Assembly (NCBI GenBank): GCA_950295325.1
Contig: OX485807.1
Location: forward strand, 29,173,666-29,237,665
Length of the DNA: 64,000 nt
Direction: 5' to 3'
Source: Polytrichum commune
Taxonomy: Eukaryota > Streptophyta > Polytrichopsida > Polytrichales > Polytrichaceae
The position numbers and the translations under genes were made by a program. Shown here in pieces: positions 1 through 64,000 of this stretch (its first letter is position 1; each line of letters begins with the position of its first letter). Under the pieces are notes generated by a model. That model saw only the letters and a list, made by a program, of their open reading frames with translations. It did not search any database and had not been told where the DNA came from.

Positions 1-3000
1 AATCATAATCAAATACATTCAAAAAATCCAAATCACTCGGTACAGTCAATTGCCTTTTCGGCCTATGACCACTTGTCGATCTCAATTACTGAGCATCGGT
101 GATCCATGTGGCTTATGCTACTATGAGATTATGCTTAATCTTGCAAATGAAAATAGCCTAAGTCTTTCCTAGCTAGCCTTCTCCTTATCACATCGAGAGG
201 GAGGAGAAGGTGGTTACAAGCCATAACCAAATTGATGTGGCAATAGCCTTCTAATCTCAGAAGGATGAGATTCAAGCTACCATTCACCAGACGACAAAGC
301 ACATAAACCTGAAAATTGCCTTTACGGCTAGGCTATGGCCAAGAAAACTTAGTCTACAACGAACACCATGCAAAACAATGTTTATATAGCTTGAATAAAT
401 TCCTCATAAATCAAGATCCAAGAGTTGTAGATTGAAACTCTTTAAATGTTTTGATCACACATGGATTTATGATGTCTCTAGGAGGTGGACTCTTCAAAGC
501 AATGTATGAACTAATGTGAATGTACGAAAGGGTATTATCTGAGGCATTATTGTACATCTATAGATAACCTAGAAGGCGGAAGCGGCGGGTGGTGGCGGCG
601 GGGAAAATGATGACACATGTCCAACTACCTTTTCAAAGAAAAAGGGTCGCATGCCAAAAAAACTTCCTCAAAACAAATATATGACAAAGGAAAAGAGGAA
701 ACAACTATGAAAAGGTGACGGAATCCTAGTGCAAAAGGTGGGCACGGTGGGAGAAACTAGGGGGGGTGGGTAGACATGGAAACAAAGGTGACAGCATGCC
801 ATGGGCAATGGGACAAAACGAGGTAGTTTAACTAAAAAGAAAAAAGAAATTCTCTTTTGTCTCAATCCCTGAATGGGGTAGAGACCATGTGACCACTTGT
901 GGCCTTGGACAATGATGCTTAAGGATGAGCGTAGTGGGTGGATGAGAGAATGTTGTTTTAGTGGCTTCACCCTAGAACAAAGCTCTTAGTTTGCATTATT
1001 TTCTTGCCCATAAATTTATCTCTAAATGAATGTGTGCAAATGAACGCGGAGACTAGATACCTAATGTGGATGAAACTAAGTTGAGTTTAGATCAATAGAA
1101 TTTCATGTGAGAAACTAGATACAACTATCGACAACCTTAGTTAACTCCCATTTTTTAAGAGAATGGATGGAGGAAGTTATAGACAAGGGCAACTTTCAAT
1201 GAATTATTAGTTCATCTAGTGGACACAATTTTTCTAAAAAATGGGGGCATGTTGGCGGGTCCCCCAACATAGTTTTCATCACTAGTCTTGAATGCACAAG
1301 CTAATTATGCCATGTCATCAATGGCAAAGCATATCACCTTGGGGACCATATATGGGGTAATTGTCCACATTCTACCAATAATTATACACATTCAATGTTT
1401 TACAACTCATCATATTCACAAGGGACTTTATTTCTCTTTAAATCAAGATGCTTTAAACTAGAGCATTTGTGTGAAAACTATATTTTGATGTTATGGAGAT
1501 ACAAATACAAGTGGCGGATTTGAACATGCATCTTTCTCCTCCCGAATGTTATCCCAAGTATGTTGTCCATGTATTCTTAAGGGAGTTGATGGAAATCTCA
1601 CACTTTAATATAATCATAAAGAGCAAGGTGTGTGTAGTTTTTTCATGTTCCCCACGATATCATAATCCACTTGCACGTTGTTCTTTATAATTGAGACACT
1701 CTAGGGAACAAAATGGGGAAACATCGATCTACCATGTACACATGTCTTGATTATGAAACATTTGTGCAATGCAATATTGTAACACTACGATATTACTACT
1801 ATGTAACATTGAAACACTTAAACATTGAGAATTATAATGCGCAAAGTACCCATGTGCAATTCTTGAGGCGGCAACTTTTGCATAGCATGACATGACCATG
1901 ATCAACTCGTGCATTCAACACTAGTGACGGAAACCATGTTAGGATGGAGGGCCTTGAGGGCCTTATGAGGATGGGCATGGACATCCATGCACATGGCAGG
2001 GACGCACCGGCATGGGCACAGGGTTGCTTGGGTGAATTGGGATTGAGGTTGGATTATCTGGGATATTAATTCATATACGTGGGTGCAACGGGCTAGGATA
2101 GCACATGTCCAGGCTAGTAGTACACATAACGAAGAGGTGTCATTTTTCTTTATAGTGTGTACATTTAAAACAACCATGAGTTTTTTTCAACAAAATGTAG
2201 ATATACTATAGGGGACCCTGAGGTTTAGAGAATTTTTTTTACAATGTGATTGAATAAAGGTTTGATCAATGAAAATTGGAAATTATGGAAGGGTGATTGC
2301 ACAACCATTTCAAGTTATACTCAAAACCTCGTTAATACGAGATTATTGACTACACCAAAGTGACTTTGGCTTTGGTAAAGAGACAAAATTGGGGTACAAA
2401 AATGGCCTATTTATATACAAGACTATTGAAGATGGTTGTGCCTATGTTTGTGCATTGCATAATGTCCAATTAAAACAAACTCATTGCCATACTATTACTT
2501 GGGTAAAATAGCGTGAGACTAAGAGACTGTCACCAAATGTATGTATTGTGGTTGATAGGCTTCTAAGCCTTTATGTTTGAGTCTATGAATTCCCCCGAAT
2601 TACTAAGTAATTTGAAATGAACCTAATATTGTCCTAATAAGACTTATATGAGACACCTAGACGATGTGAATATTGTCTTTTAAGTCTTCCGTGAATGTTT
2701 CCCTTGGTTCCATTGGATCCAAAATCTACACTATAGTCACCTCCTCTCTTATATCCCAAAACCATAGGGAATGGATGTCCTCAATTTGAATTTCACTGCT
2801 TGTTGTTACGTTTCCCTCCCATATATCATGGGTTTTGATATTCAAATAAAGCATCAAAGAATTCAAACCATATACTCGCATGCATCAGGTCACCATAATT
2901 GTATTATTGTCATTGATGCAGATTATACTAATTCTCTATCATCATGCATCCACATTAACACTACATATCCCCTTGATATAACATGATCTTTGGGTTGCCA

Positions 3001-3156
3001 CAAGCGTGATATTAGAGAGGTTAGAGTGAACTATGTAATGGTATTGTATTTGCCTATGATGGAGAGAGACAATGTCAACCATTATACCATTTATGGTATT
3101 TAGTGTGAGATGCATGATAGTGTCACCTATCCTACTGTGAGGCGGATGCTAGGTTA
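1..3156. other. Gene-free AT-rich stretch
   Basis: I see no gene, tRNA or recognisable element here. Open frames are short (up to about 100 codons), overlap on both strands and carry no family motif. A GC-rich patch at about 570-605 (GGC/GGT runs) and a G-rich patch at about 755-775 are the only compositional oddities. Confidence 0.6.
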
Positions 3157-3388
3157 CACTACACTAAATATTAATTTATTGTCACTCACTATTTGGAGTT
3201 ACACACTGCTATATATATATTTTAATTGTCGATGAAATTGTTTACCAAGCAAAGTTGTTATTGTTCTAAAATGTCCAAAAAAACCCATTTGACATTTGTT
3301 GTTGAAATATGAGATGTATGATACATAGATATAGCATTGTGTAACTTGAAATAGGAAGTGACACTAAACACCGTAATTCAATGTAATT
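3157..3388. mobile_element. MITE-like element, family M1, copy 1
   Basis: The left end begins CACTACACTAAATATT and contains GTCACTCACTATTTGGAGTT. The right end, read in reverse, contains GTGTTTAGTGTCACTTCC and a diverged form of the same inner sequence. The same arrangement recurs inverted at 22759-22979, including an interior segment around ACCAAGCAAAGT, so two copies confirm one family of about 220-230 bp. There is no coding capacity. The CACTA start suggests a non-autonomous CACTA (En/Spm) relative, but the outermost right end is diverged and I could not define a target duplication. Confidence 0.6.
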
Positions 3389-3494
3389 ATCAACAACTTC
3401 ACTATTGGTGTCATCTCATGACATTTGGCTTACTACGATCATATCTTGGCATTATTATGTTCAATAGTGTTATGAGGCGTGTCCTTCTGTTACA

Positions 3495-4346
3495 CAATGG
3501 TTTACAAGTTGACTTACGTGTACACAAATAACACTTGTGCTTCAGTATGCTCAAAAACACATCTTCCTCTTGCATACTAAAATGTAAGTACACGACAGTT
3601 GCCATTAGTATGCTCAACATAATTCTCCCTTGCATACTAAAACGCAAAACTATAATATCAAGTAATCCAATGTGCTTTGCTAAATGTCAAAATGCAAATA
3701 TTTGTTTACCTAAAAAGGCTATTTATGTTGACAAAAAGTTTCATGTTGGCAATCAGGGACGTGACACTCTGAGACATGTGGGCATCTAGTTCAGGCCCTT
3801 TGCAAATAATGCATGCGACACTAAATACCGTACACATTATAGCGCAAGCTAATTTGTGGTCTTTGATGCCATTCTTGGAGTCGAATCAACTTAAAAGAGA
3901 GTTTTCCAAGCTATGAATAGCTCAACCTCATGAAGCTCTAGTCGCTTGATGAAGACTCTACGATTCCCTATAAAAGAACTTATCACCCAACTCGTTTGCC
4001 TGGTTTCATCATCTAACACACAAATTTAAGTTGACTGAAGTGTACACAAATGACACTTGGAATTAGTATGCTCAAGAATGTCTTCCTCTTGCATCCAAAA
4101 TGTCGATACATGACACTTGCCATTAGTATGCTCAATATTATCTTCCCTTTAGACATAAAAATACAAAACTATCATCTCAAGTATCCCAATATGCCACTCT
4201 AAATGTCACAATTTAAATCATTCTTTCACTCGATGAATAACACCATATCGGCAATTAGTGGACATGACACTTTGAGACCTCGAGGCATATAGTTCAGGCC
4301 CTTTGCAAATAGTGTGTGTGACACTAAATACCATAAACGGTGTAGT
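3495..4346 (+). repeat. Two direct copies of a ~320-bp unit
   Basis: The unit at about 3495-3835 recurs at about 4025-4346, spaced about 518 bp. Shared landmarks in order are: TTGACT followed by GTGTACACAAATRACACTT; TTAGTATGCTCAA; CTTGCAT; a long diverged middle; GTTCAGGCCCTTTGCAAATA; and GACACTAAATACC at the end. The second copy ends in ACGGTGTAGTG, the same right-end sequence as MITE family M1, so the unit may be a longer element that shares M1 termini. No protein is encoded. Confidence 0.65.
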
Positions 4347-5667
4347 GTTGGTGTGAATGAATGACGCTTCACATTGATCATAGTTGTGTGGTCACATTTG
4401 AACCCATAATGAGTATGTGGGACAAGTGCTATTCCCTTTTCTCGGTTACGATCCCTTTTGGTTCCCCTTGTGGTATACGTTAAAATGAAATTGTTCATTA
4501 CCAAGATTCATTCATGCAATAAGAATTGCAATTTCATCGATTCTTTGGTCATTCTTCATTTCTTCAACTTCATCGTACAAAACTAACTCGAGGTCTTTGT
4601 TGTTAATTATGGGGTCGAATCGACTTAAAAGACTCCAGTGAATTTAAAAAAAAAAAAAAAAGGGTCACAATTCATTCGTCCTAGTTCCCCTCTCATCCAA
4701 CCCTTGAAGAAAGTGGAGAAGGAATGCATGTGTGTTTAATTCATCCATTGAAGCTTCAACATTCCTCCGCAACTATGCACACCTAGAAGAAAAGGGAGAA
4801 TGAAAAACACATGGTCCTCAAGTCATCCGTTGAGACATCCACATAAGTTCATCCATAGATGTGCCACCTTCACCTTTTGGAAGGTGGAAAAATGGAAGGA
4901 AAGGAAGACATGGGCCCAAAACTTGGAAGAAAAGCAAACGATCATCCACATCCACTAAGATCAATATTCATCCACCCCTTGGAAGGGATTGGAGAAAGAA
5001 AGCATGCGACTACAATCCATCCATCCATCCATTCATCCAAGTCGCACACTCCTCCACAACTGTTGCACACTTGGTCAAAGAAAGAGCAAAATGGGTTGGA
5101 TACATGGCCCAAAAATGGACCACTTCAGTTGTAGGCATCTATTTGGGAGGTCAAGCCACCGTCTGGGTGGCGGTTATGTGCTAGCTAAATCTACACTACA
5201 ACCAAGGAAGGTCATTGCGCATGTTGTAGACCCCAATATAAAAACATAGCCTTCATTTTGCCCCAATGCAGTTCACACACTGGATGTGTTTTACTGCAAA
5301 TTTTCAATGATGCCTTCAAGTTTGTATTTTAAACTGTTGGGGCTTACATCCTCCAAAGGCCACTTGGGATGCGAAAGCTCATGCCATGTGCCCAACTTCA
5401 GAAGGAGAGCATGCAATCTGCAAACAACCCATCCCAGTATGCCCGATTCACCCATTCAATTCCGTCCATCCACGTGCCACCAAAAGGTGGAGGGATGGAA
5501 AGAAGAGAAGGAAACCACGTGACCACAATGCATCCATGTAGGGTCTACATTCATCCAACCCTCAACGAAGACGGGATGAAAAAATGTAGATTGAATCTAT
5601 CCATATAGGATTCATTGTAACATTAAGTTCCGTCTCGGGTACTATTCTAGTGTTGCCCGACCGGAAG

Positions 5668-6173
5668 AGGGCCACTTCACACATTGAGACTGAGAGCCCG
5701 TGACCATGGCACTTCAAGCACTCTCATTGGTGGAAAAGGCGGAGCCGGTCCGAGTTCACTTCACACTACGCTCGAGGGACCAACGGAGTATGTGAATGCA
5801 AGATGGATGTAAAGTCTACATGGATTCCTACATGGCATCGAATGGATCGTGTTTTCATGGTCACTTGGACTATTTCCAAAAAACCACCTCTTGGAGGTAG
5901 GCCTAACACAAAACTGGGAGACCATGGCATTCTGAACGTTCACGACCGTTGGTTTATTCTATGTTATCATGTGTGAGGACCCCGCATGAATAGACATTCA
6001 TTGAAATAGCATTTGGTTGAGGGCCCGGTCACATATGACTTCACACTACACTTGAGGATTTGTGACCACATTGCATGATTTTGGAGGTGTGTTGGGACGG
6101 CCTTTGGACACTTTCTTTTGGGCTCTCACAATTTCATGGTCACGGCTCTTGGCTCGTGTGTGAAGTGGCCCTA
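5668..6173. mobile_element. hAT-like MITE, family H1, copy 1 (506 bp)
   Basis: The element starts AGGGCCACTTCACACA and ends in the inverse (TGTGTGAAGTGGCCCTA). Subterminal sequence is also inverted (GAGAGCCCGTGACCATG on the left, CATGGTCACGGCTCTTG on the right). The whole sequence recurs in inverted orientation at 52658-53133. There is no transposase. AGGG-type ends recall hAT elements, but no convincing 8-bp target duplication is visible, so the superfamily is an inference. Confidence 0.75.
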
Positions 6174-7264
6174 AGTCAACCTCACACCATTGTGAATTAA
6201 GAACCATTGATACAAGCACGTAAAGTATCCATAAAGTAGAGTAGAGCCACCCATAACTGCTCACTTTAAAGATTATGTGACAGATATGAAGAAGTATGAG
6301 GCGGGGCAATTTGTTCTCGTGTTGGAAGATAGAAATGAGGAGGACTGCAAATTTGACGGTAATTTTATTCTTCGAATTGAAATTAATGTGAGTTTTTTAA
6401 TTCAAAAGTTTGTCCAAACGTATTACCAGTGTTTGGAGTCTGTCATAACTACTCAGTTTCATTGCTCGTTTCTCCTCACCTTAGCACTCAAAACCACGAC
6501 ATGTCTCATGACATTGTCGATTCCAACATGATCAAAATTGAGTCCCAACCTGATCGCAATTCCAATACCCTATATATTATCAATGGGATCTTGATCGGGA
6601 GTAGATGCCTCTACTATAGAGGTGACAAGCATGTGACTACACAAAGTCACCCGAATGAGATTTTTGCACTTTCATCCAAAACTATACCATGCGTGAAGGG
6701 AAGGGGAGAAGGTACACATGCGGTCCTCAAATCATCCATCCAACATTCCCATTCATCGGTCCCAATACATCCATCCATGTGCTACCTTCACCTGCTGGAG
6801 GGTGGAAGAAGGAAGGAAGGAAGAGAAGGAAACCATGTGAACATAATACATCCATCCATCCAGTATCCACATTCATCCAACCCTCGAAAGAAGAGGAGAA
6901 GGAAAGAACGTGCTTCAAATTTTCCACCAAAGTTGCACATTCCTGCAAAAAGTAGTCCACAACTGGAAGGAAGGCGAGGGGGAAAGTACGTGATACTCAA
7001 GTCATCCATCCAATAACCACAATCATCCATGCATTAAGCACAATCATCCATGCATTTACATCTATCCATGCGGCACCTTAGCCTTTTTAGAAGGTGCAGA
7101 AGAAGGAAGGGGAGAAGGAAATCAAGCTTTCGATCCTTGGGGCATCCATCTTATATCCATAATTTTCCATTTAATTACATCCAGTGGATGTAAGGAAGGA
7201 AAGGGAAACATAGGTAAGGATGTGAATACAACACATCCATCCATTCCAAGATGTCCAAAAGGCT

Positions 7265-7672
7265 GCACTAAATATGGTATTTAGTGTGATATGGTATTTT
7301 TTTGTCACTTGGGGGGGGGGGGGTAGCTTTTTTAATGACACTCCTTATGAATAGGTATGCATATACTATCATCCCAACTAGTTCATCCAAATGCCAATTA
7401 TTGAAATAAAGTTTGGTTTACCTTTCATCCGATCATCCTATCCTATTATATAATGATATATTGTCATAGGTGATTGAAATTTGGATGAAAATCACTCAGT
7501 AAGTGACAATTTTTGCAACATTGTAAGCTATAACACCTAGTTCTTTCGTTACAAAGAACGACAAAATGATTTTTAGGTTTAAAGTTATTGATAGTGACAC
7601 TACACGAGTGGTTTACAATTAGTATCGAGCAAGACAATAAAATTGGTGACAACTAAATACAACATTTGGTCC
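7265..7672 (+). repeat. Dispersed repeat family D, copy 1
   Basis: Matches 44712-45087 in the same orientation through ordered blocks: ATGACACTCCTTATGAATA; GAAATAAAGTTTGG; CACTYAGTAAGTGACAAT; GTGACACTACACGAGTGG with TTTACAATTAGT; GAGCAAGACAA; and GGTGACA followed by CTAAATACAA. It begins near GCACTAAATATGGTATTTAG and contains a G-homopolymer at 7311-7323. It is noncoding, and inverted termini are too weak to call the class. Confidence 0.6.
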
Positions 7673-8598
7673 AGTATTATTAGCCTTTTGGTTCCTTGGA
7701 CTTAAAAATCGCTCTCATTTTATTTATCACAATCATCCATCCACTGAAGGACGAAAGCACATGACTATGGTTTAGTTCATTCATCCAAGTTCCACATTCC
7801 TCAACTACTAGACTCTAAACTCTATTATATCGCGCTGATGACAACCAAAATGCATGTGGCATCAAGAAGTTTGTATTGTTAACATGGATGTATGATTAAA
7901 TAAAATCAGTGTAGGGTGTGACATCATAAAATAACATAAGATCAACATTGCATTAAGAACAATATTGAAAATGATGACAACGTGATACGTGGGAGCACAT
8001 GGTTTGAATTCGTTGGTGGTTTATTTTAGTGTTAAAGCCCATGATATATGGGAGGGTAATGTGATAACAAGGGTAATTTGCTAACGAGGCTTTGAAACTT
8101 AAAACATCCTTTCGCTAAAGTGTCGGGATGTAAGAGAAGGAGCGACCTTAAGGGGTTTGATATTACGGAGTTTATAGCGTATTCTGAACCTGAAAGGAAG
8201 GGGAGGAGGAAAGCACGTGAGCCTTGGGACATTCATCCAATGTGCTCACACATCCACCCACCCATCCATCCATCCATCCAATCGTCCGTCCGTTTATTCG
8301 TTCGTGTCGCCCTTGTGAACACGCGGGACGACGTTATCCTTCCAAGATCCACATTTATCAAACCCCATTGACGGAAGTAGGAGAAGGGCCGGATGTGGAC
8401 ACTGTTCATACATCCAAGAGCCACAGTTACCTCCACATATGGAAGGAAGGGTGGAAGGAAGAAAGGGAGGGAGGGGAGAAGGAAAGCACGCGATCCCCCG
8501 GCTCATCCATCCAGTGTTGTCAGACATTCATCCATCATCTGTCCATTGTGTGGTGCCGTGTTGAGGCGCCCGTGGAGCGAACTGGGAAGACAGGGACG

Positions 8599-11500
8599 AT
8601 GCGAATTAGGAAGGCGAGCGGATCGGCAGGCATTCTTCCCATGGCCATGGCTGCCCCGGGGCTTCATCGGAGGGGCGGAGGAGGAGGAGGAAGCGATCGA
8701 TCCTGGTGGTCGCAATTCGCAACCGCCGCGCTGCGGGTCAAAAATGCGCCATCGCAGCTCGGGAACGAGGCACTGGAGAAGCGGTATGGAGGAGAACGAG
8801 AACGCGGAGGGCGAGGCGCCTTGCAAGGGGGAGAAGAACAAGGCTTGTCTCGCAGATTAGGGTTGCTGGACCTCATCCTGCTGGGCATTGGTGCTTCCAT
8901 CGGCGCAGGGATTTTTGTGATTACGGGCACTGTGGCGCACGAGACCGGCCCTGGTGCGTGAAATTCCTACATTGTTTTGTCACCAATTGGGGCGTCATGA
9001 GTTGTCCTTTCCTCTCCTCTCCGCTCCTCTCTTACTGGTTGTTTCATTTCGGGTGGTTCTTTTGTTAGGGTGAATTCGACGAGGATATGAGAAGCTCTGT
9101 TGTTGTTGTTGTTGTTGTTTTTGGTGTTCGTATTTTTGTTTTGTTTTTGTCGGTCTTTGTTCTCTGTTATTGGATGGGAACAGCGTGCTCGGTTGTGGAG
9201 CTGAGCGCGTCTCTGACAACCATTGTGAAATGGTCTCGTAGTAATCGGCTTTCAATCTTTTCTGGAGGCAATGCCCCATGCTCATCCCATATGCATCATA
9301 AATATGATACTGATAATTGAGAGAGAGGAAACTCTCTAAGCCCCTACCCACATTCCGGAATTGAGTGATCGAGGACTTTAGAGGGTTCTCTCTCTCTCAA
9401 TCTCAATCTCATTAATTGGTATTATATTTATAATGTGTATTGGTGGGATGAGCATGGGGCACTGGTCCAAAAAAGTTTGAAAGCCGATTATTGAGAGAAT
9501 CATTTTATAGTGACTACAGGAGTTGCTCTGACTCTTTTGCGAGAGAAAATAATTGATTTATTGTGGAGGTGTGTATAAACTGATATTGATGAAAAGAGAA
9601 CGACAAAGAAAGATTGTGTATCCACCTTAAGCTCACTTGATGGAAATGGTAATTACGACAAACTGAAAATTTGTTTCTATGGATTTCCGGTTTAAATCTG
9701 ATAGCGAGCGTACTTGCTTGGAGCAAATGGTAAACACGATAGTCCCAAAATCTGTTTGTTTGGTGTATCAGTTTGAATTCAGTAGCGAATTTATTGATCC
9801 TGCTCTGGCAGTGGTCATTTGTTTCCCAAAACCCTCGGTGCTTGGCTCCTCAGGGTTTGGCGTGAGCTGTTCTATTTTGGTAGAAGATCTGTGGAAGAAA
9901 CTAGTGCCAAATTTGCATTGTGGCCTTGAACCTACTTTGGGGTGTGACATGGATTAGATATCTTACAGATTGTTGGGACTTATTTTGAAGTTCTTTTGCA
10001 AGAGAGAGTGAGAGAGAGTGGTGCAAGCCTTTGGCCATTACCGCAGTGACCAAGAGGCGTGTCACCTCGCATTTAAACCCTCCTGACCTTTTTCTCATTC
10101 ATGTAAATCATGCTCTCAACGATTGCCAATTGAGGGTATTTGGTACCTGGATTAAACTCTCTTAGTTCATGAACATTAATACATTGATTTCAGCAACATT
10201 CCCTGTGGTATAGCATCAGAGAGTATGCTAAGCCTGTAATGTACATCAGCTCACATAAAAATTCAGGCTACACTTGGTGCTTAAATTTTGACGAGGCAAA
10301 TTTTGAAGAAAGTTGTGAAACTATCGGGGAGGTGAATTGAAAGATCAGTTCCACGTCATTCTTGCACTCTTGTGGTAGACATTTTAGTAAAATTTTGAAT
10401 TAAGCATTTTTATTCATCTTGAGATTTATAGAGGCCATTTCACCTGTGTTGAATCTACAAACCTGCTTCACGGTGATGAAATTTGCTCAGCATATGCGGC
10501 AATCTAGTTATTATGTGGGATGTACACGCCACATCTGATGTTCCTGGATTGATTATTTGTTTGGAGCACACCAGAAAAAGGAATCTGGTGGGTGAACCAC
10601 TCATAAATGTATTTGCTTGTTCTGGTGAACTGAAGAATGTGCTTTCAAAATTTATTTTGGTACTGGCTTGAATGTGGTCCGCTCACATGGGTCAGCTCTA
10701 GATTGAAAGTGCTGTAGCTTGAAAAATGGAGGACAATGACATATAGGTCAATCATTTGTGACACAGACAGTACAGATTGTTGCAATTGGAATGAAATACA
10801 GTTAATGCTTGTAGACAGTAATTCCTTTTTAATGAGATTGATTATGACTGCGGGAAGATTGAGCTTTTGTCACAAATGTTGAGCTGATCAAATATTATTC
10901 CATTTGCTGTTTGTCCCTCGTTATGCATGTGGAACTCTGCTGAAGTGTTTTGGTTTATTGTTTCTTTGAATGCAGCGGTGGTTGTGAGTTTTGCACTGGC
11001 AGCTGCTGCATGTGTGCCGAACGCCCTAAGCTATGCAGAGCTTTCTAATCGCTTTCCAGCTGTTGTTGGGGGTGCTTACATGTACTCATATTCTACATTC
11101 AATGAACTCACTGCATTTCTGGTGTTTTGCCATCTTATGTTGGACTACCACATAGGGGCAGCAAGTATTAGTCGCAGCCTCGCCAGTTATCTTGTAACTC
11201 TCTTACAGGTGAGTTTAGCTTGCTCATGTCAGTTTACTTTTGTTTAATTGTTTCTCCTTCAGCTTCACTCTAATGCCATTCCTTTGTGTTGAATACATAT
11301 CTTTAGCCCCGCCTGCACCTAAGAGCTTGAGAGCAATGGTGAGGTCAGCACTAACCCTTTATGGAGTTGGATCTTTTTTTGATGATTGGGTCACCACGTT
11401 ACTTCCTCCATGGTGACTGACTGTCTTGGAGTTAAATATAGTTAGATTCTGATACTCTTATTTTCTTTTGATCAATAATCTTCTACTTGGTCACCATGGC

Positions 11501-14500
11501 TTTTTTGCTGCATTTGAAATTCAAATGTATCATATGCTTTTGATCAGGTATTTCCAGTGATGAAAACATTGCCAGCCTGGATTGGACCAGGAGGATATGA
11601 ACTCTTTGGAGGTGTGGTGTCCATAAATGTACTGGCTCCTCTGATTTTGGTGGGTCTCACAATTATTTTGTGCCAAGGTGTCCGAGAATCATCCATTATA
11701 AATGATGTCATGACTGTAATCAAGGTGCGCACAATCCTTCTTGATGTGCCTTGTTAATATTTGGTGATTGAATTTGTAACTTCCTAAATATTGTAATTTA
11801 AGGCTTAGGTCCAATGATGTAATGAAGATTGTTGATTGGGTTCATGGAATGCGAATTTCTGATGCACTCTTTGAAGATCGAAGGTACAAGTTCACTTGCT
11901 ATTTTCAGCTATTCCTTGTTCACACTACCTGATTCCCCTGCTTGTGCTTGTGATGTGCAGATTCTTATTGTGCTGATGGTTATTGCAGTTGGAATCTTTG
12001 AAATTGACACGTCAAATTGGATTCCTTTTGCACCAAATGGGTATGGAGCTGTTATCACTGGGGTGACGGTAGTTTTCTTTGCCTATGTAGGGTTTGATGC
12101 AGTTGCAAACTCAGCTGAGGAGAGCAAAAACCCACAGGTAAACTTTAGTTCCTCACAAGAGAGTGGTCATTTTCTAAGCCTGATAATCTCTACAATATGG
12201 AATATTATATGAAGGCTCTATACTAGAACGATTTTAACATCATTATGTTGAATCCAGGATTGCAGATGTGATGATTTTGTGAAAATATGAAAAGATCATT
12301 TTAGTTCCATACTTGCTGCCTTTCAATCATTGGTCTAGGCTCAGGGCTTGATATATTTGTATTGTTTCCTCTTAGTGCACTTAATTGGTGACAGCGTCCA
12401 GACCTTTCTTTAATTGTTAAGGAAATTATGAAGTTATTGCAGTTAACAAGGTCATTAGCTTCTGGTCGTTCTGAAGACTAATTTTTGTGTCCACAGCGGG
12501 ATTTGCCAGTGGGCATACTCGTGAGCCTAGCGGTGTGTGCAGGGATGTATGTAGCAGTCTGTTTGGTAGTCACTGGTATGGTGCCTTATCTCAAACTTGG
12601 AGGGGATGCCCCGCTTGCCAATGCCTTCCAAGAAAAGGGATTGAACTTTGTCAGTGTCCTCATTGGTGTTGGTGCTGTGTGTGGCCTGACGACTACACTA
12701 CTAGTTGGCCTCTTTGTTCAGGTATACTTAAGATAGGCTTGCTTATTGTGTTTATCCCCTTTTGTGGGAGGAGCTGCTATCAACTCTCTCCACAGTTCCC
12801 ATGGGCTGCATTTTCTATAAAGATCACACACTAATATCAGGAGTGGGAAATCATCCTATTCACAGTAGTTTTGAAGACACAGCAATTTAATTGAGTTGAG
12901 ATTTGAGTGAGATTGGCATCAATGATATAAGATCAATGCAAACTAAAGTCTCTCTTTGTCTAGCTATAGTAGGCGAGGGAGGTGATGACAAGGAGTTTCT
13001 CACTTATTTCCTCAGTCGTGAGGATTATTGTATATTGGACTGTATAGAGGAAACACTGTAACATTCATTGTCGTAAATGGTGTTTCATAGGAGACATTTA
13101 TCTAGGTGGTTTCTGTAATAACAAGAGGCTGATTAGCTTGATCTACTGGACAGTGCAATACTGGATTTGGTGGATCTGATACTGAAGTGATTGTTTTAAG
13201 CTTACATTTCTTTCATGTGTGCAGTCCCGCTTGTACTTGGGGTTGGGTCGAGATGGTTTACTTCCCGCATTTTTTTCAAGGATAAATTCTCGATATCATA
13301 CGCCTGTGACAGCCCAAATATGGGTTGGCTTTGTAGCAGCTACCTTGGCAGGAGTTTGCAATGTCAGCCACCTCTCACACATACTTTCAGTTGGTTGCCT
13401 GGTAAGAGTGTGTTTCGCTAAACCTCCTCTGAAATGGCTTGCATCAAAATCAAGTTCTTCCTAATCTGGTTTCCCTTCACCCTAATTCAGTGGCGTTAGG
13501 CAGGTCTAGGGTGCCTTAAACATAAGTTGCTCCAGGAAGTAGGGTGTGAAGGTCATAGGTAGTCTGTTTCACTTAGGCAATGTTAGCTACAATCAGTAGT
13601 CAGGAGGAAGCTGTAGCCCTTTCCTTGTAACACATGTTACTTAAGATGGGTGCAGATGCTTCTGGACACACTAAGCCAACCTTTGCTTTCTTTGTAACTG
13701 AACTTCTGTTGAAAAATGCTCTTGGTGGAATTGGGATCAGGCTTCGTACACTGTTGTGTGCGCGTGCGTGGTGATGCTCAGAATAGACACGGATGACCAG
13801 TGGCAGGAGCATGAGAATCTATCATCACAGAAAGGCCCAACTCGGTGGCAAGAAGCTATGCTGTGTGTATTGAGCATTGCTTTGACAGGGTTCCTAGTAG
13901 GTTTGTGCTACAGGACAGCGGCTCCTGTTGCATATAGCATAGCGTTGTTGGTGGTGATGACACTACTTCTAATACCTCTTCTTACTCGACAGGTTTGCTG
14001 TTCCTGCCCCTACATTCCATTTGGTCTTTTTTTAGTGTTTGTCATAATGTGTCCACAATGCGTATGTAGATAATTTAGTATCACAGTTTGGGCAGAATAA
14101 AATTCCCAAATTTATGAGGCTTGATGTGTCAATCCCAATGCAATATAACTTGTTGATGTTTGCCAGGACTACAAACGACCTTCTGGTTTTGCATGCCCTT
14201 GGGTGCCATTGTTGCCAGTACTGAGCATTGGATTCAACACATTTCTGTTTGCCCAGGTAAGTAGTAGAAATTGGGGTTTAGTTTCTGTATTGGTTAAATC
14301 GATCTCACATACTAATATGTGAGTACTTCAAGTATTTGCATAGTATCCTTTTTTTCTTTGCATCTTTCATGATAAGTACAGTGTAGACTTTGGTTCCCAA
14401 CAGAATCAGAAATGCATTCATTAGTTGTAGCATTGGTTAATACTAACTATATCCTTTTATTTTGAATGTGGCATTACAGCTACACTGGGAGGCTTGGGTG

Positions 14501-14635
14501 AGATTTGGAGTTGTCTCCGGTTTAGCCGTACTGGTGTATGCATTGTATGGCCAGTACAATGCTACCACTGACACATCTATCAGTGAACGCTCACCCTTGT
14601 ATTATAAAGCTCCCACTGTGGATATTGATACTTGA
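8599..14635 (+). CDS. CAT9: Cationic amino-acid transporter, CAT9-like (9 exons)
   Basis: APC-superfamily integral membrane transporter for cationic and other amino acids; plant CATs sit on plasma or endomembranes. Exons read 8599-8953, 10976-11208, 11548-11724, 11961-12137, 12497-12721, 13225-13401, 13741-13992, 14167-14256, 14480-14635. All introns are GT-AG and all joins stay in frame, giving 613 residues (599 from the in-frame ATG at 8641). Exon 1 has a Gly-rich N-terminus, then the first membrane segment LGIGASIGAGIFVITGTVA. Later come YAELSNRFPAVVGGAYMYSY, LMLDYHIGAASISRSLASY, FFAYVGFDAVANSAEESKNP, SRLYLGLGRDGLLP and the C-terminal YALYGQY. These match CAT9 better than other CATs. Arabidopsis CAT9 is about 570 residues, so this looks full length. 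The start choice is uncertain because the frame is open upstream without another ATG. Intron 1 (2,022 bp) carries a foldback MITE. Confidence 0.93.
9099..9120 (+). repeat. TTG microsatellite in CAT9 intron 1
   Basis: About seven GTT/TTG units followed by T-rich sequence, inside the first CAT9 intron and away from both splice sites. Confidence 0.8.
9242..9490. mobile_element. Foldback MITE inside CAT9 intron 1
   Basis: The 249-bp segment is nearly one long hairpin. The left arm starts TAATCGGCTTTCAA and continues through GCCCCATGCTCATCCCA; the right arm is its inverse, ending TTGAAAGCCGATTA. The arms stay similar for about 85 bp, down to a GAGAGAG / CTCTCTC core. It is noncoding. It lies mid-intron (intron 8954-10975), so splicing should be unaffected. 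The class is not assigned. Confidence 0.8.
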
Positions 14636-15809
14636 TTTGAGATATAGTGGGAGATGTTATAGAGGAAATAGGAACCTTGTTAGGAACTGGTGTTCTCTAT
14701 CATTGCTAGCATCTACTACTACAATGTAGAAGCATGTACAGAATCCTCAAAAGTGGATCTGATTGCGGGGTGCAGGGGTTTCCCTGTTGTAATAAGAAAA
14801 CGAAAAAGTGGATAGTATTCCTTGATGGAGGTGCTGTGTGGTAATCATGACCCTAAGAAGATAAGACGTCCATTAACCTCTGAACTTCATTTCATGCATT
14901 TCAGCTGCCTGCGTGTTCCAAGTGCTTGAGTGTAGGTCTGCAGCAAATTGAAACCTTGTCATATGGCTACAAAAGCTGTGCAATAGGAGGGGACATGGTT
15001 GGGATTATTAAAAACATTCTGCACAAAATGATCAACTGCATTTTGCCTGCCTCTTATCTGGCAAGTGTTGTAAATTTGCAAATACAAGCCAGGCGCAATG
15101 CTTGTACTTGTTGGGTGTGAAATGAAACTCCACCAGTGAAATATGTACAGCTGACATACTCTAGCAAGCATAGCTGCAGTGAAGGGTTCAAGATTTGCTA
15201 GACATCCAATCTTTGCACAGTTTCTAAATCATGTTGAACAACCTCGAGAAATCTGGATTGATTTCACTGGGTCTGGTGACTTGTGTCGACAGAATAATCT
15301 TGACTACCAAGTCTCTCTTGGTTTTTTAAACTCAAGAGTAGCTGCATAAATGGACATTGTTTGAATGAGGCGACTTTTGAGCTCAACTGGCCTGGATCTG
15401 CAGAAATTAAACAGTAATCAGGCAGAACACCTGAACCTGAATGTAAAGTCTTTGTGATTCCTGTGGCTCATTATTATGTAGTCTATTTGTGACATGTTTG
15501 TGAAATTAGATCAAACCATCTCCAATCATTGAAAGTGGAAGCTCTGGTCACTGACTATTATTGTGAGAAGGTGGTGTCCACCATTGCCATGCTGTGTATT
15601 TTTCATCAAGGTAATACATATTGTAATGCAACAAAACCAGTAGATCTTTCTGTTGTATGCAAGCAGTTACAGGCCCAAGTTTTGGCATGTTTTACAAGCA
15701 TGGGAAGAATGTGACTCATCTTCTGGGAAAATTTTAGGAGCAGTATTACAATTTAGTGACATGAGCTCAAAAGCAAAGCAAGTAGGCTGAAGAAGGCAAA
15801 GAAGAGCTG
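14636..15809. other. Convergent intergenic spacer
   Basis: Spacer between the 3' ends of CAT9 (+) and the F-box-like gene (-). It should hold both 3' UTRs and polyadenylation sites. AATAAGAAAACG at about 14790 is a loose plus-strand poly(A) context. I see no open frame with a family motif and no repeat element. Confidence 0.55.
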
Positions 15810-18745
15810 CTAAGGATGTAGGGCGAGCATGAGGTCGTTGTTTCCAGTCCTTTGTTTAAAACTCGGTTTCCAAATTCCCTCGCACAGCTGAAAATGTTTC
15901 ATCATTACACCTTCTTGCTGCTTAGGGTACTTTGCAGTGAACCATCGGTCCCACATGACATCATAGAACACTAGTTCTGGGTTATGTCCGGCTTTGAAGC
16001 ATATCAAACCTTCACCAGCTGAGTGCTCAATGTACTGCGGTGTGAACATGGTTGCACTTGCAAGCAACCCTTGGAAGAGATCAACGGGCATTCTCGTGAG
16101 AAGGTTGAAGTATCCCGTGGGAACATCGTCGTCATCGAGGTTCACATTCACAATGAGGATTGTCTCTGGAAACTGCACAGCTTTTCGCGTCACGGCCTGC
16201 ACAGCAGTCTGCCCGTTCTCTCTAAACGGTTGCACAACAACAGGTGGCCACATTTGGAAGTTGAACAGGTTGTGGTAATTTGTGGGGTCGATCTTGCGTC
16301 CAGAGAATTCGAACTGTTTTCTTCGTCGTGTCCGCGAGTACAGGGGGCAGTAGAAGATTGTCGGCTCAAAAAGCTCCTCCACTTCCTCTCTCCCTGGCCT
16401 CACATTGATTGCCAATCCTCCGAAAATAACTGCCATTTTCCTTGGATCATTGTCTCCTAAAATTGCGATTTCTGTTCTCCCCTGAGCCTCAGGGATCTGT
16501 CTGCACCGACTCGCCGTCGACCGCTTGAACGTCCACCTCTTGAAGAAGGATTCGTACACGCCGACCACCAGGCCTTGGACGAACTCTGCATTCAGAGGCT
16601 TCTCATACCTGTACCCCATCACTATAACGATATACCTTCTTGAAGTTGCAAACTGACATTTCACTGAGCACATACCGCAATCTTTTTTGCTATTGCTGCA
16701 AGAGCTAGGGTTTTGTCTTGTCGGGTGCTTCAACGGGTCACAAACCTCATCCAGAATGTCCTGTGCTGCAATCGACTCTCCAAATGCAGGGTTAGCTCTT
16801 CCCTCGATGTGGTCTGTGCTCATCTGGCACTTCATTGCAGCGCTAACCTCTGGAGGCCGCAGCAACAGGGACGATGGCCACCTTATCGGCAGACTGCACA
16901 TCATGTTCTTGTGGCCAGTCTCTTTGCTCCCGATCACCGAGCTTTTCTTCTGAAGCCTCCCAAAGTAGCCATTCGGCTCCCAGATTAGATCCACATCTGT
17001 GATGCACCTTGTGACAATCACTGCTGTCTCGTATGATTTCAGAGGCTTGTTGTCCATGTGCTCACCAACTTCGCGCTTCCATACCGTGCCAAACCCAACT
17101 TCTCGTCCACTTTCGTCCATTAGAATCACTGGCTCATTCACTTTGAAGTCTTGATTGCCTGCAAGAAGAGCAGCCCCCCATTAGGAAATATGTCAGATCC
17201 CCTCATGCTTACGGTAGACATGTCTTATTGAAAGACCTACTTTTGGGTCTAAAATGGTTTGATATTCTCCTGTACAAACACTACTGTTATTTGTTGGTAC
17301 ATGCGTCAATGTGGCGACCTAGTGGTTGAGATGAAGCGAGTACGTCGATACTCAACACCCACTCAACACTACACCTTTATAATCATATCTGCTCTTTGGA
17401 AAATTTATCACAGATTGGCATTTTTGTCACCTTGTTCTAATTCTTATGCAATTGTCTTCGTACAAGATTTGCTAATCAACTGATCAATGAAGCCAAAACC
17501 TCCTGTAGTTAAAAGGCATCATGTGTTGCAATGACGAGATTGAACTATTATGTGCCCAAAATATAGACACAGCTTCTAGGTTCACTCATTTAGCACAATT
17601 GAGAGGGCCTATGTGATCATTTAAAGACTTCAGAGAATCTTCACTTTGACCTCTCATAACTGATACATCTCTACCTCTATCATGAACCTTGAAACCACAA
17701 TCTTCGTGATATGCAACTGCTCACGATATGAGACATTTCCCTGAAGTGCCCCCACAGTAGGGCCACATACTTTATATACTGTTCCCACATTGGACGTTTC
17801 AAAAAGTAGCCTCATGTGTGCTAGTGCAAAAAGTTTCAGAGATGCCCAACATTCGGAAACAGTGCCTGGGGAGATTTCTGGGCGTAATTGGTCGACATCC
17901 TAGTGTTTCCAAGTCCAACCATTTAAATGTTGACATCTTTCGGGTTTTTTGGTTGAATTGGGGTATATTCTATAAATTCCTCTAAAATGATCAGTAATTT
18001 TCCTAAAGTCTTGAACTTCAACCAGTTCAACTTTTTCAAACTCAACTGGTTCATCTATACCTTAGCAGCCAGTTCTCACTGTTCATTGTTTCGAAACGTC
18101 CAAAGTTTGGGTGAAAGAGGTCCAGTAGAAAGTCATGACTTACACGAGGATGACAAACCAATAAAGTTGTCACCAATCACTAGCCGGGATTTGTGACGAG
18201 AGAAGAAACTTGGTCTTTCATGTTACTGTGTTTTGAGAGTCGTCAAACATTTTCTGTCGTCTGGCGTTAGAAGTGCCCAAAAAGGTGGCTCCCCAACTTA
18301 TGGAAGGGTCCTTGACATTCTGAATCATTCAACGATCACCATGTGCGAATGGTGTTTTAAAGGTATGCAGGTGTTATGCTGTTACTTTTCTTATTCGGAT
18401 ACCTATATTTGATTGGTGTGTGGTTAGCTAAAGATCAAAGAACAAACACCATAAAGACACATGCTTAAAAGAGATTGGACTATGTCCTCAAATTTTATTG
18501 ACCTACTCCATACTGCATTGTAAACATAAGAACTGGGAGGACCTTCGTATTCAGTTAAAGGAATCAACAAATATGCACTTCCAATCAACTATAACTTAAT
18601 TAGGGAGGTGCAATTTTCAATCTCATTTTTGCTGATGCTTCATCGTAGATTCGCTAATGCAACACACATTTCGTTGTGTAAATCTAATCGGTAGAAGTTG
18701 GAGAACATGAAAAACAAACCGAATAACATCCACATACCTTACCAG

Positions 18746-18780
<35 letters not shown>

Positions 18781-21222
18781 TTACTCAAAGGAGGCCGGTA
18801 TCTGGGTGAGCCGGGAGCTGCATAGCCAGGAGGCACAAGACTGGGCATAGTGCGGCCGAGCACAAGCCACGGCTCTTGATGCTCGTCAGCAGGCAAGTCG
18901 AGCAGCCTCGCGAATTCGCGGTGCGTCGGTGGCGGGGTGTAGTTGGCAGGAATCACATGGCCATGGTCGGTGGTGCATCCTGTGGGACATGGTGCATCCA
19001 TGATGGGAATCATGGTAGTAAACTGTTGTGGGTGTCGGAAGCGGGTGTTGCACTTCTGCGTATGGCAGCTGATGCAAGGAGGCTCATGGTGTGGGTCTCT
19101 AGGGTTCCACTTCCAATTTGGCTTCACAGGGGGAGCGCCAATACAGTTCGCCTCTTGTTTCTTCCCCCCTGTGCAAATTGATGCTTCTTTTGCTTTTAAA
19201 CAAGGAGGTGATTTGTTCCCCCCGCTGTGTGCGATGTTGCTGCGAGGGGACGAGCCACCGCGGTCACGTATCTTTTCGAAAGGTGACATGTAACCTTTGT
19301 CACTTTGATTACAAAGCGAGGAGGAGGAATCTGATCGAGGGGAAGTCGGCGCCGACGACATGTGGGGCGAGCAACTTCCACTCGAGGGTCTTGAAACAGA
19401 GCCTGAGCCCCACTCCATGTTGGCCATCATCTCATCAGTCTCGACGTCCCAATCGACCATTCGGAGGATGCCAATCTGCCCTTCCAGTTTCCAACTGAAC
19501 GGGGGCAGGTAAATGTACTCCTTCGTCAGGGGGTTGGTGACACACAGGATGGATTGGCCTTTCTCAAAGACGAGTTCATCCCACGACTCCGTATACGGGA
19601 GGTCGCGTGTGTACTCGATCGGCTTGTGAGGTTGTTTGCCTCCCTCGAGAAGCCACAGGCCTCCATCGCCTCCTATCACGTTTCTCACTTGGGGAGGGAG
19701 GTAGTTGAGGGCGGGAGTGGCATACCAGTCTTCCATTTGGAGGACAAGCTGCGGGAGGCCATGGTTTGGGCATCGCGATCCTGGCACTTCGGTTGGAACA
19801 CACCTGACGGCACAGTTTCAGTCGAGTGATGGATGGCTTCAAATGAAGAGCACCATCATCATCAACAATTTTGCAGGAGAGGTTTTAGGGTTTGGTGATT
19901 GGCCGAGGAGAGAAACTCGCATGTGTGACTATGAGTCCCATCACTCCTTGTCCAGATTATTCTACATTTGGCAGGTAAAAGAAGATAGGATACAGACATG
20001 TCCAATTGTAATTGGGGACTGGTTTTGGCTCAAAGAATCAGCTATGTCTGACTGCAAACCTCTACTACGAAGAGAAACAAAAACTGCAGGGTTTGATTAC
20101 ATGGGAGAATCGGTGCCATGGACACTAAAAGTGCTAAGATGGAGCCACCAGACATTGCTAACAGATCGTAATGTGCCAGATCCTACAATCTTATGAACAA
20201 AGAAGCTCTGTTCTGAAATCACCAGTATAGCAGGACAATCACAGATAGACTCCTCTTCCAACTTAATTTTACATTTGGCAGGTGCAAGAAGATGGAAGTA
20301 TGTACAGACGTGTCCAAATGCAATCCACTGGTTCTACTCCCAAAAACAGCTCTGTCTGAATGCAAACCTTTTCAAAGTCGAGAAACAACAATTGCAATGT
20401 TCGATTACATGCAAGAATCGGTAGCATTAACACGAAAAGTGTTTTGGTCGAGCCAGCAGACTTTGCTAATAGATCATGATGAAAAAGATGCTGCAATCTC
20501 ATGAATGAAGAAGCTCTGGTCTAAAATCACCAATATAGCAGGACATGTAAAGATGGATGCCCTAGCCTCTCTATTCAGATTCATCACCTCTCAAAGAAGG
20601 CTGCATAATTTGAGAATGCAAATGCCTTCGATTGACAGCCTTACATTCCCCTACAGATTCAAGTTTCCTTCTAAGAAAGCCCTGAAAAAGTTTAGCAGAA
20701 GGAACATTGTGCGTACACAAACTGAATTGGAAATCTGAGCAGTCTGGATTAGGGTTGTTATTTATCACAAAGGTATGGGTGAGGGATGGATTTCGGATGG
20801 GTACTTGGACAAGGAATTAGTCCTGTGACACATCGTAACTGGTGAATGTGAGATGTCTTCTACAAAGAGCAACACGCTCGCATAGAATCCCCAATCTGAG
20901 ACAACATGACCAGTTATGAAGGCCAGTCGCATAATTACCTGCATGCTACACATCGAAATTCGGTGGAGTTCATCTCCATGAGCATAGGAAAGTAGTTATG
21001 GTACTCTCTCATCTCCGTGTCTTTGAGCATGGAAGGCTTCCATGCTGGGAACTGGGCTTCACGGTCTTGCACTGCCACTTTGATGAGCTTGGCCCATCCA
21101 TTATCGAGGTCCGGAACCGCGGCTTCCAAGAATAACCTTGCAATTTGTGGAGGTTGAAGATGGTCCCACTTTGCTGCGGGGTCCAGCATCATCTGCCTCA
21201 TCTTGCTTAACGGGTTTGTCAT
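15810..21222 (-). CDS. F-box-associated/propeller-like plant protein (3 exons)
   Basis: Exons in transcript order are 21222-20939, 19803-18785 and 17158-15810. Both introns are GT-AG and the split codons (Arg95, and a Ser before NQDFKVNE) restore one frame of 883 residues. Residues about 10-60 look like a degenerate F-box (WDHLQPPQIARLFLEAAVPD, then WAKLI). Residues about 180-197 read CVTNPLTKEYIYLPP, the signature strand of plant F-box-associated/kelch-like propellers. Near the C-terminus ICFKAGHNPELVFYDVMWD and EGIWKPSF resemble final propeller blades. The middle contains a Ser-rich linker (about 225-280) and a Cys/His-rich patch (PPCISCHTQKC, then CPTGC) that might bind metal. If the F-box is functional, the role would be substrate recruitment to SCF ubiquitin ligase; that is inference. 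Family usually runs 350-450 residues, so this one is about double. Intron 1 holds a tandem duplication, intron 2 a dispersed repeat and a GA tract. Confidence 0.75.
18383..18578 (+). repeat. Dispersed repeat family E, partial copy in intron 2
   Basis: Blocks GATACCTATATTTGATTGGT, AACAAACACCATAAAG, TTAAAAGAGATTGGACTA and GTTAAAGGAATCAACAAA match copies at 45153-45347 and, inverted, about 49510-49675. They also match the first half of the longer copies at 43222-44085 and 54598-54960. It lies inside intron 2 of the F-box-like gene, antisense to transcription. Confidence 0.65.
18749..18778. repeat. GA microsatellite beside a splice donor
   Basis: About fifteen GA units end only six bases from the intron-2 donor of the F-box-like gene (exon boundary at 18785). 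On the transcript this is a CU tract immediately downstream of the donor, a position where repeat length could influence splicing. Confidence 0.85.
19966..20575 (+). repeat. Two tandem ~306-bp units in F-box-gene intron 1
   Basis: The first unit begins ACATTTGGCAGGTAAAAGAA (19966), the second ACATTTGGCAGGTGCAAGAA (about 20270). Shared blocks follow in order: ACAGACRTGTCCAA; CTCTGTCTGA or its variant, then TGCAAACCT; GTTCGATTACATGCAAGAAT or its variant; GAAGCTCTG; and ATAGCAGGACA. Similarity is roughly 75-80% by eye. The duplication fills most of the 1,135-bp intron and encodes nothing recognisable. Confidence 0.75.
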
Positions 21223-22758
21223 CTCACTTTGTCGTGAAGGCTTGTGATATCAATTTTTGGTGCAGATGATCAGAGGAGAACTACCACACAAGATCGCAAG
21301 TTCTTGACCTAAAGTCATCACCTGAGAAGATGATACTGCACCCTTCCTCTGAGTATGCATGGTGAAGCCCCACCCTTGCACATTGGTTCAGACACAATTT
21401 TCATGTTTTCTACTGAATTTCCTTCCAATGTATAAGCTCCAACTCCATCAAATTGTGTGTCCAAACTTCATAATCATCTTCAACCATACCCCAAGCTAAA
21501 CTTAGGATCCAAAGCCTGGAACCCTAACAAGTCACAGTATGACCTTTTTTCTTTGCCCAGAGATTGTAAAGAGAATTACAGAAATGTGCAGTGGGGCCAA
21601 GGCACCTCACTGCAACATTTACAGCTACCCAAACCTAGACCTAGTGCTCAGAAAGCGCTCCCGGCTCATATAAACTATAGCAGGCAGGGTCTTGAACAAA
21701 AATAATTGAGCAATAACTACCTTCTTCATCTTTCACGGAATCAGATGAGCAAAATCAGATGGCCAGGAGGCACAGAGATAGTCAACACCAAAAAGGTCCA
21801 AGAACTAGGAGGCATTTCCAGCATCTTAACTCCAAGGTGCAAAATTCAAGATAACTCTATGCGAGACTGAGAGGATTGAATTGAAGGGAAGCAGAACATT
21901 GAGAGAATTAGACTATATTGGGTACCCAACTGATAGGTGTTGACAAGGATCAGGAGGTAAGAGACGATCTTGGAACAAGAAATGGACTCACCATTTTCTA
22001 TCCCACCTACCTATATCTCAAAATCTCATAAAATCAACTAGATGATGACATTCCAAAATTCAGTCAAATGGGTATCAGGTATTCAATGTGAAGACACTCG
22101 CACAACTTCAAAGTTCAGTGCAAAATCCCAAATTGCAGTTTACACAAGTTGGAGGCCATTGTAGCGAGTGTGTCTCAAGGTGGAGAATGATGGTGGAGCA
22201 TTGCATATCAAACGTGAGGGGACGCATCCCTTCGTCTGCATATAGAGTTTGTCTGCCCTTCATAATGCTTTGCTTTTAAAAAGTGAAAACATATTTGGAT
22301 TGTGAGTTGGACGACTTTTACCATTCTGAAGATGTTGTGTACTCATCTCTTTTCAGATGCACAACAACCATGTTGGATGGAAAAAAATTGGTACACTGCA
22401 TATGCAAAATCATTTCTCTTTCCTACAAGTGACTCTTATCTACCCAGGGACCTGCATGTTCATTCACAAAACAATAAGCAGGAGATGGGTAACAGATCCA
22501 GACGCCGATTGATGAGGTTTAGGAAACTTTAAGACCTTTGACATTGCCTGGACATTGTTTGTTACAGAAGTATTATGTAGATGTATGTGTTGGTCTTGAG
22601 CAAAATATGTGTTCAGTCAAAATACTGAGACTCTCTGATAAATCCTGCATAAACTACTGGCACAAGTATGAATGGTATCATGGCAACTAGCTTGCAGAGT
22701 ACCAGTTTTCTGCTGCTACAAGAACCAATTATTCCCTTCTTTGTAGTGCTTGCTATCA
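21223..22758. other. Upstream region of the F-box-like gene
   Basis: Holds the promoter and 5' UTR of the minus-strand F-box-like gene near 21223-21500. The rest has no recognisable gene or element; short open frames lack motifs. No clear TATA box is positioned for the minus strand. Confidence 0.5.
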
Positions 22759-22979
22759 TACTACACCAATTACAGTATTGTAGTGTCACTTACTATTTGG
22801 AATTATGCAAGGCTATAACTTCTCGCTATAGATTTCATTTGTTACCAACAAAGATTAACTAGGTTATATGGACAACATAAATGACTTTACTTGGTGAAAA
22901 GTTACATTCTTGGCAAAAAATTATAGCAGTGTGTAACTCCGAATAGTAAGTGACACTAAATACCATAAACGGTGTAGTG
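22759..22979. mobile_element. MITE-like element, family M1, copy 2 (221 bp)
   Basis: The left end is TACTACACC; the right end is GGTGTAGTG. The arms pair for about 48 bp with about 80% identity (GTCACTTACTATTTGGAATT on the left; inverse of GTCACTTACTATTCGGAGTT on the right). It is inverted relative to the copy at 3157-3388. The CACTA-like terminus points to a non-autonomous CACTA relative. Flanking triplets (TCA left, TCT right) are only a weak target-duplication candidate. Confidence 0.75.
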
Positions 22980-23672
22980 TCTGACCTGTAGAGCTTATTC
23001 TCCTCACAGTAGAAAACAAATAACCCATATAATAAATTTAACATCCATCAGCAATATACTAAAAATCCACATAAATTTTTTAAGAGAATGAAATGTGGCC
23101 GTACTCATACCAGTACAAGAGAAAGCCTGTGAACTAGCCATCTACAAAGACATGGGATCTTGAGAAACTTGCCTACGAAATTCTTAATGTACAGTGGATA
23201 ACAGGTATAGCCAAAATTGCTTGCACTAGATTGCAGTTCAAAACAAACACAGGAGCAAGTCCTCTTTCTTTTCTTTCTTGTGTACTGCGCAACTGAAGAC
23301 ACTGGAATAGACAGAATGCGGAGAATTGTCAATGTACCAAGCAGGTTAACATGCTCTGGAATTTTTCTTGCAATCCAGAAGTGGGCCATGCACAATACCT
23401 CCCAAGGGTCACAATTGCGGAGCCTATGCTAATTCTTGTTGCACTACAATTAATGCGATTTCTGATATACCTAGGAGATAGCATAATTTACAAGTACCTG
23501 TGAATACCATGGGATGGTGAGAAAGAACTTATCCTGAACCCAGAAAAATGTATTCAGACTCTCTTCAAAATTGGATTGAACCTGAGAGATTCCTGCATCC
23601 TACTACAAGTGCTCAGAGAGAAGAGAACAAATAAGCTCATATGCAATTGGCCAAGACAGATGATGGACTGAC
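22980..23672. other. 3' flank of the metallopeptidase gene
   Basis: Probably contains the 3' UTR of the minus-strand M28 peptidase. No other gene or repeat unit was seen. Confidence 0.5.
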
Positions 23673-26402
23673 CTAGACAAGGTAGGTGGAGATGTATGTA
23701 GAACCAGCCACCACAGCCACCCATGATGGGAACATCCCGGCAAGCTTTGCTGTGTCCCTATCCACAGCCTGATCCAGCACTGAAAGCTCAATGCTGAGTT
23801 TATCAGCACTTTTTGACTCAACCCAAAACCGCCAAATACCTCCAGACGGCCTGCCGGATAAACGACAGATGTAAGAGGGTGAATTTACTTTACCGCTCTC
23901 CATATCCGGCAACTCCTGGTCAGCAAAGGACCAACTTGCTAGTGGACCTGTGATATTCATCACTGTGGCCCAAACTTGTTCCAAGCCTCCCATATGCACT
24001 TCCAGGTGCACTTTGCGCCTCTGAGTTGGAAGATTTTCAATAGGCCCCATTGGGTCTTCTTTGATGATACGCAAGTAGGGCAGGTGTATTGAGGAATTCT
24101 TGGCTGCATCATCATCGATGGCTATGGGGATTTCCGGAGAGAGGGTTAAGAGGGTGGAAATTGGGTACAAGGCAAGGAACACATTAGGGTTGGGGTTTGA
24201 TAAGCCTTCCTCTTGAGGGTTGATGTGAAGGGCACGGACGGCCTCTGGCGAATGCTTCCATACAAAGTCCATGGGGTTGGGATCAATCGTCGCGAAACCA
24301 TAGCTAGATTTGAGCACTTCACTTGGGCCATTTGTCATGAACGCATGCGTCAATATCACCCGTTTTGGGGCATCAAACGAATAGGGGAAAAGCAGAGACG
24401 ATAAAGCAGCGGCACAGATGCTCACATAAAAGAGTATTCGGATAGCTGGAGGTGTGCCGATCCACTTACTGAGCACTGGTAAAAGTGGCCCTACTGTTGC
24501 ACCCACAAATAGCCCAAACACTATGGATATAATTACATCTGCAACGTAGAATGATATTGCAGGGGGGAACGTCCCACTCATGCCCATTTTTTCTGTCATT
24601 AACTGAAGAGTGATGCCAGAATAATAACACATGTATCCTGCAGGCAGCAATCCCGGAAGAAGGTACCCAGCTAGAGCCAAAAGTGAGTCCTTTCCAAACC
24701 TTCTCTGAAAGAACCGTAGGATGGACAGGGCGGGTAACATGAAGAAGGCCCAATAGAAGCTCATGTAGCCACTACTAATCCCAAGAGAAATGTACACAGC
24801 CGCTGCGATTGCATTCAAAGAAACAGCTCCCCAATGCGCACTCCACTGTGATTCCATCTCCTGCTGTTCAGTCCAGGACGTCCTTCCTCCAGACCAGATT
24901 ACTCTTGGAACTAAAAAACCTGCAACTGAGACCGGGACAAACATGAAATATGATATCCATGGATGTGCAAACCATGTCATTGCCGATTTAGAAACTGTGA
25001 GACGAAAAATGCCAAGAAGTATTGGAAAAATCACGCTCAGCCCGCTTCCAATAGCCTGAAGTAAGGCGCCCACAAGGATAGCTTTCACTCGTGCACCTCG
25101 ACTTACAGGTGCACCTTCTGAAACAGAGGATATAACAGGGAGCAGGAAAACAAAGGCCAGTGGTAAAGTGTGTAGCAACAATGCCACTTTCTGTGAGTAG
25201 CTGATCATCCACAACCCATAGAAGTCAAAAAATATAGGGCGTTTCTCCACAGGGTTTGGGTGCAATATCCTTGTTGATGAATTTTTCAGTTCCGGTGCAG
25301 TAGTGAAGCCTTGCAACAGAGCAATCAGATTTTCTCCTCGTGCTTGCAAGCTCTCCCGTGAAACTCTGTCCGCCGTGTCATAACCAGTGTGGTAAATATA
25401 GCCATCTAGAACGAAGATGATATCAACTCCAGGAACATCACCAAAATCTTTCGAGAACACTCGGTAATCCGTATCACCTGGAATGAGGGGGAAGACATCC
25501 TGCGCCACAGTGTTTGCCATGGGATGGATAGCATTCTCCGCATACACCCTGGCAGGCCATGTCCCAGGACCAGATTGAACCACGAGGTCTGGACCACTAG
25601 CTCCAGAAGCTTCAATGTTAATCACTGCCCCCAACGAGTCTTTCCACCTGTGGGTAGTCATAAACCCATGTGCTCCCAGCAGAAAAACCTCTTCTGCTCC
25701 ATTGAAAAGAAAAACAAGTGGAGCAGGTGGTACCCAGTTTGTGTCCACAATGTACCGTAGGACTTCCAGCATAGTTGCCACACAAGAAGCACAGTCCGCC
25801 GCTCCCGCAGATCCCAAGGGACTGTCCAGGTGTCCATTGATAAGAACTGATGCCTCCCCTATCTGGGCACCCTTAGCAGAAATCCGGACTGCAACATTTC
25901 GATGGTTCTTGTATGTGTTTGAGATAGGGTGCCCTAAGAAATTGATGTTGAACGAACCATCCACCAAAGAATCATCTATCTCTATGTCAAAATCAGAGCT
26001 GGCTCGACCCTTCAGATTGTTAAGCTCAGACATAATATAAGCAAAAGATTTCTCGAGGCCAGATGTAGACTCCTGACGCCCACTGATGTCCTGCGCCAGT
26101 GCATGAATGTGGTTCATAGCCCTTTCTTGTGAGAATTTATCCAATGGAGCTGAGGCTGGTAATGGAACGACATGCTTTTGATACATGTACTTTCGAGCTT
26201 GCCATATCAAAGGTGCATAGAACAACGTGAGCACAAAAAGTCCTCCAAAGCTGAGCGCAAATGCTTGCTTCTTGGATGTGGCCACACTGTAACCCTTTTG
26301 CTTCCCCTGACTGTCATCAGTATGGGTACCGTGACTAGGTTCCTCATTGTCATCTAGAGCCTTGAGCCCCGATTTAATGGGCTTGGGGTTCTTCCGCAAC
26401 AT
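23673..26402 (-). CDS. Endoplasmic-reticulum M28 metallopeptidase, ERMP1-like, intronless
   Basis: Family M28 zinc aminopeptidase domain anchored in the ER membrane; the closest recalled plant homologue is the At1g67420 type. One uninterrupted frame of 909 residues starts at ATG 26402-26400. A longer frame exists upstream but has no ATG. One membrane segment lies at about 46-66. The peptidase domain follows with the full metal and catalytic set: His191 (INGHLDS), Asp203 (GAADCASC), Glu237/Glu238 (NGAEEVFLLGAHG), Glu264 (INIEASG) and His338 (YIYHTGYD). Several hydrophobic segments follow from about 400 to 690, then a lumenal-type C-terminal region ending TYISTYLV. Length fits the family (about 870-900). 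Homologues I know of are multi-exon, so the lack of introns is notable. A possible 5'-UTR acceptor (ATGTTGTAG before 26480) hints at an untranslated first exon upstream. Confidence 0.92.
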   Translation of the reverse strand: MLRKNPKPIKSGLKALDDNEEPSHGTHTDDSQGKQKGYSVATSKKQAFALSFGGLFVLTLFYAPLIWQARKYMYQKHVVPLPASAPLDKFSQERAMNHIHALAQDISGRQESTSGLEKSFAYIMSELNNLKGRASSDFDIEIDDSLVDGSFNINFLGHPISNTYKNHRNVAVRISAKGAQIGEASVLINGHLDSPLGSAGAADCASCVATMLEVLRYIVDTNWVPPAPLVFLFNGAEEVFLLGAHGFMTTHRWKDSLGAVINIEASGASGPDLVVQSGPGTWPARVYAENAIHPMANTVAQDVFPLIPGDTDYRVFSKDFGDVPGVDIIFVLDGYIYHTGYDTADRVSRESLQARGENLIALLQGFTTAPELKNSSTRILHPNPVEKRPIFFDFYGLWMISYSQKVALLLHTLPLAFVFLLPVISSVSEGAPVSRGARVKAILVGALLQAIGSGLSVIFPILLGIFRLTVSKSAMTWFAHPWISYFMFVPVSVAGFLVPRVIWSGGRTSWTEQQEMESQWSAHWGAVSLNAIAAAVYISLGISSGYMSFYWAFFMLPALSILRFFQRRFGKDSLLALAGYLLPGLLPAGYMCYYSGITLQLMTEKMGMSGTFPPAISFYVADVIISIVFGLFVGATVGPLLPVLSKWIGTPPAIRILFYVSICAAALSSLLFPYSFDAPKRVILTHAFMTNGPSEVLKSSYGFATIDPNPMDFVWKHSPEAVRALHINPQEEGLSNPNPNVFLALYPISTLLTLSPEIPIAIDDDAAKNSSIHLPYLRIIKEDPMGPIENLPTQRRKVHLEVHMGGLEQVWATVMNITGPLASWSFADQELPDMESGKVNSPSYICRLSGRPSGGIWRFWVESKSADKLSIELSVLDQAVDRDTAKLAGMFPSWVAVVAGSTYISTYLV

Positions 26403-26554
26403 CTTAGGACAAAGATTCAACAGCCAGGAGGTATAGAAAGAAGAGCAGGAACGGCTGCACTCAACGCAAAGCAACACCTACAACATAAGAGTACTAGAAT
26501 GGTGAATAAAATATATCCAGGGTTTTTGCATCATTGAGCCCCCAACAACACACA

Positions 26555-26925
26555 AACTTACGCATGCAGTTATGTTTTGATTCATAAGCAAGAGAAGTGC
26601 TTTGGTGCTGCATTTTTGTAGCTCTTCTCTTCATTCATAAAACATCAAAGACTAACATGCAAAAAATAACAAAAATCTTTTGCATGCAATTCTGCAAGAC
26701 TCAAAAGCAGTAGTGCATTGGTGTTGCCTTTTCATAGCTCTTTTATCTTCAATCATAAAACATCAAACACTGACATGGAAATAAATTGCTAGAAAAAACA
26801 CTTACGCATGCAGTTCTGTAAGATTCAAAAGCAGTAGAACTGCTTTGGAATTGCGTTTTTGTAGCTCTTACTTATCTTCAGTCACAAAACAGCAAAAACC
26901 GACATGGAAAAATAATAAAAACAAA
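26555..26925. repeat. Three tandem ~125-bp units upstream of the peptidase gene
   Basis: Units at about 26555-26680, 26681-26800 and 26801-26925 share CATGCARTTCTG, TCAAAAGCAGTAG, TTTTGTAGCTCTT, ATCTTCA, TCATAAAACATCAAA and GACATGGAAA in the same order. They lie about 80-520 bp upstream of the frame, in the likely 5' UTR, intron or promoter. Confidence 0.75.
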
Positions 26926-28315
26926 ATCAAATTAATTTTAAACACAACAACATAGACAGAGGACGTTACATGCTTTAGTGTGGCCTCTAGACGACGACGA
27001 CGACGACGACATAATCGATCATTCTTCAGAAGGTTCTTTCGTCATCAGCTAATCGTCGCCAACTCCAACTTGAACATCCCTGATGTCAAATGCAAGCAAC
27101 TTAGGATCAATGAACCTATGCAAGCCTACCAAATAGGAAGATCTAAACGACCAGAGGAACACTAATTAATCCAATCAGCCTGACCTTCGTTTCACATGGC
27201 ACAACAATCATAGGAAACATAATTAGTGTAACACAAATCAAATTACACAAATTAATCATAACCTAGTACCATAACAGAGAGTATTGCTGAGACCGCCTGC
27301 CCAGTCACTTGAATGAATGGATATGAACTACAACCTATCCCAAACTTTAGGGTTTTTCCAGTCTCGGAACTTTGCAAAAGTTTGATCCAAGTTATTCCAG
27401 ACAAATTAATGCACCCAGAATACACCGTAGAAGGCTATGACATGCATCGATTCATAGAAGGCTATGTGATTACTCAGCCCAAATGCGGTTACATGTTGCG
27501 ATGATTACACACACTCTCCCCTGCTCGATCAACTGCTTATTCCTAAGTTAAATCCTTGAATCCACAAACTAAGACAATCAAAAATAAAGGAGCTGCAACC
27601 TCTATAGCATCGAATCAATTCACTCCTTCCGATCACTCGTCACGATGTAACTGCTCAAATACATGTACCCCATGTGTTGATCGAACCAATTGAGGATACC
27701 TCTACCATTTCCAACACATTTAAGAACCACCCATACCGCCCTCTCCCCCACATGCAAACTTAAAGGCCTCCAGGCGGCGATTCCTATGCACCTGAACTGT
27801 TGCCCGAATTTTGATGATCCGATTGCAGGAAGCACTGGGAGGAGGCTCTGCCACGTCGCGTCAAGCAAAAGGAGACAATTGACGACGGTTTTTTTCTATA
27901 TCTTTCATTTTCTTCCTTTCTTTCGTGGTGTGCGAGAAGAACTTAAAGGGAGTAGAGCGAAAGCGGATGGAGGAAAGCTCGCAAAGTGAGTGCGAAGAGA
28001 AGAGAAGCGACGAGCGGAATGGAAAGAATGGCCACGAGCGAGCTGCTCAAGCGACCTCGAAAGCAATGTCAAGAGATGGATGAAATCCAGATGAATGATT
28101 ATTTTCCTTCTCGAAGGGGTCCATTCATCCATAAGCATTACGACATAGGTAAAAACTATCATTGAGGCTCATGTTAGCAAATGCCAACATGAAGGCTAAG
28201 TCCCAAATTTTGAGCATCAAGAAACCATTAAAATAATTTTATTATTATTAACCCTTAATGTCTTATGTGACCATAATCTAGTCGTGAGCAGTTCGCTCTG
28301 ACCCCTTTAACATTA
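26926..28315. other. Distal upstream region of the peptidase gene
   Basis: No gene recognised. A GAC trinucleotide run lies at 26990-27010. The GC-richer block at about 27680-28080, with pyrimidine-rich stretches on the minus strand, could be an untranslated first exon or promoter of the peptidase gene, but I cannot show it. Confidence 0.4.
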
Positions 28316-28611
28316 CACTAAATATGATATTCAGTGTTTGATTATATTTAATGTTGTTATCACCCTACCCTGCTCAACACTAATTTCAATTCCTTGACAA
28401 TTAGTGTTAGAAGATATGCGAAAAGATATGATGGAATTCTCCTTTATCATTGTTTTTTTTTTTCCATATCCTTACTAACACTAAATTCAAACATGTAACT
28501 TCCACATATTACCATAGTTGATATTTAGTGTTGCCTACTTCCATAGGGTTATAGACATTTAGTGTATGCGTTTGTATGTAGTGTATCAAACACTAAATAT
28601 CGGAGTTAGTG
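28316..28611. mobile_element. CACTA-ended MITE (296 bp)
   Basis: The left end CACTAAATATGATATTCAGT continues GTTTGAT. The inverse of the right end reads CACTAACTCCGATATTTAGT then GTTTGAT. That gives a 27-bp terminal repeat with 23 matches. No coding capacity. The flanking triplets do not match, so no target duplication is claimed. Confidence 0.7.
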
Positions 28612-29797
28612 TAGTTCGGATGATTTTTTTAACTACTCCTTCTTATTCATGTTCAAGTCTGCTATGTGTTGCCATGTGTGATAATTTTGATTCAATAAGG
28701 TTAGTTATTTTTAAATTAATTAATATATGAGAGTGTGCTCTTAATTGGTCTACAATGGAATTGGTTCATGAACCAAAACTTGACATTTGTCACCTTTACG
28801 GTTTAAGGGCAGCATGTCCTAATTTATTTATTTTTGTTGATCCATGTGTGCAGACGATTCTCGACTAATTTGAAATTTGCATGCCGTTCAAATGCAATAT
28901 ATCTTAAACATCTACTTTTGAAATTTTTAGTTGGACATGTGTTGGTGGGTGTAAATCCATGTGGAAGGTGCACAGTTGTGCCACCATTGCCTCAAATTGC
29001 AGAGCTTCTCATAAAATCACAAAATAATGGTTTCAAGATTTATGAGTTGATTTGAGTAGGTGTATTCCCTCTTTTGAATGAGAATAACATTTTTCATTTG
29101 TAGATGATTTGAGTGGAGGTTCAATTAAAATTATTAAAAGAAAAACTAGCCCTAATTTAATTTCTAAATTGTTGCTCCTGAAGACCACTATTGATATTCC
29201 TATTATAATCTCCTACGTAATAGAACTTCAACATTTAAAATTTGGACTATGAGTAGACACCTCTAACTTGCAAACATTTATATGGTTGAATTTGTCAAAA
29301 AAAAAAAAAGCTTTAGATCTTCAGCTTTGGTTGTTGGAATTGAGGTCACATTTTATGGATAGGTTTAAGGGAAATTGGAGGTCGAAATTCAAGGCTTAAA
29401 GTTGGATTTTTATTATTATATGCACGAATGTTTGTGGGATTTGGCTTGATAGTTGGATCTAGCTTTTTGCTTGACCCAATTCTCAATGTCAGTCCCAACT
29501 TTCATGCTCTTGATGTTGCATGGATTGATCTTCAGTGACACAAGACTTAGGACTTGGAACCCTTTGTGAACTGGCCCTCAATATTGTAGTTAGATGAGTG
29601 ACTTTTTCATCCAAATTTTAATCATCCATGATAATATTTCATTACATAAATGTTAGGACGTAGAATATACCAAAAGTGGATGAAGTAAAAACAAGTAAGT
29701 TGGGATGACAATATTTGTAAACTTGTTCATAAGAAGTGCCATAAGAAAAGTTACCACAGTGACATAAAATATCATATGACATAAAATACAATATTTA
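28612..29797. other. AT-rich intergenic sequence
   Basis: No gene recognised. At 29545-29580 a sequence ends in GTGAACTGGCCCT, resembling the terminal motif of the hAT-like MITEs, but no partner end was found. An A-homopolymer lies at about 29298-29309. Confidence 0.5.
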
Positions 29798-30128
29798 GTG
29801 TAAAAAGTCCTATTAGTGTGGGTGGAAAATTAGCGTGGAAATAACTAGCATAGTGTGGGCCACATTGATTTTATAGTCAAGGTGGAATTAATGTGGGTCC
29901 AAGACCTTGGGTCTTCCCTAAGTCTTCACGAAGACTTGCCAATCAACACCTTACATGAAAAGTAGCACAAAATTCAATAAACGCCACATAAATTGTGGCC
30001 CATGCTATTTTTCTACTATAAATTTAGCTTGGGTTGAAATTTAGTGTGGCTCGCATAAATTCTCACTATGAGAAGTAGTGTGGTCTCCAGAAAACTATTG
30101 TGGCCCACAATAATAGGATTGTTTAGTG
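29798..30128. mobile_element. CACTA-ended MITE, family C, copy 1 (~331 bp)
   Basis: The right end read in reverse is CACTAAACAATCCTATTATT then GTGGG. The left end is GTGTAAAAAGTCCTATTAGT then GTGGG, so the first bases of the CACTA motif are mutated on the left. Interior blocks such as CTACTATAAATTTAGCTTGG and TTCTCACTATGAGAAG match, inverted, the larger element at 51056-51850. Confidence 0.65.
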
Positions 30129-30145
30129 TTCCTGACTAGTAATTT

Positions 30146-30402
30146 GGGAGAGGGGGCATCATCACATATGAGTGTACCTCACATTTATCCATTGTAAAAG
30201 CCTTAATATAGTGTAAAGCCCGATATTTCTATTTTGTTTAGTTGAATGCACACCCAATTTAATTAAATTGATTGAACTGGCTTTAGAGATCTTGAATCAA
30301 TCTAGTGTCATTGAGATGAATTGGCCACGAACCTATTGAAAGTAAGGTTTTTGTTGTTGGATGGATGAAAGGGGCATTTGTATGTTGTAATTCCCTCTCT
30401 CC
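30146..30402. mobile_element. MITE, family G, copy 1 (257 bp)
   Basis: The left end GGGAGAGGGGGCATCATCAC continues ATATGAGTGTACCTC. The inverse of the right end is GGAGAGAGGGAATTACAACA then TACAAATGCC, then a CATCC run. The left end matches those at 44199, 48250 and 58298, showing a family with GAGAGG ends. Confidence 0.6.
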
Positions 30403-32161
30403 ATGAACTTTACTAAGAGCTACACTAAATGTCTTATTTAGTGTGGTCCACACCATTCATCATCGACCCACATTGATTGTCTTGCAATCACTGGGTGGAA
30501 ACTAGAGAGGGTGGAATATAAGACTTGATGTTACATGGCAGGTCGTGAATACCACTCCAGGTGACACGGCACACCAATTTTGATGTCAAACTAAATTAGG
30601 TATTCATTGTGGTAAGTAATTGTGAGTTTACACTATGAGAGGCCCAAATCAGCCTCCAAAAACATTTAGGGGTTAATGTCACAATAACATCAAAGAATGC
30701 CATAGATTATGGCGTCCCAATCAAGCTCATTACATTTGGACTTTCACCATCAACCCAATGTACAAAACGATGGACCCAAGGAGTTTACACTAGAGTTTAA
30801 GTCCAACACGTGATTAAATGAAAGTGATTGAAGGAAATGGAATGAAAGTTATTCACTTTCCTGCCATAAAAAATTGGTCTCCGACCCAAGAAATTTTTCT
30901 CGTAGTTTCAAGCTTCAATCATCGAGCTTCAACCAACCTTCCTCTATTCAACAACCTTCAATTTGTCCAAAAAACCTTGACATGTTACTTCTTTTTGAAA
31001 GCAGTATTCCTCTATTGCACATGGGTGGGACCACTTCACGACTTAAAATATAGTTAGGTATTTTGAAGCAATTGAGGTTATGAACCCAACAAACAAAAGT
31101 CTCGTTTCAAAATTTCAAAGCATTGTCTACATTTTGCAATCAACTCACACCCCTTTGCCAACATTTTTCAAATCTTCTTTAGGAGCCAAGTCTCCTCTAC
31201 ATGTGTTGAAGGGCCCATGCAATGCATAAAACCCTCTAGCAAAGTCCAAATTTAAAAACTTGAAAATCTTCATTAAAACGATGAAGCATCTCATATCGTG
31301 AATGATGGATGAAACCAAACGCTCCATTCAATTTGTCATCCAAAACCATGAACACACGTGTGTCTTCAATGTTGCCCCAATTTGGAAAACTCTTACTTTT
31401 GAGAGGCTATCCCAATCTAGTGCATTATCCAAATGCCTTTGAAATTTGTTTCAAAGGATGGGCTTTAGATTTGGCTACGTGGTCCAAGTGTTTTCATGGG
31501 AATTTCAGTAGAGGAAGTGGTTCAAAAGTGTTGAAACATAATACATGATATGCTTTGGACTTTCGTGGAGGCTTACCTCCCCTTTAAGCGTATCAAAGGC
31601 CCAATCTAAGCTCCTCTATGCACAAAAATGTGACTTGAGCTACATATATACTTTCATCGCCAACCACCTGTGTAAAAAATACTATACTTGAAATTAGCTC
31701 ATTCTTCAAGTGCACTTTTCCAAATTGGTTGAATATCTCAGTGTTATCGAGGATATGGGGTTCAAAGACAATCCTTGAATATAAAAAAATAACACAAAGT
31801 CTTGGCGAGACTTGTATATAGGTTGTATATGTAGGTTGTACATTGAAGTCCTTGGGTCAAGGGGTGTTATGGACCCCAAGTTTTCTTAGCTCATACCTTA
31901 GGGTGGATTTGCACTAAGGTTTGGGTCCAAGCAACTTGAGGTCCAAGATATCACTTAAATGGACCTGACTTTTGGACCCAAGATTGATCCAAGCTCAAAG
32001 ACCGATTTCCTGAATTAGGAGGAGTATCTTCTTGAGTGGGAACCCCCCGAGATTTGACAAAAAAATGATGCCACATTAAGGACCACTTCAAATTTCCATA
32101 CCTAGGACCCGTATCCCTAGTGTGAACTCCTTGGGTCCAAAATGTTGTTCTTGACCAATAA
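30403..32161. other. Intergenic repeat-like sequence
   Basis: No gene recognised. The words GGGTCCAA and GGACCCAA recur several times between 31850 and 32160, suggesting fragments of the repeat that starts at 32162. CTACACTAAATGTCTTATTT at about 30421 is an isolated CACTA-like end. Confidence 0.45.
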
Positions 32162-32489
32162 GATTGCTTGAGCTTGGAGTTTCTTTGGCCTTTGGACCCC
32201 AGTGTAAACCCAACCTTTACTTGGTGACAAGGATATATGAAAACAGTAATAGCCCCCCTACCTTTTGCTTGCCTTCCCGCTCAAATGCTCCAACCCCCCC
32301 CCCCCCAACACGCCACTTGATACACGCTCCCACAAACCAATCAACCAATAGTGTGACATCACTTGATTTTGCAAATTATTTGGTCTGGGACCCTAGTGTG
32401 AAACCCAACCTTTACTTGGTGAAGTGGATATATAATGTTCAATATACCTATCACGGGTTCACAAATGAGCTCACGACTATGATCAAGAT

Positions 32490-32523
<34 letters not shown>

Positions 32524-32634
32524 GGATCCCTACATTTTCTTACTTTCCCTCCCAAATGCTCTGGTCCCTAAAGACACACACACTCGCTCAAAACGCAATC
32601 CCACAAACCAACCCTTGACCAACATAACATTATT

Positions 32635-32774
32635 GAGATCCATAACAATGTTCCGTGGGACTGACAATATTCCACAAAATATTCGTTGATACTCCACATA
32701 CAAGTTGCACACGGGAATATCAAGAAATATTCTGTGGAATATTTTCAATTCCACATAAAACTATTATGGATCTG
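32635..32774. mobile_element. Foldback MITE (140 bp)
   Basis: The left arm GAGATCCATAACAATGTT runs on to ATATTCCACAAAATATT. The right arm inverts to CAGATCCATAATAGTTTTAT, running to ATATTCCACAGAATATT. Arms of about 56 bp pair almost throughout. Noncoding. Confidence 0.75.
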
Positions 32775-32790
32775 AACAATGTTGTTGAAT

Positions 32791-33144
32791 AAGGACCGGT
32801 TCACACTATGGCCAAACTTCGAGAGGAGAAGCGTTTGGACCAATGAAAATGTAGGAATGTCCAAAGTCCGTCCTCTCGGCCTTCACACTAGAGGCCGAAG
32901 TCCAAAGGACCTAGGTGGCAACACTTTTAGGAAGTTATGGCACCAAGCGTTCGGCCTCTCGAGCAAAGCTTGACCCAAACTTCCGTCGAGAGGCTGAACT
33001 TTTTTTTCATTAAAATATTCAAAATATGACAGTGGATTATTTTAATATACTTTTTCAGCCCAATGGCTTCTCCTCTCGACATAGTTTGGTCCATAAAAGT
33101 GACGCTTCTCCTCTTGACTTGGGCATAGTGTGAACCGGCCCTAA
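32791..33144. mobile_element. hAT-like MITE, family H2 (~354 bp)
   Basis: The left end AAGGACCGGTTCACACTATG then GCCAA; the right end inverts to TTAGGGCCGGTTCACACTAT then GCCCAAG. GAGAGGAGAAGCGT follows on both sides. The outermost ends resemble family H1 (AGGGCC, two bases, TTCACAC), so the two may use the same transposase. Internal sequence is otherwise unrelated. Noncoding. Confidence 0.75.
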
Positions 33145-33470
33145 GATCACTTGATTTTGGAGTTTCTTTGGTTTTGGACCCTAGTGTGAACCCCACCCTT
33201 TACTTGGTGACGTGGATATTTGGAAACGGTAATAGGGTTCCTACCTTTTCTTGCCTTCCCGCCCAAATGCTCCACTACCCAAACACACACGCGCTCACTC
33301 AAAGGTACTCCCACAAACCAACCCGGCCTTTTTCCTCGAATCTCATCAGTCCGATGTGTGCTTTGTGTTTTCTGATCTTGGTCTCTATGGAAGGATTGGA
33401 TTCATTTTCTCTAAACTGACCCAAATTTTTGGCATTGCATTTGGTCCTGCATCTGCTACCTCTGTCAATC

Positions 33471-33478
33471 AACCCTAA
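33471..33478 (+). promoter_or_regulatory. Telo-box-like motif upstream of POLE2
   Basis: AACCCTAA, eight of nine bases of the plant telo-box (AAACCCTAA). It lies about 830 bp before the POLE2 ATG and just ahead of the repeated leader. Telo-boxes are known from promoters of plant replication and translation genes. The assignment here is positional only. Confidence 0.35.
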
Positions 33479-33626
33479 CGCGGCGCTCTGTGTTTTGGCA
33501 ATGGAGTCTTGCTCTCAAGGTCTCGCTCTCTCTGTCTCTCAAATTATCAGAATTGGTGGAGGACACAGTGGAGAGGTTAGGAGGAAGAGCAGACTTGATT
33601 CGAATGGTTCGCTGTAATCAGGAATC

Positions 33627-34297
33627 GAGGTCTTGCCATGGAGGTTTCTCTTTGCCATCTTGGCCAAAGAAGCTTGCAAATGATTTTTCATGAGCAGTGG
33701 GATTTGTTTAGAGGGATTGGAAAATGAGTGTGCTAAGGCACATACCAACATAGCAGCTTGGCCTTTTGCCGTCCATTTGTTTCTCGCATCATCCCCCTTT
33801 TTTTTCCCCCCTCTACATTCCTTTGCATTGCATCTTTAAAGACGTCATGCCAATTCTGTCAACCCTAAGGTTTCATCATCATTTTATTTGTTTATTTTTA
33901 TTTTTTTCAGTTAGGTCTTGGTCTCACATGCTCTTGTTGCCCATCTTGGTCAAAGAAGCTTGCCAATGAGGTTTCATGAGCAGTGGGATTTGTTTGAAGG
34001 GATTGGAAAGTGAGTATGTTCAGGTATAAACTAACATAGCAGCTGGCCTTTGGCGCCCCTATGTTTCTCACATCCTCCCTATTGTTCTCTACATTCTTCT
34101 ACATTGCATCCCTAAGGATGTCATGCCAACTCTGTGAATCCTAAGGTTTCACGATGCCATTTCAATGAGGTCTTGGTCTCAAGGTTTCCCGTTGCCATCT
34201 TGGCCAATGAAGCTTGCACAGGAGCTCCCTTGAGCAACAGGTTGTGGTTGGAGTGATCGAGAAGCGAGTATAAGTGCTGGAAAGAGCAGGGGCAAAG
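33627..34297 (+). repeat. Triplicated POLE2 leader
   Basis: Units start at 33627, 33912 and 34166, each with GAGGTCTTG or its variant, then CCATCTTGGCCAAAGAAGCT or its variants. The first two (285 and 254 bp) continue with GAGCAGTGGGATTTGTTT, GGGATTGGAAA, a CTACATTC/GCATC block, ATGCCAA and CCTAAGGTTTC. The third is truncated and runs directly into the POLE2 ATG at 34298. The real 5' leader and upstream promoter have therefore been duplicated twice upstream. Confidence 0.75.
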
Positions 34298-35875
34298 ATG
34301 GAGGCGCAGCGGAGGATGAAGACAATGCAGCAAAAGTTTCGAATGAAGGGGTTTACGCTAACCCTAGACGCACTGAAAGCAGCAGTGGGGTTTATCAATG
34401 AGTCTTCGTTGTCACCCGCGGATGCCATGGAGGCATTGCTTGCCAGCACTGACTCCCATCACTCGCTGAAAAGCAACATGCTGGACAAGGGCACCATTAT
34501 GGTGATGATCGATGGCCTAAAAGGGCTGGAGGATCCCAAGCTGAGCAAGGCATTGCAAGTGGTGGACGCATTCGAGCTTCCCAAGGTTATATATGATCCA
34601 GTGCGGAAGATTATGTACACGCATGCCGGGAACCTTGAAGTCCATGGGGACGCGAGTGCGAAAGCTTCCTTGTATAGAAACAGGTTCCAGTTGCTTCAGC
34701 AGAGGTTGATGAAGGACAAGCATTTTGTGAAGCCTGCATTTGAGGGCCACCAATCTACTTATGGAAGCTGTGAAATCACGCCGTTGCAGTCTTTGGTTGG
34801 TTCAAGTGGCAGCAAGTGGGTCATGGGGGTGATTTCACAGCTCGAGGATGGGCGATTTCATCTGGAGGATCTCTCGGCTGTGATACCTGTGGACTTCACA
34901 GACGCGAAGATTACAGCAGGATTCTTTACAGAGAATACAATAGTGCTCGCCGAGGGGGAATTGGAGGTGAATGGCACTTTCAAGATTCATACCATGGGGT
35001 TCCCCCCGTTAGAGAGAAGGCAAGCATCCTTGGAAGCTGCGGCAGGGATCAATTTCCTCGGTGGACCACCTCTGAACATCGAGGAAGTTATTCGGCTTGA
35101 AAAGATGGAGAAGCAGGCGGTGAATGATATGTTTGTGGTGTTGTCGGATGTATGGGTGGACAGCGTGGAGGTCATGGCAAAACTGGAACAGGTTCTGGAC
35201 GGATATGAATCTATGGAAGTTGTGCCGTCTGTCTTCATTTTGATGGGAAATTTCACCTCGTATGCTTGCAATTTGGCAGCACCTGACTTCGCTGAACTCC
35301 GGGAGCAATTTGAGAAGCTTGGGGCTCTGATTGCAGAGCATCCCCGGATCAAAGATGGCAGCCAGTTCATACTAGTTCCTGGGCCCGGAGACCCGGGCCC
35401 TTCACGCACCCTGCCGCGACCAGCCCTGCCCAAATACTTCACAAAGGAGATTCTCAAGCATGTGCCCAATGCCATCTGCACCACTAATCCGTGCCGCATC
35501 CGGTTCTATGCACAGGACATTGTGGTGTTCCGTGAGGATATGCAGTACAAAATGCGACGGTCTGTCATCCGCCAGCCCTCCGAGGAGGAAACGTGTGATC
35601 CCTTTGAGCATATGGTTGTAACTATGTTGCATCAGAGTCACTTGTGTCCACTGCCACTGACTATGAAGCCAATTATTTGGAATTTTGATCATGCTCTCAC
35701 ACTGTACCCTACCCCAGACACTATAATTTTGGGAGACATTGCAGCACAGAACGTGAAATCCTATATGGGTGTTACATGCTTCAATCCAGGGTCCTTTGCA
35801 AGTGATGATACTTTCATTGCATACAGACCGGCTACTAGAGAAGTAGAGATGTCAGCTATTGGTTGCGAGGACTGA
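34298..35875 (+). CDS. DPB2: DNA polymerase epsilon subunit 2 (POLE2/DPB2), intronless
   Basis: B subunit of replicative DNA polymerase epsilon; scaffolds the holoenzyme at the leading-strand fork in the nucleus. The 525-residue frame matches the family (about 525). I chose ATG 34298 (context AAGATGG) because the frame upstream starts only with GTG. The N-terminal helical domain has MQQKFRMKGFTLTLDALKAA. Then come YGSCEITPLQSL, an OB-fold-like stretch (residues about 145-260), and the inactive calcineurin-like fold (FVVLSDVWVD, PSVFILMGNFTS, FILVPGPGDPGPS). The diagnostic C-terminal block reads NPCRIRFYAQDIVVFREDM, HLCPLPLTMKPIIW and NPGSF. Phosphoesterase metal residues are not conserved, as expected for B subunits. 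No intron is present, although family genes usually have many. It could be a retained retrocopy or a natural intron-loss locus. Confidence 0.93.
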   Translation: MEAQRRMKTMQQKFRMKGFTLTLDALKAAVGFINESSLSPADAMEALLASTDSHHSLKSNMLDKGTIMVMIDGLKGLEDPKLSKALQVVDAFELPKVIYDPVRKIMYTHAGNLEVHGDASAKASLYRNRFQLLQQRLMKDKHFVKPAFEGHQSTYGSCEITPLQSLVGSSGSKWVMGVISQLEDGRFHLEDLSAVIPVDFTDAKITAGFFTENTIVLAEGELEVNGTFKIHTMGFPPLERRQASLEAAAGINFLGGPPLNIEEVIRLEKMEKQAVNDMFVVLSDVWVDSVEVMAKLEQVLDGYESMEVVPSVFILMGNFTSYACNLAAPDFAELREQFEKLGALIAEHPRIKDGSQFILVPGPGDPGPSRTLPRPALPKYFTKEILKHVPNAICTTNPCRIRFYAQDIVVFREDMQYKMRRSVIRQPSEEETCDPFEHMVVTMLHQSHLCPLPLTMKPIIWNFDHALTLYPTPDTIILGDIAAQNVKSYMGVTCFNPGSFASDDTFIAYRPATREVEMSAIGCED

Positions 35876-37881
35876 GAAACAAACATGCGTGAAGAGATTC
35901 ATGACAGCCTTCTTTTTACGGAAGAATCTGACTGAGTTCTTCCCAAAATCAGTGCGTTCTGTTTCATCAATATTTTTTGCAGCTATGATATGAACAAGGG
36001 GACATCAAACGACTTAAAAAGTGCAAGCGCTGTCTGAAAGAACAGATGAGGAAACCAAGGTACTGTTGTGATGGACATTGCAATTATCTGCTTCACGTCT
36101 ATGTTGCCTGATAACGGTTTCTCCTTGAATCTGATGGTTTTGCAAGCACTTTGTAATGTTTTTGATGTTTTCTGCACTCAGTTGAAAGATGGTAATACAC
36201 CTTAGCTTATGTTGTTCTGAAATGGCTTCCAGGGGCAAACTGCTGTAAGTGCATCATCTGAAAAATGTCTGAAACTGCAAGGTGTTGTGGAAGGACAATC
36301 TGCTGCCAGCTTACCCTTGTTCCTTCCTTTGAGAGTATGCAAAAAGTGTGCCAGAGAAGTTATCGTTTCTTCCAGTAAAACTTTCCCTGTGAATTTGCAA
36401 CCAAAAGTTTGGACTGGACCTGTTCTATTCTGCAGGAAGTAACGATGCTATTCCAACAGCCAAGCTATTAAGATGAGCAGAGCTGCTTTCGCTGTACCGC
36501 AGTGAGTGAGCAAGCAAGGCATTAAAGGGTAAGTATGAAGCCAGTAACTCATTCTGAACTTTAGATACTGATAGAGGTTTTGGGCAATGATATCCCAGTG
36601 TGAATGAGATTGAATCCTCAGACCAAGAAGTGAGCTCACCCCCAGTGGGCTTCTACAAGGCTTGATTACCATTAGCCTGGATTAGTAATTTGTGTTCACT
36701 GCTTGGACACTGGAAAGAGCCATGCAGATTACTGTGGCTGAATTGTTTAGGTTCATTGTGCAGTGCCCTACTTTTAGGTTAAACATTCAACATTCCCCTG
36801 TCTAGGAGCTCAAGGGGCATATGGTTACTTCATGGATGTAGTCCGCACAATTGCGACCAATATCAATGCTATGCACATTGCTATCTTGTTTCAACCATAT
36901 TATTGTGAGCATTTGTGATTGTCAGGGCATCCAAGTTTCATGTCCATATGAGGCACATGATCTGAGTTCCTTTAGCCTCAGATCATATTTTATCAGTCTG
37001 CCTTCAACAGAAGGACTCAAGTATGCAATTGAGGTTTTCGTGTAGAGGTCAGAACCTTTTTTAAACAACCAGGGCTGTATTTCATTCAAGTTCTCTAATT
37101 TGGTGTGCCCATGGAGATCGAGGAATTGAGAATGTGTACCACATACATCCCACCAACCTCAAGCACTTAGATTGAGCTAGAAATCTCTCAAAGGTCACTC
37201 TTCCTTGATAAGGAATCATAGGTCATCTCAATTTCTGGCTCATTTTTGCCTTTGACCCATGCCTCAATCTGTGCTATTTTTAGACAGTTAGAGAACAATA
37301 TACACAGATAGTAACTGAGAAGATATAATATCCCACTAACCTCTTTTAGAAGCCAGACAATTGGCACTCCTTCAGCTGGAATGATTCTACATTTACTACA
37401 CCGGTTGCTTCTTCAGTGTAATCATGTGCTATCACCGCAAAATATTCACATGCACAGGAAAATAGACAGGACAGAAACCTTGAAAACACTTGGAAAATTC
37501 TAATCCAGATCTCAGCAGCAGCTCTGTTTTGCCATCTTCACACATTTGCAATACCCTATGACCTACAAAAGGGCAATGCCATTCCACATTCTCAAGTGGA
37601 TACAACAAGTTCTTTCATTGACACAGTGCAGTATTGCATTCCAAGTGGGTGTCGAGCTATTGCATAAATGTAATATACGTCCAAATATATTTAATGCACA
37701 AGGCCTGCTTGCTACACCCCAAAAAACGGTGAATGCAAAACAAAACTTTCGAATTGGTGGTTTTCACCCGTATCTTAAATGGCACAAAGTGAGATAAACC
37801 TGAGTTTCATCACTTGAGTGAAAAATGGTACTTGGGGCCCCAGTCTTCAAATTCGGAGACAAGAGCAATGTACATGCACCG
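35876..37881. other. Convergent spacer downstream of POLE2
   Basis: POLE2 3' UTR is expected at the left end. Otherwise I see no gene, poly(A) tail trace, or repeat unit. Confidence 0.5.
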
Positions 37882-38494
37882 TTGGCTGTCCTTCCCTGCC
37901 TATCATCTTCTAAATTTCTTGCTCATATAAGAATCACTGCTGCTACTGTGGTCCTCATCCATAACATTCTTAACTAGCCTATTTAGGGTTCAAAACAAAT
38001 GGAATAGATCTTAGGTAATCCAGACAACCTAAGAATGATTGCATTGGGGACACACCTCTTCAATTAAATCTTGGTAGATGGAAGACAGCTTTGTGACTGA
38101 AGATAGGCAACAATGAGGTCATCTCAACTAAGTAAGCTATGCTTGGCATTCATGCGTGTTTTCAAGGACCTTGATTCTTAAGGACATATTCTTGAAGCTA
38201 GATTAGAAAGAAAGCATCCTTACACATGGTTTAGAATGCTATGTCAACTTGGTGTGTCCTGCACCGCGTCCAAGAATCTCCGTGGGTAACGGCGATCACT
38301 GAAAAGCACATTCTCTCGCTCATGGTAGTAATCGAACACCTTGAAATCATTGTAGAGCAGAGCGACCAGAGTTATCGTAATGCAGCAAGTAGTAGCACTG
38401 CTCACAGAAAAATGTGGGACAGGCAGGAGCAAGCTTGTCCTCAAACATCAGCTTGCGAGCTTGGTAAATGTTGCAGATGGTGCACTTGCAATGA
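37882..38494 (-). pseudogene. Broken duplicate of the SNAPC3 3' end
   Basis: 38250-38494 repeats the last ~180 coding bases and the proximal 3' flank of the SNAPC3 gene (38625-38868), offset 376 bp. 37882-37960 repeats its more distal 3' flank (38547-38624), separated by a ~290-bp insertion. The copied coding part covers the FCEQC/LHYD zinc-finger end but has a one-base insertion near 38365 that shifts the frame and introduces an early stop. Everything upstream of the zinc finger is missing. It is in the same orientation as the parent, so it arose by local tandem duplication. Transcription through it as an alternative 3' end is possible but unshown. Confidence 0.8.
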
Positions 38495-38689
38495 CAACAT
38501 ATGCAGTCTTACTGTGGTCGCAGCACAAACTTATGGGTATCAAGAGTCTGCCCTTCCCTGTCTATTGCATTCTAAATCTCTTGCTCAGATCAAAATCACT
38601 GCTGCTAATGTGGTCCTCGTCAGTTCAATATGTCATACACAGGGTCCAAGAATCTCCATAGGTAATGGCAGCCACTGAAAGGTGCATTC

Positions 38690-40252
38690 TCACTCATGGT
38701 AGTAGTCAAACACCTTGAAATCATTGTAGAGGAGGCAGCCAGACTTGTCATAATGGAGCAAGTAGTAGCACTGCTCACAGAAGAATGTGGGACAGGCAGG
38801 AGCAAGCTTGTCCTCGTACGTCACCTTGCGAGCTTGGTAAATGTTGCAGATGGTGCACTTGCGGTGACGCACGCGTGCATGCCACTTTAGCACAGGATAT
38901 GCAGCCATGTCTTGCACATCCTTCGAATGCGCCAATCTAATATCACGAATAACAATTATGTGCTTGCAATCCCCTTGATGGCAGTACAGGTACTGGGCTC
39001 CAATTCGCAGCTGGAAATCAGAGAAACGGGTGTCTTCCATGCATTTGGCCGTGAAATTAGGCAGGTTTTCAGTCTCGGAGTGGATCGCAGGTATGACTGC
39101 ACGCGGATTGTTCCCCAAATCTCTGTTCCAACGTTCTGTCGTTTCCCTCGACTCTTGCGCCCACTGAAGGATAGGCTGGCTGTAGTCCTTGGCATTTGGA
39201 TCCCGCATATCGTTATAAAAAACATCCTCAATCAGAAAATAGCTCGACTTGGTGTCTAAATCGCTCTTCTTTGCGATTTCATCTGTGAGGCAATACAGTC
39301 GGTCGCGCAGCGCGGTGAGAGGTTGACTGCCCAGGACTAGAAACTCCTGCATTTTGTCGTGCTTCCGCTGGTTGTGATAAAACTCGACTGCCAACACGAT
39401 TTCGTCGCGCCTCAGCGTCTCCATCTGACTTGAATCCGAGGACGCTTTCGTCGGGAAATGCAGCGTGGACGTGAAGAACTTCCATCTTCGCAAAGGCGTC
39501 TTACTGTCCTCGTCGACCGCCTCCCGCTCCTGCTTAAATCGCAGTGCGTGAAGGTTCGCCTTCCCTCTTTCGGACTCTCTCCATTGTTGCATCCTTATCA
39601 GGGCCTCTTCTCGTCGCACGGCTTCGAGGTCGACTGTTGATGACAATCCTGTTCCTCGCGAGCGGTCGTACGGCCTTCCTTTCTTCCGTTCAGAGGTCTC
39701 ACCACCTTTTTTCTTCCGTCTCCTCAGATTCGTCTTCTCTACTAGAGCGCCCTCAGGTTCCTCCGCAACCACACTCAATGCAAGTAGCGTCTCTGCTTCA
39801 TCCCTGTCCTCTTGTTGATGAGCACTGGGTGGATTGAATACAACCATTGCCAACTCATCCTCTGGAGCCGTGGTTGGATTATCTTCTAAAAGCATGGCGG
39901 TGAAACTCTCGGCCACGCCATCTCCATTTTCCAAAGACAGTCCTGAAGAATTTGGTGGTGGTGGCAGAGGAGGCGGGGGTGTTGGCACGGTGTTGGTGGC
40001 ACCCCTGAGCACCTCCGCTAACGCCTTGTTCACGAGCTCTGCATCTGTGACAACCTTCAACTCCTCCACTGAGACATCAAAGTCGGCATCATCCCCAGCT
40101 GCACCGCACTGCGTCTCCACGTCCAGCGCAGCAAGAAGAGTGTGCCAGGAGTGTTGAAGCTCCTCCACATTCAAGCAGCCGGAGACGAAACCTGGAACAA
40201 ACAGTGGGCCGCCGGGTGCTCCCAAAGCTCCCACTGCTGTTGGAGCTCCCAT
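38690..40252 (-). CDS. SRD2: snRNA-activating protein complex subunit 3 (SNAPC3/SRD2-like), intronless
   Basis: Subunit of SNAPc, which binds the upstream element of snRNA promoters and supports Pol II/III snRNA transcription in the nucleus. The 520-residue frame begins at ATG 40252-40250 (MGAPTAVGALGAPGG). The N-terminal half is acidic and low-complexity, with a proline run at about 90-102 and a basic patch (NLRRRKKKGGETSERKKGR) near 185. The conserved domain starts near 270 (LRRDEIVLAVEFYH; RDRLYCLTDEI; SYFLIEDVFYNDMRDP). It ends with the family zinc-finger region: CHQGDCKH at about 424-431, CTIC at about 466-469, FFCEQCYYLLHYD at about 491-503. Animal SNAPC3 is about 410 residues, so the N-terminus is extended. 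No intron interrupts it. It is divergent from the CGR1-like gene. Its 3' end is duplicated downstream. Confidence 0.92.
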   Translation of the reverse strand: MGAPTAVGALGAPGGPLFVPGFVSGCLNVEELQHSWHTLLAALDVETQCGAAGDDADFDVSVEELKVVTDAELVNKALAEVLRGATNTVPTPPPPLPPPPNSSGLSLENGDGVAESFTAMLLEDNPTTAPEDELAMVVFNPPSAHQQEDRDEAETLLALSVVAEEPEGALVEKTNLRRRKKKGGETSERKKGRPYDRSRGTGLSSTVDLEAVRREEALIRMQQWRESERGKANLHALRFKQEREAVDEDSKTPLRRWKFFTSTLHFPTKASSDSSQMETLRRDEIVLAVEFYHNQRKHDKMQEFLVLGSQPLTALRDRLYCLTDEIAKKSDLDTKSSYFLIEDVFYNDMRDPNAKDYSQPILQWAQESRETTERWNRDLGNNPRAVIPAIHSETENLPNFTAKCMEDTRFSDFQLRIGAQYLYCHQGDCKHIIVIRDIRLAHSKDVQDMAAYPVLKWHARVRHRKCTICNIYQARKVTYEDKLAPACPTFFCEQCYYLLHYDKSGCLLYNDFKVFDYYHE

Positions 40253-40387
40253 GACTTTTTAGGAGAACACATACGACCCCTCCTGTTGTGGCACTCAGAA
40301 TTCCATCGCGAAAACGACAAAAGTGATGGAGTTGTTTATCTCCTCACCAGTTCGCTTCACGTGTGCGTAAAATGAACCTGTTCAAAA

Positions 40388-41125
40388 GACAGAGCAAGTC
40401 AGCACTAATGCACCACAATAAACCCCGCAAGAGCCCACGTTTGGGTAGAGTTTAGGGTTTAGGGGTTTTGGTCACGAGGTTTGCTACGCGTGTAACTGTA
40501 AGTTGTAATTGAGAACACAAACTATCAAGCTTTTGAAGGAGATTTGCCTAACTTGAACTGCTGGAAACAGGAAAGATTCTCTCTAATATTTGCAACATCT
40601 ACTTCTAAAGACCGAGATCTGGGGTATGATTACAAAGAAAGCTAGAGTGAGTCAGAACTAATACACCTTAATAAACACTGCAAAAGCTCACGTTCGGTAG
40701 GGTTTAAAGTTTTGGTCATGAGGTTTGCTAAGTGTTATTGTAAGTTGCACTTGGGAATGCAAACGATCATGCTTTTAAAGGAGAATTGCCTAACTTGAAC
40801 TGCTGGAAATAAAATAAAAAATCTCTAATGTTTGCAACACCCTACTTTTGAAAACCGAAATCTGGGGTATGATCACAAAGAAAGATAGAGCGAGTCAGAA
40901 CTAATACGCCACCATAAACCCTGCAAAAGCTCACGTTGGGTAGGGTTTGGGGTTTAAGAAATTTGCCATGAGGGTTGCTGTGTGAAATTGTAAGTTGCAA
41001 ATGCGTATGCTAACGATCAAGCTTTTAGCCGAAATTGCATAACTTGAACTGCTGGGAGCAGAAAAAAGGATTTTCGAATATTTGCAACATCCCACTTCGG
41101 AAGACCGAGCTCTGGCGTGTGAACA
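40388..41125. repeat. Three tandem ~250-bp units in the divergent promoter
   Basis: Units start at about 40388, 40645 and 40890 with GAGYRAGTCAGMACTAATRC. Shared blocks follow: CCNTAATAAAC or its variants; GCAAAAGCTCACGTT; GGTAGGGTTT; GAGGTTTGCT; TGTAAGTTGC; CTAACTTGAACTGCTGGAA; TTTGCAACA; and GACCGAGATCTGGGGTATGA or its variants. They fill nearly half of the spacer between SNAPC3 (-) and the CGR1-like gene (+). Each unit holds one or more TAGGGTTT words. Confidence 0.8.
40452..40460 (-). promoter_or_regulatory. Telo-box, SNAPC3 side of divergent promoter
   Basis: TTAGGGTTT, an exact reverse-strand telo-box 200 bp upstream of the SNAPC3 ATG, followed by a second TTAGGGGTTTT-like word. In plants this motif marks promoters of replication, translation and RNA-machinery genes. 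Function here is inferred. Confidence 0.5.
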
Positions 41126-41598
41126 ACAATAGAAAATAAAGCAAAACACATTTCGTAATCATCGAATCCTTCCGATACTTTACAACTAGAGGTAGTCATG
41201 TGATTTCAATTAGGAACATCACTATTCCAAGAAGCCAATTCTAAACCCCTGAGGAAGACGAACTGGAGGAATCAAAGGCGGAGTTGACCTGATGCGATGT
41301 TTAAGAAGTTCGCGAACTATCGTTGCTTGCAATTGTTACATCTCGAGATGTAGTGTTTCTATTTTCTGTACGATCTCTTAACTATTAGCTGGAATTACAA
41401 TAGTATGACTTGAAGCCACAGCATGCAAGGACTTGATTCGTGTTGGATCCACAAGATTGAAACCCAAGCACAAGTGACAAGAGGCTGTGTAGTTTGAGGG
41501 TGTCCCTCTTGCAGCCTAGCGACCACGTGGAGTAAAAAGTGGCATAGCATATATCCCGGCAAATATCCTGATAATCAACCTAATTTGGACTTTTAGGG

Positions 41599-41607
41599 TT
41601 AGGGTTT
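41599..41607 (-). promoter_or_regulatory. Telo-box, CGR1 side of divergent promoter
   Basis: TTAGGGTTT preceded directly by another TTAGGG (41593-41607), about 270 bp upstream of the CGR1-like ATG. Paired telomere-like words near the start of ribosome-biogenesis genes are a known plant arrangement. Confidence 0.55.
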
Positions 41608-41872
41608 CAAGCCTCCTTTACTGGTGGCGAAAACGAAGACTCTCTTTTTCTCCACTAACCCAGTGGAGAGTGTCTCCGTCTCTTTGAGGTCGGAGCTGAT
41701 CCTCGTTTGGATTGCATCTGTTGTGAAGCAATTCCTTGTCTCTTTTGTTAAGAGATCGCATTGCCTCATCCTGCACACTACACTGACATCATTGACACAG
41801 TGCTCGAAATAGCCGTTGTTACATTCTTTGTAGAGAGGTTAGGTGAGGGATTTGTTTCCTTGAATTGTTGAG

Positions 41873-42406
41873 ATGGCTTGTACCATCGACTTCCGGAACC
41901 TGGACGAAGGGTTAGGCGGAGCAAAAAGGAAGCGCAAGAGAGAGGCGGAGGAGGAAGCAGCAGCTCAAGATGCCGAAGCCATGGATGTTAACATGGAGAC
42001 ACGTCAAGCAAGCAAGAGAGCTGCCATAGCGAAGGAAGGGGAGGAGAAGCCTGTCTATGGTCGGCCTACCTATGATGGTGTGTTGGCTGGAAAAGTGTCA
42101 GGTAGGAAGTGGAAGGTGAACAAATCGACTCGAGCCTCAGCCCTCAAGGTTGTTGGAAGGAAGTCAACTTTGGAAGAGAAGAATCGTGAAAAGGAAGTGA
42201 AGAAAGCGTATAAGGACAGGATGACAGAGTTGAAAGAACAAATTAGGTCACACAAGCAGGAGAAGAGGAAGAAAGCGGAGGACAGGCAACGGATCAAGAA
42301 GGAGAACGAAATCAGAGGGCAGTCTGTCCAAAAGGTCACGAATCCAAAGACCATCAAGAAGATGTCGAAGAAGCAAAGAAAATTGCTTAGGCCTGCTCGT
42401 AAATAG
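41873..42406 (+). CDS. CGR1: rRNA-processing protein, CGR1/CCDC86-like
   Basis: Cgr1 proteins act in the nucleolus in 60S ribosome assembly and pre-rRNA processing. The 177-residue single-exon frame starts ATG 41873. It contains a basic nuclear/nucleolar signal (KRKRKREAEEEAAAQ), then the family core: GRKWK, LEEKNREKEVKKAYKDRMTE, a long charged coiled coil (residues about 100-150), VTNPKTIKKMSKKQRKLL and the basic end RPARK. Yeast Cgr1 is about 120 residues and is almost all core; this protein has an added acidic N-terminus as in CCDC86. Divergent neighbour of SNAPC3, with telo-boxes in between. A 131-codon antisense frame is a composition shadow. Confidence 0.9.
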   Translation: MACTIDFRNLDEGLGGAKRKRKREAEEEAAAQDAEAMDVNMETRQASKRAAIAKEGEEKPVYGRPTYDGVLAGKVSGRKWKVNKSTRASALKVVGRKSTLEEKNREKEVKKAYKDRMTELKEQIRSHKQEKRKKAEDRQRIKKENEIRGQSVQKVTNPKTIKKMSKKQRKLLRPARK

Positions 42407-43221
42407 GTGTGATGATGCTTACACCTATATTTTGATTTGGCAATGTACATTGTCCTTATACACATGGCAAAAGTCGATTATTCCTCGACCTTGACCCTCA
42501 AGGCGAAAGAAATTGCGTGTTTTTTGTGTGCTCTTCCCTTCACTCTTTCTCTTGCTCTGTTTGCACCGACGATAACATGAGGGGCAAGAGAGGTTGGCAC
42601 TTGAGAGTATCAAGAGCCCAGGGGTTTCTCAGCAAAATCTTTCTGCGAAAAGGATTCATGCGTTCAGATTTATTATGCCAATAATTGGTCCTAAGGCCGT
42701 AGTTGTGATGATACACTGGAACAGAGATCTGGTGTGATGTTTGTAACGTTCTGGCTATTACAGACTGTTGACTTGCCACATTATTCTTTAATTTCTCCAC
42801 ATGCTGGCCATTACAATGCAAGATTTTCTTCATGAACTCAAAAGTATCTATGATGCATTGATGGATGTCTGAGTTCAGGCCTTGGCACCTTGTTGGGGTT
42901 TTTATAGAAACAGGCGGCCTTCACTAATCTTGCAGGCCATCCATTTCAAGTTGAGTCCTCCATTAGTTATTTTTGAAAGCAGGACAATCGGATGCAGATA
43001 CTAGTCATTGTTGTCAGGGTTTTAGAAAAGGAAAATCTGGTGCGGGGGTTTAGGTTAAGGACGATTGAAAGTTTGTCGCTTGAATGTCGAAAGTCGATCA
43101 CACAGTTGTTGCCAATCCTTGGAGGAATCACTGGGCATTATGAGAGATTACATTGTTGAGGATACAGAGGTGCTTTTGAATGATTTCTTCTCTACTAAGT
43201 TATAGGTACCTTATTCCAACA
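42407..43221. other. 3' flank of the CGR1-like gene
   Basis: 3' UTR is expected in the first few hundred bases. No other gene or element seen. Confidence 0.5.
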
Positions 43222-44085
43222 TAACAAGAATATGGAGACCTATATTTGAGTGCTATCTGGTTCGGATCTAAGAATGGACACCAAAAAGACGTGTGTTTAT
43301 AGAGATTTGACAACATGCTCAAATTATGCAAACATGTTTTAGGTGCAACAGTCAACATGATTGGGGGGATCTATGTGACCACTTAATGAACTCAAGAATC
43401 TGAACTTTGATGATGAATAAGATATTCGAATGAGCTCCGAAAATCATGAGGGAAATGGCTACTGGCACAATTGGGGTTTGCAAGTTATGCCGCACTAATT
43501 GTGTGTTTCGTATCCTACAAGAAGTGGGTGTGGAGAGAAAAGTATCTGAATAACACATGTTTCTACCTTCATTTGTAGACAGTGGTCATGGATGCATAGA
43601 CTTGTTATTTAGCTCATTCAATTGTCTGGTTGATCAGAAGTTGCAGGTGAACTCGTATGTATGACAATGGCAGTGTCCTCTTTGTTGAATTGCATGGACA
43701 GGTGTCTGTATATCATAAGGTTGTCGTGCTTAATTCAGCTACTTATCTATTCAGACACCTATATTTGAGTGATATGTGGTTAGATGTGGCTTCCAAAACA
43801 GATGCCCAAAAGACATGTGTTGAAAAGAGATTGAATTTTGTGCCCAAAATATGTTAACCATTCCAGGCTCAATCGACTGCATAATTGGAGGGACCTATAT
43901 GACCATTTATTGAGCACAAGAGTCTTCACTATGATGATGAGTAAGATATTCATATTAGCTCTGAAAATCAAGAGGAAAGTGGTGGCAGCCTTGATTTGAA
44001 TTTGCTAACCATCTCAAACTAATCACGTGTTTTCATATGCTAGGAGAAGAGGGTGTAGAGAGGATGAAGTATATGTTTAAGACCT
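43222..44085 (+). repeat. Dispersed repeat family E, two tandem full-length copies
   Basis: Copies at 43222-43555 and 43752-44085 are spaced about 530 bp. Shared blocks are: ACCTATATTTGAGTG; AAAGACRTGTGT; GGGACCTATATGACCA or its variants; TGATGATGARTAAGATATTC; GAGCTCCGAAAATCA or its variants; CTAATCACGTGTTT or its variants; and GAGAAG with GGGTGTAGAGAG. A third full-length copy lies at 54598-54960, and half copies at 18383, 45153 and 49510. No coding capacity or clear terminal repeats. Confidence 0.7.
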
Positions 44086-44198
44086 GCTTACCTTACGAGA
44101 TAATCATAGCAAGAGCTAGGGATGAAGAGTACCTTGACAAAGGAACCAAAAATTTGTGAACCAACAGCAAATGTAACTCACTGTAGACAAGAGAGAGA

Positions 44199-44382
44199 GA
44201 GAGAGGGAATCATTGCATATGAGCGTACCTCTCATTTGGACTCGACTGAATTGGGGTCTTTGAAGCTAATTCGGGTGTCAGATCAACTTAATGTATTAAC
44301 CTCCATGTTGCATATTGATTCAAGGCATTTACATGAGATGAATGAGAGATACGCTTGTATAAGAGATAACTCATTCTCTCCA
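44199..44382. mobile_element. MITE, family G, copy 2 (184 bp)
   Basis: The left end GAGAGGGAATCATTGCATAT then GAGCGTACCTCTCAT; the right end inverts to GGAGAGAATGAGTTATCTCT then TATACAAGCGTATCTCTCAT. A GA run precedes the left end. Related to 30146, 48250 and the single end at 58298. Confidence 0.65.
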
Positions 44383-44711
44383 GAGATGCAGCAAATACAC
44401 AAAGACAATGAAAATAAGCATAAATGTTCCACTTTGACAGTCGCCTCCTTTGAAATCCCAAGGCTTTCAAGTGCTCAAAGTGTCCATTATAGGCGCTTCT
44501 ACCTTAGGCGGGCGTGAGCTAAGATGTTGACAAAGCCACCGCAAAGTAATCCACGAATCTGCCAATTTTTGTTAGGAACAAAAAGAACAAACCCCAAGGC
44601 ATCATAATAATTGTGCATGACAAACTTTTAACACTGCAAGTGCAACAAGAGCATGGAAAATAGCACCAACCTAGCAATAGGAAAGCATAGTAGGCCTGTA
44701 TTCACGAAACT

Positions 44712-45087
44712 ACGCAAAATATTGTCTTTGGTGTCATGTGGTAGTTTATGTCATTGCGGTCATGTTTCTAATGACACCTCTTATGAATAAGCTTACAAGT
44801 ACTGCCATTCCAACTTACTTTTATCGAAACAAAGTTTGGCATATTTTGCATCCTGATAGTTATGTAGTAAAGCATCGTCATGAATGATTCAATGAAACTT
44901 GAATGAAAGATCACTTAGTAAGTGACAATAATTGCAGCATTGTGAATCTACAATGCCCAAATTTTTGTACAAGAAATGGCAAATAATGTTAGATTTACAT
45001 TTAGTGCGGGTGACACTACATGGGTGGTTTACAATTAGTGTTGAGCAAGACAAGTAGCTTTGGTGACACTAAATACAATGGAACATG
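44712..45087 (+). repeat. Dispersed repeat family D, copy 2
   Basis: Same orientation and block order as 7265-7672 (TTATGAATA; AAACAAAGTTTGG; CACTTAGTAAGTGACAAT; GTGACACTACATGGGTGG; TTTACAATTAGTGTTGAGCA; GACACTAAATACAA). Noncoding. Confidence 0.6.
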
Positions 45088-45152
45088 CATGGGTGGGTAT
45101 GGTGTGGCCTTTGTTCCAAAGTTAACCCTAAGATATGTGGGTGTTATTTCAT

Positions 45153-45347
45153 TACTTATCTTAATCAGAGACCAATATTCGATTGGTGTGTGGTAGGTGA
45201 GGATCTTAGAACAAACACCATAAAGGCACATGTTTAAAAGAGAGTGGACTACGAAATCATATTTTACTCACTACTCTACACTCAATAGGGCGGTCAACAT
45301 AATTGGGAGGACTTATATATTTAGTTAAGGAATCAACAAACATGCAT
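45153..45347 (+). repeat. Dispersed repeat family E, half copy
   Basis: Closest to 18383-18578: GATTGGTGTGTGG, AACAAACACCATAAAGGCAC, TTTAAAAGAGAGTGGACTA, AATTGGGAGGACTTATAT and GTTAAGGAATCAACAAACAT. It follows immediately on family D copy 2. Confidence 0.65.
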
Positions 45348-48249
45348 TTTTTATGTAACATTTATCTATTTATTGAATACCTTTGCTATCTCTAATTTCA
45401 ACTAGACTCTACTATTTGTAAGACTAGAAAATTCCACCCTGGGAAATCTATTATTTCTAAAAGGCAAGGGGGTATTACCCACTAGTTGGGACTATGGTGT
45501 TACACCTTGTAAATAATGACCATTAGTTAAGAGCACTTAACACACCCCAAAGGCACGAAAAGAGAGCCGGTTAAGTATATACTTGAGGACTAGTTGAGGG
45601 GAGCTTCAACTCTTACTTCCTACAAGTATAGAAAGCTCAAGGTTGGGTGGATCATGAATCTTATTTCCTCTCTATTTCGAGAGATGTAACATTTGATAAC
45701 CATATTACCTAAACCAAGGATTATCCATAGGTTTAATGGATCTCAAGTTCTAGTGCAGTTTATTGAGATCCATCATCTACGTATCATAAGTAGGTGCTAA
45801 TAATGTTTTACATCTTTTGCAATTAAAGTTGGGCTGATACATCTACTATGGAAAACGATATCTAACACGTAAGTAGGCACAAATGCAAGTTTGAATTGTC
45901 GTGGAAGCTTAACTTAAACAAAACCATTATCGTGGAAGCTTAACTTAAACAAACGCTTTTAGCTTTGCATCCATTTCTTGTATGATACGAAACACATAAT
46001 CGGTGCAAGATGATTAGCAAATCCAATTCATGCATTTTCTTCATAATCTTCAAAGCTCATATGAATATACCACTCATTATGATAGTAAATATTTTTCCTC
46101 ATTCAACGGTCATATAAGTACCCTCAACTCATGCATGCATGCAACATTCATTTAAACAGGCACAATAAAAGAAGACTTGAAAATTACCAACTCCATACTA
46201 CCCACCTAAACCCAACACCAAAGCCACCACCATGAATACCAAGCTCTAGGGATGAATCCTACAACATGGTGTCCTAACTAACTCGATTAGCTTAGTTACA
46301 AGGATAGACAACCACCTGATGCCGGACCTCTTGATTTGAAGCCAACACATGTTGAACCCAATAAAGACACCTTGCCATCATAGCATCCACCTTTGTGAAA
46401 TACACCACAAGCACACACTCCACCAATACACCCCCCCAAACCCCAAGGCCCCCTTTTGAAATTGGATACCAAAAGAGATCACCTCCGACATGAGGCAAAA
46501 GCACTTGTCTCATAACCTTGCTCCATAACGTGTTTTGAGTTCACATACGAGCTCAAGGCTACAATCAAGGTGACACATCTATCATTCACACATACATGAG
46601 TAGTTGGCATAGTTTCCCTGTCTCTCTAAGTACCTCCAATATATTGATTATAGATTTTGAACACCTAAATTGATCTCTTTTAGACATATTGTTTTTTTAA
46701 TGCATGTTCTTATATCCACATCTAACCACACCCAACTCAAATTTTTGTGTCCATTTAAGATGAGTAAAGAGTTACGCGTGCATATCTTAATCCTAACTAA
46801 ATGCAATTTGACAAGGTACGTAGCAGATCTTGAACTTTCTTTCACATACTTCAAGAAGGAGACAAAGGGAATATTGCCCCAATTTCTTCAACCTACACCT
46901 AAATGACACTTTGGGCAAAATGTGTGTGTGTGTGTGTGTTCCCCTATGAGTGGCTAATGCATAATATTGCTAAGCCTAATGCTCCCTCGCCCATTCCAAC
47001 TTCCATGTTCTATGGGGACCTTGCTGCAACACTAAGACTAGAGTTGTCATTCTTGAGAATCACAACATGTTGAATCATGACCCTCGGATGAATTATTCTC
47101 ATGCCTAGGGTAAGTCGCATGTGGAGCTTAGCGATGTTATGTGAACATGATGAAAATAAAATCAATCGTAATTTGTCAAGGATGGTTGGATCGGAAAACA
47201 ACACTAAGAGCATGTATTTCCAAAACCATGCAAAAAGGGCCACACATGTACAATGTTTGGTAGAATCTCGTGTTCGGTGGGATCCATGTAGCGTAGGTAC
47301 AAATGGATTGTTGCCTCTTTTGCAAATAAAGTTGGTATGCCTAGCATGGACAATTACATGCACTAGTCTCTACCGTATAGGTACATATCCAAATTTGAAA
47401 TGTACATATTCAAAAGAAAACCAATATGTGTCATGTAAAGGATCACTTCAAAAATTCATATGAGTCTTTTTGACTTAGACCCTTGACTATTTGCATTCTC
47501 TTAGATATGTGGTCCCTCAATTCCAATCTCGAACAACTCTCTCCAACCCAATCCTCCTCCTAGCACATAGCTCTTTTCAATGGTTTTGGTGTCCCTAGTT
47601 GTTTCATTTGCTTATAAAAATAAAACACACTTCATAAGTTATTGACACTGACTTCAACATTAACAAGCTCAATTGTCATTTCCCTCATGTCAATGGATCT
47701 CCCACCATACTCCAAGGGTAGGTCTGAAACTAGTATGCGGGAAATTTGATATAAGTATTTGTATTTAAGTGACATTTTAAACTTTTCCAACAACCATACA
47801 TCTATATATACACAAATAAATCAAATAAATAACCAACGTCAGGCAATCCAAAGTGAATTTGAACCCATTGGCCTTACCCTGCTCAAGAATCTTCTTGGTG
47901 CAGGTGGGGTTTACTGCCTACCTTGCAATGGGTATCTCTCCACTATCACCTGATGGTTTAGGGTCATTTCGGACCAAATCTATATATACATATAAGGCAA
48001 GCATCCCCCTCTTACTTCTTTCTACCGACTTATTTTTAGTTTTTAAAATTCTAAAATATAAGATTTACGTAAGTAGTTGGCAAGTCACACACGTGCCAAA
48101 CCCCAAATAAACCCACTAGATGGCCAAATCAAGGTCAACCACTAACATGGCAGATCAAGGATCCTTGAGAACCAACATCTCTAAGAAAAGTAAACCAAAT
48201 CTTCTTGTCATAACACAACATGGTCAATTGAAGGTCACCTCACAACATA
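45348..48249. other. Gene-free stretch with small repeats
   Basis: No gene recognised. A 25-bp direct repeat (TCGTGGAAGCTTAACTTAAA then CAAA) lies at 45900-45924 and 45931-45956. A TG dinucleotide run lies at 46920-46939 and CATGCATGCATGCA near 46133. Open frames are motif-free. Confidence 0.5.
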
Positions 48250-48485
48250 AGAGAGGTAATCGTTGCATACAAGTGTACTTCTCATCCATCCAACATAACT
48301 TGACCCCCTTTAGGTTTGTGGCCAAAGTCATCTCAAATGATTTTAAATCATACTAATTTGGGGTCTTTAAAAACTAATGTGGACGTCAAATAAAATAACA
48401 TAAAGTAAATTTGGCTACATAGTATTTCAAGGCTCTTATTTTGGTTGAATGAGAGGTATACTTGTATGTGGCAACTCCTCTCTCC
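48250..48485. mobile_element. MITE, family G, copy 3 (~236 bp)
   Basis: The left end AGAGAGGTAATCGTTGCATA then CAAGTGTACTTCTCATCC; the inverse of the right end is GAGAGGAGTTGCCACATACA then AGTATACCTCTCAT. The terminal repeat is about 34 bp. This is the clearest member of the family. Confidence 0.75.
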
Positions 48486-48700
48486 TCTCACAACATGGCT
48501 ACCTCAATTTACTTTGTGCCAAACATCGTTCGTAAGACTTAGCCATTTTCTTTAAGGTGAATCTCACTCAAGGTGAGGCTGCCATTGGCGACATGCCATG
48601 TATGCCAAAGTTCTATTACTTTTTGAGGACTTTGGTGGAGGACATTCCAATTTGGGGGAAGAAAACATTTCAACTGACCTAAACTTGGGATGCATCGACA

Positions 48701-48839
48701 GCCCTGGGCTAGATCACATGATTCTTCATTCGGCTGGGCCATGCCCCACCCACACATGTGCGGGAGGGAAGATTGGGCAGTTAAAGAGGCATGGGAGGGG
48801 CAGGGCCCAACTGAATGAAGATGTGATCTAGCCCAGGGC
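48701..48839. mobile_element. Foldback MITE (139 bp) with perfect 19-bp ends
   Basis: Ends GCCCTGGGCTAGATCACAT and its exact inverse; the arms continue for about 50 bp (TTCATTCGGCTGGGCC on the left; inverse TTCATTCAGTTGGGCC on the right). Flanks GCATCGAC and ACATCAAC agree at six of eight bases and could be an aged 8-bp target duplication, which would fit hAT. Confidence 0.85.
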
Positions 48840-51055
48840 ACATCAACGTGTTCCGATTATAAACACATTGGATAGTTTGAAATTTTAGGCTTGAATTCTT
48901 TGCCGAAGTCAAATCATTATGTGGTAGCCAAATTATTCAATCTTCACCAGACTGAAGATGCTCATGGAGGTTTCTATGTTGTCATCAAACCCCCTATATA
49001 TATATATATATGTTGAGATGCTCAAAATGTCCATAATACTAAAAGTGCACTAAAAAGTTCCAAGGGAATCTCATGGCTCGGGGGTTCTTTATAAAGGAAT
49101 TCCTGATTCTAAATCGTGGACAATATTGTTTGTAGTAGTAGCCTATTCACTTATTTATCATTTGCAACGGGCAGCCATTGCATGCTCGCCACAAACCCCT
49201 CAGCCTCCTTTGTGTGGATATTATACAAATTTGACTCTTTCTACTTAAAGCATGCCTCACACGTTGTACAACAAACACAATGGGGTGCTAAATGGGGTAA
49301 CATTATTTTAGAGGGGAATAGGGATGTGGGTGTTATGTGGTCCCTTTTCCATGTTCTCCAACTTCTACCGATTAGATTTTCATATAAGAAAGTTCTTGTT
49401 GCAGTAGCAAACATACGATGATACATCTATAAAAATTAGATTGGAAACTGGACTTCCCGTGTTCTAGATATGGTTATTGGAAGTGTAGTGTTCTGAGTCT
49501 TAAGTAGATGAATTGGTCCTCCCAATTGTGTTCACTATTGAGTGTAGAGTAGTTATTCACATTTTTGAAGATGTAGTCCAATCTCTTTCAAACATGTGCC
49601 TTTACGATGTTTGCTCTTTGATCCTCATGGAGCCACATACCAATCAAATCTAGGGGTCCGATTAAGAAAAGTAGCTACTAAAGACCCACCTACCTTAGTC
49701 TCATTATATGTCTCACATGTTTATTATGCACGAGCTTTATAAATTATGGGTCTTGTGATCAAAACTAGTATCTTGTAATACACAAGGCTTTACATGGAAA
49801 TAGTCAAAGTTAGTATTCTATTTGGTCAAAGATTCTTAAGTATTGATGGTTGATTCGCTTATACGTGAGTTGAAAGCTAGGCCGCAATAGACCCAAGCCA
49901 TTCCAACCCAAGAGAATTTTCCAAGCCAGCCAACAATACAATAGCGGTTGGCATGACGTGTGGGTCCAACGACCGGGCCACACTCAACACTTCTGTTGCA
50001 AGACCTTGTGTTGATAACACGTGAACATGCTCTTACCCTTCAATTTACAAAAAAACATAATAAATGCATGATGAATCAATACTCATTTTTAGTTTGGGGA
50101 TATGTATAGAAATACCAAGCAAAATATGCAGTTGAAGGTCCTTCTGGGGGGTGTATTATGATAACTTCATCATGAGTGTCACTTAAGAAATACTATGATC
50201 CAATTTTGATCCTTATTTACTACCACAGTATGAGTCCTAGGTAATCATCTTGCGTTAGTGAAAGAGTCATGCATATCTATCCTTGTGGTAGATTTGCAAA
50301 GAAAATAATGACTCATGACAAATTTTCAATGACGCAAAACAATTGACCATAACTCATAAGCTTGTATGTACACCAACATGTGCAATTAGGTTGCCCCACA
50401 CTAATTTATGGATATTACACAATGCTTTGATTATTTACTACCATCTGACCTGAGCAATTTCATTGCTTGAGAGAGATTAAAAAAAAAAAGGTGAACATTC
50501 AACACTATTCTCTTTGTGCATGTATATATGTGTGTGGGGGAAGAGAGGGTTATGTGAGCACTTCATGTTTCAAAGGAACATGTTCTTTCACCAATCATAT
50601 CTAAATCACATGATTTCAAACAACTATGAAGGCATGAACTTAGTTGCATATGCATTAATCCCTAAAGGACCATATTCATGTGATTTTATTTTACTCATAT
50701 GATCTTATTGTCACTGTGCTCATGATATAATTGCTAATCCAAATAAAACACTAGATAATTTTGATGGGTTCAGTAAAGGATTGCAATATTCAACGTGTCC
50801 ATGATAGGTGCTTCTACTTCATTGATACGTGCAATTAGGTTGCCTCTTTACCCATGCATGTTACCTTGGGGTCAAAATTGGAGAACAAGCACTTACAACA
50901 TTGCTTAATCATATGTGTACCAATCACAATCGTGTCACAATTCAGATAATAATAATAATAATAATAATACAATGTTAGTGAACTTTCAAAGTAGTGTGCA
51001 ATGTCCATACATTAGTGTGGGGCAACCTCATTGCCGCACGAAAATAGTGTAGTTA
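48840..51055. other. Gene-free stretch
   Basis: No gene recognised. It contains a TA run at 48995-49011, a half copy of family E (listed separately) and an ATA/TAA run at 50947-50970. Confidence 0.5.
49510..49675 (-). repeat. Dispersed repeat family E, inverted half copy
   Basis: The minus-strand reading gives GATTGGTATGTGGCTCC, GAGCAAACATCGTAAAGGCA, TTTGAAAGAGATTGGACTA and CAATTGGGAGGACC, as in the copies at 18383 and 45153. Confidence 0.6.
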
Positions 51056-51850
51056 CACTAAACAATCCTCTTACAACGGGCCACACTAATTTTCCAAAGC
51101 CCACGCTAATTCTCATAATGAGAATCAATGTGGGTCACATAGTTTCTCAACCCACAGTAAAATTATAGTAGAAAATTAGCATGGACCACATTGATTTGGG
51201 AAATTGATGTGGTGATTATTTTATTTTGTGCTACTTCCATCCTAAAACTAGCTTTCAGTGTGTTGGTCATAAATCTTCAAAAAGAACTCATGCCCACTTT
51301 ATACTTGGGGTCGGATTGAGGGTTGATCCAATCCAAAATCCATGAACGTCAACCAATAGGATCGCTTCATTCCATCAAATCCGGCCCAAGGGCTTTCTAC
51401 TCGTACATGATCATATACTCATCTTAGGTGGCATCCTAGATTGCAAGAATTTAGCGCCAAACCTTTGGGTTGGCTTGAAAACATCCAAATTAGGTTTTCC
51501 ACAGCCCACACTCTCACACATGGGTTGGATCGGACTCATCCGTTAGACAATGAACACCTTTACTGTCTATCCATGAAAAGTTAATTCTCTTCACTAAGCT
51601 TTCACCTTAAGGACCTTGGGACCTAAAACTGAGCCTCATTACTCTGCGAGGTCGAGCCCGGAAAAGAAATTACTAAAAGTTGGACCGGATCGAGGGCTTA
51701 ATGCTTGATAACTAGGCTAGTGCTCAAGCCAACCCCCTTACGGAAAGACCCTAAGTCTTTGTATGACCCACGTTTAAATCCACCTTCAGTAGGAAAATTA
51801 GTGTGTCCACGCTAATCTTCCACCCCACACTATAATAGGACTATTTAGTG
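51056..51850. mobile_element. CACTA-ended element, family C, copy 2 (795 bp)
   Basis: The left end CACTAAACAATCCTCTTACA; the inverse of the right end CACTAAATAGTCCTATTATA. Subterminal GCCACACTAATTTTCC repeats inward. The left 190 bp matches the inverted right half of 29798-30128 (TATAGTAGAAAATTAGCATG, TTTTGTGCTACTT). The extra ~460 bp in the middle has no transposase motif. Flanking triplets differ, so no target duplication is claimed. Confidence 0.65.
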
Positions 51851-52657
51851 CAGCTTGTACTAAACAAGAAAACGGTAGAACCGTGAGGCTCTGTCCTTTG
51901 CTAGGAAAGACTACAATTATAGATGTCCACTTTGCTCATGCAAATCCATGGCTATTCACTATACCAAACCTTTCTTGGATTTTGTGCACCTTCTACTCAA
52001 ATACGGGTCAAGGATTGAAGTTACTCATTTATCACCCAAAAGTTTTAAAATAAATAATCAAGAACTGCCGAAATAACTATAGTTAACTAGATTTCTTTCA
52101 ATGCATTTTGGGGAGCACTTGTGTACATATATATAAAAACTATAGCTAACATCCACATTACTTCAAGTGGACCAAAAATAACAAGAACAAGTAACGTCCA
52201 AGTGTGAACACAAAGTGGTTAGGAAATTTGCTCTTGAAACGAAGAAGTTGATGCATAGTCTCTGTCCTACAGACAGAGCCAATAAACCGGCGAATAATCC
52301 AACTCTACAAGGGTGCAGTTTCTAGGGCTGATCTGGCAGTCTCCACCTGTACAGCCCTGCCCACTATACGTGGACTTGGAACTAGTTGTATTCTATCCAC
52401 GTGGCACTGTAGCAGTGGCCGGACTACAGTACCCGGACCCCCCCACGGTCCCACCCCCCAAACGTTACTATGTCGGCACCATGATTAAAGCAGGGCCAGT
52501 TTGAAATTAGCAGGAAAGGCGCCTCAAGTGCAGCCAGGTAAGCAGGCTTGTGTACGTTGCTTGTCCACGTGGCATGTACATTCCCTGCACAGCCAAAAGC
52601 ACCCTTGACCTATCTCTGACAATCCCTGCCCCTGTGTGATGAAAAGTCATGAGACCA
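51851..52657. other. Gene-free stretch
   Basis: No gene recognised. CTCTGTCCTACAGACAGAG near 52260 is a short imperfect palindrome. C-rich runs occur at about 52438-52458. Confidence 0.45.
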
Positions 52658-53133
52658 AGGGCCACTTCACACACGAGCCTGACAGCCCGTGACCATGTAA
52701 TTGTGACAGCCCAAAAGAAAGTGTCCAAAGGCCGTCCCAACACACCTCCCAAATCATGTGGTGTGGCCACGGGCCCTCACCCACATGCTAGTTCAATGAA
52801 TTTGTACTAATGTGGGGTCCTCACGCGTGATAAATTAGAATAAAGCAACGGTTGTAAGCGTTGGGAGTGTCATGGTCTCCTAGTTTTGCGTTTGGCTTAC
52901 CTCCAAGAGGTGGTTTTTTTTGAAAATAATCCAAGTAACCATGAAACATGATCTATTCGATGCCATGTGGGAATCCATGTAGACTGTACAACCGTCTCGC
53001 ATTCACATACTCTGGTGGTCACTCAAGCATAGTGTGAAGCAAACTTGGACCGGCCCTACGCCTTTTCCACCAATGAGAGTGCTTGAAGTGTAGTGGTCAC
53101 GGGCTCTCTGTCTCGCTTGTGAAGCGACCCCTA
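52658..53133. mobile_element. hAT-like MITE, family H1, copy 2 (476 bp)
   Basis: Inverted relative to 5668-6173. Starts AGGGCCACTTCACACACGAG and ends CTTGTGAAGCGACCCCTA. Conserved inner blocks include GCCCAAAAGAAAGTGTCCAA, AGGCCGTCCCAACACACCTC, ACCTCCAAGAGGTGGTTTTT and CCACCAATGAGAGTGCTTGA. Length differs by 30 bp from copy 1. Noncoding. Confidence 0.75.
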
Positions 53134-54597
53134 ATACACTCTAAAGCTCCGTCATTCCACGCTTGTGGCAACCAAAGTGCACACGATATATATTAACCTT
53201 TAACTTTCTAAAGAGGCCATATTTGGGCTTCTAAATGATTATTGAAGGTAGATTCATGCCAAAGGAAGGTGCTAGGAAGATCATAATAGGTGTCAATGGC
53301 GATGATCTCCACCTCCCCCCCCCCTCCTTTCCTTTTTTCCTTTGAAATAATTTGAGCCCATGGGATAAACATCGAGTTATAATTGACTTGAGTGATTTTC
53401 CGTGCAGTTTATAGATCAGTTGGAGTGTATAAGTTGTCCATGGTACATGTAGATGCCTAGAGGCTAGGAACATGCTAGATGGACCAACGAGAAGAGAGCG
53501 GATGACGAGCTAGGTGTCAATCATAACTGATCAGTTCATGAACAAAATAGGGGAATCATGGATGATGATGGGCTTTTATGCATGAACAATTGCGAGAAGT
53601 TCTGGTAGCCATTATGCTCTTGGATGAGTAGTTGGTTGTATATGACTTAACCACATGTCAAATATGCTTTGCAATGGATTTTCTTTTAAAAAAAATTTAG
53701 GTTATTGAATTGTCCATATGGCATTCTCACTTTCCAAAGGAATGGATGAGGGCACATGCATATTGCAAAGTTGGTTTTGCAGTTGTGGTGTCTATGTAAA
53801 CTCATCCATTGTGGTTGAAGAGCCTCTAGTAAAAACAATCCCTAACATGTTGAGGAGTGGTTCACTCTAAATAGACCTTGCTAGCTCGGTTGGAGCCTAT
53901 GATACAACTCCAATAGTGAAAGCATCTAAATACTTCAAGTTTTGAATTGTAGAATAGTTTAACACGTTTTCACTTTTCTAATTGTTGAGTTAATGTAAAT
54001 ATCATAAATCCTCAACCTCAAAAGCCATTGGCCAATCAAGCATAAAAAGACAAAGAAACGCAAATGTGAAACTTACACTATATATTGGAAGAAATGGGCT
54101 TAGGATTCATGGCAACCATGTTAGGGATCTGATAAACCTTGACCCCTCATAAGTTTAGCATCCCAATTTAATTTAACTGGAATGTACTATGCCAAAATTG
54201 GGGTCACACATGCTTTGACAATAAACTTCCGAGCTTTAAGGAGTTCCTCATAACAATGTCACCTTCAACTTATTTACACAACTACCACAAATTGTTGGTC
54301 ATAGGAGCAATTGATAGGATAAGCATCTCTTATTCAGTTGGTTTATTGGCTTTGTCATGTGGTGAATGGACTTGGTGATGGTATTCAAAATGAGCCAAGA
54401 GTTTAACCTCTTTGTTTAAAGAGTTAAGCGAGTTCACTCAAATTAAAATAATGCTCTTACTCTAAGTAAAGTAAAATTCATCTTATCACCTTGAACATTA
54501 CAAATAGTAGTTACATGATATGCCACAATTGCATGTCAGTTAGCCATGTGTGCATGATAAGGATAGGGTAGAGCACTCTTGCAACTAGCCGCTTGTT
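53134..54597. other. Gene-free stretch
   Basis: No gene or element recognised. A C-homopolymer run lies at about 53313-53324. Confidence 0.5.
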
Positions 54598-54960
54598 TCT
54601 ATTAGAGCCCTATATTCAGTGGCATGTGGTTTGGTGTGGCTCCAAGAACGGTTACCGAAAATGCTCAAAAGAGATCGGACTATGTGTACAAAATACGGTA
54701 ACCATTTCAAGCTCAAGAGTCAACATCAATTGGGGGGAGGGTGATGAGAACTATATGACCATTTGATGAGCACGAGAATCTTCGCTTTGATAAAGAATAA
54801 GCTACTCATATGAGCTCCGAAAACTACAAGGAATGTGGCTACGGCCTCGATTTGGATTTGCTAACCATCTTGTACTAATCGCACGTTTTCTCGTCCTAGG
54901 AGAAGTGGGCTAGCTAGTCGGGCAAAGTAACCATTCAAAGATCCATCTACCTTAGCGGGA
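54598..54960 (+). repeat. Dispersed repeat family E, full-length copy
   Basis: Matches 43222-43555 and 43752-44085 across the whole unit: CCTATATTCAGTGGCATGTG; AAAAGAGATCGGACTATGTG; ATATGACCATTTGATGAGCA; GAGCTCCGAAAAC; GGATTTGCTAACCATCT; CTAATCGCACGTTTTC; and GGAGAAGTGGGC. Confidence 0.65.
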
Positions 54961-55999
54961 AGCAAGAAGACTAAAAGTAGATAGACAAATACACTCACTT
55001 GAGACTCGGATTGAACTCAAGGTCATAGGTTACCGCCAGAGTTCGGGAAGTTTTTGAAGCCTTAGTGGCTAATTGCCGGTAGTTGCTACAAAGGGTCGGA
55101 TTTTTTCCAATTTACATCGGCAAGAGCCGGTCTTTTGTAAAATCAATCGGCCAATTGCCTATATTTTCATATTTTCATTGGCCAATATCCGATTAAATGG
55201 AATTCATATCGGCACTAATTGTTTAAAAAATGTATGAAATTTTATTAGAAATCATTTCTTATTACATAATCTTGAATAAGTGAAAAGAAAGGCATGTTCA
55301 AAACTTTAAATTTGAAGAGTTAATATCCTTGGCAGGAATTGAACCTAGCAATGCCTTCACCGCTTGAAGGCCAAGGGTCCCCCAATTCTTCATAGAAGCA
55401 ATTGGATTTGGTCATGGAAAGGTTGCATAATTCAAACAGTTTAAGGTTTAGGGTACTTTCTCAAGTGCATCATCAGATGCCCCAGACAAATAATGCTCTG
55501 GATGCTTCCGGCTGAAATCTAGTAACTCACAAGAAGATTCGGCTACATTTCCGGGACATTTTCTGGTCCATCGGCTAATTGCCGGAGGATTGAAATTACA
55601 GTCGGATTGCCATCCGATGGTTGGAAATTTGGACCGGCCATGAGGGGAAATCCATCGGCTGATAATGAACTAGCCGTCGGTTTTCCCTGAACATAGACGC
55701 CAATGCATAACCAAAGAGACTGAGAGGCATTGTTAAGTGACTACGTGTCACACTTGCATGGCCTTTTATAAAAATACGTATATGTTGTGTTTCATTGTTA
55801 TGGCGGCTTGCATGCGGTTCTGCTTTCTAGGCACAAATTAAAGTAGCTCAAATCTTCTGAAAACACCTGCCAGCCCACCCGAGTCAGAATTCAGAGGAGC
55901 CTGCAGGGAAGATGTTTCAATTTGGCATGCACTTTTAAAGTATAAAGTGAAAAGAGATCCATAGAAATCTAAAATACTAAATAGGGCGAATACTACAAC
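54961..55999. other. Noncoding stretch rich in CGGC/GCCG words
   Basis: Between 55070 and 55690 words such as ATCGGC, GCCGG and GGCTAATTGCCGG recur at irregular intervals on both strands, while the surroundings are AT-rich. No reading frame or period explains them. Otherwise nothing recognised. Confidence 0.5.
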
Positions 56000-56149
56000 C
56001 ATAACATTACTCAGTTGATGAGTTGTATGTATTCAACTACCTTGACTTCAAATTCAGGTTGAAATATTGGGGTTCTGGCATCTGGAAGCTTTATTCTCAA
56101 ATGGATTGCGGGGCCCATGAACACAATTCATTAGCTGAGTAATGTTATG
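56000..56149. mobile_element. MITE with CATAACATTACTCAG ends (150 bp)
   Basis: The left end CATAACATTACTCAGTTGAT and the inverse of the right end CATAACATTACTCAGCTAAT agree over 22 of 26 bases. A related, weaker end (CATAACATTACTCAA) occurs at about 56343. Confidence 0.7.
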
Positions 56150-58297
56150 ACTTCTGTGGGAAGTCACAACACACAACAATCACTACATTGGCATATTGCT
56201 TTGCAAATGATAACCAAGCAGTGTGTTGTTTTTGATATGCATGTTTGAAGTTTTGGGTTCCTGTTGAGACAAGTGAGTGACAGGCGATCAAAGGCCACTG
56301 TGGAAAATTGAATTCTTGATCTCGTGGGTCCATTAACAGGGACATAACATTACTCAATAATAGGTGCTTGCATTGCGGGGTTAGGAACGGAAAAGGGCAT
56401 GATGCCCTTGTATGTTGAGGCCATGTTATGAAATAGCTTGAACATTGTTCATTTTGGCACATTGAATCAGTAGCTGGGTATTTTGAAGTTGGTGTTACTA
56501 AAAACATTTCAAGCTTTGTATTTGTAGATTATTGCACAAGAGGACACACTTATTGGGCCAATGAACAGGGAGAACTGACCGCTAGTTACAAATGAGCCGG
56601 TTGAGGTTGAGAAATAACCGGTTGAAGTTCAAGACTACAAAAAAATTATCGATCGTTTTTGAGGAATCTATAAAATACACCTCAAACTAATAAGAACATC
56701 CGAAAGATCACAACACGTAACCGGGTGGACTTGGGAACACTAGGCTTTTGACTGATTCTACCCCAAAATCTTCGGGGACATTGTGTTGTGCATGTCAACC
56801 ATAGCCAACAATGATGACTAGGAACGTGGGCTACAATGCACTCTCTAGGTGCCAACAATCCCCATTTAAAAAAGGGAGTTGAGACCCTAGGCTTAGTAAC
56901 TTTATGGGTGTGGATCTAGGGTGTCTTGGTTTTTGACATCTCTAGCTAGTGGGTTATAATGAACAAGAGTTGACATAAGGTAGATGAGCCGAAAAGCAAC
57001 ACCTCCAATAACTTCTTCTTTTTCAAAGCATGTTTAATAGCTCTAGATGAATATGAAAACAAAAACCTATAGAATCCACAAATTTATGAAGAGTCTATTA
57101 ATTAAAGGAGGTTAAAAAATGTGACCTATTGAAATTTGCAAAGTTTCCTAAAAAAGGTCTTCTGCAATGCACTAGGGTGGGGGGGGGAGGTCTATTATTG
57201 CTAGATTGTTAGGTGAGAATTGTTACTTCTTACGATGTCTTGTTGAACAAATATCATGAATTGACCATCGTGATTGGTCAAAATTAGTGATATTTTTAAA
57301 GCATTCGCATATCCTTTTTATATATTGCTTCTCATATAGACCATAATTGTGTTATTTTGTACTTGATGCCACATATGATTAGTTTATGTTTAACATTGGC
57401 TTACATAGTGATATTGTCACACTCACTTGTTGACGGTTTACATATGAAAAATACTAGGTGTTGCCAAAACGATGATGTTACTTTGAAGATCATCTACCTT
57501 ATGACCATAGGTTGGAGAGAAAGTCATTAACCCAATAGAATGATTGATTAGCCGAGCAAAGAGAAAACTCCAAAGCCGCCAATCAACCCACACCAACTAC
57601 CACAAGTGATGCTCTTTTATACTACCCATAACTTATGAAAGGCACATAATTTCATGCATATTTGGAAACAACAATTGTCACTATGAGCAAAGGATATCAA
57701 TCCAACCAAGAGCTCAAAGCAAAGCATGCACTTGAGGTTGATGCAAACTTGTTGCAAATTTGGGTTTACAGCAATGTTGTGACATCAAGTGTGGCATATT
57801 ATTTGGATGGAATGTTCATGTATATTAAGAATTATTTGCTCCTCTCATGAACTTGACATGAACATTCGAAAGTACTGCATCAATTATTATGGTTTGCGGT
57901 TCCTTTCTATACTAAATAGCCTCGTTACTGTAGCATTTTGAATACCTAGTGTGCCTCATTGTGTTTACTTACAATTTCAATGAACACATGGAGTTGTGTG
58001 AGCATGTGTGGTTTTGTAGAAAATAAGGGTTTCATACCCTATGACCCCACTTTTAAATGTTATATGACTAAAAATGACAAATTGTGAGCTCCACATAACA
58101 ATCAATGTATTCACCCTCTCCATGGTAGGTGCTATGAAAGAAGGGTGAAGATGCATACAAAGGTGCATATTGCCATGATTCCTATATTAGTTGAACTCGA
58201 CCTTTATTTGGGATCAATTTGACTCAATTTGAATGCATTAACAACATACTTGGGGGTTGTGTTTTTATTTGCCCCCCCTCCCAGCGCGAGTGCGTGC
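56150..58297. other. Gene-free stretch
   Basis: No gene recognised. GAGCCGGTTGAGGTT and ACCGGTTGAAGTT recur at 56592-56625. A G run lies at 57178-57187. 56715-56775 matches 63198-63275 (GTAACCGG, then GGACTTG and AACACTAGG). Confidence 0.45.
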
Positions 58298-58345
58298 AAG
58301 TGAAGAGAGGAACTTATCGCATATGAGTGTACCTCTCATTCATCC
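58298..58345. mobile_element. Single MITE family G end at the 3' end of the transposase-like gene
   Basis: GAAGAGAGGAACTTATCGCA then TATGAGTGTACCTCTCATTC is a good match to the left ends at 30146, 44199 and 48250. No partner end was found within 300 bp. It overlaps the last residues and the stop of the transposase-like frame. Confidence 0.55.
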
Positions 58346-61300
58346 AAAAGAGGTCTTGAGCATCTTGACTGGCTCTAGTTTCTACATTTGTAGGAGACTT
58401 CTGCTTATATTTTCTCTTAGTTTTAGGGCCGACCCTTTTCTGAGGTGACAATGGCGGAGCCAAGTCATCATTCCCATTTGTGGGAATTCTATCATCTCCA
58501 CTCCCAGACCCACCACTTTTGCCCTCACCACTGCGTGCTCCTTCATTGGGACCATCTACTAGGGCCTCTATCTTACTCCCACCTTCTTTGCCCTCTGCAC
58601 AAGAATTCTCCCCACCCTCCCCAATCCCAGGTGCTTTAAGAGTGGGCTCTCCAACAGGTGTCACTACATTGCCCCCTCCTAAACTCCCATCCTCCGTAAC
58701 TCCACCCTCCGGATTCCCATTTCTCACTGTTCCCCCCACCTTACTAGCACCTATCTTGCTATCACCCCTTGGACTCTCAACAACCCGCATTACACCCTTC
58801 CCTTTCAGCTGGGCCACATATGTGGCATCTTCAATCTTGTTCACCTTAAAGCGTTTCGGGCGGGAGGGGTCACCCGCACTACCTGCCACTGAATTCAACA
58901 TAGGATCTAAACTAGGCATACGAGAGTTAGTATTTTGAGCTGTGGGTGACTTAGGCTTAGATACAGACACTGGGTTACCTCTCTTCTCCATCATAATGGA
59001 GAACATTGACGAAAGGTTATTGGGCACTAGAGTATTTTGTTGTAAAGATTGTTGGTTGGTTTGGGAAGTGTGCAATACTTCAGACAATTGTTGCCTAAAT
59101 TCATTTTGTGTACTCTCTAATGCACAAATCCGTGCTGACATCCTTCCAGAAACACCTTGCTGTTCAAGCATAACCACAAACAAGCCATTAGTAGGGCATA
59201 CCAAAGATTGCATACACATGATTGCCAATTGACTACCCAAATGACTAAACTATATGTTTACCAAAATAGGGCATACCAATGACTGCATAAATAAGACTGC
59301 CAACCAGTAATATAACTTCCAAATGACTACCGAAAAGACTCCAAAATGACTGCATAAAGCAAAAATAACTTACAGATGTACATGCCCCGATATGCTCGGA
59401 CTCTGGAAAATCCTCTGCGATTTCAGTAATCCCTGGGCTCCTTTGCCTTTTTCTCCGCTGTCAAAGCAAGGGAGCTTAGTCAACTATTATATGCCTGATT
59501 ACAATAGAAATATATGCACCTACAAGCTATGAAATTGTTTGAATACGTACCAATCGAGCTTCTTTTCCAGCCTTTCCAGCCCTCCCAACATTCGATCGGT
59601 TCTTCACTTGTTTCCTTGCATTGGCCATCACCTGCGCCTTCTGCTTTGTCTCGGGTTTCGACCAATATTCACATAAGCGTGCCCATTGATCAGGTTCAAT
59701 GAAAATGGGGCATTTTTTTTTCCCCGACATGAACCAACCTTTCATTTTAGACCTCTCTGTTTTCATTTGTCTTTTCACAACATTTTTGAAGCCCAGATTT
59801 GATAGATTGTGTTCCAAGTACTCAAATTCATTGTCTATGGCGGCTCTCAGCTTCTCTATAGAGCTAGGATTCTGCATCTTCCACTTTAATATGCTCACAT
59901 CCAATATCCTAGGTACCAAGTTGCGGATCGTCTCATCAAAAGCATTTTTACCTTCACAACCTCCATCTATGCCACCACCGGCTTTCACTCTCAAGGTGTG
60001 AGGTTTTTGCGCTCCCGAACGCCTCAAATTGACATTTGTTTCTACCTCCTTCCTGGCAGCTCTCCTTGCTGCTCTTGCTTCACTCTTTGGCCTTACTTGC
60101 GGAGCGCCTTGAGTACCTTCTTCCGCAGTTGGTGGCGGAGGAATCCATTGGCCAGGGTACAATTGTCCCATCATCCACAACATGGGTTGTCCCATCATCC
60201 ACAACATAGGTTGTCCCATCATCCAAGGGCCTTGTTGGCCCATTAGTCCAGCAGGTGGTTGCATGGCAGGGGCCATTGCTCCAGGTGGTTGTTGAAGTTG
60301 CTGACCCATCACTCCAGGTTGCATCCACGGAGGAGGCATCCATTGCCATTGAGGTTGTGTGTAGGTTGTTGCGGGGTTATTTCCTTGGTGTGCAGCAACC
60401 TAACCCCCATCACACGACAACAAGTTAGTTCTAAAATTTTGGAATACAAAGCTTCATAAAGGTAAGTATTTAGAGATGTAGATGTGAATTTCTTTTATAC
60501 AACTTCACAGTTGATTAGAAGTGGGCCGGTGAGCACTTAGTGTGATCCTCTACACGTCTATGGACAATAGACTTCAATTCCAACATAACACCCATGTATC
60601 AGCCCACAGATAATATCCTTCTTCCATATCACCCACACAATCCCAACATTCCTATACAACCACTAAACTGCACCATTGGCACCAAGGGGATGAACCAGGA
60701 ATTAATTAATTGAAGTGTGAAAATAGGTACACACACTATACAAGTGGACTTCAATCCCAACATAACAACCATGTATCATCAGCCCACAAATAAGATATCT
60801 TCTTCCATATCACCCCCACGGCATCATCATATTTCATATATAACTCAATATTCAAGTAAAAACAATTCAAACTTACAATTTTTTTTGGTGTCTTCAATAT
60901 CTGCCTTGCTTGATTTCTTTTTGTTGCAGTGGATCCAGCCAAATCAACCATGGCTTCATGCACTGACTCAAGGTCCTCATCGCTATCTACAATAGGAAAC
61001 CATTAAGCAACAATAAGCTAGACCAAGAGTACAAGAAGGGTGAAACACAACACTGATTTAGGTTGAGAAATGATTATGCACACTACATCCACAAAAAAGG
61101 AGCGGATTCACTTGAATCACATACACACCAACGCATTACAATTTGATCTAAACCCTAAACCAACACCCTAAGCATCCCTACCACAAGGCTGCCCCTAAAT
61201 TTGATGATGTTTAAGTAAATTTGATGCGAAGGGATGCATATTACGTCTTCTTTAGTCAATTTATGTACAACACATTTTGAAACATAGAAAAACAATCATT

Positions 61301-62595
61301 TAGGAAGATGCTTATCCCTCAAATTGATTCTGAAATTTGAAATAACAATCTACAGAATTCACAATTGCAAACCAGATGGGACAATTCAAGACGATTCCCC
61401 ATCCAGTCGATTGTGGAGTTGGAAGTGCCCAAAGAACTTATCAGACATAACCCTTGTTGTACACTAATTTCATACAAGCACCTAACTCGCTCTGTAATCT
61501 GTAACCATTCTTTGAGTATGATAATTTAAGCTTGAAGGAAATGTGGACAACTTTATGCACGAGCTCTCAAATTCATACGAGGCCAAACTCACGGGTAGTT
61601 TGATGCCAAGATTTTACACAAGTCTTTTATACCCAGTGCAAGGACCAGCAAGTTCATAAATGCATACATCCACACAAAAAAACCCTGACTTAGCCTCAAC
61701 TCACATTGGACAACCCTATCAAAAAATACTTAAACACCCAAAATCCTACACCACCTACATCTTACACAAACCCCAACACCCTAAGCATTTCTATCACAAG
61801 GTTGCCCCTAAACACAACACACAAAAGCAAGGACCAACAAGTTCATAAATGCATACATCCACACAAAAAAAACCCCTGACTTAGCCTCAACTCACATTGG
61901 ACAACCCTATCACACATACCTAAACACCCAAAACCCTACACCACCTACATCTTACACAAACCCCAACACCCTAAGCATTTCTATCACAAGGCTACCCCTA
62001 AACACAACACGCAAAAAAAGGACCAGCAAATGCATACATGCACACATGCACACAAACTAAACCATGATTTGCGTCAACTCACATTGGACAACCCTATCAC
62101 TCCAACCTAAACACCCAACACCCTACACCACTTACAACTTACACAAACACCAACACCCTAAGCATTTCCATCACAAGGCTGCCCCTAAACACAACACACA
62201 AAAAAAAGGACCAGCAAATGCATACATGCATACATGCACACAAACTAAACCTTGACATACCCTCAACTCACATTCATAAACCCTATCACAAAAACCTAAA
62301 CACCCAACACACAACTTTGCATACAAACCCACCCCAAACCTGATATTGTGCAACAAAACATAACAACTTTGGAGGTAAACAGAAGGTTTAGGGACTTACC
62401 TGGTATGTAGTCGTCCTCAGTCTTGGTCTCGTCTGACTCCTCCTCTGTTGCCATGTCGATGACGGCAATCATTGGAGAGCTCCCAAGAACACACCTCCGT
62501 GCGCTCCGGCGACTTGGAATGGCGGGATTAGGGGCGGAGGCAAGGCGTTGTCGAGGGAGGGCCCTGACACTACAAAACTTGCGCCTGGCAACCAT
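58314..62595 (-). CDS. Ptta/En/Spm-type transposase-like gene, intact, 5 exons
   Basis: Exons in transcript order are 62595-62400 (ATG could instead be 62472), 60986-60877, 60399-59551, 59457-59374 and 59159-58314. Every intron is GT-AG and every join keeps frame, giving 694 (or 653) residues. The N-terminus is acidic (MATEEESDETKTEDDY; DSDEDLESVHEAM). Then comes a Pro/Gln/Met-rich part with WMMGQPML repeats (about 160-182). The plant transposase (Ptta/En/Spm, Transposase_24) region follows at about 255-385, with MKGWFM, IEPDQWARLCEYWS, a KxKAQxMANARKQ helix and GRAGKAG. Next is a basic RRKRQR exon, then a low-complexity Gly/Ser-rich tail with KRFKVNK and KTKRKYKQK. Family members accompany CACTA elements and are thought to bind element DNA; no DDE transposase partner is visible here. 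It could be a recently inserted element gene or a domesticated one. Introns 1 and 2 carry tandem repeats. Confidence 0.78.
60565..60830. repeat. Two direct ~90-bp copies in transposase-like intron 2
   Basis: 60565-60650 and 60740-60830 share GACTTCAATYCCAACATAAC, CCATGTATCA, CAGCCCACARATAA and CTTCTTCCATATCACCC. Spacing is about 172 bp. Confidence 0.7.
61640..62335. repeat. Tandem array, ~3.7 units of ~186 bp, transposase-like intron 1
   Basis: GCATACATCC or GCATACATGC recurs at 61662, 61851, 62032 and 62220. Each is followed by CAACTCACATTGGACAACCC or its variant, AAACACCCAA, CCTACACCAC, CTTACACAAA, CACCCTAAGCATTT, CACAAGGCTGCCCCTAAACA and AGGACCAGCAA. A detached partial unit sits at about 61149-61199. 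Minus-strand (sense) reading is GT-rich. The array makes up about half of the 1.4-kb intron. Confidence 0.85.
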
Positions 62596-63285
62596 GTGTC
62601 GCGCCTGGCAACCATGCACGGCGTCTTTCCAAGGTATGAGATTTGAACCCTCTACAAAACTTACCTATCTAAACCCTCACACACAAGGGTCTTCCACTGC
62701 CGCACTTGTGGAGACCAAATTATGATAGGGTTAGAAGGGAAGTGGGTTTAGGGTGCTCCCGAGGGTGAAGGAGAGAGACGAAATCTCCACCGTCCACGTA
62801 TGATCTCTATGTATGTCACTTGCCAACATGGCAAGCCACGTCATCATACACAAGTATGTTAGTTAGCAACCAGCACACGTGGCCAAAATAAACGACTAAG
62901 CTATGTCTTTGTTGCCACGTGTCAGTCCACGTGCACAAACAATGACTGACTTATAGTCGTATGCAGGTATAGGTTTTTATGACTAAATTGCAACTATGAC
63001 CTTATCTAAGGTGATGCAAAAAATGAGAAGCTCTCAATAAATGCCGGAACAATGTTCGCCCTGAACGCGCGGTTGATTACAAACATACCACTTTGCCTGA
63101 GCTTTAGAGAGTTCAACAGAGAAGACTATAGAAGGGTATCAAATGCAGTTAGAGAAATATGCTATATTCTATACATATTTCTAACCGGAGGGTGTCGTCA
63201 ACATGTAACCGGTTGGAGTTGCAAACACTAGGATCTCAACCGACTAGTATGCTCAAAAATCTCCCCGATCACAGTTGATAACTTG
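62596..63285. other. Upstream region of the transposase-like gene
   Basis: Likely promoter. A reverse telo-box-like word (GGGTTTAGGG) lies near 62744-62753. CCACGT-type words (possible G-box cores) cluster at 62790-62935. No second gene seen. Contains a short match to 56715-56775 at about 63198-63275. Confidence 0.45.
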
Positions 63286-63925
63286 ACTCAACTCCATGCA
63301 CATAAAGTTGCAGTACTGTGGTTTTCACAGCAGCCTGCGATTGTTGTAACTTTTTAGCGAATTGTAACGTACATAGTCTAAGTTCCTAAGTGATCCGACC
63401 GAGGGCTCAAAGTAAGCATGCAGTACTTGCGGCTGAAGCAATCTTGTTCTGGAAGTTGGGGTTTGCGACACTGTCTTGACATCAGATATGGCGGAATTGT
63501 TTGAACAGTTCCTAGCTAGACTCACGAATTTGACGGTATGAACAACGATAAACACGTCTACTAGAAGTATGGAGAATTTAACATTGTGGTTGAGATGAAC
63601 TTCAGTAAAAGAACTCCATGCACGTAAAGCTGAGTGGGTTCACAACAGCTGCCTGCGATTGATGTAACTTTTGAGCGAATCGTAACCTATACAGTTAGTC
63701 TAAGTTCTGAGTGATCCAACTGAGGGCGCAAAGTGAGCATGCAACACTTGCAGTTGAAGCGATCTTGTTCTGGAAGTTGGGGCTATGGCACTGTCGTGAC
63801 ATCAAACATGGCAGAATTGTTTGAACAGTTCCTAAACTCGCGAATTTGACGGTGTATATGAACAACGAGAAACACATCTATAAGTATGGCAAAATTTAAC
63901 ACTGTGATTGAAAGGAACTTCAGTG
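63286..63925 (+). repeat. Two tandem ~320-bp units
   Basis: Units at about 63292-63611 and 63612-63925 share, in order: CTCCATGCAC; CAGCCTGCGATTG or its variant; TGTAACTTTT; AGTCTAAGTTC; GAGTGATCC or its variant; CAATCTTGTTCTGGAAGTTG or its variant; GGAATTGTTTGAACAGTTCC or its variant; CGAATTTGACGGT; and GAACTTCAGT. Short minus-strand frames (60-76 codons) arise from both copies but are not conserved between them. Confidence 0.8.
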
Positions 63926-64000
63926 ACCTTTTGCGGACCACTTAATACAATAATCTAAGTTGACGAGTCAGTTTTAGTATGTGGTCCTTATAACATGGTA

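Follow-up and report, generated by a model that had tools for sequence, protein, structure and literature searches.

The five-exon gene on the minus strand of the window (the whole 64-kb stretch of DNA analysed, C5:29173666-29237665, in a genome of 408 Mb and seven chromosome-sized contigs) is best explained as a relic of ORF2, the gene for a TnpA-like protein of a CACTA DNA transposon family, truncated at both ends; we put the probability of this reading at roughly 0.93. Membership in the ORF2 family is strongly indicated by sequence homology to the ORF2 of complete elements, and the window copy retains exons 1 to 5 as far as position 58357 together with the region upstream of ORF2. The preliminary description had proposed either a young element or an exapted host gene, neither of which is supported for a fragment that is cut on both sides, has no TNPD gene, inverted termini (TIRs) or NIF domain, and is one of many copies.

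Gene model and break points in the window

Joining exons 1 to 5 gives a frame of 694 amino acids without internal stop, in which the introns are of the GT-AG type and one codon is split across exons 1 and 2, confirming the four phase-keeping introns that had been described at these coordinates. All 8 splice sites of the model recur at aligned positions in relatives, and with the exon joins backed in this way by comparison, the alignments indicate that the five-exon structure is real. The layout of acidic head, Met/Pro/Gln repeats, basic region and Gly/Ser tail was likewise found as described. The features of the region are as follows.

63166..63167, no strand: 5'-side break point; the sister fragments on C1 and C3 match up to 63166
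62596..63166, minus strand: conserved region upstream of ORF2, from alignment to relatives L081 and L082
62400..62595, minus strand: exon 1, acidic head; donor conserved in L011 and L082
61640..62307, no strand: 187-bp minisatellite, 3.5 copies, within intron 1
60877..60986, minus strand: exon 2; acceptor and donor conserved in L010-L013
59551..60399, minus strand: exon 3; the conserved Transposase_24-like core, preceded by Met/Pro/Gln repeats (60163-60225)
59374..59457, minus strand: exon 4, basic; splice sites conserved
59159-58314, minus strand: exon 5 as modelled; native part 58357..59159, Gly/Ser-rich
58356..58357, no strand: 3' break point, where every relative stops matching the window
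58314..58356, minus strand: foreign tail, supplying the stop and the 14 codons before it; unrelated DNA outside the element

The ATG at 62595 is conserved in one full relative (L011/L081) but not in another (L082), and the start codon of the window gene is uncertain, an ATG at 62454, within exon 1, being an alternative. The only Pfam match of the window protein is Transposase_24 (PF03004; E=5e-4), whose 20.6 bits lie below the gathering score of 28.7 bits. An AlphaFold model of the ORF2 core, made from a single sequence, was all-helical and of low confidence (pLDDT 54). In L010 and L012, intron 1 also holds repeats related to the 187-bp minisatellite.

Homology between the window and its relatives spans 63166 to 58357, and the sequences diverge at both ends; past 58357 the relatives keep aligning with one another and none with the window. 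The earlier view of a reading-frame-intact gene therefore holds for the frame and the splice sites and fails for completeness, since the relatives' homology ends at 58357. In the relatives, exon 5 extends into a NIF/FCP1-like HAD domain: beyond the break the frame runs for about 330 more codons, through this domain and a tail, to a stop, after which come a second conserved reading frame and then the CACTA terminus. This second frame, following the NIF-containing exon, looks like a last exon; it gave no Pfam match and is not claimed as PF03017. Neither the NIF domain nor the relatives' continuation past 58357 was found anywhere in the 64-kb window. Element ends are missing from the window copy, which hence has no flanking 3-bp target duplication (TSD), and the terminal regions with their subterminal motif repeats are absent as well.

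These losses bear on the proposal that this is a young CACTA element, intact and active, with its TNPD gene and ends just beyond the interval of the gene. An unbroken frame and a weak Transposase_24 match would be in keeping with it, but (i) TNPD (PF02992) gave no match in the window or in the next 9.9 kb rightward, so that none lies within about 10.7 kb, (ii) the NIF domain is missing from the entire window, (iii) the family TIR, CACTAGAAGAAT, has matches in the window at chance level only, and (iv) the nearest full copies are only about 80% identical to the window copy. Unless the assembly is in error, the missing parts already refute such an element, which is scarcely credible here.

In the foreign tail, at 58316-58345, lies the motif ATCGCATATGAGTGTACCTCTCATTCATCC, which recurs at 30161-30190; 27 bp of it have 482 genome copies with at most 2 mismatches, against 0 for the reversed control. 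The dispersed motif is 27-34 bp long. Among the copies compared, the sequence on either side of it has diverged strongly, and the motif may be a box conserved from an old SINE-like repeat. Other repeats surround the fragment. At 63183-63272, next to the 5' break, lies a repeat of about 90 bp that is dispersed over dozens of places at 85-95% identity; it often occurs as two inverted copies separated by a few hundred bases and looks like the ends of a short inverted-repeat element. At 63290-63924 a unit of about 320 bp is duplicated in tandem, the two units having diverged to 81% identity, and a weaker relative lies at 57700-57805; the direct repeats 57700-57805 and 63714-63823 were considered as marks of a host element around the fragment, an idea too weak to claim. 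The stretch 57225-57500 is a diffuse old repeat with 70-76% identity to dozens of genome places.

Complete relatives and the CACTA family

TNPD and other families mark the source genome as plant-like and rich in CACTA elements, and a link of the window gene to the Ptta/En/Spm (CACTA) group, suggested before from the letters alone, was borne out by two lines of evidence: (i) genome-wide, wherever the exon 3 core has a TNPD no more than 14 kb away, TNPD is upstream and on the opposite strand (32/32 pairs, with about 1.3 pairs expected at random in any arrangement), which identifies the window gene type as ORF2 of a CACTA family with two divergent genes, and (ii) two relatives sit inside complete CACTA elements. 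These are C5:10443362-10456438 (13.1 kb, TSD TCT/TCT) and C6:34027536-34040364 (12.8 kb, TSD TGA/TGA), both with inverted ends CACTAGAAGAAT...ATTCTTCTAGTG, a divergent TNPD and, at each end, clustered ATGACT and CCACGT motifs. Since each has its own 3-bp target duplication and the compared terminal stretches are 97-98% identical, we regard them as separate and fairly recent insertions.

The intact relatives thus measure about 13 kb and carry CACTAGAAGAAT inverted termini, 3-bp TSDs, TNPD and a divergent ORF2, the latter ordered as Transposase_24-like core, NIF/FCP1-like HAD domain and conserved C-terminal exon-like frame. In En/Spm, cutting is the task of TNPD, and the TnpA-like proteins have a regulatory role and bind motifs that are repeated close to the element ends (PMC2613891). 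By analogy with En/Spm, TNPD of intact elements would cut the TIRs, and the ORF2 protein would bind the motif clusters near the ends, assembling and regulating the complex, and would also bind upstream of its own gene. The region 62596..63166 is the probable ORF2 promoter; it matches the C1 and C3 sister fragments, which end at 63166, at 95-96%, and holds 5 copies of CCACGT against 0.19 expected, for a motif that was chosen from the element ends. The ORF2 protein may bind its own promoter, given that CCACGT is enriched both in the element ends and in the ORF2 upstream region. The window copy cannot move on its own and would at most be a source of a shortened DNA-binding protein.

CACTA ORF2 proteins with Transposase_24 are known, are of uncertain function and are open to added domains (PMC8978399, PMC4158355, PMC8195511, PMC2613891). 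CACTA elements of this kind include Tgmt* of soybean (PMC2613891), the tnpA/tnpD pairs of lettuce (PMC8195511) and Jozin of Chenopodium (PMC8978399), which share with the present family the CACTA TIRs, 3-bp TSDs, a Transposase_21 TNPD, a second protein region with Transposase_24 and motif clusters near the ends. The present family differs from these elements in that ORF2 is divergent to TNPD and carries a NIF/HAD domain, the window copy being a part of this ORF2; in Tgmt*, by contrast, both domains lie within one large predicted gene (PMC2613891), and Jozin has gained a Peptidase_C48 domain where the present family has NIF/HAD (PMC8978399).

The window contains several CACTA/TAGTG pairs, more than its shuffles do. 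One of them, 4322-7286, spans 2,965 bp with a perfect 13-bp TIR, CACTAAATACCAT, and a TGA duplication, and is a candidate CACTA-type element with a TIR unlike that of the ORF2 family; ends related to it are found at 3362, 3819 and 22954. The suggestion that CACTA-ended MITEs elsewhere in the window serve as substrates of the family was not substantiated, as their termini, for example CACTAAATACCAT, differ from CACTAGAAGAAT.

Age and selection on the window copy

The window gene belongs to a multi-copy family: an exon 3 search of the genome listed 137 matches, among which the nearest are 82-84% identical. The closest relatives of the window copy, at C1:74067632-74070370, C3:26108630-26109606 and C7:39909878-39910417, are partial copies, which are unmatched by the exon 3 search and are 90-96% identical over the shared introns, exons 1-2 and upstream DNA.

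Branch analysis, by pairwise and three-taxon distances, gave a terminal branch for the window copy of 0.033 substitutions per site on the exon 3 tree. On this branch dN/dS in exon 3, with the closest outgroups, is about 0.36, against family pairwise values of 0.27-0.30; some purifying selection appears on it, at a level similar to that of the transposing family and not beyond it. In exon 5, with the nearest outgroups, dS is about 0.02 and dN about 0.04, a dN/dS that is not below 1 and that comes from few changes. No stop has arisen on the window branch, where about 2.9 would be expected under full neutrality over 2042 coding bases. The branch is short and few stops are expected if the truncation is recent, so the intact frame does not require a host function. 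On these sequence comparisons the window copy would appear to be under no host-level constraint beyond that of its transposing relatives, and what was found is not a single-copy gene under purifying selection, copies being many and no constraint being seen on the exon 5 branch.

The other proposal, that the host has preserved the truncated ORF2 and the DNA upstream of it for a DNA-binding protein that regulates related elements, would account for a frame and splice sites that are all unbroken and for a promoter region that is still there when TNPD and the TIRs are gone. We consider it decidedly improbable, since (i) the terminal branch is short and without clear constraint, (ii) the C-terminal half and the native stop have been replaced by unrelated repeat sequence, and (iii) the C1, C3 and C7 sisters of the same sublineage are likewise broken pieces. 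The reading as a truncated relic gives the window gene an ordinary character, that of a clipped transposon gene that can be mistaken for a complete host gene; an annotator would call it complete because an unrelated repeat supplies the stop codon.

The NIF/FCP1-like domain of the family

The NIF (PF03031) match in the relatives is full-length, covering profile positions 1-160 with 44.8 bits against a cut-off of 21.8 bits. A protein search of the genome with this domain gave 91 matches at about 57 places, at 44 of which the core lies upstream on the same strand. Both of two subfamilies carry the domain, and as synonymous sites between them are saturated or nearly so, its capture must be old; dN/dS between copies of 0.12-0.44 indicates that it has been maintained.

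The catalytic motifs of the domain are degenerate. Motif I reads [ND]xHGT (once NxHDT), not DxDx(T/V), in 16/16 aligned copies, with His at the second catalytic position in all of them and the nucleophile Asp kept in two; in L086 it reads DLDET. The Ser/Thr position of motif II is Gly in nearly all copies, the Lys of motif III is kept, and motif IV is DH, not DD, with the first Asp kept. With the catalytic aspartates lacking, catalysis is unlikely, and we infer from these sequences that the NIF domain of intact ORF2 would be a binding module and not a phosphatase. That it instead still works as a phosphatase, with TNPD or the tail of RNA polymerase II as an example of a substrate, would agree with the full-length match, with the constraint across copies and with the retained motif III Lys and first Asp of motif IV, but is improbable in view of the [ND]xHGT, Gly and DH that stand in motifs I, II and IV.

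The sole non-CACTA relatives returned by the NIF protein search were FCP1-like sequences at C2:43151039 and C2:4740113 that have a DVNG motif and are taken as host genes. These plant FCP1-like HAD sequences have the same domain as the transposon NIF and are 27-31% identical to it; they keep the motif I nucleophile and DDSP/DDTP, whereas the transposon domain has [ND]xH and DH.

A second, unrelated repeat with a NIF/HAD domain (DLNGV...DDSP) was seen in L083/L092 (C5:44634900-44651000). It has at least 23 copies that are 99-100% identical over at least 5,989 bp, and genome-wide the NIF matches of near-equal score number about 140. Its open stretches of 505-511 aa have no Pfam match over the cut-off. 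Upstream it has a long frame on the minus strand; its CGAACGMGCGTTCG units are palindromic, and it has an end reading ...ATATAGTG. This repeat is very young and unclassified.

For the binding module proposed above, one may tentatively imagine that a CACTA lineage captured a plant FCP1-like domain in its TnpA-like protein, that the domain lost catalysis and was kept under selection as a phospho-reader aiding transposition or escape from silencing, and that NIF-less copies are dead or shortened competitors; taken as a whole, we hold this account to be possible though rather unlikely. In this speculative account the phospho-reader could recognise, for example, a silencing factor or the tail of RNA polymerase II.

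Captured Ulp1/Peptidase_C48 domains are found in transposon genes of the KAONASHI/Vandal MULEs and of CACTA Jozin (PMC13317346, PMC8978399). As in those systems, a host enzyme domain has been fused into a transposon accessory gene of the present family and kept by selection; unlike them, the domain is a HAD phosphatase of the FCP1/NIF type without its catalytic aspartates. No report of an FCP1/NIF domain in CACTA elements was found in the open-access papers searched, and a captured, apparently inactivated phosphatase domain in such elements seems to be new.

To conclude, the novelty lies in the pseudo-phosphatase domain of the family, which the window copy has lost and which some 44 ORF2 copies carry in a degenerate and constrained form. 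The host domains so far seen built into accessory proteins of plant transposons are mainly Ulp1-type proteases, and the family would add a pseudo-phosphatase to the few host domains that are kept under selection in accessory proteins of plant DNA transposons, thereby offering a testable way into the function of CACTA ORF2 proteins.
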